NCBI RefSeq assembly: GCF_008807415.1
Contig: NZ_CP043626.1
Coordinates: forward strand, 2,790,001 to 2,854,000
From: Pseudomonas denitrificans (nom. rej.)
GTDB taxonomy: Bacteria > Pseudomonadota > Gammaproteobacteria > Pseudomonadales > Pseudomonadaceae
DNA: 64,000 nucleotides
Direction of reading: 5' to 3'
Of this stretch, positions 1 through 64,000 are shown piece by piece. The notes under the pieces are model-generated. The model was not told the origin of the DNA. It saw only the letters and a program-made list of their open reading frames with translations, and did not search any database. The number at the start of each line of letters is the position of its first letter. Positions within the stretch are counted from its first letter, which is position 1. The translations under genes and the position numbers were made by a program.

Positions 1-164
1 AGGAACAGAGCGCCGTGGCGGAAGAGATCAACCGCAACATCAGCACCATCGCCAACCTGGCCGACCAGACCTCCGGCGAGGCCCAGCGCACCGCGCTGCT
101 CAGCGAGGAGCTGACGCAGACTGCGCACCGCCAGTACTCGCTGGTAGAGCGGTTCAACCGCTGA
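1..164 (+). CDS. Methyl-accepting chemotaxis protein, C-terminal fragment (possibly Aer)
   Basis: The window opens inside a gene read from base 3, ending with TGA at 162-164. The visible 53 residues (EQSAVAEEINRNI, then ISTIANLADQT) are the typical last part of the cytoplasmic signalling coiled coil of methyl-accepting chemotaxis proteins, just beyond the hairpin tip that contacts CheA and CheW. The sensor domain lies outside the window, so the ligand cannot be read. From memory, the PAO1 gene in this position is the aerotaxis transducer aer, which would suit a neighbour of the cbb3 oxidase genes, but that is context only. A palindromic repeat follows 23 bases after the stop. Confidence 0.85.
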   Translation, partial: EQSAVAEEINRNISTIANLADQTSGEAQRTALLSEELTQTAHRQYSLVERFNR

Positions 165-186
165 GTACGGGCCTGCTGGACGACTT

Positions 187-232
187 GTAGGAGCGCGCCA
201 TGCGCGCGATCGCGGGCATGGCGCGCTCCTGC
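187..232. repeat. REP-type palindrome, copy 1
   Basis: The arms at 187-202 and 217-232 match in 15 of 16 positions around a GC-rich loop. The outer sequence GTAGGAGCG is shared with four other palindromes in this window (19213, 29291, 50269, 56157). It lies in a convergent gap between the chemotaxis gene and the reductase, the usual place for Pseudomonas REP elements, and could also act as a weak bidirectional terminator. Confidence 0.8.
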
Positions 233-249
233 AGCGGATGCCTATTTAG

Positions 250-1422
250 TTACTTGAAGTCCCACTGCATCTGAGCCGGGATGCTGACATCCCGCGAGGA
301 GTGCACGCACACGTCGAGGTAGTCGGTAAAGCGCGGCGGCGCGGCGATGCCCTCATCCAGCAGACGCTGGTTGTCGAACAGGTAGTTGAGGTCCGCGAAG
401 CCGCTGTACAGGCGTAACGCCCGCAGCACCAGGCGTGGGTTGGCCTTGCCGATGCGGCTCTCGAAGCTGCCGGCCAACTCGCGCAGGTCCTCGCTGCTGA
501 CCTTGCGATAACGCGCGCCCACAGGCTCCTCGCCACGAGCGTCGGCATAGGCGCGATCGATCTCGCCGAAGGTGCACGCCGAACCGTGGCCGGCAGAGAT
601 GTGGTAGAGGCTGTGGCTCAGTGTCGGCTTCAGCGCCAGGGCTACCAGCGCTTCGGCGCAGTAGTCCACCGGGATCACATCGATCTGCTCGTCCAGGCCG
701 CAGGTGAAGCTCTCCAGGGCGAAGCCCATGCGGAACACCCAGAAAATGCTCCCCGACGCACGACAACCCAGTTCACGGTGCCCAACCACGATGGACGGGC
801 GCGCCACCACCAGCGGCAACGACGGCAGTTCCTCGCGCATGCGCCGCTCGATCTCGGCCTTGGAGGCGGTGTAGTCCACCAGTTGCTCTTCGCTGTCGGG
901 GAAATCCCAGGACTCGCACACTGGCGACTCGCGCTGCGGGCCGCAGCACATGGCGGTCCCTACATGGAGGAAGCGCTTGAGGTTGCGCGACTGGCTGAGC
1001 AGGCGGGCAAACGCAAAGGTGCCCTCGACGTTTACCGGCCAGATGCTCGGGTTCTTCGAGAACGAGGCCACCGCCGCGCAGTTGATCACCTGCTCCACAC
1101 GCATGAGGCGGGCGCGCTCGCCCTGCATCCACGCGGTGTCCAGCAGGTCGCCGCAGAGAATCTGGTTCTCTTGAAGGCCCTCCAGCGCAGCCTCCGGCAC
1201 GCAGTGCAGGCGCAGGTTGTCGCGCAGCCGCTCCAGGCCCTGCTCCGGAGTTTCTGCCCGGACAAGGAACAGCAACGCCAGGCTGTGACCGTCGGCGATC
1301 AGGTGAGCGGCAACGGAGCCGCCAAGGAAGCCGGTAGCGCCAGTCAGCAACAGGCTGCGCGCGGCGCCGGGGGCGTATCGGAAGGGTTGGGTGGCAATGC
1401 GTTCAGCGTAATCGGGGTTCAT
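250..1422 (-). CDS. SDR-type NAD(P)-dependent reductase, fatty acyl-CoA / thioester reductase-like
   Basis: The 390-residue protein has the extended-SDR layout. A Rossmann glycine motif TGATGFLGG lies near residues 27-35, an internal NCAAVASF strand follows, and the catalytic pair YTASK (YxxxK) sits near residue 185. This pattern belongs to the NAD_binding_4 (male sterility / fatty acyl-CoA reductase / thioester reductase) group, which reduces thioester-bound acyl groups or modifies sugar-like substrates. The true substrate cannot be told from the sequence. The gene stands alone between a REP repeat and the 3' end of the alpha/beta hydrolase gene, which is transcribed in the same direction 89 bases upstream, so the two may be co-transcribed. 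The ATG at 1422 has only a weak ribosome site (GAGG about 18 bases upstream). Confidence 0.75.
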   Translation of the reverse strand: MNPDYAERIATQPFRYAPGAARSLLLTGATGFLGGSVAAHLIADGHSLALLFLVRAETPEQGLERLRDNLRLHCVPEAALEGLQENQILCGDLLDTAWMQGERARLMRVEQVINCAAVASFSKNPSIWPVNVEGTFAFARLLSQSRNLKRFLHVGTAMCCGPQRESPVCESWDFPDSEEQLVDYTASKAEIERRMREELPSLPLVVARPSIVVGHRELGCRASGSIFWVFRMGFALESFTCGLDEQIDVIPVDYCAEALVALALKPTLSHSLYHISAGHGSACTFGEIDRAYADARGEEPVGARYRKVSSEDLRELAGSFESRIGKANPRLVLRALRLYSGFADLNYLFDNQRLLDEGIAAPPRFTDYLDVCVHSSRDVSIPAQMQWDFK

Positions 1423-1511
1423 GGCAGCGTTCGGCCTGTCCTCTGGAAGCGGGGCGTCGACTGCGAAGAGCCGACGCCGGCGAGGATAGGAACGCCTGCA
1501 TTAAGGACCGA

Positions 1512-2210
1512 TTAGCGCAATAGAAAAGCTTCGATCCTCGCGGCGGTGCTTTCCAGATGCTGCTCGTGGGTCAACCCGGAAGCCTTGAGCGGTTTGAGGT
1601 CGTGGTCGGCAGCGGCCAGCCACTGCAGCTGGATTGCCGGCGACAGCGAGTAGCCCTCGACCGTGGGGCGATCGCCCAGCGCATCACGTTCGCCCTGCAC
1701 GATCAGGGTCGGTGTCTGCAGATCGGCGAGATGGGCAACCCGAGGCTTCTCCGGCTTGCCGGCGGCGTAGAACGGGTAGCCGAGACAGACCAGCGCATCA
1801 GCGCCAAGCTCGTCCGCCAGCAGGCTGGCCATCCGCCCGCCCATGGACTTGCCGCCAATGGCCAGCCTGCCCTGCACCTCGGCGCGGACCTGCGCGTAAA
1901 CCTGCCGCCAGCACTCGAGCAACTGCTTCTGGGGGTTTGGCGGACGGCGCTTTCCATCCTCCCGGCGCATAGCCATATAGGGGAACTCGAAGCGCACCAC
2001 GGAGATACCCCTTTCGGCCAGGCGCGCGGCAATGTCGTCCATGAACGGACTGTCCATCGGCGCACCCGCTCCGTGCGCCAGAACCAGCGTCGCTGACAGT
2101 TCGCGCCGTGCCGGGTTCCGCAGCAGCGACAAAGGACCGCAGGCGCCCGCGACAGGGGTCTCAGGTGCCAATTGATCCGAATCAATATTCCGGGAAGTGC
2201 CTTTATCCAT
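1512..2210 (-). CDS. Alpha/beta hydrolase, Tex30/KANL3-like (dienelactone hydrolase fold)
   Basis: The 232-residue protein shows an oxyanion-loop motif HGAGAPMD near residue 46, the nucleophile elbow GKSMGG (Ser near 120), a likely acid in QGERDALG and a C-terminal His in ADHDLKP. This is a complete Ser-Asp-His triad of the short Tex30/YdeN-like hydrolase family. The substrate is unknown. The start at 2210 is supported by GGAGTGAAGG immediately upstream. A TTG at codon 14 is an alternative that would shorten the protein without touching the fold. The gene is divergent from the first ccoN. A perfect ANR box lies inside its first 13 codons, so oxygen-responsive binding there could interfere with its own transcription. 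Confidence 0.8.
   Translation of the reverse strand: MDKGTSRNIDSDQLAPETPVAGACGPLSLLRNPARRELSATLVLAHGAGAPMDSPFMDDIAARLAERGISVVRFEFPYMAMRREDGKRRPPNPQKQLLECWRQVYAQVRAEVQGRLAIGGKSMGGRMASLLADELGADALVCLGYPFYAAGKPEKPRVAHLADLQTPTLIVQGERDALGDRPTVEGYSLSPAIQLQWLAAADHDLKPLKASGLTHEQHLESTAARIEAFLLR
2172..2185. promoter_or_regulatory. ANR/FNR box for the first ccoNOQP operon (TTGATCCGAATCAA)
   Basis: This is a perfect match to the ANR/FNR consensus TTGAT-N4-ATCAA. Its centre at 2178.5 predicts a class II start site near 2220, about 112 bases upstream of the first ccoN. A weak -10 candidate lies around 2204-2209. The box sits within the 5' coding end of the divergent hydrolase gene. The second ccoN has no such box, matching the known P. 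aeruginosa pattern in which cco-2 is ANR-induced and cco-1 is largely constitutive. Confidence 0.8.
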
Positions 2211-2221
2211 CCTTCACTCCG

Positions 2222-2236
2222 CTAATTCCGAATTAG
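2222..2236. promoter_or_regulatory. Perfect dyad CTAATTC-C-GAATTAG
   Basis: Seven-base perfect arms flank one central C, 12 bases upstream of the hydrolase ATG and at the predicted start of the first cco transcript. The AT-rich dyad stands out in a GC-rich context and could be an operator. No cognate regulator is identifiable. Confidence 0.45.
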
Positions 2237-2331
2237 TACCTATCCCAAGGGGGAGGGGCGGCATACGCCGTAAGCCGTAAAAAACCTTGCCGGGATGGGC
2301 ATAGCCCATAACCGTGGATGGAAGCCCATAA

Positions 2332-3756
2332 ATGAGCACAACCAATCAGACCGCTTATAACTATAAGGTGGTCCGCCAGTTCGCCATTATGACAGTGGTG
2401 TGGGGGATCGTCGGCATGGCCGTCGGTGTCCTGATCGCCGCGCAACTGGTGTGGCCGGACCTTAACCTCGGCTTACCGTGGACGAGCTTCGGCCGCCTGC
2501 GTCCGCTGCATACCAACGCGGTGATCTTCGCCTTTGGCGGCTGCGCACTGTTCGCCACCAGCTACTACTCGGTGCAGCGTACCTGCCAGACCCGCCTGTT
2601 CTCCGACACCCTCGCTTCCTTCACCTTCTGGGGTTGGCAGCTGGTGATCCTGTGTGCCGCCATCACCCTGCCGCTGGGCATGACCTCCTCCAAGGAGTAC
2701 GCCGAGCTGGAATGGCCGATCGACATCCTGATCACCATTGTGTGGGTTTCCTACGCCATCGTCTTCTTCGGCACGCTGATGAAGCGCAAGACCAAGCACA
2801 TCTATGTGGGCAACTGGTTCTTCGGCGGCTTCATCCTGACCGTGGCCATCCTGCACGTGGTCAACAACCTGGAAATCCCGGTCAGCCTGACCAAGTCCTA
2901 CTCGCTGTACTCGGGCGCCACAGACGCCATGATCCAGTGGTGGTACGGGCACAACGCCGTGGGCTTCTTCCTGACTGCCGGCTTCCTGGGGATGATGTAC
3001 TACTTCGTGCCCAAGCAGGCCGAGCGTCCGGTCTACTCCTACCGCCTGTCCATCGTGCACTTCTGGGCACTGATCGCCGTCTACATCTGGGCCGGCCCGC
3101 ACCACCTGCACTACACCGCCCTGCCGGACTGGGCTCAGTCCCTGGGCATGGTGATGTCCCTGATCCTGCTGGCTCCGAGCTGGGGCGGCATGATCAACGG
3201 CATGATGACCCTCTCGGGCGCCTGGCATAAGCTGCGCACCGACCCGATCCTGCGCTTCCTGGTGGTTTCCCTGGCCTTCTACGGCATGTCCACCTTCGAA
3301 GGCCCGATGATGGCCATCAAGACCGTCAACGCCCTCTCCCACTACACCGACTGGACCATCGGCCACGTACACGCCGGCGCTCTGGGCTGGGTAGCCATGG
3401 TCTCCATCGGCTCGCTCTACCACATGATCCCGAAGGTCTTCGGTCGCGAGCAGATGCACAGCGTGGGCCTGATCAACACCCACTTCTGGCTGGCCACCAT
3501 TGGCACCGTTCTGTACATCGCCTCGATGTGGGTCAACGGCATCACCCAGGGCCTGATGTGGCGCGCAGTGAACTCCGACGGCACCCTCACCTACTCCTTC
3601 GTCGAAGCCCTGGCCGCTGGCCACCCCGGCTTCATCGTGCGGATGATCGGTGGTGCCATCTTCCTGCTGGGCATGCTGGTCATGGCCTACAACGTCTGGC
3701 GCACCGTCGCTGCCGCCAAGCCGGCTGAAATGCAAGCCGCGGCGCAGATGGCCTGA
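2332..3756 (+). CDS. ccoN: cbb3-type cytochrome c oxidase subunit I (CcoN), first operon
   Basis: The catalytic subunit of the high-affinity cbb3 terminal oxidase, 474 residues, with about twelve membrane helices. It carries the low-spin haem b ligand in LRPLHTNA (about residue 58), the CuB ligands [10 protein letters not shown] and HHLHYTALP, the [12 protein letters not shown] helix that holds the cross-linked Tyr in this family, and HVHAGALGW with both haem ligands. It reduces oxygen to water and pumps protons. The operon runs ccoN-ccoO-ccoQ-ccoP with gaps of 4 to 10 bases, the layout of the ANR-induced cco-2 operon. A perfect ANR box at 2172-2185 supports low-oxygen induction. About 210 bases in the middle are almost identical to the paralogue at 6624-6833. 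Confidence 0.96.
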
Positions 3757-3766
3757 GGAGACCGAC

Positions 3767-4375
3767 ATGAAACACGAAGTACTCGAGAAAAACGTCGGCC
3801 TGCTGGCCCTGTGCATGGCCGTCGCCGTCAGCATCGGCGGCCTGACCCAGATCGTTCCGCTGTTCTTCCAGGACGTCACCAACACCCCGGTGGAAGGCAT
3901 GAAGCCCTACACCGCACTGCAACTGGAAGGCCGTGACGTGTACATCCGCGAGGGCTGCGTAGGTTGCCACTCGCAGATGATCCGTCCGTTCCGCGCCGAG
4001 ACCGAGCGCTACGGCCACTACTCCGTCGCCGGCGAAAGCGTCTGGGACCACCCGTTCCTCTGGGGCTCCAAGCGTACCGGTCCGGACCTGGCCCGCGTCG
4101 GCGGGCGCTACTCGGACGACTGGCATCGCGCGCACCTGTACAACCCGCGCAACGTGGTGCCGGAATCGAAGATGCCCGCCTACCCCTGGCTGGTCGAGAA
4201 CAAGCTCGACGGCAAGGACACGGCGAAGAAACTGGAAGTGATGCGTGTCATGGGCGTGCCCTACACGGACGACGACATCGCTGGCGCCAGCGATTCCGTC
4301 AAAGGCAAGACCGAAATGGACGCGGTGGTCGCGTACCTGCAGGTCCTCGGCACCTCCATCAAGAACAAGCGGTGA
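3767..4375 (+). CDS. ccoO: cbb3-type cytochrome c oxidase subunit II (CcoO), first operon
   Basis: Membrane-anchored mono-haem cytochrome c subunit of 202 residues. An N-terminal helix (about residues 10-32) is followed by the periplasmic haem-binding motif [12 protein letters not shown], with an axial Met further on in ESKMPAYPW. It passes electrons from CcoP to the haem b of CcoN. The ATG at 3767 follows the ccoN stop by 10 bases and has GAGGAG just upstream, so a longer reading from 3650 inside ccoN is not the real start. The protein is very close to the second-operon copy at 7274. Confidence 0.95.
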
Positions 4376-4379
4376 CAGC

Positions 4380-4571
4380 ATGGATATCGGGACCATTCGC
4401 GGCCTCGGCACCGTCATCGTGATGGTGGCCTTCGTCGGCGTACTGCTCTGGGCTTACGGCGGCAAACGCAAGGAGCGCTTCGACGAAGACGCGCTACTGC
4501 CCTTCGCGGATGACCCGGCAGCCAAGCGTCACGCTGAGCAAGAGCAAGCTTCTAGGAGCAACAACGCATGA
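4380..4571 (+). CDS. ccoQ: cbb3-type oxidase small subunit CcoQ, first operon
   Basis: Small single-helix membrane protein of 63 residues. The helix spans about residues 10-27 ([17 protein letters not shown]) and is followed by a charged tail [14 protein letters not shown], the standard CcoQ form. In related bacteria CcoQ stabilises the cbb3 complex and is not catalytic. It starts 4 bases after ccoO and overlaps ccoP by 4 bases, so it is translationally coupled within the operon. Confidence 0.93.
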
Positions 4572-5491
4572 CTACCTTCTGGAGTCTGTACATCACCGTT
4601 CTAACAGTCGGCTCGCTGATCGCCCTGCTGTGGCTGGTATTCGCCACCCGCAGCGGGCAGTCCTCGAACACCACCGACCAGACCATGGGCCATGCCTTCG
4701 ACGGCATCGAGGAATACGACAACCCGCTGCCCAAGTGGTGGTTCCTGCTGTTCGTCGGCACCATCGTGTTCGCCGCCGGCTACCTGGTCCTCTACCCGGG
4801 CCTGGGCACCTGGAAAGGCATCCTGCCGGGCTACGACGGCGGCTGGACCCAGGACAAGCAATGGGAGCGCGAAGAAGCCCTGGCCAAGGAAAAATATGGC
4901 CCGATATTCGCCAAATACGCCGCCATGCCCGTGGAAGAAGTGGCAAAAGACCCGCAAGCCATGAAAATGGGCGAGCGTCTCTTCGCCACCTACTGCTCCA
5001 TCTGCCACGGCTCGGACGCCAAGGGCGCCCAGGGCTTCCCGAACCTGACCGACAGCGACTGGCGCTGGGGCGGTACCGCCCAGGACATCGAGACCACCAT
5101 CCTCGGTGGCCGTCACGCTGCCATGCCGGCCTGGGGCGAAGTACTGGGCGAGAAAGGCGTTCAGGACGTCGCCGCGTTCGTCACCGCCAACCTCGACGGC
5201 CGCAAGCTGCCCGAAGGTGTGACTGCGGACAACGTCGACAACGGCGGCAAGCTGTTCGCTACCACCTGTGTCGCCTGCCATGGTCCGGAAGGCAAGGGCA
5301 ACCCGATCATGGGTGCGCCTGACCTGACCCACCCGGGCGCCTTCATCTACGGCTCCAGCTACGCACAACTGCAGCAGACCATCCGCCACGGCCGCCAGGG
5401 CCAGATGCCAGCGCAGGAGCAATACCTGGGCAAAGACAAAGTGCACATTCTCGCCGGTTACATCTACAACATTTCCGGCCAGGCGAAGTAA
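4568..5491 (+). CDS. ccoP: cbb3-type cytochrome c oxidase subunit III (CcoP), first operon
   Basis: Di-haem cytochrome c subunit of 307 residues. Two N-terminal helices (about 5-25 and 56-78) anchor it. Two periplasmic cytochrome c domains follow, with [11 protein letters not shown] near residue 145 and [11 protein letters not shown] near 235. It accepts electrons from soluble c-type cytochromes and feeds CcoO. The start overlaps the ccoQ stop (ATGA). It is 14 residues shorter than the second-operon CcoP, mainly because it lacks an insertion after the second helix. A strong hairpin terminator follows at 5505. Confidence 0.95.
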
Positions 5492-5504
5492 ACTCCCCGC
5501 CCCC

Positions 5505-5538
5505 AACTCGCGCCCACTAAAACGGGCGCGAGTTTCTT
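5505..5538 (+). terminator. Intrinsic terminator of the first cco operon
   Basis: Perfect 11-base arms at 5505-5515 and 5524-5534 around an 8-base loop are followed by a short T-rich tail (TTTCTT). It lies 13 bases after the ccoP stop. Confidence 0.8.
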
Positions 5539-5552
5539 ACCCCCGCAATATC

Positions 5553-5567
5553 GCGACGAAGTGTCGC
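5553..5567. promoter_or_regulatory. GCGAC-N5-GTCGC dyad upstream of the second ccoN
   Basis: GCGAC and GTCGC form perfect 5-base arms with a 5-base spacer. The same dyad occurs at 9129 ahead of ccoG. The form matches the GCGNC/GNCGC half-sites described for the RegA/PrrA response regulators, whose Pseudomonas counterpart RoxR controls terminal oxidases. Assignment to RoxR is an inference. Confidence 0.5.
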
Positions 5568-5832
5568 ACCCTCTCTATCTCCTTTCTTCACACCCTTCCG
5601 GTTCACGTCTAAGCTGGATTCCATTCGCAAACCTGCAATACGACTAACCTGACCCACTTCCCAGGTTGGTACGGGCGACTCGAAACAGGCGCAAACAGCG
5701 GCGCAAAGCGCTTCGGAGCAGGCGTCGAACCGGCACCGTGCCAAGGCCCGGCGCGTTGCAATGGCCACCTGCTTTCTCCATACTTGCCGCCGTTTTTTTG
5801 TCCATAAAATCCAAAAACCGTGGAACCTTAGA

Positions 5833-7274
5833 ATGAGCACAGCAATCAGTCCGACTGCTTATAACTATAAGGTCGTCCGCCAGTTCGCCATCATGACGGT
5901 GGTCTGGGGATACTTGGAATGGGGGTGGGTGTTTACATCGCCTCACAGTTGGTTTGGCCCCAGTTGAACCTGGACCTTCCCTGGACCAGTTTCGGGCGCC
6001 TGCGTCCGCTGCACACCAACCTGGTGATCTTCGCCTTCGGCGGCTGTGCTCTCTTCGCAACTTCCTACTACGTCGTACAGCGCACCTGTCAGACCCGCCT
6101 GATTTCTGACAGCCTCGCGGCCTTCACCTTCTGGGGTTGGCAAGCGGTGATCGTGCTGGCCGGCATCACCCTGCCGCTGGGCTACACCTCCTCCAAGGAG
6201 TACGCCGAGCTGGAATGGCCGATCGACATCCTGCTGGCCATCGTCTGGGTCACCTACGCCGTGGTGTTCTTCGGCACCATCGTCAAGCGCCAGACCAAGC
6301 ACATCTACGTGGGCAACTGGTTCTACGGCGGTTTCATCCTCGTCACCGCCATGCTGCACATCGTGAACAGCGCGGAACTGCCGGTGACCTGGTTCAAGTC
6401 CTACTCGGTCTACGCCGGCGCCACCGACGCCATGATCCAGTGGTGGTACGGCCACAACGCCGTGGGCTTCTTCCTGACCACCGGCTTCCTGGGGATGATG
6501 TACTACTTCGTTCCGAAGCAGGCCGAGCGTCCGATCTACTCCTATCGCCTGTCCATCGTGCACTTCTGGGCGCTGATCACCCTGTACATCTGGGCCGGTC
6601 CGCACCACCTGCACTACACCGCACTGCCGGACTGGGCCCAGTCCCTGGGCATGGTGATGTCCCTGATCCTGCTGGCTCCGAGCTGGGGCGGCATGATCAA
6701 CGGCATGATGACCCTGTCGGGCGCCTGGCATAAGCTGCGCACCGACCCGATCCTGCGCTTCCTGGTGGTTTCCCTGGCCTTCTACGGCATGTCCACCTTC
6801 GAAGGCCCGATGATGGCCATCAAGACCGTCAACTCCCTGTCGCACTACACCGACTGGACCATCGGCCACGTACACGCCGGCGCTCTGGGCTGGGTTGCGA
6901 TGATCTCCATCGGCTCCCTGTACCACCTGATCCCGAAGGTCTTCGGTCGCGAGCAGATGCACAGCATCGGCCTGATCAACGCCCACTTCTGGCTGGCTAC
7001 CATCGGCACCGTGCTGTACATCGCCTCGATGTGGGTCAACGGCATCACCCAGGGCCTGATGTGGCGCGCGATCAACGCCGACGGCACCCTCACCTACTCC
7101 TTCGTGGAAGCCCTGCAGGCCAGCCACCCGGGCTTCATCGTCCGTGCTCTGGGCGGCGCCTTCTTCGCCTCCGGCATGCTGCTGATGGCCTACAACACCT
7201 TCCGTACTGTGCGCGGTTTCAAACTGGCTGACGCCGATGCCGCTGCCCAGATCCCCGCTGTAGGAGCTCACTGA
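5833..7274 (+). CDS. ccoN: cbb3-type cytochrome c oxidase subunit I (CcoN), second operon; frameshifted as given
   Basis: Catalytic subunit of the second cbb3 oxidase. The reading frame from ATG 5833 ([15 protein letters not shown]) runs to a four-G run at 5906-5909 and then shifts. The remaining 451 codons continue in the next frame with all haem and CuB motifs ([35 protein letters not shown]). Adding one base restores a 480-residue protein collinear with the 474-residue paralogue. As written, only an internal ATG at 5919 could start the long part, which would delete half of the first helix. I regard this as an undercalled G run rather than a pseudogene, because five other genes here carry the same type of lesion. 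Confidence 0.9.
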
Positions 7275-7882
7275 TGAAGCACGAAGTAGTCGAGAAGAAC
7301 ATCGGCCTTCTGGCCTTCTTCATGGTCATTGCGGTGAGCATCGGTGGTCTGACCCAGATCGTCCCGCTGTTCTTCCAGGATGTGACCAACAAGCCGGTCG
7401 AGGGCATGAAGCCGCGCACCGCGCTGGAACTGGAAGGCCGTGACATCTACATCCGCGAAGGCTGCGTTGGCTGCCACTCGCAGATGGTCCGTCCGTTCCG
7501 CGCCGAAACCGAGCGCTATGGCCACTACTCCGTCGCCGGTGAAAGCGTCTGGGATCACCCGTTCCTGTGGGGCTCCAAGCGTACCGGTCCGGACCTGGCC
7601 CGCGTCGGCGGCCGCTACTCGGACGACTGGCACCGCGCTCACCTGTACAACCCGCGCAACGTAGTGCCGGAATCGAAGATGCCCTCCTACCCCTGGCTGG
7701 TGGAGAACAAGCTCGACGGCAAGGACACGGCGAAGAAAATGGAAGCCCTGCGTACGCTGGGCGTGCCTTACACCGACGAAGACATCGCCGGTGCCCGTGA
7801 TGCCGTCAAAGGCAAGACCGAGATGGACGCTGTCGTCGCCTACCTGCAAGGCCTCGGCACCATCATCAAGAGCAAACGGTGA
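7274..7882 (+). CDS. ccoO: cbb3-type cytochrome c oxidase subunit II (CcoO), second operon
   Basis: Mono-haem cytochrome c subunit of 202 residues, nearly identical to the first-operon CcoO. It has an N-terminal anchor helix, the haem motif [12 protein letters not shown] and the Met region ESKMPSYPW. Its ATG overlaps the last base of the ccoN stop (TGATG), indicating tight coupling, with TAGGAG in the end of ccoN acting as the ribosome site. Differences from the other copy are scattered conservative substitutions, for example [16 protein letters not shown] for [16 protein letters not shown]. Confidence 0.95.
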
Positions 7883-7887
7883 CAGTG

Positions 7888-8079
7888 ATGGATATCGGGA
7901 CCATTCGCGGTATCGGCACCGTCGTAGTCATGGTCGCCTTCGTCGGCGTCCTGCTCTGGGCCTATGGCGGCAAACGCAAGGAGCGCTTCGACGAAGACGC
8001 CCTGCTGCCCTTCGCGGATGACCCGGTCGCCAAAAAGCACGTCGAGCAAGAGCAAGCTTCTAGGAGCAACAAAGAATGA
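7888..8079 (+). CDS. ccoQ: cbb3-type oxidase small subunit CcoQ, second operon
   Basis: Single-helix protein of 63 residues ([20 protein letters not shown], then a charged tail ending QASRSNKE). It differs from the first copy in only a few positions. The ATG at 7888 lies 5 bases after the ccoO stop. The end overlaps ccoP by 4 bases, and the shared stretch before it (AGCAAGCTTCTAGGAGCAAC) carries the ccoP ribosome site AGGAG, identical in both operons. Confidence 0.93.
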
Positions 8080-9041
8080 CAACCTTCTGGAGTCTGTACG
8101 TCACCGTACTTACCCTGGGCACCATCTTCGCCCTGGCGTGGCTGCTGTTCGCCACCCGTCGCGGTCAGCGCAACGAAGCCACCGATGAAACCGTCGGCCA
8201 TGCCTTCGATGGCATCGAGGAGTACGACAACCCGCTGCCGAAGTGGTGGTTCATGCTGTTCGTGGCCACCTTCATCTTCGCCCTCGGTTACCTGGTCCTG
8301 TACCCGGGCCTGGGCAACTGGAAGGGCCTGCTGCCGGGCTACCAGGACAAGGCCGAATTCGCCAACGGCGAACAAGGCTGGACCGGTGTGCACCAGTGGG
8401 AAAAGGAAATGGCCAAGGCCGATGAGAAGTACGGCCCGCTGTACGCCAAGTTCGGCGCCATGCCGATCGAGGAAGTGGCCAAGGACGAGCAGGCCCTGAA
8501 AATGGGTAACCGCCTGTTCGCTTCCAACTGCTCCGTCTGCCACGGTTCCGACGCCAAGGGTGCCCACGGCTTCCCGAACCTCACCGACGCCGACTGGCGC
8601 TGGGGCGGCGAGCCGAAGGACATCATCGCAACCATCGAAGGCGGTCGCCACGCGGCCATGCCGGCCTGGGGCGAAGTCATCGGCGACCAGGGCGTTCATG
8701 ACGTAGCTGCCTTCGTCACCACCAAGCTGGACGGCCGCAAGCTGCCCGAAGGCGTGACTGACGAGCAGGTTGCCAACGGACAGAAGATCTTCTCCACCAA
8801 CTGCGTGGCTTGCCACGGCGCCGAAGGCAAAGGCACCGCCGCCATGGGCGCGCCGAACCTGACCCACCCGGCTGCGTTCATCTACGGCTCGAGCTTCGCT
8901 CAGCTGCAGCAGACCATCCGCTACGGCCGTCAGGGCCAGATGCCGGCTCAGCTGGAGCGTCTGGGCAAAGACCAGGTTCACCTGCTCGCTGCCTACGTGT
9001 ACAGCCTGTCCCATGGCGAAGGTGAGAAGAGCGCCGAATAA
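8076..9041 (+). CDS. ccoP: cbb3-type cytochrome c oxidase subunit III (CcoP), second operon
   Basis: Di-haem cytochrome c subunit of 321 residues. Two N-terminal membrane helices are followed by haem motifs [11 protein letters not shown] and [11 protein letters not shown]. Compared with the first-operon CcoP it carries an extra segment ([18 protein letters not shown]) just after the second helix and a longer charged tail (HGEGEKSAE). These are the main differences between the two oxidase isoforms in this window and may affect docking of the cytochrome c donor. A perfect 12-base hairpin terminator follows. Confidence 0.95.
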
Positions 9042-9072
9042 GCCTCTCTTTCCTACACCCATAGCGACACCC

Positions 9073-9110
9073 AGCGGCGCCGGTTTCTACACCGGCGCCG
9101 CTCTATTTCT
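9073..9110 (+). terminator. Intrinsic terminator of the second cco operon
   Basis: Perfect 12-base arms at 9073-9084 and 9091-9102 surround a 6-base loop, followed by the T-rich sequence TATTTCT. It separates the oxidase genes from ccoG, which therefore needs its own promoter. Confidence 0.8.
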
Positions 9111-9128
9111 GGGTCCATAATTCCTTGC

Positions 9129-9146
9129 GCGACCAACTGTCGCACG
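9129..9146. promoter_or_regulatory. GCGAC-N5-GTCGC dyad upstream of ccoG
   Basis: GCGAC CAACT GTCGC at 9129-9143 repeats the dyad found ahead of the second ccoN. The 13-base core CCAACTGTCGCAC recurs exactly at 16249-16261 upstream of anr. The shared element suggests one redox regulator (RoxR-type, inferred) for oxidase, assembly and anr genes. Confidence 0.5.
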
Positions 9147-9251
9147 GTTGCAACACCCACCACGCCGTATCATTGTTAGGCGTGCAAGCATATTTCTGAC
9201 CCTCTCGGCATGTATCGACAGGGCGCCCTCCCGCTGCCGTGGAATGCACTG

Positions 9252-10666
<1,415 letters not shown>

Positions 10667-10683
10667 ACCAACGCTGAACGAAT

Positions 10684-10712
10684 TGGCACCCCATGTTGCG
10701 CATGGGGTGCCA
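10684..10712 (+). other. Perfect hairpin between ccoG and ccoH
   Basis: Twelve-base perfect arms at 10684-10695 and 10701-10712 surround the loop TTGCG, 17 bases after the ccoG stop. No T-run follows, so it is more likely an mRNA-stability or partial-attenuation hairpin than a full terminator. Confidence 0.55.
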
Positions 10713-10795
10713 GTACCGAACGAAGCACGTAGAATTTCGCCCGCCCCTTCACCGGGCAGCGCCCCTGCGGCACTGCCAGCGAGAGAAAAAAGACC

Positions 10796-11341
10796 ATGCA
10801 ATCGGCCATGAAAACGCCCGTGGAACCCTGGTACAAGCACCTCTGGCCGTGGATCATCATCGCCATGCTGGCCACCTCGATCGCCCTCAGCCTGACGATG
10901 GTCAACATCGCCGTGAACAACCAGGACTCCCTGGTCAGCGACAACTATTACGAGGCCGGCAAGGGCATCAACCGCTCCCTCGACCGCGAGCACCTGGCCC
11001 AGGAACTCAAGCTGCGCGCCAGGCTCAGCTTCGACGAACTGACCGGCGAAGTAGACCTGCGCCTCACCGGCAACAGCCGCCCGGCCACGCTCACCCTGAA
11101 CCTGCTCTCCCCCACCCTGGAGTCGCAGGACAAGCACCTGGAGCTGCGCGCCAGCCCCGCCGAGCCGGGCCGCTACACCGCCAGCCTGGATGCCGCCGTG
11201 AAGGGTCGCCGCTTCGTCGAGCTGCTCGGCGAGGAGAACGGCAAGACCTGGCGTCTGTTCGAGGAAGAGAAAGTCGCACCCGGCGGCTCCTTCGACCTCG
11301 GCGACGAGCCCCTCAGCGGAGATGAAGCCGAGCGCCCATGA
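10796..11341 (+). CDS. ccoH: cbb3 oxidase assembly protein CcoH (FixH family)
   Basis: FixH-family protein of 181 residues. A short cytoplasmic start leads into one membrane helix (about residues 14-38, WPWIIIAMLATSIALSLTMV), then a periplasmic domain beginning NNQDSLVSDNYYEAGKGIN, the region by which FixH proteins are recognised. CcoH is a stable assembly partner of cbb3 oxidase and contacts CcoN. GAGAG lies 10 to 14 bases upstream of ATG 10796. A second ATG four codons later is also possible. Its stop overlaps the start of ccoI by 4 bases. Confidence 0.88.
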   Translation: MQSAMKTPVEPWYKHLWPWIIIAMLATSIALSLTMVNIAVNNQDSLVSDNYYEAGKGINRSLDREHLAQELKLRARLSFDELTGEVDLRLTGNSRPATLTLNLLSPTLESQDKHLELRASPAEPGRYTASLDAAVKGRRFVELLGEENGKTWRLFEEEKVAPGGSFDLGDEPLSGDEAERP

Positions 11342-13815
11342 GCGCCGCGCTGCTCTGTTACCACTGCGCGCTGCCGGTTCCCCCCGGCAGCCGCTTCGTT
11401 GCGCCCGTCCTGGGCGAGCGCCGCGAATTCTGCTGCCCCGGCTGCCAGGCCGTGGCCGAGGCCATTGTGGCCGGCGGCCTGGAAGGCTACTACCGCCACC
11501 GCACCGAAGCCGCGCCCAACCCTGACGCCCTCCCCGAACAACTCGCTGACGAGCTGAGGCTGTTCGACCGCCCCGACGTGCAGCAGCCCTTCGTCCAGCA
11601 CCAGGGCGAACTGGCCGAGACCACGCTGATCATGGAAGGCATCAGCTGCGCCGCCTGCGGCTGGCTGATCGAGAAGCACCTCAAGGGCCTGCCCGCCGTC
11701 GCCGAGGCCGGCCTCAACCTGTCCAATCACCGCCTGCATGTGCGCTGGTCCGACAGCGAGCTGCCGCTGAGCGAACTGCTCGCCGAGCTGCGCAAGATCG
11801 GCTACGCCGCCCACCCGTTCCAACCGGACCGCGCCGCCGAGCAGTTGCACCAGGAAAACCGCAAGTCCCTGCGCCAGCTGGGCGTCGCCGGCCTCCTGTG
11901 GTTCCAGGCAATGATGGCGACCATGGCCACCTGGCCGGAATTCAACATTGACCTGAGCCCCGAGCTGCACGAGATCCTGCGCTGGGTGGCGATGTTCCTC
12001 ACCACGCCCATCGTCTTCTACTCCTGTCAGCCGTTCTTCCGCGGCGCCGTGCGCGACCTGCGCACCCGCCACCTGACCATGGACGTCTCGGTGTCCCTGG
12101 CCATCGGCGGCGCCTACCTGGCCGGCATCTGGACCGCAGTCACCGGCCATGGCGACCTGTACTTCGACGCCGTGGGCATGTTCGCCCTGTTCCTGCTCGC
12201 CGGCCGCTACCTCGAACGCCGCGCCCGCGAACGCACCGCTGCCGCTACCGCGCAGCTGGTCAACCTGTTGCCCGCGTCCTGCCTGCGCCTGGATGAGAGT
12301 GGCCAGAGCAGCCGCGTGCTGCTCAGTGAACTGAACGTCGGCGACCGCGTGCTGGTGCAGCCCGGCGCGGTGATCCCGGCCGACGGCCTGATCCTCGCGG
12401 GCCAGTCCAGCGTCGATGAATCCCTGCTCACCGGCGAATACCTGCCGCAGGCGCGCCAGAGCGGCGACAGCGTCACCGGCGGCACCCTCAACGTCGAAGG
12501 CCCACTGACCGTGCAGGTCAAGGCCCTGGGCGGCGACAGCCGGCTGTCCGCCATCGTCCGCCTGCTCGAACGCGCCCAGTCGGACAAGCCACGCCTGGCC
12601 GAACTGGCCGACAAGGCCGCGCAATGGTTCCTCGTCGCCCTGCTGGTGCTCGCCGCCGTGGTCGGCCTGTTCTGGTGGCAGCACGACGCTTCCCGCGCCT
12701 TCTGGGTGGTCCTGGCGATGCTGGTGGCGACCTGCCCCTGCGCGCTATCCCTGGCCACGCCCACCGCGCTGACCGCCGCTACCGGCAGCCTGCACAAGCT
12801 CGGCCTGCTGGTGACCCGCGGCCACGTGCTGGAGGGCCTGAACCACATCGACACGGTCATCTTCGACAAGACCGGCACCCTTACCGAAGGCCGCCTGACG
12901 CTGCGTGCAGTAAGGCCGATGGGCGCGCTGGACAGCGATGCCTGTCTGGCCCTGGCCGCCGCGCTGGAGAACCGCTCCGAACACCCCATCGCCCGCGCCT
13001 TCGGCCGTGCGCCGCAGCCCGCCGAGAGTGTCGAGAGCCATCCCGGCCTGGGCCTGGAAGGCGTGGTCAGCGAGCGTCGCCTGCGCATTGGCGAACCGTC
13101 CTTCGTCTGTGCCCTCAGCGGCAGCGTCGCGCCCGAACACCCGCAGGAACCCGGCCAGTGGTTGCTGCTGGGCGATGAAAGCGGTGCCCTCGCGTGGCTG
13201 GTGCTGGACGACCGCATCCGCGATGACGCCGCCGACCTGCTCGACGCCTGTCGTGCCCGCGGCTGGCGCACCCTGCTGCTGTCCGGCGACAGTTCGCCCA
13301 TGGTCGGCCGCGTTGCCGCCGAATTGGGCATCGACGACTGCCGCGGCGGCCTGCGCCCGGACGACAAGCTCGAAGTGCTACGCCAACTGCATCAGGAAGG
13401 CCGCCGCGTGCTGATGCTGGGCGACGGCGTGAACGACGTGCCGGTACTGGCCGCCGCCGACATCAGCGTCGCCATGGGCTCGGCCACGGATCTCGCCAAG
13501 ACCAGCGCCGACGCGGTGCTGCTTTCCAATCGCCTGGACAGCGTGGTACAGGCCTTCGGCCTGGCCCGTCGCACTCGCCGGGTAATCATCGAGAACCTGA
13601 TCTGGGCGGGGCTGTACAATGGGCTCATGCTGCCCTTCGCCGCCCTCGGCTGGATCACGCCCGTGTGGGCCGCGGTGGGCATGTCGATCAGTTCGCTGAC
13701 CGTGGTGCTCAACGCCCTGCGCCTGACACGGCTGCCCAAGGGCGCCGGCGCCCCGCCAGCGACCACTGCCCTGCCCGTCGCCCCGCAAGCGGCGCAGGCG
13801 CTGCCACGGAGTTGA
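11338..13815 (+). CDS. ccoI: Copper-translocating P1B-type ATPase CcoI (FixI-like)
   Basis: Heavy-metal P-type ATPase of 825 residues that exports copper from the cytoplasm for loading the CuB site of cbb3. It has an N-terminal Cys-rich segment (CYHCALP, CCPGCQAVAEA), an HMA domain with GISCAACGW (C104 and C107), eight expected membrane helices with the ion-binding CPC (C466-P-C468), the phosphorylation motif DKTGTLT (about D511), and the hinge GDGVNDVPVLAAADISVAMG. The extra zinc-ribbon-like N-terminus is typical of the FixI/CcoI branch rather than of CopA detoxification pumps. It overlaps ccoH by ATGA and is followed after one base by ccoS. Confidence 0.95.
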   Translation: MSAALLCYHCALPVPPGSRFVAPVLGERREFCCPGCQAVAEAIVAGGLEGYYRHRTEAAPNPDALPEQLADELRLFDRPDVQQPFVQHQGELAETTLIMEGISCAACGWLIEKHLKGLPAVAEAGLNLSNHRLHVRWSDSELPLSELLAELRKIGYAAHPFQPDRAAEQLHQENRKSLRQLGVAGLLWFQAMMATMATWPEFNIDLSPELHEILRWVAMFLTTPIVFYSCQPFFRGAVRDLRTRHLTMDVSVSLAIGGAYLAGIWTAVTGHGDLYFDAVGMFALFLLAGRYLERRARERTAAATAQLVNLLPASCLRLDESGQSSRVLLSELNVGDRVLVQPGAVIPADGLILAGQSSVDESLLTGEYLPQARQSGDSVTGGTLNVEGPLTVQVKALGGDSRLSAIVRLLERAQSDKPRLAELADKAAQWFLVALLVLAAVVGLFWWQHDASRAFWVVLAMLVATCPCALSLATPTALTAATGSLHKLGLLVTRGHVLEGLNHIDTVIFDKTGTLTEGRLTLRAVRPMGALDSDACLALAAALENRSEHPIARAFGRAPQPAESVESHPGLGLEGVVSERRLRIGEPSFVCALSGSVAPEHPQEPGQWLLLGDESGALAWLVLDDRIRDDAADLLDACRARGWRTLLLSGDSSPMVGRVAAELGIDDCRGGLRPDDKLEVLRQLHQEGRRVLMLGDGVNDVPVLAAADISVAMGSATDLAKTSADAVLLSNRLDSVVQAFGLARRTRRVIIENLIWAGLYNGLMLPFAALGWITPVWAAVGMSISSLTVVLNALRLTRLPKGAGAPPATTALPVAPQAAQALPRS

Positions 13816-13816
13816 A

Positions 13817-14038
13817 ATGCCCGCTCTCTACATCATGATCCCGGTCGCGGTGGTAATCGTCGGCATCTGCATCGCGATCTTCTTCTGGGCGGTGAACAGC
13901 GGCCAGTACGACGACCTGGACGGGCCGGCCCACAGCATCCTGTTCGACGACGAAGATCCCAGGCACCAGGCCGGCATCGACGAAGCCGAGGGTGACGACG
14001 CGCACGCCAGCCAGAAGCAGGACAAGCGCGATGCCTGA
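13817..14038 (+). CDS. ccoS: cbb3 oxidase maturation protein CcoS
   Basis: Small membrane protein of 73 residues: one helix at about residues 5-25 (IMIPVAVVIVGICIAIFFWAV) followed by the family signature NSGQYDDLDGPAHSILFDDE and an acidic tail. CcoS is required for cofactor insertion into cbb3 oxidase in Rhodobacter. It lies one base after the ccoI stop and its last codons overlap the start of the next gene by 8 bases, so the cluster is one transcription unit. Confidence 0.92.
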   Translation: MPALYIMIPVAVVIVGICIAIFFWAVNSGQYDDLDGPAHSILFDDEDPRHQAGIDEAEGDDAHASQKQDKRDA

Positions 14039-14756
14039 CCTGGCGCCGCTGCTGGCGTCTGCGCTGATCCTCGGCCTGCTCGGCGGCGGTCACTGCCTGG
14101 GCATGTGCGGCGGCCTGATGGGTGCGCTGACCATGGCCATTCCGCCAGAGCAGCGTGGGCGCCGCCTGCGCCTGCTGCTGGCCTACAACCTCGGCCGCAT
14201 CCTCAGCTACGCCTGTGCCGGCCTTCTGCTCGGCCTCGCCGGCTGGGCCGTCGCGCGTACGCCGTTCGCCTCGGCGCTGCGGGTGATCGCCGGCCTGCTG
14301 CTGATCGCCATGGGCCTGTACCTGGCCGGCTGGTGGAGCGGTCTGACCCGTATCGAAGCCCTGGGCCGCGGCCTGTGGAAGCACATACAGCCCTTTGCCA
14401 GCCGTCTGCTGCCGGTGGCTACGCTGCCGCGCGCACTGCTGCTTGGCGCGCTCTGGGGCTGGCTGCCCTGCGGCCTGGTCTACAGCACCCTGCTCTGGGC
14501 CACCAGCCAGGGCTCGGCGGTGGACAGCGCCCTGCTGATGCTCGCCTTCGGCCTGGGCACCTGGCCGGTACTGCTCGCCACCGGGCTCGCCGCCGAGCGC
14601 ATCACCGCCCTGTTGCGCAAACGCAGCGTACGCATGGCCGGCGGTATCCTGGTGATCCTCTTTGGCCTGTGGACCCTCCCCGGCCCGCACCAGGCCTGGA
14701 TCATGGGCCACGACATGCACGCCAGCGCCGCCACTCCCCACCATAAAGCCGCTTGA
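14031..14756 (+). CDS. TauE/SafE-like membrane protein of the cbb3 maturation cluster
   Basis: Polytopic membrane protein of 241 residues with GGGHCLGMCGGLMGAL near the N-terminus and WLPCGLVYSTLLWA near residue 145, the signature of the sulfite exporter TauE/SafE-like branch found next to ccoS in many proteobacteria. The C-terminal tail is rich in His and Met (MGHDMHASAATPHHKAA). Paired Cys/Met/His motifs and location suggest metal, probably copper, handling for oxidase maturation. That role is inferred. The start is ATG 14031, overlapping ccoS by 8 bases; reading further upstream to 13992 would lie inside ccoS. Its stop codon overlaps the ANR box of hemN. Confidence 0.8.
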   Translation: MPDLAPLLASALILGLLGGGHCLGMCGGLMGALTMAIPPEQRGRRLRLLLAYNLGRILSYACAGLLLGLAGWAVARTPFASALRVIAGLLLIAMGLYLAGWWSGLTRIEALGRGLWKHIQPFASRLLPVATLPRALLLGALWGWLPCGLVYSTLLWATSQGSAVDSALLMLAFGLGTWPVLLATGLAAERITALLRKRSVRMAGGILVILFGLWTLPGPHQAWIMGHDMHASAATPHHKAA

Positions 14757-14766
14757 TACAGGTCAA
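14753..14766 (+). promoter_or_regulatory. ANR box of hemN (TTGATACAGGTCAA)
   Basis: Nine of ten conserved positions match TTGAT-N4-ATCAA. The centre at 14759.5 lies 41.5 bases before 14801, and TAGACT at 14789-14794 is in the right place for the -10 of a class II ANR promoter. HemN start follows at 14829. P. aeruginosa hemN is known to be ANR-dependent. Confidence 0.85.
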
Positions 14767-14828
14767 CAGGCCTCTGTCGGACTCTCCCTAGACTGCGCAG
14801 GAAAAGCTCGCCACCGGGGAACATCGGC

Positions 14829-16211
14829 ATGCTCGACAATATTCGCTGGGACGCAGATCTGATACGCCGATACGATCTGGCCGGCCCGCGCTACACCTCC
14901 TATCCCACAGCCGTGCAGTTCCACGAAGGAGTCGGACCCTTCGACCTGCTGCACGCGCTGCGCGATAGCCAGAAGGCGCAGCGCCCGCTCTCGCTCTACG
15001 TGCACGTCCCGTTCTGCGCGAACATCTGCTACTACTGCGCCTGCAACAAGGTCATCACCAAGGATCGTGGCCGCAGCGCCCCCTACCTCGCCCGTCTCAT
15101 CCATGAAATCGAGATCGTCAGCCGTCACCTGGGTCGCCAGCAGCAAGTCGAGCAGCTGCATTTCGGTGGAGGTACCCCGACCTTCCTGAGCCCCGGCCAG
15201 CTGCGCGAGCTGATGGCGCAACTGCGCACCCATTTCCACTTCGTCGAGGGCGACTTCGGCGACTACGGCATCGAGATCGACCCGCGCGAGGCCGACTGGT
15301 CGACCATGGGCCTGCTCCGCGAACTGGGCTTCAACCGCGCCAGCATCGGCGTGCAGGACTTCAACCTGGAAGTGCAGCAGGCGATCAACCGCCTGCAGAG
15401 CCTCGACGAGACCCGCGCCATCATCGACGCGGCGCGCACGCTGCAGTTCCGCTCGATCAACATCGACCTGATCTACGGCCTGCCCCGGCAGACCCCGGAC
15501 ACCTTCGCCCGCACCGTCGAGCAGGTCATCGCCCTGCAGCCCAACCGATTGTCCGTGTTCAACTACGCACACCTCCCCGAACGCTTCCCGCCGCAGCGGC
15601 GGATCAAGGCCGAGGATCTGCCCTCCCCCGGACAGAAACTGGAGATGCTGCAACGCACCACCGAGCAACTGGAAGCCGCCGGGTACCGCTACATCGGCAT
15701 GGACCACTTCGCCCTGCCGGACGACGAACTGGCCATGGCCCAGGAAGACGGCACCCTGCAACGCAACTTCCAGGGCTATACCACCCACGGTCACTGCGAC
15801 CTGGTGGGCCTCGGGGTTTCCTCGATCAGCCAGATCGGCGACCTCTACTGCCAGAACAGCAATGACATCGCCGACTACCAGAACACCCTCGACCAGGGCC
15901 AGCTCGCCACTCGCCGGGGCCTGCACTGCAACAAGGACGACCTGATCCGCCGCGCGGTGATCCAGCAGCTGATCTGCCATTTCCAGCTGGACTTCGAGGA
16001 CATCGAGGACCTCTACAACATCGATTTCCGTGGCTATTTCGCGGAAATCTGGGACGACCTCGAACGCTTCGCCCGCGACGGCCTGATCAGCCTCGGCCCA
16101 CGCGGCATCGATGTCAGCGCCTCCGGCCGGCTGCTGGTGCGCTCGCTGTGCATGCTGTTCGACCGCTACCTGCCGATGCAGAACCTGCAACGCTTCTCGC
16201 GGGTCATCTGA
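14829..16211 (+). CDS. hemN: Oxygen-independent coproporphyrinogen III oxidase HemN
   Basis: Radical SAM enzyme of 460 residues that decarboxylates coproporphyrinogen III to protoporphyrinogen IX without oxygen, supplying haem under anaerobiosis. The [4Fe-4S] motif CxxxCxxC is seen as CANICYYC (C63, C67, C70) followed by C72. LHFGGGTPTFLSPGQL is the conserved SAM-binding loop, and the length equals the HemN family norm. The N-terminal YTSYPTAVQF is the HemN-type region that distinguishes it from HemW. The upstream ANR box and well-placed -10 indicate induction at low oxygen. It sits directly upstream of anr. Confidence 0.96.
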   Translation: MLDNIRWDADLIRRYDLAGPRYTSYPTAVQFHEGVGPFDLLHALRDSQKAQRPLSLYVHVPFCANICYYCACNKVITKDRGRSAPYLARLIHEIEIVSRHLGRQQQVEQLHFGGGTPTFLSPGQLRELMAQLRTHFHFVEGDFGDYGIEIDPREADWSTMGLLRELGFNRASIGVQDFNLEVQQAINRLQSLDETRAIIDAARTLQFRSINIDLIYGLPRQTPDTFARTVEQVIALQPNRLSVFNYAHLPERFPPQRRIKAEDLPSPGQKLEMLQRTTEQLEAAGYRYIGMDHFALPDDELAMAQEDGTLQRNFQGYTTHGHCDLVGLGVSSISQIGDLYCQNSNDIADYQNTLDQGQLATRRGLHCNKDDLIRRAVIQQLICHFQLDFEDIEDLYNIDFRGYFAEIWDDLERFARDGLISLGPRGIDVSASGRLLVRSLCMLFDRYLPMQNLQRFSRVI

Positions 16212-16469
16212 CCCGCGGGTTCCCCTTCGCACGACCGACGGTACGGGGCCAACTGTCGCACCCTTTGCTACAGGATATGTCCTTCATCCCAGGGTGTAGG
16301 AACAGCCCTGAACCGGCACTTTTCGAAAGGATTCGAGACCGCTCCAACCCCTACGAAACCCTCATCCCCGTCGCTGGAACCAGCGATTCAGACAGGTCGC
16401 CAACTGGCGCGCGACTTGCGGTCTGCGGTACCCTTGGTTTTTGTGTGCCATCCCATTCAAGGAACACTC
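16212..16469 (+). promoter_or_regulatory. anr promoter region
   Basis: This 258-base gap has no gene. At 16249-16261 it holds CCAACTGTCGCAC, identical to the core upstream of ccoG, but only the GTCGC half of the dyad is kept here. No clear ANR box was found, so autoregulation by ANR is not supported by the sequence. Confidence 0.4.
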
Positions 16470-17204
16470 ATGGCCGAAACCATCAAAGTGCGCGCCCTGC
16501 CCCAGGCGCACTGCAAGGATTGCAGCCTGGCTCCCCTCTGCCTGCCCCTGTCGCTCAACCACAGCGACATGGACGCTCTCGATGAAATCGTCAAACGCGG
16601 CCGCCCACTGAAAAAGGGCGAGTTCCTGTTCCGCCAAGGCGATGCCTTCGGCTCCGTCTTCGCCGTACGCTCCGGCGCGCTGAAGACCTTCAGCATCACC
16701 GACGGCGGCGAGGAGCAAATCACCGGCTTCCACCTGCCCAGCGAACTGGTCGGCCTGTCCGGCATGGACACCGAGAGCTACCCGGTATCGGCCCAAGCCC
16801 TGGAAACCACGTCGGTCTGCGAGATTCCCTTCGAACGCCTGGACGAGCTGTCCGAGCAACTGCCGCAACTGCGCCGCCAGCTGCTGCGCGTGATGAGCCG
16901 TGAAATCCGCGACGACCAGCAGATGATGATGCTGCTGTCGAAGAAGACCGCCGACGAGCGCATCGCCACCTTCCTGGTGAACCTCTCCGCGCGCTTCCGC
17001 GCCCGTGGCTTCTCGGCCCAACAGTTCCGCCTGGCCATGTCGCGCAACGAGATCGGCAACTACCTGGGCCTGGCGGTGGAAACCGTCTCCCGCGTGTTCA
17101 CCCGCTTCCAGCAGAACGGCCTGATCGCCGCCGAAGGCAAGGAAGTGCACATCCTCGACTCCATCGAGCTGTGCGCACTGGCCGGCGGCCAGCTGGAAAG
17201 CTGA
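16470..17204 (+). CDS. anr: Anaerobic regulator Anr (FNR family)
   Basis: CRP/FNR-family regulator of 244 residues. The four Cys ligands of the oxygen-labile [4Fe-4S] cluster are present: C15, C18 and C24 in [11 protein letters not shown], and C117 in SVCEIPF. The cyclic-nucleotide-fold domain is followed by a C-terminal HTH with [22 protein letters not shown], whose E-xx-SR contacts give TTGAT specificity. ATG 16470 gives the family length and follows CAAGGAACACTC; a longer reading from 16416 is not needed. It probably activates the first cco operon and hemN in this window through the boxes at 2172 and 14753. Confidence 0.97.
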
Positions 17205-17248
17205 CAGACACGAAAGCTGACCCATTGGTTGACTTTCCGGTCATCGAA

Positions 17249-17282
17249 AACGGGCTCGCCGACTGGCGGGCCCGTTATACTT
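17249..17282 (+). terminator. Probable terminator of anr
   Basis: An imperfect hairpin with arms ACGGGC-t-CGCC and GGCG-g-GCCCGT at about 17250-17275 is followed by TATACTTT. It lies about 45 bases after the anr stop. Confidence 0.5.
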
Positions 17283-17319
17283 TGGCCTCTGCAAAAACCG
17301 CATCAGGTGCACATCCAGC

Positions 17320-17868
17320 ATGATCCTCAACCAACTCGACCTGAAGTCCGTGATCCGTGCCGTTCCCGACTTTCCCAAGCCCGGCGTCATGTTCCGCGAC
17401 ATCACCCCGCTGTTCCAGTCGCCGCGAGCCCTGCGCTTCGTCGCCGACAGCTTCATCCAGCGTTATGTCGAGGCCGACTTCACCCACATCGGCGCCATGG
17501 ATGCGCGCGGCTTCCTGATCGGTTCGATCATCGCCTACGAGCTGAACAAGCCCCTGGTGCTGTTCCGCAAGCGTGGCAAGCTGCCGGCTGACGTGCTGGC
17601 CCAGGCCTACGAGACCGAGTACGGCGAAGCCCTGCTGGAAGTCCACGCCGACAGCCTGTGCGAAGGCGACAGCGTGCTGATCTTCGATGACCTGATCGCC
17701 ACCGGCGGCACCCTGCTGGCCGCCGCGCAACTGGTACGCCGGATGGGCGCCAGCGTGTTCGAGGCCGCCGCGATCATCGATCTGCCGGAGCTGGGCGGTT
17801 CGACCAAGCTCAATGACGCACAGATCCCCACCTACAGCCTGACTGCCTTCGCCCTCGACGAGCAGTGA
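17320..17868 (+). CDS. apt: Adenine phosphoribosyltransferase
   Basis: Purine salvage enzyme of 182 residues converting adenine and PRPP to AMP. The PRPP-binding loop [13 protein letters not shown] lies near residues 116-128. The N-terminal [18 protein letters not shown] and the [11 protein letters not shown] flexible-hood region are characteristic of Apt. The gene is monocistronic, followed after 19 bases by a strong tetraloop hairpin. Adenine salvage is functionally related to the purine catabolism genes at the far end of the window but unlinked to them. Confidence 0.96.
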
Positions 17869-17887
17869 CAGACCGCTGTCGGTAAAC

Positions 17888-17917
17888 ACGGGCGCTTCGG
17901 CGCCCGTTATCGTTTCC
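17888..17917 (+). terminator. Terminator of apt
   Basis: Eight-base perfect arms ACGGGCGC and GCGCCCGT enclose the stable tetraloop TTCG (17888-17907), followed by TATCGTTT. Confidence 0.75.
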
Positions 17918-18142
17918 GCCCTCCCCACCGCTCAGACGCCCCATCCAATGGCTGGTCGTGACCCGCTTGGCCTGATTCGACCCCGCCACGGCCACATATG
18001 ACCTTTCGATTGTCCGACAAGACTCCGAACATGACATCAGCTAATGACACATTACGAGGTGGCATAGCGAACTAACGACAGGGCTTGCCTGGGTCGCCGC
18101 CCTGCCGCGCGCGCCCTCCCGCACAACAAGAAGGAGTTAGTC

Positions 18143-18973
18143 ATGAACGCCAGCACCACGCCGATCCGCGCCAATTTCCCGGTCCGCCGCATGGATTTCA
18201 GCTTCAGCGAAACGCCGAAATACTGGTGGGACGGGCAACCCTTCATGACCCACTTCATGAACAACCTGTCCTCACTGTTCCCCTATGGCGAGAAGTTCTT
18301 CGTCGACAGCGTGCGCGCCGTGCGCGAGCGCATCCAGGACCCGCAACTGCAGAAGGACGTCAGCGCCTTCATCGGCCAGGAAGCCATGCACTCCAAGGAG
18401 CACGCGGCCTACAACGAGTACGCCGACGAGCACGGCATCGACCTGGAAACCCTGGAGCTGCGCATCAAGGTGCTGCTCGAGTCCATCAGCAAGGTCACCA
18501 CCAAGAAGCACCAGCTGGCGATCACCTGCGCCCTGGAACACTTCACCGCGACCATGGCCGAGCAGTTGCTCAAGCGTGAAGACCTGAGCAGCCAGATGAA
18601 GTCGGACAAGATGTACAAGCTGTGGATGTGGCACGCCGTCGAGGAGAACGAGCACAAGGCGGTGGCCTACGACGTCTACCAGCAGGTCTATGGCGGCTAC
18701 TTCACCCGCACCGCGGTGATGCTGCTGACCACCGGGATCTTCCTCGGCGTCATCGCCGGCTTCCAGATCAACCTGCTGCGCCGCGACGGCCAGCTGTTCA
18801 ACTGGCGCAGCTGGAAACATGGCCTGGGCGTGCTGCTGCACCCGCGCCGCGGCTACTTCGTCAACCTGATCCGCCCGTGGCTGGACTATTTCCGCCCCGG
18901 CTTCCACCCCTTCGACCATGACACCAAGGCGCTGGAAACCCGCTGGAAGGAAACGCTGGATTTCGCCGGCTGA
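18143..18973 (+). CDS. Putative metal-dependent hydrolase (PF10118 family)
   Basis: Protein of 276 residues with the layout of the predicted metal-dependent hydrolase family PF10118. A His/Glu-rich helical core carries IGQEAMHSKEHAAYNEY (about residues 75-91), CALEHFTATMAEQ and WHAVEENEHKAVAYD, resembling a ferritin-like di-metal site. A hydrophobic stretch (TAVMLLTTGIFLGVIAGF) near residue 195 may associate with the membrane. No reaction is known to me for the family. AAGGAG precedes ATG 18143 and a perfect terminator follows, so the gene is a single unit. Confidence 0.8.
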   Translation: MNASTTPIRANFPVRRMDFSFSETPKYWWDGQPFMTHFMNNLSSLFPYGEKFFVDSVRAVRERIQDPQLQKDVSAFIGQEAMHSKEHAAYNEYADEHGIDLETLELRIKVLLESISKVTTKKHQLAITCALEHFTATMAEQLLKREDLSSQMKSDKMYKLWMWHAVEENEHKAVAYDVYQQVYGGYFTRTAVMLLTTGIFLGVIAGFQINLLRRDGQLFNWRSWKHGLGVLLHPRRGYFVNLIRPWLDYFRPGFHPFDHDTKALETRWKETLDFAG

Positions 18974-18989
18974 TCGTCATGCACGAACG

Positions 18990-19019
18990 AAAACGCCAGG
19001 CATTGCCTGGCGTTTTCAT
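18990..19019 (+). terminator. Intrinsic terminator after the PF10118 gene
   Basis: Perfect 12-base arms AAAACGCCAGGC and GCCTGGCGTTTT (18990-19001 and 19005-19016) with loop ATT form a bidirectional terminator. Confidence 0.85.
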
Positions 19020-19073
19020 TTCACACTCTGTGGGAGCAACTGTCTTTTTCTGGAACTCCGCGCCTGCGCTTCC

Positions 19074-19188
19074 CCCTCACCCCATCCCTCTCCCTCAGGG
19101 AGAGGGGGCAGTCCGAGCCGACTAACGCCAAGGTTTCATCCTGCACCGAACGGTCCCCTCTCCCCCTGGGAGAGGGTTAGGGTGAGGG
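19074..19188. repeat. CCCTCTCCC-type nested inverted repeat
   Basis: The outer arms at 19074-19094 and 19168-19188 match in 19 of 21 positions. Each arm also contains a small CCCTCTCC/GGGAGAGG hairpin, giving a nested or cruciform-capable structure of 115 bases. Such blocks recur between genes in Pseudomonas and related genomes. It fills the gap between the PF10118 gene and the convergent GFA gene, together with the REP at 19213. Confidence 0.7.
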
Positions 19189-19212
19189 CTGGCCCGAGCA
19201 CAGAGCTATCTC

Positions 19213-19251
19213 GTAGGAGCGTGCCATGCCCGCGATCGCGCGCGCTCCTAC
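19213..19251. repeat. REP-type palindrome, copy 2
   Basis: GTAGGAGCGTGCC at the left and GCGCGCTCCTAC at the right pair across the loop ATGCCCGCGATCGC. The ends match the REP copies at 187, 50269 and 56157. Confidence 0.75.
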
Positions 19252-19253
19252 AC

Positions 19254-19649
19254 TCAACCCTCCTGCCTCCGCGGCAGATCATCCACCGTGTCGAACCACG
19301 AAAGCTGCGACGAACACCAGACATGGCACTGCGGCTTCATGTATTCCGGCTCATCCAGGGTCACAGTGTTGAGCCCCACCGTCTCGCCGTCGCGCACGCG
19401 GAACTCCATCGGCGTGCCGCACTTCACGCAGAAGCGCCGCTCGCCGTCCGGGCTTGAGCGCCACATTCCCAATTCGCCGGCGGTATACGCGAAGCCCGTC
19501 AGCGGAATCACCGCCCAGGGCACTGCCGGCGCGGCATTGGACTTCTGGCAGATGCGGCAGTGGCAGTAACCGGTCTCTTCCGGCTGGGCATCCACCCGGT
19601 AGCGCACCGCGCCGCAGGCGCAGCCGCCGAACAGGGGCAAAGGCAACAT
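19254..19649 (-). CDS. GFA-family protein (glutathione-dependent formaldehyde-activating-like)
   Basis: Protein of 131 residues with the zinc-binding Cys pattern of the GFA/CENP-V fold: GGCACGAVRY near the N-terminus, YCHCRICQKSNAA near residue 30 and FCVKCGTPMEF near residue 75. Most bacterial members do not have a proven substrate, so the formaldehyde role should not be assumed. ATG 19649 is preferred over an upstream TTG at 19673 because GGGAG lies 7 bases upstream. It follows the TetR gene by 30 bases on the same strand, so the two are probably co-transcribed. Confidence 0.8.
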   Translation of the reverse strand: MLPLPLFGGCACGAVRYRVDAQPEETGYCHCRICQKSNAAPAVPWAVIPLTGFAYTAGELGMWRSSPDGERRFCVKCGTPMEFRVRDGETVGLNTVTLDEPEYMKPQCHVWCSSQLSWFDTVDDLPRRQEG

Positions 19650-19679
19650 GCTGACGCTCCCGCTATGACCCAAGAAGAC

Positions 19680-20375
19680 TTACAGCCTAGCGAGCATGCC
19701 GAAAGTCTGCAGCACCGCGACACCGGTGAAGAGCAACAGGATTTGTCGTTCGGCCAGGGCGCAGACTTCCCCGCGCTGCTCCGGCGGGCACTCGAGATAG
19801 TCCAGCGACTGCTGGAACAATTGCCGGCTGATCAGCCGCGACAGCTGGTTCAACTCGTTCTCGTCGATGTCCGGCAGCAGGTGGAACTGGCGGATGTCCT
19901 CGGCCATGTCCTCACCGAACTCGTCCATCACTCGCGCCAACGCCTCGCGCAGCACCGGCGACGGCCCATGCAGCTCGCGCACACCAATGATGAAGGCCTG
20001 CGGGTTGCCTTCCACGAAGTCGAAGAACAACCGCACGGTCTCCCGCGTCACCCGCTGGCCACGCTCCAGGTCCAGGCCGAAAGGCACGCTGGCCGCGCCC
20101 TCCCCCGGTTGCGCGCGCTCGGCGGCCTCGCGGCGCAGGTCGCGCAATGGCTGGCGCAGTTGAGTGGCGATGTCGCGAATGATCGCCAGGCCCAGATCAT
20201 CCACGTCACCGAAGTGCCGGTAGAAGGTATTCGGGTTCAGCCCCGCTTCACGCGCCAGCTCGCGCAGCCCGAGGCTGCTCAGGCTGCGCCGGCTGGCCGC
20301 CAGGCGCAGCGCCGCGTCGATCAGCGCGCGCTTGCCGGCGGCCTCCGCTGGCCGTTCTTCCTGTCCGATTTCCAT
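19680..20375 (-). CDS. TetR-family transcriptional regulator
   Basis: Regulator of 231 residues with a typical N-terminal TetR helix-turn-helix (LGLRELAREAGLNPNTFYRHF, about residues 37-57) and an all-helical ligand domain with a long variable C-terminus. The HTH resembles the FabR/DesT-like group, but lipid sensing is only a guess. A GTG at 20396 is an alternative start. It is divergent from the monooxygenase-SDR pair, and the 114-base gap holds two strong palindromes at 20418 and 20444, so it most likely represses that pair and itself. Confidence 0.85.
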   Translation of the reverse strand: MEIGQEERPAEAAGKRALIDAALRLAASRRSLSSLGLRELAREAGLNPNTFYRHFGDVDDLGLAIIRDIATQLRQPLRDLRREAAERAQPGEGAASVPFGLDLERGQRVTRETVRLFFDFVEGNPQAFIIGVRELHGPSPVLREALARVMDEFGEDMAEDIRQFHLLPDIDENELNQLSRLISRQLFQQSLDYLECPPEQRGEVCALAERQILLLFTGVAVLQTFGMLARL

Positions 20376-20417
20376 GTGTCCGGCGCCCGACCCCACCTAA
20401 GGTTGGTTGTTCCTGCG

Positions 20418-20433
20418 GTATACAGATGTCTAC
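20418..20433. promoter_or_regulatory. TetR operator candidate 1 (GTATACAGATGTCTAC)
   Basis: A near-perfect dyad GTAtACA-GA-TGTcTAC. Together with operator 2 it also forms a larger inverted repeat matching in 14 of 16 positions. It lies between the TetR and monooxygenase starts. Confidence 0.7.
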
Positions 20434-20443
20434 ATTTCATCAC

Positions 20444-20459
20444 GTAGACAGTTGTATAC
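20444..20459. promoter_or_regulatory. TetR operator candidate 2 (GTAGACAGTTGTATAC)
   Basis: A dyad of the same GTAKACA-N2-TGTMTAC form, 26 bases centre to centre from operator 1, about two and a half helical turns. It is 30 bases upstream of the monooxygenase ATG, where it would block a promoter. Confidence 0.7.
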
Positions 20460-20489
20460 GCCAGCAATAATCATAACAGGAGCGTGGCC

Positions 20490-22043
20490 ATGAGTACGGT
20501 TGTGAGTACCCAACCAAAGACTGCCCCCAGACACTGCAAGGTCGCCATCATCGGCACCGGGTTCTCCGGGCTGGGCATGGCGATACGCCTGAAGCAGGAA
20601 GGCGAGAATGACTTCCTGCTGTTCGAAAAGGATGCCGGCGTCGGTGGCACCTGGCGGGTCAACAACTACCCGGGCTGCGCCTGCGACGTGCAATCCCACG
20701 TCTACTCCTTCTCCTTCGAGCCGAACCCGGACTGGACGCGCATGTTCGCCCGCCAGCCGGAAATCCGCGCGTACCTGGAGAAGTGCTGGGCGAAGTACCG
20801 CCTGGAAGACAAGACGCTGCTCAACACCGAGATGGCGCGCTTCGAGTGGAACGAGGAACAGCAGCTCTGGCACCTGTTCGACGCCGCCGGCAACCACTAC
20901 ACCGCCAAGGCGGTAGTCTCCGGCATGGGCGCACTGTCGATCCCCTCGATCCCCGCGCTCAAGGGCCTGGAAAACTTCCAGGGCAAGGCCTTCCATTCCC
21001 AGCAGTGGGACCATGACTACGACCTCAAGGGCAAGCGCGTCGCGGTGATCGGTACCGGCGCCTCAGCCATCCAGTTCGTCCCGGAAATCCAGCCGCTGGT
21101 GGCCAAGCTCGACCTCTACCAGCGCACCGCGCCGTGGATCCTGCCCAAGCCGGACCGTGCCATCAGCGACAAGGAGCGTGCGCGCTTTCGCCATTTCCCG
21201 GCCGTGCAGAAACTCTGGCGCGGCGCCCTCTACAGCATGCTCGAAGGCCGTGTACTGGGCTTCACCTTCGCACCCTGGGCAATGAAGCTGGTGGGCAAAC
21301 TGGCCGAGCGCTTCATCCGCCAGCAGGTCAAGGACCCGGACCTGCGCCGCAAGCTGACCCCGGACTACACCATCGGCTGCAAGCGCGTGCTCATGTCGCA
21401 CAACTACTACCCGGCGCTGGCGGCCTCCAACTCCTCGGTGATCGTCGACGGCATCCGCGAGATCAAGGCCGGCAGCATCATCACCAGCGATGGCCGCGAG
21501 CGTCAGGTGGACGCGATCATCTTCGGCACCGGCTTCACCGCTAACGACCCGATCCCGCGCGGCGTGGTGTTCGGCCGGGACGGCGTGGACCTGCTCGACA
21601 CCTGGAAGAACGGCCCGGAAGCCTACAAGGGCACCATGACCCGCGGCTTCCCCAACCTGTTCTTCCTCATGGGCCCGAACACTGGCCTGGGCCACAACTC
21701 GATGGTCTACATGATCGAGTCGCAGATCGCCTACGTGCTGGGCGCCATCAAACTGATGGATCGCCGCGAGCTGCAGAGCGTCGAAGTGAAGCAGGAGGTG
21801 CAGGAGCGCTGGAACGAGAAGCTGCAGCGTGGCCTCAACCACAGCGTATGGAACACCGGCGGCTGCAAGAGCTGGTACCTGCACCCGGTGAGCGGGCGCA
21901 ACTGCACCCTGTGGCCGGGCTTCACCTGGCGCTTCCGCGCCCTGACCAGCCAGTTCGATCCCGGCGCCTATCATCTGAAGGCCAAACCCCTGAGCAGCCC
22001 TGTCGTCCAACCGCAACGCCACGCCGAGGAGGTGCCGGCATGA
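20490..22043 (+). CDS. Flavin-containing Baeyer-Villiger-type monooxygenase
   Basis: FAD- and NADPH-dependent monooxygenase of 517 residues. The FAD Rossmann motif GTGFSG lies near residue 25, the second (NADPH) motif VIGTGASAIQF near residue 185. Between them FQGKAFHSQQW fits the Baeyer-Villiger fingerprint FxGxxxHxxxW exactly. Such enzymes insert oxygen next to a carbonyl, turning ketones into esters or lactones. ATG 20490 has AGGAGCG upstream; the GTG two codons earlier is less likely. The stop overlaps the next gene by 4 bases. An SDR partner that interconverts alcohols and ketones makes a two-step oxidation pathway likely. Confidence 0.9.
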   Translation: MSTVVSTQPKTAPRHCKVAIIGTGFSGLGMAIRLKQEGENDFLLFEKDAGVGGTWRVNNYPGCACDVQSHVYSFSFEPNPDWTRMFARQPEIRAYLEKCWAKYRLEDKTLLNTEMARFEWNEEQQLWHLFDAAGNHYTAKAVVSGMGALSIPSIPALKGLENFQGKAFHSQQWDHDYDLKGKRVAVIGTGASAIQFVPEIQPLVAKLDLYQRTAPWILPKPDRAISDKERARFRHFPAVQKLWRGALYSMLEGRVLGFTFAPWAMKLVGKLAERFIRQQVKDPDLRRKLTPDYTIGCKRVLMSHNYYPALAASNSSVIVDGIREIKAGSIITSDGRERQVDAIIFGTGFTANDPIPRGVVFGRDGVDLLDTWKNGPEAYKGTMTRGFPNLFFLMGPNTGLGHNSMVYMIESQIAYVLGAIKLMDRRELQSVEVKQEVQERWNEKLQRGLNHSVWNTGGCKSWYLHPVSGRNCTLWPGFTWRFRALTSQFDPGAYHLKAKPLSSPVVQPQRHAEEVPA

Positions 22044-22930
22044 AGAACTTCGAGAACAAGGTCGCCGCCATCACCGGCGCAGGCTCCGGCATCGGCCGCG
22101 CCCTGGCCGTGGAACTGGCCTCCCGTGGTTGCCACCTGGCCCTGGCGGACGTGAATGCCGCAGGCCTGGAGGAAACCCGCCAACTGCTCTCCTCCTCCGG
22201 CGTGCGGGTGTCCGTCGACACGGTGAACGTCGCCGACCGCGACCAGGTGCACGCCTGGGCCGACAAGGCCGCCCGCGAGCACGGCAAGGTCAACCTGGTG
22301 TTCAACAACGCCGGCGTCGCCCATGCCGGTACCGTGGAAGCCAGCGACTACGAAGAGTACGAGTGGATCACCAACATCAACTTCTGGGGCGTGGTCTACG
22401 GCACCAAGGCCTTCCTGCCGCACCTGAAGGCTTCCGGTGACGGCCACATCGTCAACGTCTCCAGCGTGTTCGGCCTGTTCTCCCAGCCTGGCATGAGCGC
22501 CTACAACGCCACCAAGTTCGCCGTGCGCGGCTTCACCGAATCGCTGCGCCAGGAGCTGGACATGGAACGTGGCGGTGTCTCCGCCAGCTGCGTGCACCCC
22601 GGCGGGATCAAGACCAACATCGCCAAGACCGCGCGCATGAACGACAGCATGGTCAAGGTCACCGGGCAGAACGCGGAAGCGGCGCGCACCCAGTTCAACG
22701 ACCAGTTGCTGCGCACCACCCCGCAGAAAGCCGCACAGGTGATCATCCGCGGCGTGGAGCGCGATTCGCGGCGCATCCTGATCGGCTCGGACGCCCACGC
22801 CATCGACGTGATGCTGCGCCTGCTGCCGGTCTGGTACCAGAAAGTGGTCACCGGCAGCATGAAGCTGGCCAGGCGCTTCGCTCCCAAGCCCAAGCGCAAG
22901 TCCGCCGCCGAGGGTTACGAGGCCAAGTAA
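22040..22930 (+). CDS. SDR family oxidoreductase paired with the monooxygenase
   Basis: Classical short-chain dehydrogenase of 296 residues: cofactor motif GAGSGIG near residue 13, NNAG near 92, the catalytic Ser in VNVSSVFG and YNATK (YxxxK) near residue 160. It overlaps the monooxygenase stop by ATGA, so the two are co-translated. A C-terminal hydrophobic and basic stretch (KLARRFAPKPKRKSAAEGYEAK) may contact membranes. A plausible role is oxidation of an alcohol to the ketone used by the monooxygenase. The substrate is unknown. A strong terminator follows at 22981. Confidence 0.88.
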   Translation: MKNFENKVAAITGAGSGIGRALAVELASRGCHLALADVNAAGLEETRQLLSSSGVRVSVDTVNVADRDQVHAWADKAAREHGKVNLVFNNAGVAHAGTVEASDYEEYEWITNINFWGVVYGTKAFLPHLKASGDGHIVNVSSVFGLFSQPGMSAYNATKFAVRGFTESLRQELDMERGGVSASCVHPGGIKTNIAKTARMNDSMVKVTGQNAEAARTQFNDQLLRTTPQKAAQVIIRGVERDSRRILIGSDAHAIDVMLRLLPVWYQKVVTGSMKLARRFAPKPKRKSAAEGYEAK

Positions 22931-22980
22931 CGCGCCAATCTGAAGCTTCCAGGCAAAGAGTCCCTTTTTCCCTGTCGGGC

Positions 22981-23022
22981 CGGCGCCCATCCCCCTTACC
23001 CCCGGATGGGCGCCGTTTTTTT
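22981..23022 (+). terminator. Terminator of the monooxygenase-SDR operon
   Basis: Perfect 12-base arms (22981-22992 and 23004-23015) are followed by seven T residues. Confidence 0.92.
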
Positions 23023-23045
23023 CAGGGATCATTGCCGGACAGCGA

Positions 23046-23858
23046 TCACCGACGGGTCAGCACCACCTCCAGATATTCGCTGGGCACCACCAGCGACGAG
23101 GGGCCCGCGCGATTGCTCGCATCGAGCAGCTGCGTCAGATCACGCTCCAGCAACTTCCCATCCGCTTCCGGCAGGTTGGCGAAAGCCTTGTGCAATGGAC
23201 CGTACCAGTCGCGGAAGACCTCGATGAAATGCGCGGCGGAGCGATAGCGGAAGTTGAAGACCTGCCGCGTCGCACGCAACTCGCCGATCGATCCGTCGAA
23301 CAGCTCGCGCAGATGCTCCTCCCGTCCCCACGCGGACGGCGGACGAACACCCGCCGCCGGCGGGATGTAACCCGAAAGCACCTTGAACACCTGGCCGATG
23401 AAGCCCTCGGGCGTCCAGTTGGCCAGGCCGATGCGCCCGCCGGAACGGCAGACCCGCGCCAGTTCCGACGCGGCTTTCGCCTGGTCGGGGGTGAACATCA
23501 CGCCGAAGGTCGAGACCACCGCATCGAAGCTGCCGGCTTGAAATGGCAGCGCCTCGGCATCGGCCTCGCGGAACTCCACGGCCAGATGCTCCGCACGGGC
23601 GCGCTCGGCGCCCAGCTCCAGCAAACGCGGCACGTAGTCGGTGGATATCACCCGGCATCCGCGCCGGGCGGCGGCCAGGGTGACGTTGCCGTTGCCGGCG
23701 GCGACGTCCAGCACCCGCTCGTCGCAGAGCAGGTCGCAGGCTTCGGCCAGGCGCTCGCCGACGATCTGCAGGGTGGTGCCGATCACGGCGTAGTCGCCGC
23801 TGGCCCAGGTGGCCATCTGGCGTTGTTTCAGGGCATTGAGGTCTACAGCGGTAGTCAT
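23046..23858 (-). CDS. Class I SAM-dependent methyltransferase
   Basis: Methyltransferase of 270 residues with the SAM-binding motif VLDVAAGNGNVTLAAA near residue 49, an acidic residue after the second strand (STDYVPRL) and DAVVSTFGVMFTPD as motif III, close to the UbiE/COQ5-like Methyltransf_11 group. The C-terminal half is variable and gives no substrate. ATG 23858 is preceded by AGGAG; a longer reading from 24200 overlaps the DUF4242 gene and is rejected. It follows the DUF4242 gene by 29 bases and is probably in one operon with it. Confidence 0.85.
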   Translation of the reverse strand: MTTAVDLNALKQRQMATWASGDYAVIGTTLQIVGERLAEACDLLCDERVLDVAAGNGNVTLAAARRGCRVISTDYVPRLLELGAERARAEHLAVEFREADAEALPFQAGSFDAVVSTFGVMFTPDQAKAASELARVCRSGGRIGLANWTPEGFIGQVFKVLSGYIPPAAGVRPPSAWGREEHLRELFDGSIGELRATRQVFNFRYRSAAHFIEVFRDWYGPLHKAFANLPEADGKLLERDLTQLLDASNRAGPSSLVVPSEYLEVVLTRR

Positions 23859-23887
23859 TTGTGGTTCTCCTGACGGGCAAGGCGCGC

Positions 23888-24160
23888 TCATTCGGCGGTG
23901 GTCGGATCGAGGGTGGTGACGACCTGCGATATCCGATTGGCCGGGAAGCCGCCCAGTCGCGCGTGCTCTCGCACGGCGGCTTCGTCGGGGGCTATGTACA
24001 GGCAGTAGATGCGGTCTGCGACCACGTAGCTGTGCAACCACTGCACCTGCGGCCCCAGTTGGTTCAAGACCTTGCAGGACTTCTGCGCGATAGCCTGGAA
24101 ATCGCGGTCGGTCAGGGCTCCGGCGCCGGGGATCTCGCGCTCTATGACGAACTTCGGCAT
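23888..24160 (-). CDS. DUF4242-family small protein
   Basis: Protein of 90 residues (MPKFVIEREIPGAGALTDRDF, then HSYVVADRIYCLYIAPDEAAVREHARLGGFPANRISQV) matching the DUF4242 family, members of which are described as small ferredoxin-like-fold nickel-binding or stress-linked proteins. Function is unknown. GAGAG lies just upstream of ATG 24160. It begins an operon with the methyltransferase, divergent from the OsmC-like gene across a 183-base gap. Confidence 0.75.
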   Translation of the reverse strand: MPKFVIEREIPGAGALTDRDFQAIAQKSCKVLNQLGPQVQWLHSYVVADRIYCLYIAPDEAAVREHARLGGFPANRISQVVTTLDPTTAE

Positions 24161-24343
24161 GACACTCTCCATGGGTGGGCTGATGCGGGTACCGCGACAT
24201 CCCGCACCTTCATGCTGCGCCGCGGCCTGGCCGCCGTCCTGCTCCAGCGTCGGTGTTGCCTGTCCGATCGTCCGGCGGCTCGCCACGGCTTCGCTTTCGC
24301 GCCCAGACTTCGACTGAGAACCCCGCTCCGGAGGCGCCCCTCG

Positions 24344-24877
24344 ATGAGCACGCAAAGCATCCTCGCCGCCCAGCAGCGCCTGGAGCGCCTGGTGCGCCAG
24401 CGGCCTGGCGTCGCCCAGGTCCGCGACGTCCCCGCCACCGCGCTCTGGGAGGGCGGCGGCAAGACGCAGACGCGTCATCCGGACGGCAACCTGATCCATA
24501 CCGACCTGCCGCAGGAACTGGGTGGCGATGGCGAGCGTGTCAGCCCCGGCTGGCTGCTGCGCGCCGCGTTGGCCTCCTGCGCCGTTACACGCATCGCCAT
24601 GCTGGCCGCCGAGCGAGGAATGCAGCCACAGCGGCTGGAGGCGCAAGTCACCAGCGACACCGACCTGCACGGCCTGCTCGGGCTGCGCCGCGAAGATGGC
24701 CAGCACATCCCCGCCGGCCCGTTGGCCGTCCACGTGCAGGTCAGCATCAGCGTGCCGGGTGCCCCGGATGCAGAAGTACGCGAGATGGTCGAGCAGGCCA
24801 TGCGCGTCTCCCCGATGCTCAGCGCACTGGCCGAAGCCGTACCGGTGCGCCTGGACATCGACAGCGGCACCCCCTGA
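24344..24877 (+). CDS. OsmC-family protein lacking one catalytic Cys
   Basis: OsmC/Ohr-fold protein of 177 residues. The conserved helix with the first reactive Cys is clear (GWLLRAALASCAVTRIAMLAAERG, Cys near residue 79). At the position of the second Cys in the usual CPVS motif it reads QAMRVSPML, so the Cys is replaced. Family peroxidases need both thiols, so this is probably not a standard peroxidase. ATG 24344 has GGAGG 9 bases upstream. Its stop overlaps the AraC gene start by one base, so the pair is coupled. Confidence 0.82.
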   Translation: MSTQSILAAQQRLERLVRQRPGVAQVRDVPATALWEGGGKTQTRHPDGNLIHTDLPQELGGDGERVSPGWLLRAALASCAVTRIAMLAAERGMQPQRLEAQVTSDTDLHGLLGLRREDGQHIPAGPLAVHVQVSISVPGAPDAEVREMVEQAMRVSPMLSALAEAVPVRLDIDSGTP

Positions 24878-25851
24878 TGGACGCACTGTCGGAGACCCTG
24901 CGCGTAGTCCGGTTGGTCGGCGCCATTTTCATCAATGCGCGCTTCACCGCGCCCTGGTGCTATCAGTCGCCAAGGGCAGATTCGGTGGTCGAGCTGCTGG
25001 AGCCGGGCGCCGAACAGGTGGTGATCTTCCACCTCATCACCGAGGGAGAATGCTTCGTCGAAATGGGCCGAGCCGAGCCAGTGCGGCTGGTGGCCGGCGA
25101 TGCAGTGATCTTCCCCCAGGGCCACGCCCATCGCATGGCCTCGCAACCCGGCGTCCCACCGGCCACGGGAGCACGACTGGACGCGGTGCTGGCCCGTCGG
25201 CCGCGCCAGTTGGCCTATGGCGGCGGTGGTGCGACGACGCGCCTGGTCTGCGGCTACCTCGCCTGCGACGCACGGCTGGCGAGGCTGCTGCTCGCCGGGC
25301 TGCCGGCGCTGGTGAAGGTCAACGTGCGCGGCTCGGCCGCTGGCGCCTGGCTGGAGTCCTCGGTGCGCTACGCGCTGGCCGAGGCGCGCTCGCCCCGTCC
25401 CGGCGGTGCCGGCGTGCTGGCCAAGCTGGCGGAGGTGTTGTTCATCGAGGTGCTGCGCCTGTACATGGAGGAACAGGGCGAGGACCGCAGCGGCTGGCTG
25501 GCCGGGCTGCACGACCGCATCGTCGGCAGCGCCCTGGGCGCCCTGCACAAGTCACCGGCTCATCCCTGGAGCCTGGAGGAACTGGCGCGCTGCGCCGGTA
25601 CTTCGCGCTCGGTGCTGGCCGAGCGCTTCCTCGGGCTGGTGGGCTGCCCGCCAATGCAGTACCTGACTCAGTGGCGAATGCTGCTGGCCGCCAACCTGCT
25701 GCGCGGCAGCAACGCCCCGCTGGCGCGGATCGCCGAGGACGTCGGCTATCAGACAGACACGGCCTTCAGCCGCGCCTTTCGCCGCGAATACGGCTGCCCG
25801 CCGGCGGCCTGGCGGCGCAGCCAGGCCGCCGGCGCACGCCCGTCGATGTAA
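24877..25851 (+). CDS. AraC-family regulator with cupin sensor
   Basis: Regulator of 324 residues. The N-terminal half is a cupin-type sensor (VELLEPGAEQVVIFHLITEGECFVE, AGDAVIFPQGHAH). The C-terminal half is a two-HTH AraC domain (WSLEELARCAGTSRSVLAERF and RIAEDVGYQTDTAFSRAFRREYGCPPAAWR). It is translationally coupled to the OsmC-like gene through TGATG. It probably controls this operon and perhaps the divergent DUF4242-methyltransferase pair. The effector is unknown. Confidence 0.88.
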   Translation: MDALSETLRVVRLVGAIFINARFTAPWCYQSPRADSVVELLEPGAEQVVIFHLITEGECFVEMGRAEPVRLVAGDAVIFPQGHAHRMASQPGVPPATGARLDAVLARRPRQLAYGGGGATTRLVCGYLACDARLARLLLAGLPALVKVNVRGSAAGAWLESSVRYALAEARSPRPGGAGVLAKLAEVLFIEVLRLYMEEQGEDRSGWLAGLHDRIVGSALGALHKSPAHPWSLEELARCAGTSRSVLAERFLGLVGCPPMQYLTQWRMLLAANLLRGSNAPLARIAEDVGYQTDTAFSRAFRREYGCPPAAWRRSQAAGARPSM

Positions 25852-25857
25852 GGGCGC

Positions 25858-27006
25858 TCAGAGCCCCATCTGCTTGGCGATGATCTCGTTCATGATCTCC
25901 CGCGTGCCGCCGCCAATGGAGAGAATGCGGTTGTCGCGGTACAGCCGCTCCACCAGGCTCTCGCGCATGTAGCCCATGCCGCCCAGTACCTGCACCGCGT
26001 CGTAGGTCACCCGGTCGGCGACGTCGGTGGCGAAGTTCTTGGCCATGGAGATTTCCTTGATCACGCTCTTGCCGGCGGCCATCTTCGCCGCCTGGCGGTA
26101 GGTGAACTCGCGGGACACTTCGACCTGGGTAGCCATCTCCGCCAGCCGGTGCTTGAGCACCTGGAACTTGCCGACCGGCTTGCCGAACGCCTCGCGCTCG
26201 CGGCTCCAGGCCAGCGCCTCGTCCAGCGCCAGCTGCGCGGTCATGTTGGCCATGATCGCCAGGGCCAGACGCTCGCTCTGGAAGTTCGCCATGATGCAGG
26301 CAAAACCCATGTTCTCCGCACCGATGAGATGGTCCACCGGCACCTTGCAGTCGTCGAAGAACAGCTCGGCGGTGTCCGACGCCCACCAGCCCATCTTCTT
26401 CAGCTTGCGGCTGACGGTGAAGCCGGGCGTGCCCTTCTCCACCAGCAGCAGGCTGACGCCGCCGAAGCCATCGCCGCCGGTGCGTACGGCCACGGTGTAG
26501 TAGTCAGCGCGCACACCGCTGGTGATGAAGGTCTTGCTACCGCTGACCCGGTAGTGGTCACCGTCGCGCACGGCGCGGGTCTTCAGGCTGGCGACATCGG
26601 AGCCGCCGGACGGCTCGGTGACGGCCAGTGCCATGATCTTCTCGCCGGCCAGCACCTGCGGCGCGATGCGCTCGCGCAGCTCCGGGCGGCCCCACTTGAT
26701 CAGCGGCGGCAGGCCGATATCCAGCGAACCCAACCCCGCTACCAACCCGCCGGAGCCGCAGCGCATCAGCTCTTCGCTGGCTGCCACCTTGGCGAACAGG
26801 TCGCCCTCGTGGCTGCCGCCGAACGCCTCGGGATAGCCGATGCCGAGGATGCCGGCCTCGCCCGCCTTGCGGTACAGCTCGCGGGGAAACTCCTCCGCCT
26901 CCTCCCAGTCGGCAACGTGGGGCAGGATTTCACGCTCGACGAAGCGCCGCACGCTGTCGCGGACCAGGCGGTGGTTGTCATCGAAGTATTCGGCGAACAC
27001 GGACAT
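25858..27006 (-). CDS. Acyl-CoA dehydrogenase (IVD/LCAD-type active site)
   Basis: FAD-dependent acyl-CoA dehydrogenase of 382 residues. The motif ALAVTEPSGGSDVASL near residue 130 and YDAVQVLGGMGYMRESLVERLYRD near the C-terminus are family signatures. The MCAD-type catalytic Glu before GT is replaced (SIGGGTREIM). The Glu in NFQSERLALA corresponds to the base used by isovaleryl- and long-chain acyl-CoA dehydrogenases, so the enzyme should still be active, perhaps on branched or long chains. GGAGCCTTGCC lies before ATG 27006. It is convergent with the AraC gene, with only 6 bases between. Confidence 0.9.
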   Translation of the reverse strand: MSVFAEYFDDNHRLVRDSVRRFVEREILPHVADWEEAEEFPRELYRKAGEAGILGIGYPEAFGGSHEGDLFAKVAASEELMRCGSGGLVAGLGSLDIGLPPLIKWGRPELRERIAPQVLAGEKIMALAVTEPSGGSDVASLKTRAVRDGDHYRVSGSKTFITSGVRADYYTVAVRTGGDGFGGVSLLLVEKGTPGFTVSRKLKKMGWWASDTAELFFDDCKVPVDHLIGAENMGFACIMANFQSERLALAIMANMTAQLALDEALAWSREREAFGKPVGKFQVLKHRLAEMATQVEVSREFTYRQAAKMAAGKSVIKEISMAKNFATDVADRVTYDAVQVLGGMGYMRESLVERLYRDNRILSIGGGTREIMNEIIAKQMGL

Positions 27007-27081
27007 GGCAAGGCTCCAGACGGTTTGACTGAAACTTACCGAGCGCTTGCTTGGTTTTCAAGGCGAGACACCCGCCATCGG

Positions 27082-28050
27082 CTAGGACAGATGTGCCGTC
27101 CCGAATCGCTCGCGGTAAGCCGAAGGCGCTATGCCAGCCGCACCACGGAAGGCATTGCGGAAGCTCTCCACGGTACCGAAGCCGCATTGCTCGGCGATCC
27201 GCTCGACACTGTCGGCGCTGCATTCGAGCAATTCACGGGCGCGCAGCATGCGCTCGTGCTGCAGCCAGGCCTTGGGCGTCATCCCCGTCGCTTCGCTGAA
27301 GCGGCGCAGAAAGGTGCGCTCACTCATGGCCACGCGGCTCGCCAGTTCGCCGACGCTGATCGACCGGTCCAGCCGCTGCCGGGCCCAGTCCAGCAGCCCG
27401 GCGAGGTCATGCCGGGGCGCCTGCGCCACCGGCGCGGGGATGAACTGCGCCTGACCGCCGCCGCGCTGCGGCGACATCACCAGGCGCCGCGCGACGGTAT
27501 TGGCAACCTGCGCACCGAAGTCCCGCGCCACCAGGTGCAGGCAGGCATCGATGCCCGCCGCGCTACCAGCGGAAGTGATCAGTTGCCCGGCGTCTACATA
27601 GAGCACCTGGGCATCGACTTCGATGGCCGGGAAGCGCGTCGCCAGCTCCTCGGCGTAGCGCCAGTGCGTGGTCGCCCGCTGGCCGTCCAGCAATCCGGTG
27701 GCGGCCAGGACGAAGACACCGGAGCAGATCGACACTAGCCGCGCGCCCTCAGCGTGGGCCTCGCGCAGCGCCTGTACCAGCTCGGCAGAAGGCGCCTCGG
27801 CACGATCCCGCCAGCCCGGCACAATGATCGTGCCCGCCGTGTCGAGGGCTTCCAGCCCGCCATCGGCGAGCACCTGGATGCCGCCCATGGCGCGCATCGG
27901 CCCCGCATCCACGGCAACGACCCGGTGGCGATACCAGGGGAAATCGAACTCGGGACGCGGCAGGCCGAAGATTTCCACGGCGATGCCGAATTCGAAGGTG
28001 CACAGGCCGTCGTAGGCAAGAATGGCGACTTCCAGGGGATTGCGCGGCAT
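27082..28050 (-). CDS. GlxA-type AraC regulator with DJ-1/PfpI domain
   Basis: Regulator of 322 residues. An N-terminal DJ-1/PfpI-like domain (about 8-175) carries the nucleophile-elbow-like VSICSGVFVLAATGLL, and a C-terminal AraC-type HTH pair follows (SISVGELASRVAMSERTFLRRF and VERIAEQCGFGTVESFRNAFRG). It belongs to the FtrA/GlxA group. The signal is unknown. It is divergent from the rhodanese gene across 93 bases. Confidence 0.9.
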   Translation of the reverse strand: MPRNPLEVAILAYDGLCTFEFGIAVEIFGLPRPEFDFPWYRHRVVAVDAGPMRAMGGIQVLADGGLEALDTAGTIIVPGWRDRAEAPSAELVQALREAHAEGARLVSICSGVFVLAATGLLDGQRATTHWRYAEELATRFPAIEVDAQVLYVDAGQLITSAGSAAGIDACLHLVARDFGAQVANTVARRLVMSPQRGGGQAQFIPAPVAQAPRHDLAGLLDWARQRLDRSISVGELASRVAMSERTFLRRFSEATGMTPKAWLQHERMLRARELLECSADSVERIAEQCGFGTVESFRNAFRGAAGIAPSAYRERFGTAHLS

Positions 28051-28143
28051 TTGGCGGAAAACTTCCGATCACTGTCCAGGCCGCCACTGTAGCCGATTCG
28101 CAGGGCCCCATACAGTGCTCCCACTTTCCCCAGGAGCCTTGCC

Positions 28144-28587
28144 ATGCCCAGCCTCGTCAGCCAGTTCCCCGCCGCCCTGCCGGCCGATGCCCTCGCCCAC
28201 TTCAGCCACCGCCTGGCCTTCGAAACCGACTGTTCCGACGTCAACCACGCCCTGCAGAACGGCGAGCAGGATTTCGTCCTGCTCGATGTGCGCAACGCCG
28301 CCGCTTTTGCCCGTGGGCATGTACCCGGAGCACTGAACCTGCCGACTCGCGAGATCGATGCCCGGCGCATGGCGCAGTTCGCCTCGGGCACCCTGTTCGT
28401 CGTCTACTGCGCCGGACCGCACTGCAACGGCGTGCACCGCGCCGCCGCGAAGCTCGCCGCGCTGGGTTTGCCGGTGAAGGAGATGATCGGCGGGGTGACC
28501 GGCTGGCTGGACGAAGGCCTGGCTCTGGTCGGCGTGGCAGGTGACTCGTTGCTTGCAGGCGGTGAAAGCATCAGCTGCGCCTGCTGA
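28144..28587 (+). CDS. Rhodanese-like sulfurtransferase
   Basis: Single-domain rhodanese of 147 residues. FVLLDVRNAAAFARGHVPGALNLP is the family signature, and the active-site loop begins at the Cys in VYCAGPHCNGVHRAA (about residue 93). A second Cys in the loop and a C-terminal ISCAC tail are extra thiols that may take part in persulfide relay. The role is sulfur transfer or thiol-linked signalling. A perfect terminator follows. Confidence 0.85.
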   Translation: MPSLVSQFPAALPADALAHFSHRLAFETDCSDVNHALQNGEQDFVLLDVRNAAAFARGHVPGALNLPTREIDARRMAQFASGTLFVVYCAGPHCNGVHRAAAKLAALGLPVKEMIGGVTGWLDEGLALVGVAGDSLLAGGESISCAC

Positions 28588-28597
28588 GCCCGAATGC

Positions 28598-28626
28598 AAC
28601 AAGGCCGGAACTGCTCCGGCCTTGTT
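28598..28626. terminator. Terminator between the rhodanese gene and recR
   Basis: Perfect 12-base arms AACAAGGCCGGA and TCCGGCCTTGTT enclose a 5-base loop in the convergent gap. Confidence 0.75.
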
Positions 28627-28652
28627 CGTCGTACAGGAAGTGCTTGGATGGC

Positions 28653-29252
28653 TCAGCTACTGATCGGCCGGCGCCCAGCCAGGGCGTGGGCCAGGGTGCC
28701 GCCGTCGACCAGCTCCAGTTCACCACCCAGCGGTACGCCGTGGGCGATGCGCGACAGCACCAGGTCGCCGCCGCCCAGCAGCTGAGCGATGTAGTGGGCG
28801 GTTGCCTCGCCTTCCACCGTGGGGTTGGTGGCGAGAATGATCTCACTGAAGTTGCCGGCCTTGATTCGCGCTTCCAGCTCGGGAATGCCGATGGCTTCCG
28901 GGCCGAGGCCGTCCAGCGGCGACAGATGCCCCTTGAGCACGAAGTAGCGGCCACGGTAACCGGTCTGCTCGACGGCGAACACGTCCAGCGGACCTTCGAC
29001 CACGCACAGCAGGCTATCGTCGCGGCGCGGGTCGGTGCACTGCGGGCAGAACTCGTCCTCGGACAGGGTGCGGCACTGCTTGCAGTGACCGACACCCTCC
29101 ATCGCCTGGGTCAGTGCCTGGGCCAGGCGCAGGCCGCCACTGCGGTCACGCTCCAGCAGCTGCAGCGCCATGCGCTGGGCACTCTTCTGCCCCACTCCGG
29201 GCAGGGTGCGCAGGGCGTCGATCAGTTGGCGGATCAGCGGCGTGAAGCTCAT
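28653..29252 (-). CDS. recR: Recombination mediator protein RecR
   Basis: DNA repair protein of 199 residues working with RecF and RecO to load RecA on gaps. It shows the N-terminal helix-hairpin-helix ([20 protein letters not shown]), the four-Cys zinc finger [16 protein letters not shown] and the Toprim motif [12 protein letters not shown]. Length and order are typical. It lies downstream of ybaB and dnaX on the same strand, the usual dnaX-ybaB-recR set, but here separated from ybaB by a large palindromic repeat. Confidence 0.97.
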
Positions 29253-29290
29253 GGGGCGGTCTCAGGATATTTTTCGGAGGGGTAGAACGA

Positions 29291-29371
29291 CTGTAGGAGC
29301 GAGCTTGCTCGCGAACCCTGCCAGGCCGTGAAGGGCCGGTAGAGCGTTCGCGAGCAAGCTCGCTCCTACAG
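29291..29371. repeat. REP-like element with 26-base perfect arms
   Basis: The arms at 29291-29316 and 29346-29371 are perfectly complementary over 26 bases around a 29-base loop that itself holds a small GGCC hairpin. The outer CTGTAGGAGCGAGCTTGCTCG is the common Pseudomonas REP sequence, a subtype distinct from the other copies here. It lies inside the dnaX-ybaB-recR unit, between ybaB and recR. Confidence 0.85.
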
Positions 29372-29389
29372 GTCAGCGGGATGCCTGGA

Positions 29390-29716
29390 TCAGAAAGGCA
29401 TCTTGAAGCCAGGCGGGAGCTGCATGCCGGCGGTCATGCCGGACATCTTGTCCTGGTTGTTCTGCTCGATCTTGCGCACGGCGTCGTTCACCGCGGCGGC
29501 GATCAGGTCTTCGAGGATTTCCTTGTCTTCCTGCATCAGGCTGTCATCCAGGGAGACGCGCTTGACGTCGTGGCGACCGGTCATCACCACGCTCACCAGG
29601 CCGGCGCCGGATTGACCGGTCACTTCGGCGTTGGCCAGCTCTTCCTGCATCTTCTGCATCTTTTCCTGCATCTGCTGGGCCTGCTTCATCAGGCCGGCCA
29701 TGCCACCTTTCATCAT
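29390..29716 (-). CDS. ybaB: YbaB/EbfC family nucleoid-associated protein
   Basis: Small DNA-binding protein of 108 residues forming the tweezer-like YbaB dimer. It is rich in Met, Gln and Lys at the N-terminus ([24 protein letters not shown]) and ends with the family tail [19 protein letters not shown]. It lies 37 bases after dnaX on the same strand, the conserved arrangement. Confidence 0.95.
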
Positions 29717-29753
29717 GTCGAGTTCCTCGATTCGTTCAGTCGTCGGCCCAGGC

Positions 29754-31955
<2,202 letters not shown>

Positions 31956-32107
31956 TGAAATCCATCGCGACAGGTGAGCAGAAGTGCGCTAATCCTAGCG
32001 AAGCGGACCGTAAATTGCACCCGATGTCCGCACCGGTCGCTATCGCATCTTGGCAAGGGCCGGGCTACACGGCATTGTGTTGTCGTTCTGCCATCAACGG
32101 AGCCTTG

Positions 32108-32830
32108 ATGCGCTTCCTCGCCACCGCCCTGCTGCTGACCGCCGCCCTCGCCCAGGCCGACGACCGTCCCCTGCGCTTTTCGGTGGTCGATAGCTGGGCG
32201 ATGCCGCTGGCGCAGATCGAGAATGGCGAACTGACCGGCGGCATCATGTTCGAGCTGTTCAACGAGACGGCACGCGAACTGGGCCGCCCGGCAGCCTTCC
32301 ACATCGTGCCCCGCGCACGCATCGAGCAGGCCCTGCTGAGCCGCTCCGTCGACGTGCGCTGCTACGTGTCGCGCACCTGGACCGAGCATGAATTCAAGGA
32401 TTACCGCTGGACCGCACCGCTGATGGTGCAACGCGACCTGCTGGTAGTCCGCGGTGCCCCCGCCGACAAGCTGGAAACCCTGCCCAGCCAATCTGTCGGC
32501 ACCGTGCTGGGCTATCACTACCCGCGCCTGCAGCCGCTGCTGGACAGCCACTGGCTGACCCGCGACGACGCGCGCAACCAGGAACTGGTGTTGAAGAAGC
32601 TGCGTATCGGTCGCTATCAGTACGCAATCAGCAGCGAGTTCGCGCTGAACTGGTTCAACCGTGAATTGCCCGAGGCGGAGCGTCTGCGAATCGCCAGCGT
32701 GATCGAGGAGACGCCGCTGTCGTGCATGGTGCTGGACACGCCCGAAGTCCGCGCCGACGAGGTGCTCTCGGTACTGGCGAAGATCAAGGCGTCGGGGAAG
32801 ATCGAGGAAATCCTGGGTCACTATCGCTGA
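32108..32830 (+). CDS. Periplasmic solute-binding protein (SBP_bac_3-like)
   Basis: Protein of 240 residues with a clear signal peptide (MRFLATALLLTAALAQA, cleavage likely after AQA at residue 17). The mature part, RPLRFSVVDSWAMPLAQIENGELTGGIMFELFNETA, is the start of a family 3 (amino-acid type) periplasmic binding fold. No permease or ATPase is nearby, so it is an orphan; similar orphans occur across Pseudomonas. ATG 32108 has GGAG 7 bases upstream, and a longer reading from 31955 would lose the signal peptide. It is divergent from dnaX. Confidence 0.8.
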   Translation: MRFLATALLLTAALAQADDRPLRFSVVDSWAMPLAQIENGELTGGIMFELFNETARELGRPAAFHIVPRARIEQALLSRSVDVRCYVSRTWTEHEFKDYRWTAPLMVQRDLLVVRGAPADKLETLPSQSVGTVLGYHYPRLQPLLDSHWLTRDDARNQELVLKKLRIGRYQYAISSEFALNWFNRELPEAERLRIASVIEETPLSCMVLDTPEVRADEVLSVLAKIKASGKIEEILGHYR

Positions 32831-32878
32831 GGCGACGCGTGCATCGACAGGATGGGGGATTTTACCGACCCCGAAATG

Positions 32879-32990
32879 GAGGCGGCCCCGCCAGCCACAC
32901 CCCGGCACACAATGTCCCCGCCTTGGCTGCTTCCTTCCGGACCTGACCAGGTAAGCGAGTAATCGTTGCGGGGGGACCGACAGGGCCACC
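32879..32990 (-). ncRNA. ffs: Signal recognition particle 4.5S RNA
   Basis: The minus strand carries the invariant SRP apical core GGTCAGGTCCGGAAGGAAGC, with the CCCGCAACG element on the 5' side and the GCCAAGGC-type strand on the 3' side. The ends (GGTGGCCC... and ...GGGGCCGCC) pair to close the long hairpin, giving about 112 nucleotides, close to E. coli 4.5S RNA. It binds Ffh and targets membrane proteins. The ends are estimated to within a few bases. Confidence 0.93.
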
Positions 32991-33025
32991 ATCACGAGAA
33001 GCTCGCCAGATCAGCGAGCCGCGCC

Positions 33026-33053
33026 ATTGTAGCGGCTTGAGCGCAACTTACAA
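33026..33053 (-). promoter_or_regulatory. Promoter of the SRP RNA gene
   Basis: On the minus strand TTGTAA (33048-33053) and TACAAT (33026-33031) are separated by 16 bases, a good sigma-70 promoter. Transcription would start about 25 to 30 bases before the mature 5' end, consistent with a processed leader. Confidence 0.65.
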
Positions 33054-33225
33054 GCACTTCAAGCACTTAGCGACGATCCACATGCAATTCCTGACCTTCA
33101 TCACGAATTTGCCTTTTCATTAGGGGAATTGCCCTACAGCCAATTCAGAAAATTCCAACGGCGCCGACGCTTAAGGAAGAACCCGTCGCTCACAGGCGGG
33201 CCGTGACCGAGCGAGGAATGCCAGC

Positions 33226-33594
33226 ATGTCCGTTGCACTGCGATCCACCACTCTCGTTGCCCTGCTCTTCTCGACCCCGCTGATGGCCTACGACGGGGTC
33301 ATCCATTTCAGCGGTGCGGTGGTCGAACCGACCTGCCAGGTCGGGCTGACCGACGTAACCGCCCGCAGCGCCCGCGTGCAATTGAGCGAGTGCAACCGGG
33401 CCATGACGATGATGCTGAACCAGCCGCGCGGCGCAATGCCCAGCGTGAGCTACCGGCTGACCGATGCGCGCGGCAATGCACTGGGGAATGGCATCGCGGC
33501 CACCGGCGACACCGACAGCGTGATCCGCGAGATCGCCAAGGGTGGCGTAGCCGCGGGCCAGCGCAATGTGGTGCTGGTGGCCGAGTACCTGTAA
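33226..33594 (+). CDS. Orphan type 1 pilin-like secreted protein
   Basis: Protein of 122 residues with a signal peptide (about 1-21, ending LMA). The mature sequence begins YDGVIHFSGAVVEPTCQVGL, very like the first strands of type 1 fimbrial subunits. It has two Cys (PTCQV and SECNR) in the positions that form the pilin disulfide, and it ends in a hydrophobic beta strand with a penultimate Tyr (VVLVAEYL). It is short for a pilin. No chaperone or usher gene is nearby. GAGG precedes ATG 33226. Confidence 0.65.
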   Translation: MSVALRSTTLVALLFSTPLMAYDGVIHFSGAVVEPTCQVGLTDVTARSARVQLSECNRAMTMMLNQPRGAMPSVSYRLTDARGNALGNGIAATGDTDSVIREIAKGGVAAGQRNVVLVAEYL

Positions 33595-33600
33595 GGGGCG

Positions 33601-33978
33601 TTACTGCCCCTGGAGCAGCCCTTCGGGCCGAGGCTGGGTGGAGACCTCCAGGTTCGGCCCGATGAACAGGTCCATCTTGCTGTAGCCCGGACGGGTGCTG
33701 AAGGTGGAGTAGCGCTCCGCCCCCTGGTGGAACTGGAAGGCGACGCGGTATTCACCCGAACGCAGCAGGCGCAGCGGGAAGGCGCGTGCTTCGCCCGGCT
33801 TGATCTCGCCCGCGAGGGTTTCCTCGCCGTTTTCCTTGAAGCTGTAGCTCACCGCCGGCCCGCCCACGCCCTCGTAATGAAGGACGATCTGCGGGCGCTC
33901 GGTCCAGGCCACGTAGGCCCCGAACAGCACCACCAGCGCCCCGACGCCAAGCAGGCGCTGCTTTCTTGCCTTGTCCAT
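33601..33978 (-). CDS. Hypothetical single-pass membrane protein
   Basis: Protein of 125 residues starting MDKARKQRLLGVGALVVLFGAYVAW: a basic N-terminus, one membrane helix at about residues 9-26, then a soluble, probably periplasmic, part with beta-strand character (YEGVGGPAVSYSFKENGEETLAGEIKPGEARAF). I do not recognise the family. GGAGAGCGAG precedes ATG 33978. It is convergent with the pilin-like gene, 6 bases away, and lies downstream of the HU-like gene. Confidence 0.6.
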   Translation of the reverse strand: MDKARKQRLLGVGALVVLFGAYVAWTERPQIVLHYEGVGGPAVSYSFKENGEETLAGEIKPGEARAFPLRLLRSGEYRVAFQFHQGAERYSTFSTRPGYSKMDLFIGPNLEVSTQPRPEGLLQGQ

Positions 33979-34048
33979 CTCGCTCTCCGTCAATCGCTGG
34001 CCCACCCCGCCCTGCGTTGCAACGCAGGGATCGGAGCGGGCCCGCCGA

Positions 34049-34327
34049 TCAGTTCAGGCTGTCGACCAGGGCCTTGGCAGGCACCAGGCGTACCGCCTTC
34101 TTCGCGGCGATCTCGATGGTCTTGCCGGTCTGCGGGTTGCGGCCGGTGCGGGCAGCGCGTTCACTGACCTTGAGCTTGCCGATCCCCGGCAGGGTCAGCT
34201 CACCGTCGTTCTCCAGGGCGTCCTGGGCGATCTGCGCCAGTTGCTCGAACACGCCGCGCACGGCGGCCTGGGTCAGGTCGAGGGATTCGGCGATATCACG
34301 AACCAGTTGGTCCTTGGTCATGGGCAT
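34049..34327 (-). CDS. HU-family DNA-binding protein
   Basis: Histone-like protein of 92 residues (MTKDQLVRDIAESLDLTQAAVRGV... GELTLPGIGKLKVSERAARTGRNPQTGKTIEI). The arm motif RTGRNPQTG that enters the minor groove is intact. It differs from the main HupB in its N-terminal half, so it is a secondary HU paralogue. ATG 34327 or the ATG two codons later may be used; AAGGAGTCATT lies before the first. It is transcribed behind ligA and ends before the small membrane protein gene. Confidence 0.88.
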   Translation of the reverse strand: MPMTKDQLVRDIAESLDLTQAAVRGVFEQLAQIAQDALENDGELTLPGIGKLKVSERAARTGRNPQTGKTIEIAAKKAVRLVPAKALVDSLN

Positions 34328-34366
34328 GGAATGACTCCTTGATGCATTGATCTTGATGGATGCGTG

Positions 34367-36790
<2,424 letters not shown>

Positions 36791-36801
36791 CTAGAAATGC
36801 G

Positions 36802-36829
36802 AAGCCCCAAGGGTCGCTTGGGGCTTTTT
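36802..36829. terminator. Hairpin between zipA and ligA
   Basis: Perfect 10-base arms AAGCCCCAAG and CTTGGGGCTT have a T-run on the plus strand side. On the minus (gene) strand only two T residues follow, so it may only partly reduce read-through from zipA to ligA. Confidence 0.5.
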
Positions 36830-36847
36830 GTGCAGCGTGCGGAAAGC

Positions 36848-37738
36848 TTAGCGCTTCTGGGTCAGGGCGCGTCGCTCGAAGTCGATGATGCGCTGACGGT
36901 AATGCTCGATGGTCTGCGCGGTCATCACGCTGCGCTGCTCGTCCTTCAGCTCGCCATTGAGTTCCTGGGCCAGCTTGCGGGCAGCGGCGATCATCACATC
37001 GAACGCCTGCTTGGGATGACGCGGGCCCGGCAGGCCAAGGAAGAAGCTCACCGCGCGGGTGCTGAACTGGTCGATGTTATCCAGATCGAAGGTGCCCGGC
37101 TTGACCGCATTGGCCATGGAGAACAGCACTTCACCGTTGCCGGCCATGCTCTCGTGACGATGGAAGATGTCCATCTCGCCGTAGCGCAGGCCGCTTTCGA
37201 GGATGTTCTGCAGCAGCGCCGGGCCCTTGAAGCCGTTCTCGTCGCGGCTGATCACGTTGATGATCAGCACTTCGTCGACCGGCGCCTGCGGCGCCGACGG
37301 AGCAGCAGGCGCGGGAGCTGCACGCTCCTTGTCCTTCTTGCGGTCCTTTTTCGGCTTGTCCTTCTCTGCCGGCACTTCGTCCAGCGGATTGGGGAAATCC
37401 TCTTCGTCCAGCGGGCCAAGCAGATTCGGCGCCGGGTCGTCTAGGTTCAGGTCACCCTGGCGCGGTTCCCCGCGACGCTTGCCGCGCGACTCCTTGGCGC
37501 TGAGCTTGGGCAGGTCCTCCTCGTCCAGCTCCGGCTCGCGGTGCTCGACTACACGGGAAGGCCCGAGCAGTTCCGGGTTGGTTTCGTCCCCGTCATCGGG
37601 CTGGTTGGCAAACTGGCGATCCAGCTTGAAACGCAACTTGCCCTTGCCACCCCGCATGCGACGCCAACCGTCGAACAGAATGCCGGCGATGACGATAAGC
37701 CCAATGACGATCAGCCATTCGCGCAGACCGATATCCAT
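36848..37738 (-). CDS. zipA: Cell division protein ZipA
   Basis: Division protein of 296 residues anchoring FtsZ to the membrane. The N-terminal membrane helix ([20 protein letters not shown]) is followed by the conserved [15 protein letters not shown], a long charged linker of Lys, Asp, Glu and Pro (about 50-155), and the C-terminal FtsZ-binding domain ([17 protein letters not shown] to the end). This is the standard ZipA plan. Confidence 0.95.
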
Positions 37739-38037
37739 CTAATCCCGTAGCCCCTGAACAAAAAATGATGATGAAAAAAAGGACATCCTATCCCTTGAAA
37801 ACGTGGAGCCAACTTCATGTTCTGACTGATGTTTTCCACGCGATACAAAAGTGGGGGTTAAGCTAACACGCTCTCACATAACTTTACACTGTCTGAGGCG
37901 ACACTCCGCCGCACTCTTTGCAACTTTTCATAGCGGTCGCCAGCTGCGCACCCGAAGTGAACCCTACCCCAATCAAATCAATGCGTTAGGCTGGAAACAA
38001 AGCATCTTGCCAGCATAGCTCAAGTTCGCCCGGACGA
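37739..38037. other. Intergenic region between smc and zipA
   Basis: This 299-base gap upstream of zipA has lower GC than its surroundings and several A-runs, as expected for a promoter. I see no convincing gene, RNA or hairpin terminator in it. Confidence 0.5.
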
Positions 38038-41000
38038 TCACGCTTCGGCGAGTGCAACAGCCTCTTCCACATCCACCGCCACCAGACGCGAACAACCCGG
38101 TTCGTGCATGGTCACGCCCATCAATTGATCGGCCATCTCCATGGCGATCTTGTTGTGGGTGATATAGATGAACTGCACTTTCTCCGACATCTCCTTCACC
38201 AGCCGCGCATAACGGCCGACGTTGGCATCGTCCAGCGGCGCGTCGACTTCGTCGAGCATGCAGAACGGTGCCGGGTTCAGCTGGAAGATCGCAAACACCA
38301 GCGCCAGAGCGGTCAGGGCCTTTTCGCCACCGGACAGAAGATGGATGGTGCTGTTCTTCTTGCCCGGGGCCTCGCCATGATCGCCACCCCGGTATCGAGT
38401 AGATCCTCGCCGGTAAGTTCCAGATAGGCATGACCGCCGCCGAAAACCTTGGGGAACAATGCCTGAAGGCCAGCATTGATCTGGTCGAAGGTTTCCTTGA
38501 AGCGGTTGCGGGTTTCCTTGTCGATCTTGCGGATGACGTTTTCCAGGGTATCCAGCGCCTCCACCAGGTCGTCGTTCTGGTCGTCCAGGTAGCGCTTGCG
38601 CTCGGATTGCTGCTGGTATTCCTCGATCGCCGCGAGGTTGATCGGGCCCAGGCGACCAATGCGCGCGGCCAGTTCCTCCAGGCGGGTTTCCCAGACCTTC
38701 TCGGCAGCGTCATGGGGCAAGGTTCCCAGCACGCCGTGCAGGTCGTAACCATCCTCGTGGAGTTGTTCCTGCAGCGACTTGCGCCGCACGTTCAGGGCCT
38801 GCCACTCCATGCGCTGCTGCTCCAGCTGGCCGCGCAGCAGCTGCGACTGCTGCTCGGCCTGGGTGCGGCGCTTCTCGGCGTCGCGCAGCTGGCGGTCTGC
38901 ATCTTCCAGCGCCAGGCGCGCGTGCTTGAGTTCGTCTTCCACCGCCATGCGCCGGTCGAGCAGTTCCTCGAGACGCATGCGCAGTTCTTCCAGCGGCGCG
39001 GCGCCCTCCTCCAGGTTGAGGTTGAGCTGCTCGCAACGCTCGACCAGGCGCACGGCCTGGCTGTCCAGGCGCTCCAGCGCCTGGCGGGTGGATTCGTGCT
39101 GGGCGCGCAGGGAGCCGACGCGCACAGCCAGCTGATGGGCGTGATCCTTGTGCTGGCGAGACTCCTGGCGGATGCGGTCGAGCTTCTCGCGCATGCCGTC
39201 GCGCTCGGCGAGCAATGATTCGCGACGCTCGGTGTCCACGGCCATGGCATCCAGCGCTTCCTGCAGGCTCAAGCGGGCTTCACCCAGCTGCTCCTGCTCG
39301 ATGGCGTGCTGTTCGGCCAGCTCGGCCAGCTCTTCGTCCAGACGGCGACGGCGCAGGGTCAGCTGCTCGACCTTGGCCTGCTGCGCGGACAGCTGCGCCT
39401 TCAGCTCGCCCTGGCGGCGGCCTTCGTCCTGCAGGCGGCGACGCACCTGGTCGCGGCCTTCCTCGGCCTGGCGCTGCTCGTCGCGCAGGCGCACCAGTTG
39501 TTCATCGATCTCGGCGAGGCGCTGCTCCAGCGTCTCGCGCTCGGCGTACAGGCGCTCCAGCTCCTGGCCACGGGCCAGTACACCACCATCGGCGGATTCG
39601 CCACGGCGCACGCGCAGGAAGTTGCGACCAACCCAGTAGCCGTCGCGGCTGATCAGGCTTTCGCCGTCGCCCAGCGACGCGCGCTGGGCCAGCGCCTGCT
39701 CCAGGGTTTCGACCGGGCGCACGCGGCCCAGCCAGTAGCTCAGGTCGACATTCGTCTCGACCTTGTCCAGCAGGCTGCCCGGTCGGGAAACGGCGCCAGC
39801 GGTCAGATCGAGCAGGCGCAGCTCGCCCTTCTCCAGCGCGTCGAAGGGCAGCCCCTTCACGTCATCCAGCAGCACGCCGTGCAGGTCGGCGCCGAGCACG
39901 GTTTCCACCGCCAGCTCCCAACCCGCCTGCACGCGCAGGCCCTCGGCAAGGCGCGGACGCTGCTCCAGCCCTTGCTGGCGCAACCATTGCGCGGTGCCGT
40001 CGCCCGGATCGAGCGCGGCCTGCTGCAGCGCCTCCAGCGAGGCAATGCGGCCATTCAGGCGTTGCAGCTCGCCCTGCGCCTGATGCTGCGCGGCGGTGCT
40101 TTCCTGCAGGGACTGGCGCACGCGCTCCAGGCGCTCGGCCAGTTCCTGTTCCTCGATCTGCGACTCTTCCAGCAGCAACTCGATGGCGGCGACCTGTTCG
40201 CCCAGCTCGAGGATCGCGGCATCTTCAGGATCGGCGGCCAGTTGCGTGCGCTCATCGTTCAGGCGGCGCTGACGCTCGCCCTGGCGTTCCAGGCTCTGTT
40301 CCAGGTGCTGGATGCGCGACTGCTGCACCTCCGCTTCGCGGCGCGGTTCGGCGCTTTGCTGGTTGAAGGCGTCCCAGCGCTGCTGCCAGTCGTGCATGCG
40401 CTGCTCGGCGTCTTCCAGGCCGACGGTGGCTTCTTCGGCGGCGGCGGCGCTGATTTCCTGTTCCGGGGCCAGGCGCTCCAGCTCCTCGCCCAGGGTGGCG
40501 AGCAGGGTGCGGTCGTGGCCCAGGTGGGATTCGGTCTCCTGGCGGGTCTTTTCCGCCTCTCGCAGGTCGTCCTGCAGCTGACGCAGGCGCTGCTGGCCGT
40601 GCTGGATGCTCTGTTCGACGCGGGCGATGTCGCCGCCCACGGAATAGAAGCGGCCCTGCACCTGGTTGAAGGTTTCCGACAGTTCGTGGTGGCCGTCACG
40701 CAGGCGCTCGATACTGGCATCGGCGCTGCGCTGTTCGGCCACCAGCGCCTCGAAAGCCACTTCCTGGTCGCCGATGACCTTTTCCTTCTGCCCGACCTGC
40801 TCGTTCAGGTCGCGCCAGCGCAGGGCGCCGAGCTGGGCCTTGAGGGTGCGCTCCTCGGCCTTGAATTCCTGGTACTTCTCCGCCGACTGGGCCTGGCGGT
40901 GCAGGCGTTCCAGCTGGCGCTCCAGCTCTTCGCGAAGGTCGGTGAGGCGCGCGAGGTTTTCCTGGGTACGGCGGATGCGATTCTCGGTCTCGCGGCGGCG

Positions 41001-41525
41001 CTCCTTGTACTTGGAGATGCCGGCGGCTTCCTCGATGAAGTTGCGCAGATCCTCGGGCTTGGCCTCGATCAGCTTGGAGATCATGCCCTGTTCGATGATC
41101 GAGTAGCTGCGCGGCCCCAGGCCGGTGCCGAGGAAGATGTCGGTGATGTCACGGCGCCGGCACTTGGTGCCGTTGAGGAAGTAGGTGTTCTGGCCGTCGC
41201 GGGTCACGCGGCGGCGGATGGAAATCTCGGCGTAGCTGGCGTATTCGCCCAGCAGGGTCTGGTCGGAGTTGTCGAACACCAGTTCGATGGACGCCTGGGT
41301 CACCGGCTTGCGCGTGTTGGAGCCATTGAAGATGACGTCGGTCATCGACTCGCCGCGGAGGTTCTTCGCCGAACTCTCGCCCATCACCCAGCGAACGGCG
41401 TCGATGATGTTGGACTTGCCGCAGCCGTTGGGGCCGACCACGGCCGCCATGTTGCTCGGGAAATTGACCGTCGTCGGGTCGACGAACGACTTGAAGCCCG
41501 CCAGCTTGATGCACTTGAGCCGCAT
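38038..41525 (-). CDS. smc: Chromosome segregation protein SMC; frameshifted as given
   Basis: Chromosome condensation ATPase. The main frame (1070 codons from ATG 41525) has the Walker [15 protein letters not shown] near residue 32, long coiled coils and a central hinge. It shifts at a four-G run on the plus strand at 38366-38369. One added base gives [25 protein letters not shown] joined to the 86-codon C-terminal piece with Walker [14 protein letters not shown]. The repaired protein has 1162 residues, the expected size. As written, the ATPase signature and Walker B are lost, which would inactivate a major chromosome protein, so an undercalled homopolymer is the likely cause. It is followed by zipA and ligA. 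Confidence 0.92.
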
Positions 41526-41549
41526 GCGCCCTCTTCCCCCGTTCTCTTC

Positions 41550-42208
41550 TTATCGTTCAGCCAGTGCGGCCAGGACCAGTTGGCTGTTGTGCCGACCGTA
41601 GTCGAGCAGGACCTCGCGGATGCCCGCCTCGTCGCGGCCCACCACCGCGCGCAGCAGGTTTTCGAAGCTGCCGATGAACTGACTCATCTCGCCTTTGCGG
41701 CGTTCCAGGGCCAGATGATAGGTGCGACTGATGGCCGGCAGGAGATTTTCCACGGTTTCCTGCAGGTAGGGATTGACAGCGAACGGGAAGGCAGCGCGCA
41801 TGATGTCGAAGCTGGATTCGACGAAGGCGTTGATGTCGCCGCGTTCGAGTTCGTCCAGCAGGCGCTGCTGGATCGCCATGAAGGGCGCCAGGTCGGCTTC
41901 TTCGCGCCAGGTCCGCGCCACGCTGCTGGCGAGCATGATGTAGAGCTCCATCACCAGCGAATAGAGGCTTTCCACGTGGGCCGCGGACAGCTCGGACACC
42001 TGCGCCCCCGGCGCGGCAGGATGACGACCAGGTGGCGGCGCTCGAGGATCAGCAGCGCTTCGCGGACCGAGCCGCGGCTGACGTTGAGGGTCTGGGTGAC
42101 CTTCTGTTCCTGGATGCGTTCGCGTTCCTTGAGTTCGCCCCGGATGATGCGTTCGGCAAGGTGATGCGCGATCTGCTCAGCCAGGCTGTCCGGGGCCTTG
42201 AACGTCAT
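41550..42208 (-). CDS. GntR-family regulator (FCD subfamily) next to alkB; frameshifted as given
   Basis: The start is ATG 42208 (MTFKAPDSLAEQIAHHLAERII). The wHTH domain (RIQEQKVTQTLNVSRGSVREALLILERRHLV) runs to a five-C run on the plus strand at 42005-42009, where the frame shifts. One extra base joins PRRGAQVSELSAAHVESLYSL to the all-helical FCD effector domain, giving 219 residues. As given, the effector domain is cut off. It is divergent from the alkane hydroxylase. Two dyads in the gap, at 42261 and 42346, suit a GntR dimer, so it is a likely repressor of alkB and of itself. The effector may be a fatty acid or other alkane oxidation product (inference). Confidence 0.85.
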
Positions 42209-42260
42209 GGTTGTCCTTAAGAATCGGGGCGCTTTCGAGGGGGTGCTGCGGACGCGAAGT

Positions 42261-42277
42261 GTAACACAGGGTGTTAC
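42261..42277. promoter_or_regulatory. Dyad GTAACAC-AGG-GTGTTAC
   Basis: Perfect 7-base arms lie in the gtnR-alkB gap, 53 bases upstream of the gntR start codon. It is a candidate operator for gntR autoregulation. Confidence 0.55.
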
Positions 42278-42345
42278 CGCGCCATCCCCCGCCCAGGAGG
42301 GACGACAGAACAAAGGTTGGTGCATCCGCCGGAAGGAACAGGCGC

Positions 42346-42364
42346 AGGATTGTCTGACAATCCT
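42346..42364. promoter_or_regulatory. GntR operator candidate AGGATTGTC-T-GACAATCCT
   Basis: Perfect 9-base arms surround one base, 28 bases upstream of the alkB ATG. The core TTGTCTGACAA fits the FadR/GntR consensus TNGTNNNACNA exactly, making it the best operator for repression of alkB. Confidence 0.75.
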
Positions 42365-42391
42365 ACACAAGAGACGTATCGGGAGTCGTCC

Positions 42392-43528
42392 ATGTTCGCT
42401 TTGTTCCTTTCCCCTGCCTGGATGTTGCGTCTTAAGAAAGCCGGCTACTGGATCTGGCTGGTTCCCGTCTTCGGCATTCCCGTCAGCTATTGGTGGTCCT
42501 ACGGCAGCGACTATCCCAATGCCTGGGCGTGGCTGGTCATCACCGTAGTGTTCGGGGTCATCCCGCTGCTGGACTTCGTGGTCGGCCGCGATCCGGCCAA
42601 TCCCGACGAGGTGGAGGATGTCCCGCCCATGGAGCGCGAGGGCTACTACCGCTTCCTCAGTTTGCTGACCGTGCCGCTGCTGCTGGGCATGCTGGTCTAC
42701 GGCGGCTGGGTACTGGCCACTTATGACGCCTGGAACTGGGTCGGCCAGCTCGGCTGGATACTTTCCGTCGGCACCGTGATGGGCGCCATCGGCATCACCG
42801 TTTCCCACGAACTGATCCACAAGGACCCGGAGCTGGAGCAGAACGCCGGCGGCCTGCTGCTGGCGGCGGTGTGCTACGCGGGCTTCAAGGTGGAACACGT
42901 GCGCGGCCACCACGTGCATGTCTCCACGCCGGAAGACGCCTCCTCCTCGCGCTACGGACAGAGCCTGTATGCCTTCCTGCCACACGCCTACAAGCACAAC
43001 TTCCTCAACGCCTGGCGGCTTGAGACCGAACGCCTCAAGCGCAAGGGCCTGCCGGCGCTGCACTGGCGCAACGAGCTGATCTGGTGGTACGTGATCAGCG
43101 CGCTGTTCCTGGTCGGCTTCAGCGTCGCCTTTGGCTGGATCGGCGCGGTGTACTTCATCGGCCAGTCGGTGATGGCCTTCACCCTGCTGGAGATCGTCAA
43201 CTACGTCGAGCATTACGGCCTGCACCGCCGTCGCCTGGAAACCGGGCGCTACGAGCGGACCACCCACGAGCATTCCTGGAACAGCAACTTCCTGCTGACC
43301 AACCTGTTCCTCTTCCACCTGCAGCGCCACTCCGACCACCACGCCAACGCCAAGCGTCGCTACCAGGTGCTGCGGCACTTCGACGAGAGCCCGCAACTGC
43401 CCAACGGTTACGCCGGGATGATCGTCCTCGCGCTGTTCCCGCCGCTCTGGCGCGCAGTGATGGACCGCCGCGTGCGCGCCTATTACGCCGGCGAGGAATA
43501 CCAGCTGAGCGCTACCCAGCAGGCCTGA
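42392..43528 (+). CDS. alkB: Alkane 1-monooxygenase (AlkB-type)
   Basis: Integral-membrane di-iron alkane hydroxylase of 378 residues that oxidises medium-chain n-alkanes to 1-alcohols with rubredoxin as electron donor. All His boxes are present: HELIHK near residue 139, EHVRGHHVHV, and LQRHSDHHA near residue 311, plus the AlkB marker NYVEHYGLHR. ATG 42392 follows GGGAGTCGTCC. No rubredoxin or alcohol dehydrogenase gene is adjacent, as with the stand-alone alkB genes of P. aeruginosa. The dyad at 42346 indicates control by the divergent GntR protein. Confidence 0.95.
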   Translation: MFALFLSPAWMLRLKKAGYWIWLVPVFGIPVSYWWSYGSDYPNAWAWLVITVVFGVIPLLDFVVGRDPANPDEVEDVPPMEREGYYRFLSLLTVPLLLGMLVYGGWVLATYDAWNWVGQLGWILSVGTVMGAIGITVSHELIHKDPELEQNAGGLLLAAVCYAGFKVEHVRGHHVHVSTPEDASSSRYGQSLYAFLPHAYKHNFLNAWRLETERLKRKGLPALHWRNELIWWYVISALFLVGFSVAFGWIGAVYFIGQSVMAFTLLEIVNYVEHYGLHRRRLETGRYERTTHEHSWNSNFLLTNLFLFHLQRHSDHHANAKRRYQVLRHFDESPQLPNGYAGMIVLALFPPLWRAVMDRRVRAYYAGEEYQLSATQQA

Positions 43529-43547
43529 TCGACGAGTTCCACGCCTT

Positions 43548-43582
43548 GGCGGCAAGCCCTACCCCGGCTTGCCGCCTTTTTT
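43548..43582 (+). terminator. Terminator of alkB
   Basis: Perfect 11-base arms (43548-43558 and 43566-43576) are followed by six T residues, 20 bases after the stop. Confidence 0.92.
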
Positions 43583-43617
43583 CTTTCTGGCTTTTCGCAG
43601 GAGCGCAGTTGCTGGAC

Positions 43618-43693
43618 GTAGGGCGCATAACCCGGAACGGGTTATCCGCCGGAGGCCACACGGCGGATAACGCTGGCGCGTTATCCGCCCTAC
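43618..43693. repeat. Interspersed inverted-repeat element A
   Basis: The ends GTAGGGCG and CGCCCTAC are perfect inverted repeats, and the body is built from ATAACSCG/GGCGGATAACG-type repeats that pair internally. It is 76 bases, non-coding, and lies in the 416-base gap between alkB and xdhA. It resembles known Pseudomonas intergenic palindromic families. Confidence 0.7.
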
Positions 43694-43706
43694 CCTTGTG
43701 CTCTTC

Positions 43707-43789
43707 GTAGGATGGCGTGGAACGCAGCGATACCCATCACGCCTCGCGCGGTCACAGCATGGGTATCGCCTAGGCTCCACCCATCCTAC
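43707..43789. repeat. Interspersed inverted-repeat element B
   Basis: The ends GTAGGATGG and CCATCCTAC are perfect, extended by GTGGA/TCCAC. An inner perfect pair GCGATACCCAT and ATGGGTATCGC lies at about 43728-43738 and 43759-43769. The 83-base unit is MITE-like and separate from element A. Confidence 0.7.
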
Positions 43790-43841
43790 GGCCAGCTCCT
43801 GCACAGACCCCAACCACGCTGCTCATCAGCTGCGGAAAAAC

Positions 43842-43883
43842 TTTCTGACCATTGAGACAGAAATTTTATTGACTCAAAAGTCA
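43842..43883. promoter_or_regulatory. Two dyads upstream of xdhA
   Basis: TTTCTG-N10-CAGAAA spans 43842-43863, and TGACT-CAAA-AGTCA spans 43870-43883, in an AT-rich stretch 62 to 103 bases before the xdhA start. They are candidate operator or promoter elements. No TTGTAYACAA site is present here. Confidence 0.45.
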
Positions 43884-43944
43884 GCTTTCCATAGATTCGC
43901 CTCCAGTGCCCTACCAAAAACAAGAACCAGCCTGGAGGCAAGCC

Positions 43945-45399
<1,455 letters not shown>

Positions 45400-45407
<8 letters not shown>

Positions 45408-47790
45408 GCCCCAGAAGAGCCAGGAAGAACTCACTGCGCTGTTCCGCGCCGATCTCACCACCGGCGTGGGCCGCAGCGTCAAGCACGAGAGCGCGCCCAA
45501 GCACGTCAGCGGCGAGGCGATCTACATCGACGACCGCCTGGAGTTCCCCAACCAGTTGCACGTCTATGCCCGCATGAGCGACCGCGCCCATGCGCGCATC
45601 ACCAAGCTGGACGTCAGCCCCTGCTACCAGTTCCCCGGCGTCGCCATCGCCATCACCAAGGATGACGTTCCCGGCCAGCTGGACATCGGCCCGGTCGTCG
45701 CCGGTGACCCGCTGCTGGCGGATGGTAAGGTCGAGTACGTCGGCCAGATGGTCATCGCCGTCGCCGCCGACAGCCTGGAAACCGCACGCAAGGCCGCCAT
45801 GGCCGCGATCATCGAGTACGAAGACCTGGAGCCGGTGCTCGACGTGGTCGAAGCGCTGCGCAAGAAGCACTTCGTGCTCGACAGCCACCAGCACAAGATC
45901 GGTGACTCGGAAGGCCAGCTCGCCACCGCGCCGAACCGCATCCAGGGCACCCTGCACATCGGCGGCCAGGAACACTTCTACCTGGAGACGCAGATTTCCT
46001 CGGTGATGCCCACCGAAGACGGCGGCGTGATCGTCTACACCTCGACGCAAAACCCCACCGAAGTGCAGAAGCTGGTCGCCGAAGTGCTGGGTATCTCCTT
46101 CAACAAGGTGGTCATCGACATGCGCCGCATGGGCGGCGGCTTCGGCGGCAAGGAAACCCAGGCTGCCGCACCGGCGTGCCTGTGCGCGGTGATCGCGCGC
46201 CTCACCGGTCGCCCGGCGAAGATGCGCCTGCCGCGCGTCGAAGACATGCAGATGACCGGCAAGCGCCACCCCTTCTACGTCGAATACGACGTGGGCTTCG
46301 AGGACGACGGCCTGCTGCACGGCATCAACATCGAGCTGGCCGGCAACTGCGGCTACTCGCCGGACCTCTCCGGGTCCATCGTTGACCGCGCGATGTTCCA
46401 CTCCGACAACGCCTACTTCCTCGGCAACGCCACGGTGAACGGTCACCGCTGCAAGACCAACACCGCGTCGAACACCGCCTACCGCGGCTTCGGCGGCCCG
46501 CAGGGCATGGTCGCCATCGAGGAGATCATGGACGCGGTCGCGCGCCACCTCGGCAAGGACCCGCTGGAAGTGCGCAAGCGCAACTACTACGGCAAGGACG
46601 AGCGCAACGTCACCCACTACTACCAGCAGGTGGAACACAACCTGCTGCAGGAAATGACCGAGGAACTGGAGGCCAGCGCCGAGTACGCCAAGCGCCGCGC
46701 CGAAATCCGCGAGTTCAATGCCGACAGCCCGGTGCTGAAGAAAGGTCTGTCGCTGACCCCGGTGAAATTCGGCATCAGCTTCACCGCCACCTTCCTCAAC
46801 CAGGCTGGCGCGCTGATCCACATCTACACCGACGGCAGCATCCACCTGAACCACGGCGGCACCGAGATGGGCCAGGGCCTGAACACCAAGGTCGCCCAGG
46901 TGGTGGCCGAGGTCTTCCAGGTCGACATCGATCGCGTGCAGATCACCGCCACCAACACCGACAAGGTGCCCAACACCTCGCCAACCGCCGCCTCGTCGGG
47001 CGCCGACCTGAACGGCAAGGCCGCGCAGAACGCCGCCGAGACCCTCAAGCAGCGTCTGGTGGAGTTCGCCGCCAAGCACTGGAAAGTGACCGAGGAAGAC
47101 GTCGAGTTCCGCAACAACCAGGTGCGTGTGCGCGACCAGATCCTGCCCTTCGAGGAGCTCGTGCAACAGGCCTACTTCGGCCAGGTCTCACTCTCCTCCA
47201 CCGGTTTCTACCGCACGCCGAAGATCTTCTACGACCGCAGCCAGGCGCGCGGCCGGCCGTTCTACTACTTCGCCTACGGCGTGTCCTGCTCGGAAGTGAT
47301 CGTCGACACCCTCACCGGCGAGTACAAGATGCTGCGCAGCGACATCCTCCACGATGTCGGCGCCTCGCTGAACCCGGCCATCGACATCGGCCAGGTGGAA
47401 GGCGGCTTCGTCCAGGGCATGGGCTGGCTGACCATGGAAGAGCTGGTCTGGAACGCCAAGGGCAAGCTGATGACCAACGGCCCGGCGAGCTACAAGATCC
47501 CGGCCATCGCCGACATGCCCATCGACCTGCGGGTGAAGCTGGTGGAAAACCGCAAGAACCCGGAGCAGACGGTGTTCCACTCCAAGGCCGTCGGCGAGCC
47601 GCCGTTCATGCTCGGCATCTCGGTGTTCTGCGCGATCAAGGACGCCGTGGCCAGCCTCGCCGACTACCGCGCCCAGCCGCAGATCGATGCCCCGGCCACC
47701 CCTGAGCGCGTGCTCTGGGGCGTGGAGCAGATGCGCAAGCTGAAGCTGGCCCAGGTCGAGAAGGCACCGGCTCAGGTCGAGCCGGCGTGA
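45400..47790 (+). CDS. xdhB: Xanthine dehydrogenase large subunit XdhB (molybdopterin)
   Basis: Molybdenum cofactor subunit of 796 residues. Visible motifs are GGGFGGKETQ near residue 246, AYRGFGGPQG near 360, GGTEMGQGLNTK near 487 and the catalytic Glu loop KAVGEPPFML near residue 732. The substrate-binding pattern is of the xanthine dehydrogenase branch, not CO dehydrogenase. The start overlaps the xdhA stop, and xdhC follows after a 135-base gap with a large hairpin. Confidence 0.96.
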
Positions 47791-47798
47791 CGTGACCA

Positions 47799-47862
47799 TG
47801 GGGCACCGCTGGCAGGGAGAGACGTCCCCACTTCCGTCCTCCGCCCTGCCAGCGGCGCCCCA
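47799..47862 (+). other. Large hairpin between xdhB and xdhC
   Basis: Nineteen-base arms at 47799-47817 and 47844-47862 match in 18 positions around a 26-base loop. No T-run follows. It starts 8 bases after the xdhB stop and may protect xdhAB mRNA or reduce expression of xdhC and guaD. Confidence 0.65.
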
Positions 47863-47925
47863 CCCTTACAAGTAACCGTGGAACGCATCGCGCGCCCGAC
47901 GTCTACACCCTTGAGGTTCGCAACG

Positions 47926-48777
47926 ATGAACTGGATCAGTGCCCTCGCCGACCTGCAACAGCGCGCCGAAGCCAGCGTGCTGGTGACCATCATCGAAGAG
48001 CGCGGCTCGACCCCGCGCAACGCCGGCTCGAAGATGGTCGTCAGCGCAGGCAAAGCCTACGACACCATCGGCGGCGGCCACCTCGAATTCAAGGCCATGC
48101 AGATCGCCCGCGACATGCTGCTGGCCCGCGAGCGCGAGCCAAAGCTTGAGCGCTTCAGCCTCGGCGCCAGCCTCGGCCAGTGCTGCGGCGGCGCCACCGT
48201 ACTGCTGTTCGAACCCATGGGCCAACCCCAGGCGCACATCGCCGTGTTCGGCGCCGGCCACGTCGGCCGCGCGCTGGTACCGCTGCTCGCCAGCCTGCCG
48301 TGCAAGGTGCGCTGGATCGACTCGCGGGAGGCCGAGTTCCCCGGCTACATCCCCGAGGGCGTGACCCGCGTGATCAACGAAGAGGTGATCGATGAGATCG
48401 ACGAAATGCCAGCCGGCAGCTACTTCATCGTCATGACCCACAACCACGCGCTGGACCTGGAGCTGACCGCCAGGATCCTCGAGCGCAACGACTTCACCTA
48501 TTTCGGCCTGATCGGCTCCGACACCAAGCGCGCCAAGTTCGAACACCGCCTGCGCGACCGCGGCTTCGCCGCTGACACCGTGCAACGCATGCGCTGCCCC
48601 ATGGGTATCAGCGAGGTGAAGGGCAAGCTGCCGGTGGAGATCGCCGTGTCCATCGCCGGCGAGGTGATCGCCACCTACAACGCCACCTTCGGTCAGGAGA
48701 CCGGCAAAGGCGAGAACACCGTGGCCAAACTGTTACCCACCAGCCGCCGCGCACGCACGGCCGAAAGCGGCGCCTGA
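47926..48777 (+). CDS. xdhC: Xanthine dehydrogenase accessory protein XdhC
   Basis: Moco-binding maturation factor of 283 residues that inserts sulfurated molybdenum cofactor into XdhB. The N-terminal domain has EERGSTPRNAGSKMVV and QCCGGATVLLFEP, and the C-terminal Rossmann domain has FGAGHVGRALVPLL. ATG 47926 has GAGG 9 bases upstream; the in-frame extension from 47878 is not needed. It is followed 83 bases later by guaD. Confidence 0.94.
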   Translation: MNWISALADLQQRAEASVLVTIIEERGSTPRNAGSKMVVSAGKAYDTIGGGHLEFKAMQIARDMLLAREREPKLERFSLGASLGQCCGGATVLLFEPMGQPQAHIAVFGAGHVGRALVPLLASLPCKVRWIDSREAEFPGYIPEGVTRVINEEVIDEIDEMPAGSYFIVMTHNHALDLELTARILERNDFTYFGLIGSDTKRAKFEHRLRDRGFAADTVQRMRCPMGISEVKGKLPVEIAVSIAGEVIATYNATFGQETGKGENTVAKLLPTSRRARTAESGA

Positions 48778-48860
48778 AATTTCCGTAGCATGGGCGCATG
48801 CCCATCCCGCCCCGGCGCCTGCGCGCGCCCCGGCCCCGAAACACGACTGAAGAGAGATCG

Positions 48861-50164
48861 ATGAGCACTCAAGCCAAAGCCTACCGCGCCAGCATCCTGC
48901 ACAGCGTCGCCGACCCGGCCGAAGTCGGCGTGGAGAAGTCCTACCAGTACTTCGAGGACGGCATCCTGCTGGTGGAAGACGGCAAGGTCGCCCGCCTGGG
49001 CCACGCTGCCGACCTGCTGCCACAACTGGGCGGCGTCGAAGTGCTGGAATACCGCGACGCGCTGATCACCCCCGCTTCATCGACACCCACATCCACTACC
49101 CGCAGACCGGCATGATCGCCTCCTACGGCGAGCAACTGCTGGACTGGCTGAACACCTACACCTTCCCCACCGAGAAGCAGTTCGCCGACCCGGCCCACGC
49201 CGCCGATGTCGCCGGCATCTTCCTCAAGGAACTGCTGCGCGCCGGCACCACCACCGCGCTGGTGTTCGGCACCGTGCACCCACAGTCGGTGGACGCGCTG
49301 TTCGGCGCTGCGCAGAAGCTCGACCTGCGCCTGATCGCCGGCAAGGTGATGATGGACCGCAACGCGCCGGATTACCTGACCGACACCGCCGAAAGCAGCT
49401 ACACCGACAGCAAGGCGCTGATCGAGCGCTGGCACGGCAAGGGCCGCCTGCTCTACGCAGTGACGCCGCGCTTCGCCCCTACCAGCACCCCGGAACAACT
49501 GGACGCCGCTGGCCGCCTGCTCAAGGAGCACCCGGGCGTCTATATGCACACGCACCTGTCGGAAAACCTCAAGGAAATCGAGTGGGTCAAGGAACTGTTC
49601 CCGGAGCGCAAGGGCTACCTGGATGTCTATGACCACCACGGCCTGCTGGGCCCGCGCTCGGTGTTCGCCCACGGCGTGCACCTGTGCGACGGCGAGTGCC
49701 AGCGCCTGTCCGAATCCGGCTCGGCTGTGGCCTTCTGCCCGACCTCCAACCTGTTCCTGGGTAGCGGCCTGTTCGACCTGGCCAAGCTTGAGAAGCACAA
49801 GGTCAAGGTCGGCCTGGGCACCGACGTCGGTGCCGGCACCAGCTTCTCCCAGCTGCAGTCGCTGAACGAGGCCTACAAGGTGATGCAGCTGCAGGGCATC
49901 AAGCTCGACCCGTTCAAGTCGCTGTACCTGGCCACCCTTGGCGGCGCCCGCGCGCTGGAGCTGGAGGACAAGGTCGGCAGCTTTGCCCAGGGCAACGAGG
50001 CCGACTTCGTGGTCCTCGACTACAAGGCCACCCCGCTGCTGGACTACCGCCTGCAGCAGGCGAAAACCCTGGAGGAGAAACTCTTCGCACTGGTCATCCT
50101 CGGCGACGACCGTACCGTGAAGGAAACCTTCGCGCACGGCCGCAACGTGCATCGCCGCGGCTGA
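48861..50164 (+). CDS. guaD: Guanine deaminase; frameshifted as given
   Basis: Zinc amidohydrolase converting guanine to xanthine, feeding XdhAB. The start is ATG 48861 (MSTQAKAYRASILHSVADPAEVG). The frame breaks in ATCACCCCCGC at about 49067-49075, just before the metal motif. One added base restores ITP(G/R)FIDTHIHYPQTG, and the second piece continues with HTHLSENLKEIEW and GLGTDVGAGTSFSQL. The repaired length is 434 residues, the family norm. Without repair, the first Zn-binding HxH is out of frame. It is the last gene of the xdhABC-guaD unit. Confidence 0.9.
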
Positions 50165-50171
50165 CCCCTTA

Positions 50172-50232
50172 CGGCTCCGGCGCCGGGTCCTCGCTCAGGA
50201 CCAACCCGCGCCGGGGCCGCTTTTCTTTCCGG
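50172..50232 (+). terminator. Probable terminator after guaD
   Basis: A GC-rich imperfect hairpin (GGCGCCGGGT with ACCCGCGCC and flanking pairs) is followed by TTTTCTTT at 50221-50228. Confidence 0.55.
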
Positions 50233-50268
50233 CACCTTTGCGCGGCGGCCCCGCGTAATTCCACCCTG

Positions 50269-50314
50269 GTATGAGCGCGCCATGCGCGCGATCGCGGGCA
50301 TGGCCCGCTCCTAC
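50269..50314. repeat. REP-type palindrome, copy 3
   Basis: GTATGAGCGCGCCATG and CATGGCCCGCTCCTAC pair with two mismatches across a CGCGATCGCGGG loop. It is almost identical to the copy at 187 and marks the left border of the usp-lysR-efflux segment. Confidence 0.75.
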
Positions 50315-50372
50315 AAAGAGCCTCGGCGTTAGCCGGCAATATCGGAATCCGGTACGGAGCCAACAGGCGCTC

Positions 50373-50795
50373 CTACTCCCGCACTTCGACCAGCACCGGA
50401 CATGGCGCCCGCTCGATCACCCGCTGCCCCACCGAGGGGTCCAGCAGCCGTTCGATACGCCCCAGGTGCCGGTGGCCGATCACGATCAGGTCGCACGCCA
50501 ACCGTTCCGCCTCGCGCAGGATCGCCCGCGCCGGATCACCTGCCACCACAGCGCCCGAAGCATCGCCGGACTGCAACTGCGCCACCGCCTCGTCCACCAG
50601 CGCCTGCGCCTCGTGCTGTTCCTGCTCGGCCGGCGGGTACTCCAGGGCGTCCTCTCGCGGCATGGCAAAGGCGCGATCCACGGCGCAGACCACATGCACC
50701 TGGGCCCCGTTGCAGCGCGCCAGCTCGCCGGCGGTCGCGATGATGCGTGGCGACTGCGCCGCGCCGTCGATAGCCAGCAGAATCCGTTTGAACAT
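50373..50795 (-). CDS. Universal stress protein (UspA family)
   Basis: UspA-fold protein of 140 residues (MFKRILLAIDGAAQSPRI... ACDLIVIGHRHLGRIERLLDPSVGQRVIERAPCPVLVEV). The nucleotide loop G-x2-G-x9-G-S is altered to GHRH...PS, so it is probably a non-ATP-binding type. AAGGAGAAAGGC precedes ATG 50795; extension to 50936 is not supported. It is divergent from the LysR gene. Confidence 0.88.
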   Translation of the reverse strand: MFKRILLAIDGAAQSPRIIATAGELARCNGAQVHVVCAVDRAFAMPREDALEYPPAEQEQHEAQALVDEAVAQLQSGDASGAVVAGDPARAILREAERLACDLIVIGHRHLGRIERLLDPSVGQRVIERAPCPVLVEVRE

Positions 50796-50959
50796 GCCTT
50801 TCTCCTTCGTGAAACGAAATCCGCCGCCATTCTTCGGGCCACGGCGCGGAGCGTAAAGGCACGCAAAACGTAATGGACCATTGCATGAAACGCACGCTTG
50901 CCCATCGGGCCCGTCGCAATGGAACATGAATGGCACCGCGCCAACCCTCCGGAGTCGCC

Positions 50960-51883
50960 ATGGCCTTGCCCGATCTCAACCTGCTGGTCGCCCTCAATAT
51001 CCTGCTGGAAGAAGGCAGCGTGGTCGGCGCCGCGCGGCGCATGCACCTCAGCCCGCCAGCAATGAGCCGCACCCTGTCGCGCATCCGCGAGGCGGTGGGC
51101 GACCCGATCATGGTTCGCGCCGGGCGCAACCTGGTGCCGACGCCCCGTGCGCTGCAACTGCGCGAGGAAGTCAGCGACCTGGTGGAACACGCCATGCGCC
51201 TGTTCAACGCCAAGGAAAACCTGCGCATGGACCAGCTCGAACGCTGCTTCGTGCTGCGCTCCAACAACGTGCTGGTGGGCGGTTTCGCCTCGCGCATGCT
51301 GGCGGTGATGAAGGAAGAAGCGCCGCGCTGCAGCCTGCGCATCGCCCCGGAGGCCGACTTCGACGACGAAGCCCTGCGGCAGAACCGCATCGACCTGTAC
51401 ATCGGCGGCGCTTCCACGCTGGAACCGGAAATCCGCACGCAGACCCTGTTCACCACCAATTTCGTCGGCCTGGCGCGGCGCGACCATCCGATCTTCGACG
51501 ACGAGATCACCGCCGAGCGCTTCGCCTCGTTTCCTCAGATCAGTGTGTCGCGGCGCGGCAAATCCCGTGGGCCGATCGACGAGGAACTCGCCAACCTGGG
51601 CCTGCAGCGGGAAATCCGCCTCACCGCGCCGACCTTTCACTCTTCGATCTTCGCGCTGCTGGAGTCCGACCTGGTGCTGCCCATTCCGGAGCACTCGCTA
51701 TGGCGCCTGGACCGCCTGGGCTTCGCCCTGCGCCAGTTCGACATTCCGCTGCCGCTCAAATCGGTGGTGATCATCCAGGCCTGGCACCCGCGCTTCGACA
51801 ATGACCCGGCGCACAGTTGGCTGCGGCAAACAGTGAAGCGCGTCTGCATCGAATTGCGCGAGAGCTCCGGTCTGCTGAGCTGA
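50960..51883 (+). CDS. LysR-family transcriptional regulator
   Basis: Regulator of 307 residues with an N-terminal wHTH (LNLLVALNILLEEGSVVGAARRMHLSPPAMSRTLSRIREAVGDPI) of the NodD/MexT-like branch, and a C-terminal substrate-binding domain. ATG 50960 follows GGAGTCGCC. It is encoded in the same direction 163 bases before a three-gene efflux operon and likely activates it. The inducer is unknown. Confidence 0.88.
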   Translation: MALPDLNLLVALNILLEEGSVVGAARRMHLSPPAMSRTLSRIREAVGDPIMVRAGRNLVPTPRALQLREEVSDLVEHAMRLFNAKENLRMDQLERCFVLRSNNVLVGGFASRMLAVMKEEAPRCSLRIAPEADFDDEALRQNRIDLYIGGASTLEPEIRTQTLFTTNFVGLARRDHPIFDDEITAERFASFPQISVSRRGKSRGPIDEELANLGLQREIRLTAPTFHSSIFALLESDLVLPIPEHSLWRLDRLGFALRQFDIPLPLKSVVIIQAWHPRFDNDPAHSWLRQTVKRVCIELRESSGLLS

Positions 51884-52046
51884 ATGCGCATAAAGTGCAC
51901 TGAACGCACTAATTAGCTGCAATCATTTCAATTTCCACAGCTATCACCCTTCCCTAGACTCGGTCGCAAATACCCGAGTTGATTCCTATGCCTTGCACAT
52001 CACCGCCCAAGGGCGGCGGCATCGGCCATCCCCATGGAGGCCGGCC

Positions 52047-53627
52047 ATGACCGCGCTCGCCCCGATTTCCGCCGCCAGCCCACAACCAGCGAAGCCTGCC
52101 GCACCGGTTGCCCAGCCATTCGGCCTGCGCATCGTGGTCGGCATGATCGGCGTACTGATCGCCTCCCTCAGCGCCGGCCTCAACGAAAAAGTCACCGACC
52201 TGGCCATGACCGACGTGCGTGGCGCGCTGTCCATCGGCCACGACGAAGGCACGTGGCTGATCGCCCTGTACTCGGCGGCGCAGGTCGCCGCCATGGCCTT
52301 CGCGCCCTGGTTCTCGGTCACCGTGTCGCTGCGACGCTTCACCCTAGGCGCCATCGCCTGCTTCGCCCTGCTCGCGTTGCTCTGCCCCTTCGCGCCGAAT
52401 GTCGAGACGCTCTACCTGCTGCGCCTGCTGCAGGGCTTCGCCGGCGGTTGCATGCCGCCGATGCTGATGACCGTGGCACTGCGCTTCCTGCCTCCTGGGA
52501 TCAAGCTCTACGGCCTGGGCGCCTACGCGCTGACCGCGACCTTTGCGCCGAACCTCGGCATGCCGCTGGCGGCGCTGTGGACCGAGTTCGTCGGCTGGCA
52601 GTGGGTGTTCTGGCAGGTCATCCCGCTCTGCGCAGTGGCGCTGGTCGCAGTCGCCTGGGGCATCCCGCAGGATCCGTTGCGTCTGGAGCGCCTTCGCCAG
52701 TTCGATTACCTCGGCCTGGCCCTCGGCCTGCCGGGCATCCTGATGCTGGTGATGGGCCTGCTGCAGGGCGAGCGCCTGGACTGGTTCGAATCCGACCTGA
52801 TCAGCCTGCTGGTGATCGGCGGCGCCGGGCTGCTGGTGGCCTTCTTCATCAACGAGTGGACGCACCCGCTGCCCTTCTACCGCCTGGACATCCTCAAGCG
52901 GCGCAACTTCACCCACTCGCTGATCACCCTGGCCGGCGTGCTGGTGGTGCTCGGTGCGTGCGCTGGCGTACCGGCGTCCTACCTCGCCTCGGCCCACGGT
53001 TATCGCCCGCTGCAATCGGCACCCATGGCACTGCTGGTGGCGTTGCCGCAGCTGATCTCGCTGCCGCTGGTGGCCGCGCTGTGCAACATCCCACGAGTCG
53101 ACTGCCGCTGGGTGCTGGCGATCGGCATCAGCCTGTGTGGGCTGTCGGCCTTCGGCATGAGCCAGCTGACCAGCGAGTGGACGCGGGAGAATTTCTACTG
53201 GCTGCTGGCGCTGCAGATCATCGGCCAGCCGATGGCCATCGTGCCGCTGCTGATGTCCGCCACCAGCGTCGTCGCGCCCATCGAAGGGCCCTTCGCCTCG
53301 GCCTGGTTCAACAGCGTGCGCGGCTTCTCGGCGGCGCTTGGCAGCGCCGTGGTGTCGATCCTGATGACCTGGCGCGAGCACTACCACTCCAACCGCCTGG
53401 TCGACCATCTGGGCAATGCCTCGCAAGCCCTCGGCCTGCGCCTGGAACAACTGGGCGGCGCTGAGAACATAGGCCGCCTGGCCGGCCAGGTGCGCGGCCA
53501 GGCCGGCGTGCTCGCCGCCTCCGACACGCTGCTGGCGATGTCCTGGCTGGCCGCCGCCCTGCTCGTCCTGATTCCCCTGATGCCGCTGCGGGTCTACCCG
53601 CCGCGCCCTGTCATTCCTAATCAATGA
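52047..53627 (+). CDS. MFS drug:H+ antiporter, DHA2 (EmrB-like)
   Basis: Inner-membrane transporter of 526 residues in the 14-helix DHA2 size class. Motifs typical of the family are visible, such as LLRLLQGFAGGCMPPMLMTVALRF (motif C-like region) and TLYLLR. It starts after GGAGG at ATG 52047; a longer reading from 51993 is not required. Followed by an HlyD-type adaptor (overlapping stop) and a NodT-type outer membrane protein, it is the pump of a complete tripartite efflux system. The substrate is not readable. Confidence 0.9.
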   Translation: MTALAPISAASPQPAKPAAPVAQPFGLRIVVGMIGVLIASLSAGLNEKVTDLAMTDVRGALSIGHDEGTWLIALYSAAQVAAMAFAPWFSVTVSLRRFTLGAIACFALLALLCPFAPNVETLYLLRLLQGFAGGCMPPMLMTVALRFLPPGIKLYGLGAYALTATFAPNLGMPLAALWTEFVGWQWVFWQVIPLCAVALVAVAWGIPQDPLRLERLRQFDYLGLALGLPGILMLVMGLLQGERLDWFESDLISLLVIGGAGLLVAFFINEWTHPLPFYRLDILKRRNFTHSLITLAGVLVVLGACAGVPASYLASAHGYRPLQSAPMALLVALPQLISLPLVAALCNIPRVDCRWVLAIGISLCGLSAFGMSQLTSEWTRENFYWLLALQIIGQPMAIVPLLMSATSVVAPIEGPFASAWFNSVRGFSAALGSAVVSILMTWREHYHSNRLVDHLGNASQALGLRLEQLGGAENIGRLAGQVRGQAGVLAASDTLLAMSWLAAALLVLIPLMPLRVYPPRPVIPNQ

Positions 53628-53638
53628 AAGGTCTGCCC

Positions 53639-54706
53639 ATGTCGCAACTGAGCTCCCGTCGCGGCAGTCTGGCCCTGGTTGCCGTGCTGCTTCTCGCCCT
53701 CGTCGTCTACCTGCTGCTGCGCCTGCTGGGTCCCAGCCGCGAGCAGAGCACCGACGACGCTTACATCCATGCCGACTTCACCCTGGTCGCGCCGAAAGTC
53801 GCCGGCTTCATCGAGCAAGTGCTGGTGGAAGACAACCAGTCGGTGAAGGCCGGGCAGGTCCTGGCACGCATCGATGCACGCGACTACCGCGCCGCGCTGG
53901 AAGCCGCCGAGGCCGACGTGCTGGCCGCCGAGGCGCGTCATCACCACGTCGCCGCCGACCTCGAACGCCAGCAGGCGGTGATCGCCCAGAGCGCCGCCCA
54001 GGTGCAGGCTGATCAGGCCGCACTGACCTTTGCCGCGCAGGAACTGAACCGCTACCAGCACCTCGCGACCCAGGGCGCCGGCACGCTGCAGAATGCCCAG
54101 CAGGCGCGCTCGCGCGTCGACTCGGCGAAGGCCGTGCTGGACAAGGACAAGGCTGCCGCCCTCGCCGCCCGCAAGCAGCTCGACGTGCTGCTCGCCCAGC
54201 AGGCCGAGGCCCTCGGCGCACTGAAGCGTGGCCAGGCGCAACTGCAGCAGGCGCAGCTCAACCTGTCGTACACCGAGATCCGCGCACCCTTCGACGGCAT
54301 GGTCGGCCGCCGCGCCGTGCGCGTCGGCGCCTACACCACGCCGGGCAATGCGCTGCTTGCGGTGGTGCCGCTGCAGAACGCCTATGTGGTCGGCAACTTC
54401 CAGGAAACCCAGCTGACCGAAGTGCAGCCCGGACAGCGTGTCGAGATCAGCATCGACACCTTCCCCGGCGAGAAGCTGCGCGGCCACGTCGACAGCATCG
54501 CCCCGGCCACCGGCCTGAGCTTTGCGCCCATCGCCCCGGACAACGCCACCGGCAACTTCACCAAGATCGTCCAGCGCATCCCGGTGAAGATCGTCCTCGA
54601 CGCCGACCAGCCGCTGCGCGGCAAGCTGCGCGTGGGCATGTCGGTGATCGCGCGCATCGACACCGGCAAGCACACCAAGGCCGAGCAGAAGGTAGCCGTA
54701 CAATGA
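53639..54706 (+). CDS. HlyD/EmrA-family membrane fusion protein
   Basis: Periplasmic adaptor of 355 residues: one N-terminal membrane helix (LALVAVLLLALVVYLLLRLL), a lipoyl half-motif (DDAYIHADFTLVAPKVAGFIEQVLVEDNQSVKAGQVL), a long coiled-coil hairpin, the second lipoyl half (LSYTEIRAPFDGMVGRR) and a beta barrel. ATG 53639 is preceded by AAAGG; the ATG at 53624 that overlaps the pump gene stop is also possible. The stop overlaps the next gene by 4 bases. Confidence 0.9.
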   Translation: MSQLSSRRGSLALVAVLLLALVVYLLLRLLGPSREQSTDDAYIHADFTLVAPKVAGFIEQVLVEDNQSVKAGQVLARIDARDYRAALEAAEADVLAAEARHHHVAADLERQQAVIAQSAAQVQADQAALTFAAQELNRYQHLATQGAGTLQNAQQARSRVDSAKAVLDKDKAAALAARKQLDVLLAQQAEALGALKRGQAQLQQAQLNLSYTEIRAPFDGMVGRRAVRVGAYTTPGNALLAVVPLQNAYVVGNFQETQLTEVQPGQRVEISIDTFPGEKLRGHVDSIAPATGLSFAPIAPDNATGNFTKIVQRIPVKIVLDADQPLRGKLRVGMSVIARIDTGKHTKAEQKVAVQ

Positions 54707-56160
54707 CCGCCGTGCGCACGTCCCCGCTCTTGGTGCTAGGGAGCATCGCCCTGCTCGCGCTCGGCGCCTGCAGCGTCGGCCCGGACTTCCAGCGCCCGGA
54801 CGATGCCGACGCGGTGGACTGGTCCGCCCGGCGCGGCGACGCACCGAGCCAGGCTCTCAATGCGCCGCTGGAAGCGCAATGGTGGACGCTGCTGGGCGAC
54901 CCGCAGCTCAACGACCTGCAACGCCGCGTGGCGGAAGCCAACCTCGACCTGCGCGAAGCCGACGCGCGCCTGCAGCAGAGCCGGGCGATCCGCCAGGCAC
55001 TGGGCGGCGATGCCGTGCCCAACGTCGGCGCGGACCTGGGCTACCAGCGCAAGCGCAACAGCGAGGCCGGCCTGAGCGACCCGTCCGGCAAAGCCGGCAA
55101 GGACAACTTCAACCAACTCGACGGTGGCTTCGACCTGTCCTGGGAGCTGGACTTCTGGGGCCGTGTGCGCCGCGAGCTGGAAGCCGCCGACGCCAACGTC
55201 CAGGCCACCGAGGAAAGCCGTCGCGACGTGCTGGTCTCGGTGCTTGCCGAGACAGCACGCAACTACCTGCAACTGCGCACCGAACAGGACCTGGAAGCGA
55301 TCATCCGCGGCAACCTGGAGATTGCCCAGCGCAGCCTGGAGCTGACCCGCCTGCGCCGCGCCGATGGCGTCGCCACCGAACTCGACGTGGCAGAAGCGTT
55401 GACCCAGGTCTCCAGCATCGAAGCGCGCCTGCCCGATAGCCAGAAGCGCCAGGCGCGACTGATCAACGCCCTGGGCTACCTACTCGGCGAAGCGCCCGGT
55501 GCGCTACAGGCGGAACTCGCCCAGGCCAAACCGGTGCCGCAACCGCCGCGTGGAGTACCGGTCGGCCTGCCGTCGGAACTGGCCCAACGACGCCCGGACA
55601 TCCGCCGCGCCGAAGCCGCGCTGCATGCCGCCACCGCCAGCATCGGCGTGGCCAAGGCGGACTTCTACCCGCGCATCAGCCTCAACGGCAGCTTCGGCTT
55701 CCAGGCGCTGCAACTGTCGAATTTCGGCGACTGGAACAGCCGCACCTTCGGCATCGGTCCAAGCCTGTCGCTGCCGATCTTCGAAGGCGGCCGCCTGAAG
55801 GGCATGCTCGCCCTGCGCGAGGCGCAGCAGCAGGAATCGGCCATCGCCTACCGCCGCACCGTGCTCAACGCCTGGCGGGAAGTGGACGACGCACTGACCG
55901 ACTACGCCGCCGACCAGCGTCGCCTGGCGAGCCTGGATACGGCCGCCGAGCATGGCCGCACCGCACTGACCAATGCCCGTGAGCAATACAAGGCCGGCGC
56001 GGTGGACTTCCTCAACGTGCTCAACGCCCAGCGCGAACTGCTGGCCACCGAGGAACAACAGGTGCGCAGCCGCGAAGCGGTGGCGACCACCCTGGTGCTG
56101 CTCTACAAGTCCCTCGGCGGTGGCTGGCAGCAGTCGGAGGAAAGCGCGCGGAATCTGTAG
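54703..56160 (+). CDS. NodT-family outer membrane efflux lipoprotein
   Basis: TolC-like outer membrane factor of 485 residues with a lipoprotein signal peptide: lipobox LGAC with acylated Cys near residue 23, then SVGPDFQRP, a NodT signature. Two OEP repeats with long helices (QRRVAEANLDLREADARL; ELAQRRPDIRRAEAALHAATA) form the channel. It completes the pump-adaptor-channel operon. Its stop codon lies within the REP palindrome at 56157. Confidence 0.92.
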   Translation: MTAVRTSPLLVLGSIALLALGACSVGPDFQRPDDADAVDWSARRGDAPSQALNAPLEAQWWTLLGDPQLNDLQRRVAEANLDLREADARLQQSRAIRQALGGDAVPNVGADLGYQRKRNSEAGLSDPSGKAGKDNFNQLDGGFDLSWELDFWGRVRRELEAADANVQATEESRRDVLVSVLAETARNYLQLRTEQDLEAIIRGNLEIAQRSLELTRLRRADGVATELDVAEALTQVSSIEARLPDSQKRQARLINALGYLLGEAPGALQAELAQAKPVPQPPRGVPVGLPSELAQRRPDIRRAEAALHAATASIGVAKADFYPRISLNGSFGFQALQLSNFGDWNSRTFGIGPSLSLPIFEGGRLKGMLALREAQQQESAIAYRRTVLNAWREVDDALTDYAADQRRLASLDTAAEHGRTALTNAREQYKAGAVDFLNVLNAQRELLATEEQQVRSREAVATTLVLLYKSLGGGWQQSEESARNL

Positions 56161-56201
56161 GAGCGGGCATGCCCGCGATTGCGCCCATCGGGCGTTCCTG
56201 C
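56157..56201. repeat. REP-type palindrome, copy 4
   Basis: GTAGGAGCGGGCATGCCCGCGATTGCGCCCATCGGG... begins on the stop codon of the efflux channel gene and ends in GTTCCTGC, pairing with the start. It marks the right border of the usp-lysR-efflux segment. Confidence 0.75.
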
Positions 56202-56220
56202 GGGGAGCCCCCAGGAAACG

Positions 56221-56250
56221 AAAAAAGCCCCGCATCTGCGGGGCTTTTTT
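56221..56250. terminator. Bidirectional terminator between efflux operon and gntR
   Basis: Perfect 14-base arms with six A residues at one end and six T residues at the other serve both convergent genes. Confidence 0.93.
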
Positions 56251-56262
56251 CTGGCTCGGTGA

Positions 56263-57039
56263 TCAGGCCGCCGAGTCGGCGTCGGCCTTGCTGCGGCGCG
56301 GCTTCTTCTTGCCGGCCAGCAGGTGCGAGAACACCGCGTGCAGGTCGCCGGAGGCGCCGTCCACGTCCAGGTTCAGCTTGTCGTCGATGTGCGCCATGTG
56401 GTGCATCATCAGGGTCACGGCCTTTTCCTTGTCGCCCTTCTCGATGGCGTCGAGGATCTCGTTGTGCTCGTCGAACGAGCAGTGCGAGCGGCCGCCGCTT
56501 TCGTACTGGGCGATGATCAGCGAGGTCTGCGACACCAGGCTGCGCTGGAAGACCACCAGCGGGGCATTCTTCGCCATCTCGGCGAGCTTCAGGTGGAATT
56601 CGCCGGAGAGGCGGATGCCGGCGCCGCGGTCGCCGCGGGCAAAGCTGGATTGCTCCTGCTTAACCATGTCGCGCAGCTCGGCGAGGGTGTCGCTGCTGGC
56701 GTTGTCCACGGCCAGCTCGGTGATCGCGCGCTCGACGGTGCGGCGGGCGAAGAGGATCTGCCGGGCTTCATCGATACTCGGGCTGGCCACCACCGCGCCA
56801 CGGTTCGGACGCAGCAGCACGACCTGTTCGTGGGCCAGGCGCGACAGGGCGCGACGGATGATGGTGCGGCTGACGCCGAAGATTTCACCGAGGGCCTCTT
56901 CGCTCAGCTTGGTGCCGGGCGCCAGGCGCTGTTCGAGGATGGCGTCGAAGATGTGCGCGTAGACGATCTCGTCCTGAGTGCCGCTGCGCGCCTTGCCATT
57001 GCGCGGCTGCTTCCTGATCTGTTGCAACTGGTCGGTCAT
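56263..57039 (-). CDS. GntR-family regulator (FCD subfamily), purine catabolism
   Basis: Regulator of 258 residues with a GntR wHTH (VYAHIFDAILEQRLAPGTKLSEEALGEIFGVSRTIIRRALSRLAHEQVVLL) and an FCD domain with the usual metal-binding-type residues (EFHLKLAEMAKN, DEHNEILDAIEKGD, HHMAHID). It is divergent from the purine permease and positioned inside the purine catabolism cluster. The palindrome TTGTAYACAA, typical of FadR/GntR sites, occurs twice in its own upstream gap and twice near uraH and puuE. It is probably the local repressor, relieved by a purine intermediate. The start ATG 57039 has a weak ribosome site. Confidence 0.88.
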   Translation of the reverse strand: MTDQLQQIRKQPRNGKARSGTQDEIVYAHIFDAILEQRLAPGTKLSEEALGEIFGVSRTIIRRALSRLAHEQVVLLRPNRGAVVASPSIDEARQILFARRTVERAITELAVDNASSDTLAELRDMVKQEQSSFARGDRGAGIRLSGEFHLKLAEMAKNAPLVVFQRSLVSQTSLIIAQYESGGRSHCSFDEHNEILDAIEKGDKEKAVTLMMHHMAHIDDKLNLDVDGASGDLHAVFSHLLAGKKKPRRSKADADSAA

Positions 57040-57128
57040 CGGAGTCGAACCCTGCTCAGCCGGGTTGAACCGGCGCGAAATCCGTGGGGGCATGAGTGGA
57101 GCTGGCCGCGGGCCAGGCATGGGGCACA

Positions 57129-57138
57129 GTGTACACAA
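57129..57138. promoter_or_regulatory. Purine GntR operator candidate 1 (GTGTACACAA)
   Basis: Eight of ten positions match TTGTATACAA, 90 bases upstream of the gntR start codon. It is suitably placed for autoregulation. Confidence 0.5.
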
Positions 57139-57288
57139 AGTGGCCACTATCGTGCAGCCGTCACGAGCGACTCCCCATCAACCCCAAGGCCGCGCGGCAC
57201 AGGAGCCTGGCGAAGGTCAGCGTGCGACCATTCCGGCGCTTTGCTTGTAAAAATCTTTCAGCAAGACACTAAACATTATTTGAACTTT

Positions 57289-57298
57289 TTGTACACAA
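57289..57298. promoter_or_regulatory. Purine GntR operator candidate 2 (TTGTACACAA)
   Basis: Nine of ten positions match TTGTATACAA, in the AT-rich promoter stretch 137 bases upstream of the permease start. The 395-base gap (57040-57434) otherwise holds no gene. Confidence 0.6.
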
Positions 57299-57434
57299 CT
57301 GCATAATCGCGGCGTGACTTCCTGACCCAAAGGTCAACATTCACACCCTCACAACTCTTTCCGTTAGCGCAAGGGACGCAGGTGAACCAGCCGACGGCAA
57401 GGGACCAACAACAAGAGCGTTGAGGAGTACCGCT

Positions 57435-58781
57435 GTGGAAAGCACCAAACAAGAACAACAAGCCTTTGCAACCAGCCCGCCTGCTACCGGCCTGCTCGAA
57501 CGCCTGTTCAAGCTCAGCCAGCACGGCACCACCGTGAAGACCGAACTCGCCGCAGGTCTCACGACCTTCATCACCATGGCGTACATCATCTTCGTCAACC
57601 CCAACATCATGGCCGACGCCGGCATCGACCACGGCGCCGCCTTCGTCGCGACTTGCCTTGCCGCGGCGCTCGGTTGCTTCCTGATGGGCCTGTACGCCAA
57701 CTGGCCGGTGGGCCTGGCGCCGGGCATGGGCCTCAACGCCTTCTTCACCTACACCGTGGTCAAGACCATGAACTACAGCTGGGAGATCGCGCTGGGCGCG
57801 GTGTTCATCTCCGGCATCGCCTTCATGATCCTGACCTTCTCGCGCATCCGCGAATGGCTGCTCAACAGCATCCCGGTCAGCCTGCGCTTCGCCATGGGCG
57901 CCGGCGTCGGCCTGTTCCTCGGGCTGATCGGCCTGAAGACCGCCGGCATCGTGGTCGCCAGCCCCGCCACCCTGGTTCACCTGGGTGACCTGACCAGCCC
58001 CGGCCCGCTGCTCGCCGCGATCTGCTTCCTGATGATCGCCGTGCTGGAATACCGCCGTGTGTTCGGCGGCATCCTGATCAGCATCCTCACCGTCACCGTG
58101 GCCGGCATCGCGCTGGGCATCGTCCAGTTCGGCGGCGTGTTCTCCATGCCTCCGAGCCTGGCGCCGACCTTCATGGCGATGGACATTTCCGGCGCGTTCA
58201 ACGTCACCATGATCAGCGTGATCCTGGCCTTCCTCTTCGTGCACATGTTCGACACCGCCGGCACCCTGATGGGCGTTGCCCAGCGTGCGCATCTGGTGCG
58301 TGAAGACGGTCGCATCGAGAACCTGTCGAAAGCCATGAAAGCCGACAGCACCTCCAGCGCCTTCGGCGCGGTGCTCGGCGTGCCGCCGGTGACCAGCTAC
58401 GTGGAAAGCGCTGCGGGCGTCGCCGCCGGTGGCCGCACCGGCCTGACCGCCGTGGTGGTGGGCGTATTGTTCGTCGCCGCGATGTTCTTCGCCCCGCTGG
58501 CCGGCATGATCCCCGCCTACGCCACCGCCGGCGCGCTGATCTACGTCGCCATGCTGATGATGGGCGGCATGGCCCACATCGACTGGAACGAGCACACCGA
58601 GACCATCCCGGCCATCGTCACCGTGATCATGATGCCGCTGACCTTCTCGGTCGCCGACGGCATCGCGCTGGGCTTCGTGACCTACGTGGCGATGAAGGTC
58701 TTCACCGGCCGCCACAAGGACGTGACCATCAGCCTGTATGCGCTGTGCGCGATCTTCGTGGCCAAGTTCATCTTCCTCTGA
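57435..58781 (+). CDS. NCS2 purine permease (AzgA/GhxP-like)
   Basis: Membrane transporter of 448 residues for guanine, hypoxanthine or xanthine uptake. The motif TFITMAYIIFVNPNIMADAGID near residue 50, GMGLNAFFTYTV near 95 and FLFVHMFDTAGTLMGVA near 265 are those of the AzgA-type branch of the NCS2 family. GTG 57435 has GAGGAG 7 bases upstream, better than TTG 57420. It supplies the substrates of GuaD and XdhABC. A strong terminator follows. Confidence 0.92.
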   Translation: MESTKQEQQAFATSPPATGLLERLFKLSQHGTTVKTELAAGLTTFITMAYIIFVNPNIMADAGIDHGAAFVATCLAAALGCFLMGLYANWPVGLAPGMGLNAFFTYTVVKTMNYSWEIALGAVFISGIAFMILTFSRIREWLLNSIPVSLRFAMGAGVGLFLGLIGLKTAGIVVASPATLVHLGDLTSPGPLLAAICFLMIAVLEYRRVFGGILISILTVTVAGIALGIVQFGGVFSMPPSLAPTFMAMDISGAFNVTMISVILAFLFVHMFDTAGTLMGVAQRAHLVREDGRIENLSKAMKADSTSSAFGAVLGVPPVTSYVESAAGVAAGGRTGLTAVVVGVLFVAAMFFAPLAGMIPAYATAGALIYVAMLMMGGMAHIDWNEHTETIPAIVTVIMMPLTFSVADGIALGFVTYVAMKVFTGRHKDVTISLYALCAIFVAKFIFL

Positions 58782-58800
58782 GTCTCTGCTACGCACGATA

Positions 58801-58832
58801 AAAAAGGCCCCGGCGATTGCCGGGGCCTTTTT
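58801..58832. terminator. Bidirectional terminator after the purine permease
   Basis: Fourteen-base perfect arms with A and T runs enclose the loop GATT. Confidence 0.93.
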
Positions 58833-58887
58833 GTTTCGCCCTGCGGGGGACCGTGGGCCATCCCGATCGGAGCGAGGCGGTATTGGC

Positions 58888-60684
58888 TCAGCCTTCCACA
58901 GCAGGCAACAGCAGCCTGATGCTGAACTCGGTGCCGACTCCAGGGCGGCTGCTCATGGTCAGTTCACCGCCCATCAGCTCGACCAGGCTGCGCGACAGGG
59001 CCAGCCCCAAGCCAGTGCCACCACGGCGCACCCGCTCGCCCTTCAACGGCGTGGTAAAGGGCTCGAACAGGGTTTCCTGCTCTTCCAGCGGAATGCCCAC
59101 GCCGGTGTCGATGACATCCAGCTGGACCTCCACCATGCCCTCCCCGCTACCGCGCGCGAGCAGCCGCAAAATGATGGCCCCATGATCGGTGAATTTCAGC
59201 GCATTGCTGAGCAGGTTGTTCAGCACCTGCCGCAGGCGCATCGGATCGCACCAGACCCGGGGCTGCAAGGCCAGACTGAAATCCGCATCCAGCGACAGTC
59301 CTTTCGCCATCGCCGGCTCAGCCAGCATATCCAACTGACGCTGCGCGAGTGCTTTCAGGTCCACCTCTTCCGGCGCCAGCTGGAGCCGCCCCAGGTCTGC
59401 GCGGCTGAGCAGGTTCAGGTCGTCCAGCATGTGCAGCATGTTCTCCGCCATGCTGCGCGCCACCTGTAACGGCTCGACGCGCCGCGCAGGATCATCCTGG
59501 TTCAGCGCCATGCCAATCATCGCCAGGATATTCTGCAGCGGCCCCTGCAACTCGCTGCCCATGCTCGCGAGGAACAACCCCTTGCCCCGACTGATGGTGC
59601 CAATCCGGGCGTTGGCATTGCGCAGTCCGCGAATCACATTGTCCTGGTGGGTGATATCGACAACACCGCTCAACACACCCAGCAGGGCGTCCTGCTCGTC
59701 CCGGTAGGGCCTCGCCCAGACGTGAATCACCTGACGACTCTGAGCGCCCTGGAATTCGACATCCCAGTCCAGGCTCTCACCCTTGCCGACCGCTGCGAGG
59801 AAGCGCTCCTGCAGCAGCCGTGCCTCGTCAGTGCTGGCGAATACGCCCAACTCCGACCAGGTGCTGCCGATAACCTCTTCGCGTGTTCTACCCAAGGCTT
59901 CCAGCGAAGCATCACTGCAGTACTGGATGCGACCGTCCAGCCCGCGCAGGCTGATCGGATACGGAATGGATTCCATGAACTTGCGCAACAGGCCCAGCTC
60001 GCGATGCTGCGCCTCGTCCAGCTCGGGCATTGCGCTAACGGGTTCTTCCCTGGCACCGCCCTCCACCAATCCATGTCGGCGACCGATATCGATCAGCTCG
60101 ACCAGAGACTTGGCGTGCAGCTTCTGCATCAGCCGCACCTTGTAGGTGCTCACGGTCTTGTCGCTGATGGCCAGCTGGTCGGCGATGGCGATGTTGCTCA
60201 AGCCTCGCGCCAGTAGCTGCAGGACGCTGAGTTCGCGGACCGACAGCCCCTTGATCAGTTCGCCATGCCCGGCCTCTTCTGCCGCGCTGACACTGCCCAG
60301 CGCGTGGCTGGGGAAATAACTGTGCCCCTGGGCGATGGCCCGCACCGCTTCGCGCACTGCCTGGGGGTTCTCCTGCTTGCTGACGAAACCGGCGGCGCCG
60401 GCAGTCAGGCAGCGCCCGGCGAAGTACTCGGAGTCCTGTGAAGTGAGCACCAGCACCTTGACGGGGGATTCCTGTGCCACCAGGCGCTGCAGGACCTCCA
60501 ACCCACCCAGGCGTGGAATCGACAGTTCGAGGATCATCAGGTCCGGCTTGCATACCCGCACCTGGTGCAGCGCATCGGGCCCGTTGTCCGCCTCGCCGAC
60601 GACCTCGTGCCGATCCGCTTCCATCATCAGCCGCAGCGCGTGACGGGTCACCGGTTGTTCATCGACGATCAGAATCCTGCTCAT
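58888..60684 (-). CDS. Receiver-LuxR HTH-PAS-kinase fusion with degenerate phosphorylation sites
   Basis: Protein of 598 residues in an unusual order: receiver domain (1-120), LuxR/GerE HTH (about 145-205, LSVRELSVLQLLARGLSNIAIAD), PAS domain (230-350), then a histidine kinase core (360-598). The receiver Asp is Glu (MILELSIPRLGG, E53), while the acidic pocket DE and the Lys (VSKQ) remain. In the kinase, the H-box His is Ser (FLASMGSELQGPL, near S376), yet the N-box LNNLLSNALKF, DTGVGI and GGTGLGLAL are intact. It cannot run a normal His-Asp relay by itself. AAGGAG precedes ATG 60684. A role near the purine genes is not evident. Confidence 0.9.
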   Translation of the reverse strand: MSRILIVDEQPVTRHALRLMMEADRHEVVGEADNGPDALHQVRVCKPDLMILELSIPRLGGLEVLQRLVAQESPVKVLVLTSQDSEYFAGRCLTAGAAGFVSKQENPQAVREAVRAIAQGHSYFPSHALGSVSAAEEAGHGELIKGLSVRELSVLQLLARGLSNIAIADQLAISDKTVSTYKVRLMQKLHAKSLVELIDIGRRHGLVEGGAREEPVSAMPELDEAQHRELGLLRKFMESIPYPISLRGLDGRIQYCSDASLEALGRTREEVIGSTWSELGVFASTDEARLLQERFLAAVGKGESLDWDVEFQGAQSRQVIHVWARPYRDEQDALLGVLSGVVDITHQDNVIRGLRNANARIGTISRGKGLFLASMGSELQGPLQNILAMIGMALNQDDPARRVEPLQVARSMAENMLHMLDDLNLLSRADLGRLQLAPEEVDLKALAQRQLDMLAEPAMAKGLSLDADFSLALQPRVWCDPMRLRQVLNNLLSNALKFTDHGAIILRLLARGSGEGMVEVQLDVIDTGVGIPLEEQETLFEPFTTPLKGERVRRGGTGLGLALSRSLVELMGGELTMSSRPGVGTEFSIRLLLPAVEG

Positions 60685-60776
60685 ACCACTCCTTGAAACG
60701 GATTTTTCCCTCCTTTCTTCTAGTCCAAATGTGCCCATCCCGCCCGTACGTTCTCAGCAATAGTGCGTACGACAGG

Positions 60777-60805
60777 CAAAAAAAAGCCCGCAGTGTGGGC
60801 GGGCT
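60777..60805 (-). terminator. Terminator of uraH
   Basis: On the minus strand AGCCCGC pairs with GCGGGCT across a 7-base loop and is followed by a run of at least seven T residues. Confidence 0.88.
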
Positions 60806-60851
60806 GAGGAAGACTCCACGAAGAGTCCGGGGGAAGACCTACGGGCGGGGA

Positions 60852-61205
60852 CTAGCTGCCGCGATAGGTGGAATAGCTGTAGGGGGAAATCAGCAGCGGC
60901 ACATGGTAGTGGTCGCTTTCCGAGGCGATGCCAAAGCGCAGCACGACCTGGTCGAGGAATGCCGGCTGGGGTAGCTCGACGCCACGGGCGCGGTAATAGT
61001 CGCCAGCGTTGAACAGCAGCTGGTAGACGCCGGCGCGGAAGTCGTCGCCCTGCAGCAGCGGCTCGTCGCAGCGGCCATCGTCGTTGGTCACGCGAGTGGC
61101 GATCAGTTCCAGCTGCTGGCCTTCGACGCGGAACAGCTCGATCTTGATGCCATGGCCGGGGCAGCCGTGGGCGGAATCCAGTACGTGAGTGGTCAGGCGT
61201 CCCAT
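60852..61205 (-). CDS. uraH: 5-Hydroxyisourate hydrolase (transthyretin-like)
   Basis: Enzyme of 117 residues hydrolysing 5-hydroxyisourate, the product of urate oxidation, to OHCU. It starts MGRLTTHVLDSAHGCPGHG and ends with the family C-terminal tetrapeptide YRGS. Active-site His (THVLD), Arg and HYHVPLLISPYSYSTYRGS are in place. ATG 61205 gives the family length; the reading to 61349 is out of family. It is divergent from puuE, and the 409-base gap carries two perfect TTGTATACAA sites. Confidence 0.96.
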   Translation of the reverse strand: MGRLTTHVLDSAHGCPGHGIKIELFRVEGQQLELIATRVTNDDGRCDEPLLQGDDFRAGVYQLLFNAGDYYRARGVELPQPAFLDQVVLRFGIASESDHYHVPLLISPYSYSTYRGS

Positions 61206-61339
61206 GGGCTTAACGGTGTCCTGCGGCGGAGCCGGCCGACACCTTCCTCCTCTGTCTTGTTGATGCGAATGAGCGGGTCGCCATCGAAGCGGCCCGCGGG
61301 TGCGTTTGGTGAAGCGAATATACCCAGCGGCACAATTGA

Positions 61340-61349
61340 TTGTATACAA
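61340..61349. promoter_or_regulatory. Purine GntR operator candidate 3 (TTGTATACAA)
   Basis: A perfect 10-base palindrome 135 bases upstream of the uraH start codon. Confidence 0.7.
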
Positions 61350-61533
61350 AAAACTGATTCAATCCTGCAAAAAGCCCCTGCAGCGCCAACCGACACCCTG
61401 GTGCCAGACAGCTGGCAAACCCGCCTCAGGGCGCGCCAGAACAGGGCACACCCGGCATCTACGCCCTGTCGAACGCTGGCGAAAGGAATGAAACGACCGT
61501 TGCGCAGATTGTATTTACAGACCGCTCTACATT

Positions 61534-61543
61534 TTGTATACAA
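61534..61543. promoter_or_regulatory. Purine GntR operator candidate 4 (TTGTATACAA)
   Basis: A perfect palindrome 72 bases upstream of the puuE start. A degraded relative, TTGTATTTACA, lies 25 bases before it at 61509, which could give cooperative binding. Confidence 0.7.
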
Positions 61544-61614
61544 TGCACCCATCAACGGCAGCGCACAGTCCATCGACCCGGCGCCGACCGCCAACCACAA
61601 GAAGGAACACTGCA

Positions 61615-62550
61615 GTGAGCGCTGACTACCCACGCGACCTGATCGGTTACGGCAACAACATCCCCCATCCGCACTGGCCGAACGATGCGCGCATCGCCCT
61701 GTCCTTCGTCCTCAACTATGAAGAAGGCGGCGAACGCAACATCCTCCATGGCGACGCCGAATCCGAAGCCTTCCTCTCCGAAATGGTTGCTGCCCAGCCG
61801 CTCAAGGGCGAGCGCAACATGTGCATGGAATCGCTGTACGAATACGGCAGCCGTGCTGGCGTGTGGCGCCTGCTCAAGCTGTTCCGCAAGTATGACCTGC
61901 CGCTGACCGTGTTCGCCGTGGCCATGGCCGCCCAGCGCCACCCCGAGGCGATCCGCCAGATGGTCGCCGACGGCCACGAGATCTGCAGCCACGGCTACCG
62001 CTGGATCGACTACCAGTACATGGACCCGGAGCAGGAGCGCGAGCACATGTTCGAGGCCGTGCGCATCCTCACCGAGCTGACCGGCCAGCGGCCGCAGGGC
62101 TGGTACACCGGCCGCCTGGGCCCGAACACCCGGCGCATCGTCCGCGAAGACGGCAACTTCCTCTACGACTCCGACACCTACGACGACGACCTGCCCTACT
62201 GGGACCCGGCGAGCACCGCCGAGAAACCGCACCTGGTGATCCCCTACACCCTGGACACCAACGACATGCGCTTCACCCAGGTGCAGGGCTTCAACAAGGG
62301 CGACGACTTCTTCGAGTACCTCAAGGACGCCTTCGACGTGCTCTACGCCGAGGGTGCCGAGGGCGCGCCGAAGATGCTCTCCATCGGCATGCACTGCCGC
62401 CTGCTGGGCCGTCCGGCGCGTATGGCCTCGCTGGAGCGTTTCATCCAGTACGTTAAGGGTCACGAGAAGGTGTGGATCACCCGTCGCGTCGACATCGCCA
62501 AGCACTGGCACGAGAACCACCCGTACAAAGCGCAGGAGAACCAGGCATGA
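61615..62550 (+). CDS. puuE: Allantoinase PuuE (polysaccharide-deacetylase fold)
   Basis: Cofactor-poor allantoinase of 311 residues opening allantoin to allantoate. It has a NodB-like barrel with family signatures YPRDLIGYGNNIPHPHWPNDARIA at the start, CSHGYRWIDYQ near 125 and GWYTGRLGPNTRRIV near 165. The start is GTG 61615 with AAGAAGGA 8 bases upstream; extension to 61534 would cover the operator. The stop overlaps uraD by ATGA. Confidence 0.94.
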   Translation: MSADYPRDLIGYGNNIPHPHWPNDARIALSFVLNYEEGGERNILHGDAESEAFLSEMVAAQPLKGERNMCMESLYEYGSRAGVWRLLKLFRKYDLPLTVFAVAMAAQRHPEAIRQMVADGHEICSHGYRWIDYQYMDPEQEREHMFEAVRILTELTGQRPQGWYTGRLGPNTRRIVREDGNFLYDSDTYDDDLPYWDPASTAEKPHLVIPYTLDTNDMRFTQVQGFNKGDDFFEYLKDAFDVLYAEGAEGAPKMLSIGMHCRLLGRPARMASLERFIQYVKGHEKVWITRRVDIAKHWHENHPYKAQENQA

Positions 62551-63062
62551 GCCGCTTCCAGACCCTGACCCCGGCCAGCCTCGACCGCGCCGCCTTCGTC
62601 GCCACCTTCGCCGACATCTACGAGCACTCCCCGTGGGTCGCCGAGAAAGCCTATGACCTGGGCGTCGACGAAAGCCTGAACGACATCGAACTGCTGCAGC
62701 AGCGCATGGCCGACATCCTCCTGTCCGCCAGCCACGATGCCCAACTGGCGCTTATCAACGCGCACCCGGACCTCGCCGGCAAGGCCGCCGTACGTGGCGA
62801 ACTGACCGCCTCGAGCACCGCCGAACAGGCCGGCGCCGGCATCCAGGACTGCACCGCCGAGGAGTTCGCCCGCTTCACCGAACTCAACGACGCCTACAAG
62901 GCCAAGTTCGGCTTCCCCTTCATCAAGGCGGTGAAGGGCAGCAACCGCCACCAGATCCTGGCCGCGTTCGAAGAGCGCATCCACAACACGCCGGAGCAGG
63001 AGTTCCAGACCGCCCTGGCGGAGATCAACAAGATCGCGATGTTCCGCCTGCAGCAGCTCTGA
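62547..63062 (+). CDS. uraD: OHCU decarboxylase UraD
   Basis: Enzyme of 171 residues that decarboxylates 2-oxo-4-hydroxy-4-carboxy-5-ureidoimidazoline to S-allantoin. The motif FVATFADIYEHSPWVAEKAY near residue 17, INAHPDLAGKAA with the catalytic His (about 69-70) and FPFIKAVKGSNRHQILAAFEERI are the family core. It is translationally coupled to puuE and followed 67 bases later by allA. Confidence 0.95.
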   Translation: MSRFQTLTPASLDRAAFVATFADIYEHSPWVAEKAYDLGVDESLNDIELLQQRMADILLSASHDAQLALINAHPDLAGKAAVRGELTASSTAEQAGAGIQDCTAEEFARFTELNDAYKAKFGFPFIKAVKGSNRHQILAAFEERIHNTPEQEFQTALAEINKIAMFRLQQL

Positions 63063-63129
63063 GCGAGCGGACCTTCACTCCCTGTCCCAGCGACGGGGCC
63101 AATGCGAACAACGAAAAAGAAGACCAGCC

Positions 63130-63636
63130 ATGCGTACCCTGAAGATCGAGCCGTTGACCAAGGAAGCCTTCGCACCGTTCGGTGATGTCATCGAAACCGA
63201 AGGCAGTGACTTCTTCATGATCAACAACGGTTCCACCCGCCGTTATCACAAGCTCGCCACCGTCGAAACGGCGCAGCCCGATGACAAGGCGATCATCAGC
63301 ATCTTCAGCGCCGAATCCCTGGAGATGCCCTTGCGCATCCGCATGCTGGAACGTCACCCGCAGGGCAGCCAGGCGTTCATTCCGCTGCTCGGCAACCTAT
63401 TTCTGATCGTGGTCGCGCCAGTTGGCGATGTACCTGTATCGGGTCTCGTCCGCGCTTTCCTGTCCAACGGCAAGCAGGGCGTCAATTACCACCGCGGCGT
63501 CTGGCACCACCCGGTGCTGACGATCGAAAAGCGGGATGACTTCCTGGTGGTCGATCGCAGCGGTTCTGGCAACAACTGCGACGAGCATTTCTTCACCGAG
63601 GACGAACAGCTCCTCCTCGACCCCCAAGCGAACTAA
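63130..63636 (+). CDS. allA: Ureidoglycolate lyase
   Basis: Enzyme of 168 residues splitting ureidoglycolate into glyoxylate and urea, the last step of the pathway. It has a cupin-like fold with FAPFGDVIETEGSDFFMINNGSTRRYH near residue 13, MLERHPQGSQAFIPL and NYHRGVWHHPVL as family motifs. The gene completes the uraD-allA-puuD line. An allantoate-processing enzyme is not seen in the window and must lie elsewhere. Confidence 0.94.
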   Translation: MRTLKIEPLTKEAFAPFGDVIETEGSDFFMINNGSTRRYHKLATVETAQPDDKAIISIFSAESLEMPLRIRMLERHPQGSQAFIPLLGNLFLIVVAPVGDVPVSGLVRAFLSNGKQGVNYHRGVWHHPVLTIEKRDDFLVVDRSGSGNNCDEHFFTEDEQLLLDPQAN

Positions 63637-63689
63637 TAAGAGAGGCCCGCGCAGCGCGACGGCGATGCCCGGGCAAGAGGTAAAAAACT

Positions 63690-64000
63690 GTGGAAGCACA
63701 TCTCATCGAATGGCTGAACCTGCTGGTCCGCTGGATCCACATGATCGTGGGTATCGCGTGGATCGGCGCCTCGTTCTACTTCGTCTGGCTGGAAAACAAC
63801 CTCAACCGCGCCAACCCGCGCGAGGGGCTTTCCGGTGACCTATGGGCGATCCATGGTGGCGGCATCTACCACCTGGAGAAGTACAAGCTCGCCCCGCCGA
63901 AAATGCCGGACAACCTGCACTGGTTCAAATGGGAGGCCTACTCCACCTGGATGTCGGGTGTCTGCCTGCTGACCATCGTGTTCTACCTGAACCCGACCCT
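63690..64000 (+). CDS. puuD: Urate oxidase PuuD, membrane type, 5' part
   Basis: The first 103 codons run off the window. The start is GTG 63690 with AGAGG 8 to 12 bases upstream. The sequence EAHLIEWLNLLVRWIHMIVG, a membrane helix with IAWIGASFYFVWLENNLNR, then GLSGDLWAIHGGGIYHLEKYKLAP is that of the membrane-bound urate hydroxylase/dehydrogenase family (PuuD), which in full length ends in a cytochrome c domain. It produces 5-hydroxyisourate for UraH and passes electrons to the respiratory chain. Confidence 0.92.
   Translation, partial: MEAHLIEWLNLLVRWIHMIVGIAWIGASFYFVWLENNLNRANPREGLSGDLWAIHGGGIYHLEKYKLAPPKMPDNLHWFKWEAYSTWMSGVCLLTIVFYLNPT

Follow-up and report, generated by a model that had tools for sequence, protein, structure and literature searches.

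Closest described systems

In hybrid two-component proteins (HTCS), the parts follow the order sensor, kinase, receiver and helix-turn-helix (HTH). DivL and RetS are pseudo-histidine kinases that act on separate proteins and serve as modulators of other two-component systems. According to the passages of PMC12632262 on aspartate-less receivers, Glu can partly mimic phosphorylation in many regulators, although such mimicry has been disproved in some, and the activation and inactivation of bacterial pseudo-receivers is called a mystery. Variable sensing parts have been described as well. Sections of PMC4008528 report a variable N-terminus of ComP in ComQXPA, with ComA as the least diverse component, and parts of PMC9214523 describe fast-evolving sensor cassettes in co-components of the VtrA/VtrC type.

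Here, a fused receiver-HTH-PAS-kinase-like gene in a 64,000-nucleotide stretch of DNA (the window) is compared with these systems. With a probability of about one half, we consider its product to be a cytosolic, phosphate-independent one-component regulator, in which a diversifying ATP-binding sensor half is carried on a constant DNA-binding half.

Structure of the gene and its locus

An earlier note had placed the gene at 58888..60684, and its coordinates proved correct, with the minus strand as the coding strand. A single open frame is read from 60684 down to 58888, and the opposite (plus) strand has three stops there (Table 1). Domain limits were taken from a Pfam profile search of the 598-aa protein, which also confirmed the order of receiver (REC), HTH, PAS and kinase-like parts in one chain. 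The HisKA match, at 24.6 bits, lies below the cut-off of 26.9. Beside E53, the receiver keeps D8, E9, T81 and K103, while the kinase-like half keeps N494, D526, G528, G530, G558 and G560. The Ser that the note had seen in place of the H-box His is present, as residue 377 by alignment to PDB 7z8n rather than 376, and the Thr found four residues after the His in canonical HisKA is replaced by Gly (G381).

Table 1. Features of the fused gene and its surroundings, in window coordinates
Feature	Position	Strand	Basis
Fused regulator gene (598 aa), including the stop codon	58888..60684	-	ORF call and Pfam
Receiver domain (Response_reg), residues 4-115	60340..60675	-	Pfam, 84 bits
LuxR/GerE HTH, residues 147-199	60088..60246	-	Pfam GerE, 68 bits
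PAS domain, residues 233-342, the module varying most	59659..59988	-	Pfam, 39 bits
HisKA-like (DHp) helices, residues 368-431, without phospho-His	59392..59583	-	Sub-threshold Pfam and AlphaFold
HATPase_c ATP-binding domain (CA), residues 480-593	58906..59247	-	Pfam, 99 bits
Glu53 codon GAA at the phospho-Asp site	60526..60528	-	Alignment; 36/36 close alleles
Ser377 codon AGC at the phospho-His site	59554..59556	-	Alignment to PDB 7z8n; His in 0/36 close alleles
uraH, upstream neighbour	60852..61205	-	ORF call and relatives' loci
Purine permease, convergent neighbour	57420..58781	+	ORF call and relatives' loci
Terminator-like hairpin between uraH and the fused gene	60785..60805	-	Scan
Upstream element GGACTAGAA / GGNCTAGAA, roughly 40 bases ahead of the start codon	60718..60726	-	Similar forms upstream of several relatives
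Low-identity block among syntenic relatives (53-76% nucleotide identity in coding sequence, 47% in the 100 bases past the stop)	58800..60099	-	100-base steps

The protein contains no strongly hydrophobic segment (the top 19-residue Kyte-Doolittle mean is 1.05), which favours a cytosolic regulator. An AlphaFold model built with 67 sequences (mean pLDDT 83.6) predicts the expected secondary structure in every domain, with a helix at residues 345-394 that would span the PAS linker, the former H-box and the DHp part. With a pTM of just 0.47, the model does not predict how the domains are arranged, and this weighs against our reading.

The upstream neighbour, which we take to be uraH (5-hydroxyisourate hydrolase-like), and the convergent neighbour, presumably an NCS2-type purine permease, adjoin the fused gene in each of the 13 syntenic relatives. 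The terminator-like hairpin upstream of the fused gene is weak, since one was found against 1.1 expected in shuffles, which is chance level. Several relatives carry elements like GGACTAGAA upstream, L023 and L028 at other sites among them, and the pattern GGRCTAGAA has one occurrence in the window.

Occupancy at the permease was counted in 25 genomes of the genus, each another species by design of the collection. One copy lies between uraH and the permease in 14 genomes, and two tandem copies lie beside the permease in three (with uraH seen adjoining them in G001 only). The site is empty in six, one of which (G017) has two relatives elsewhere, and the remaining two end at contig ends. Synteny was scored by tblastn, which a strongly diverged copy in a genome counted as empty could escape. 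Among named relatives, P. nitroreducens and P. pseudonitroreducens are the closest at this locus. At six loci (L141-L146), a 208-aa frame that resembles LysE-type exporters by eye stands by itself or next to fused genes at the permease end. The purine permease of G056, a genome labelled as the same species as the source, is 80% identical, against 90-100% in ten other relatives, and either its label or the genome may be wrong.

Variation of the sensor half

With the window gene as reference, 13 genomes of the genus with a gene between uraH and the permease were compared (L011-L022 and L024; L039 and L040 give the same values as L018 and L012). The flanking genes are 93-100% identical to those of the window, with a dS of 0.10-0.39 (0.71 for uraH of L024), while the dS of the fused gene is 0.86-1.24. 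Identity to the window is 89-99% in the REC-HTH half, falls to 37-53% in PAS, and is 55-72% in DHp and 54-68% in CA; the values for L024 are 75, 32, 49 and 50%, respectively. All 13 frames are open. In nine regions of 20 kb, the median dS of 17 other frames is 0.08-0.41, against 1.0 for the fused gene; this list includes some antisense frames, and an antisense frame inside the fused gene has 0.55. The change within the gene is abrupt. At the end of the HTH (60100-60199), mean nucleotide identity is 92%; in the following step (60000-60099) it is 64%, and in the permease it is again 86-98% (ten sequences, two of them from the same genome).

Median dN and dS over 91 allele pairs were 0.041 and 0.85 for REC-HTH, 0.474 and 1.12 for PAS, 0.256 and 0.93 for DHp, and 0.38 and 1.08 for CA, a pattern that favours diversification of the sensor half. 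Positive selection is not claimed, because dN/dS is below 1 and dN is below dS in the 12 closest pairs listed, which counts against this reading. The trees of three modules, drawn from 37 alleles, are mutually incompatible (AU p <=2.8e-5), and exchange of modules, which likewise supports the reading, can be followed in single alleles: P0007 shares 92% with P0003 in PAS and 56% in CA, and 51% with P0012 in PAS and 87% in CA. Over 78 pairs, flank dS (0.15-0.32) was no predictor of PAS or kinase divergence (Mantel p 0.81 and 0.78) and predicted REC-HTH dS weakly (Mantel p 0.11).

Two controls were available. The paralogue L002 is 98, 94, 92 and 96% identical to its counterparts in G005 and G006 in REC-HTH, PAS, DHp and CA, which amounts to about one comparison because the G005 and G006 copies are identical. 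The canonical BvgS-like kinase was compared in 12 genomes, two of them with partial frames. It is 81-94% identical in eight, including G006, G008, G018 and G022, where it reaches 90-94% and the fused gene 67-73%. In the other four (G003, G015, G020 and G023), it is 68-69% identical and thus diverged like the fused gene (66-74%), which counts against a special status of the latter. Other sensory genes therefore vary too, and in the measurements made the fused gene is set apart by its intragenic step and by module exchange. The source genome itself carries a BvgS/BvgA-like pair (L156, 3900-8173), whose kinase falls in 12 relatives at one or the other of these two levels of identity, as if two versions circulate.

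A plain history, in which recombination at the conserved flanks gave the species of this group different old copies of the gene, with no selection for sensor variety, is possible though on the whole unlikely. It would account for a dS raised across the whole gene, REC-HTH included (median 0.85 against 0.23 in the flanks), for a site that, among 25 genomes, lacks the gene in 6 and holds two copies in 3, and for a BvgS-like kinase that also varies in 4 of 12 relatives; every genome compared is, moreover, a different species. What it explains poorly is that, at similar dS, the dN of PAS is about tenfold that of REC-HTH, that modules are exchanged inside the gene, and that the paralogue L002 varies little among three of the same genomes.

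Loss of the phosphotransfer residues

Homologue searches covered the best 120 of 161 and the best 120 of 320 proteins, and the close set comprises 54 rows, 36 of them non-redundant (<97%), among the matches listed. E53, T81 and K103 are each found in 36/36 non-redundant alleles, and the acid pair consists of D (25) or E (11) followed by E (36/36). Residue 377 is S in 20, G in 12, N in three and T in one, and His in none. Of the ATP-binding residues, N494, D526, G528, G530 and G560 are present in all 36 and G558 in 34. The former H-box has acquired a conserved motif of its own across the 54 rows (G381 in 52, P382 in 53, E378 in 50), as would be expected of a working regulator that dispenses with phosphate. 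The absence of both Asp and His and the retention of the ATP-binding boxes, as claimed in the earlier note, are thus borne out. The note had also proposed an alignment of homologues, in case the losses were a private mutation; as E53 and the loss of His are common to the close alleles, private mutation and sequencing error are excluded. According to passages of PMC12632262, Asp is absent from 2.0% of sampled receiver domains and His from 0.9% of HisKA domains, so that both losses in 36/36 close alleles exceed chance. The gene was also considered as a pseudogene and rejected as such, on the open frames of the syntenic relatives, the retained ATP residues and a model that folds.

The wider set, again among the matches listed, comprised 149 fused frames, reduced to 81 at 90%, of which 79 were scored in both halves after one truncated row and one without a kinase part were dropped. 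Four rows first sorted as kinases are fused proteins with longer frames. Position 53 is E in 63 of the 79, D in 15 and G in one, and five have His at the phospho-site; both the Asp and the His weigh against our reading. The four ATP residues scored here (N494, D526, G528 and G560) are complete in 60/79, and 19 lack at least one, at least two of these because the end of the locus cuts the frame. A complete receiver together with a complete kinase was found in none of the 79 fused relatives.

In the REC-HTH tree, the fused proteins form a single group with a support of 99 (SH-aLRT), which supports our reading, and the D/E state at position 53 needs six changes. A one-clade test gave p 0.00015 against one clade with L009_3_623 labelled as a response regulator; that label is wrong, since the frame belongs to the fused paralogue L002, truncated here at the locus end, and the support is therefore the SH-aLRT value. 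Two proteins of Pseudomonas nicosulfuronedens, P0058 (392 aa) and P0066 (364 aa), are PAS-kinase proteins without receiver-HTH that match the second half only, and may be split genes or loose sensor halves.

The earlier note had suggested a locked-active factor gated by PAS and ATP binding. Gating by PAS and nucleotide without phosphotransfer is also part of our preferred reading; the locked-active state is not shown, given that passages of PMC12632262 report Glu mimicry disproved in some regulators and that 15 of the 79 have Asp. It seems improbable that the protein is a constitutively active factor, with E53 locking the receiver on and the PAS-kinase half variable because it is a decaying leftover. 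Glu is the commonest residue at this site in Asp-less receivers and can mimic phosphate, as the same passages state (PMC12632262), and distant fused members have indeed lost ATP boxes (the 19/79 above). A leftover, however, would hardly keep five ATP residues in 36/36 close alleles, an altered but conserved H-box motif, dN/dS well below 1 in PAS and CA, and open frames in 13/13 syntenic relatives.

Linkage to adhesin genes

Nineteen loci of the family other than this site were examined; they are not a random sample, and some are orthologous (L152 and L163). At 16 of the 19, an adhesin or fimbria gene adjoins the family gene or sits in its cluster, which supports a role in surface adhesion. Classical autotransporters occur at L153, at L154 (beside L004) and at L043, L044, L045 and L060, trimeric autotransporters at L152, L155 and L158-L163, a chaperone-usher fimbria operon at L157, and an Ig-repeat/VWA protein with an OmpA protein at L151. 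These identities come from Pfam, except for L163, the start of which resembles that of L152. At L007, two-partner-secretion genes lie at a distance of about 5 kb, and no adhesin was seen at L150 and L042. In the source genome, with 14 autotransporter/ESPR places, four of the six family members are no more than 6 kb from such a place, a proximity reached by 5 of 200,000 random placements. The gene at 58888..60684 is an exception, as the closest of the 14 places is 84 kb off, and this counts against an adhesion role.

In L152, L160, L162 and L163, one row of genes recurs: a response regulator and a kinase come first and the fused protein next, followed by two frames, of 161-184 aa and of about 300 aa, and by a trimeric autotransporter; L159 has the same row as L152, with the small frame unclear. 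A search identified the kinase of this row as BvgS-like in L152, L160 and L163; in L159 and L162 the assignment follows from size and place. The one frame of about 300 aa that was tested gave no Pfam match. This adhesin-linked group of regulators occurs in Pseudomonas and in other bacteria, which we take to be some Betaproteobacteria, and no description of it was found in open-licence papers.

Such rows, in which a fused gene stands with a response regulator and a kinase in operon-like order, would suit a protein that, like RetS or DivL, modulates another two-component system, pairing with a BvgS-like kinase or a BvgA-like regulator to titrate or tune it. The source genome does hold a BvgS/BvgA-like pair (L156), and RetS and DivL are among the PDB sequence matches. 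We nevertheless regard this role as doubtful, for no kinase adjoins the fused gene at 58888..60684 and the HTH half is not only complete but better conserved than any other part.

Proposed mode of action

That the protein is still phosphorylated, a kinase acting on another residue or the protein serving as receiver or kinase in trans, is very improbable: P0071 and P0076 keep a complete kinase set and six other relatives a complete receiver, but neither set is complete in any of the 36 close alleles, and the sole His of the DHp part, H418, a candidate rejected as another phospho-site, is found in 31/54 rows and outside any H-box.

The loss of the phosphotransfer residues, the retained ATP residues, the altered but conserved H-box and the intact predicted fold together suggest a working, phosphate-independent switch and not decay. 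Such a one-component regulator would have arisen when a BvgA/EvgA-type response regulator was joined to a BvgS/EvgS-type PAS-kinase core and phosphotransfer was discarded. The receiver may adopt its dimerising state without phosphate. PAS, together with nucleotide in the pseudo-kinase, would sense a cytosolic ligand or partner and could use the long PAS-DHp helix to shift the DNA-binding dimer. The regulon may be surface adhesion, a guess drawn from the neighbours of paralogues. A constant output half with a varied and exchanged input half suggests that the sensed input differs between lineages and the targets do not; selection would then favour variety in the input with fixed DNA targets. More tentatively, and rather unlikely as a whole, the family may form a polymorphic recognition switch, in which PAS and pseudo-kinase modules are shuffled and diversified between close bacteria on a fixed DNA-binding half. 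Lineages would then differ in what triggers a shared, probably surface-adhesion, programme, through private signals or by evading proteins of phages or competitors directed at the sensor.

The locus thus offers some three dozen natural alleles that share a nearly constant DNA-binding half and differ, through variation and shuffling, in the controlling half. They allow a direct test of whether a receiver and a kinase that are both dead form a ligand-gated switch when joined in one chain, as well as of what drives sensor diversity, and the finding points to a group of regulators tied to surface adhesin genes.

Comparison with known systems

Both halves of the protein match BvgA/EvgA response regulators and BvgS/EvgS kinase cores best, with EvgA (5f64), the PAS domain of BvgS (6zj8) and the EvgA and EvgS models as the top PDB and NCBIfam matches. 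It has the receiver and GerE HTH of NarL/FixJ-type (BvgA/EvgA) regulators with E53 in place of the phospho-Asp. Unlike these pairs, it is one chain in reversed order without Asp or His, and unlike the BvgS/EvgS hybrid kinases it has S377 for the H-box His and lacks both the membrane-bound periplasmic sensor and the C-terminal receiver. An unfused order, with a response regulator followed by PAS-HK-REC, is found in Rahnella (L041).

As a Response_reg domain without phospho-Asp, the receiver is a putative pseudo-receiver, and its fold with Glu at that site resembles aspartate-less receivers such as plant PRRs, ChxR and RitR, as far as these are covered in passages of PMC12632262 and PMC4395418. 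It differs from them in keeping the acid pair, T and K, and in the pseudo-kinase joined behind the HTH, and the order REC-HTH-pseudo-kinase is not listed in the passages of PMC12632262 on such receivers, supplementary tables aside. Similarly, the second half has a kinase fold without phospho-His (HATPase_c, weak HisKA, S377 and the predicted model), and shares with the pseudo-histidine kinases DivL and RetS an ATP-binding domain and an altered phospho-site (PMC12632262, in part). Unlike DivL and RetS, the protein is soluble and has its own DNA-binding domain, and its order of receiver, HTH, PAS and kinase-like part differs from that of HTCS.

The fused gene has no adjacent signal-synthesis gene of the ComQXPA kind, its neighbours being uraH and the purine permease. 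In contrast to both ComQXPA and VtrA/VtrC, it encodes one cytosolic protein without phosphotransfer residues, the diversity of which lies in the PAS and ATP-binding modules. With these loci, as the sections of PMC4008528 and PMC9214523 cited above describe them, it shares a variable sensing part combined with a conserved output.
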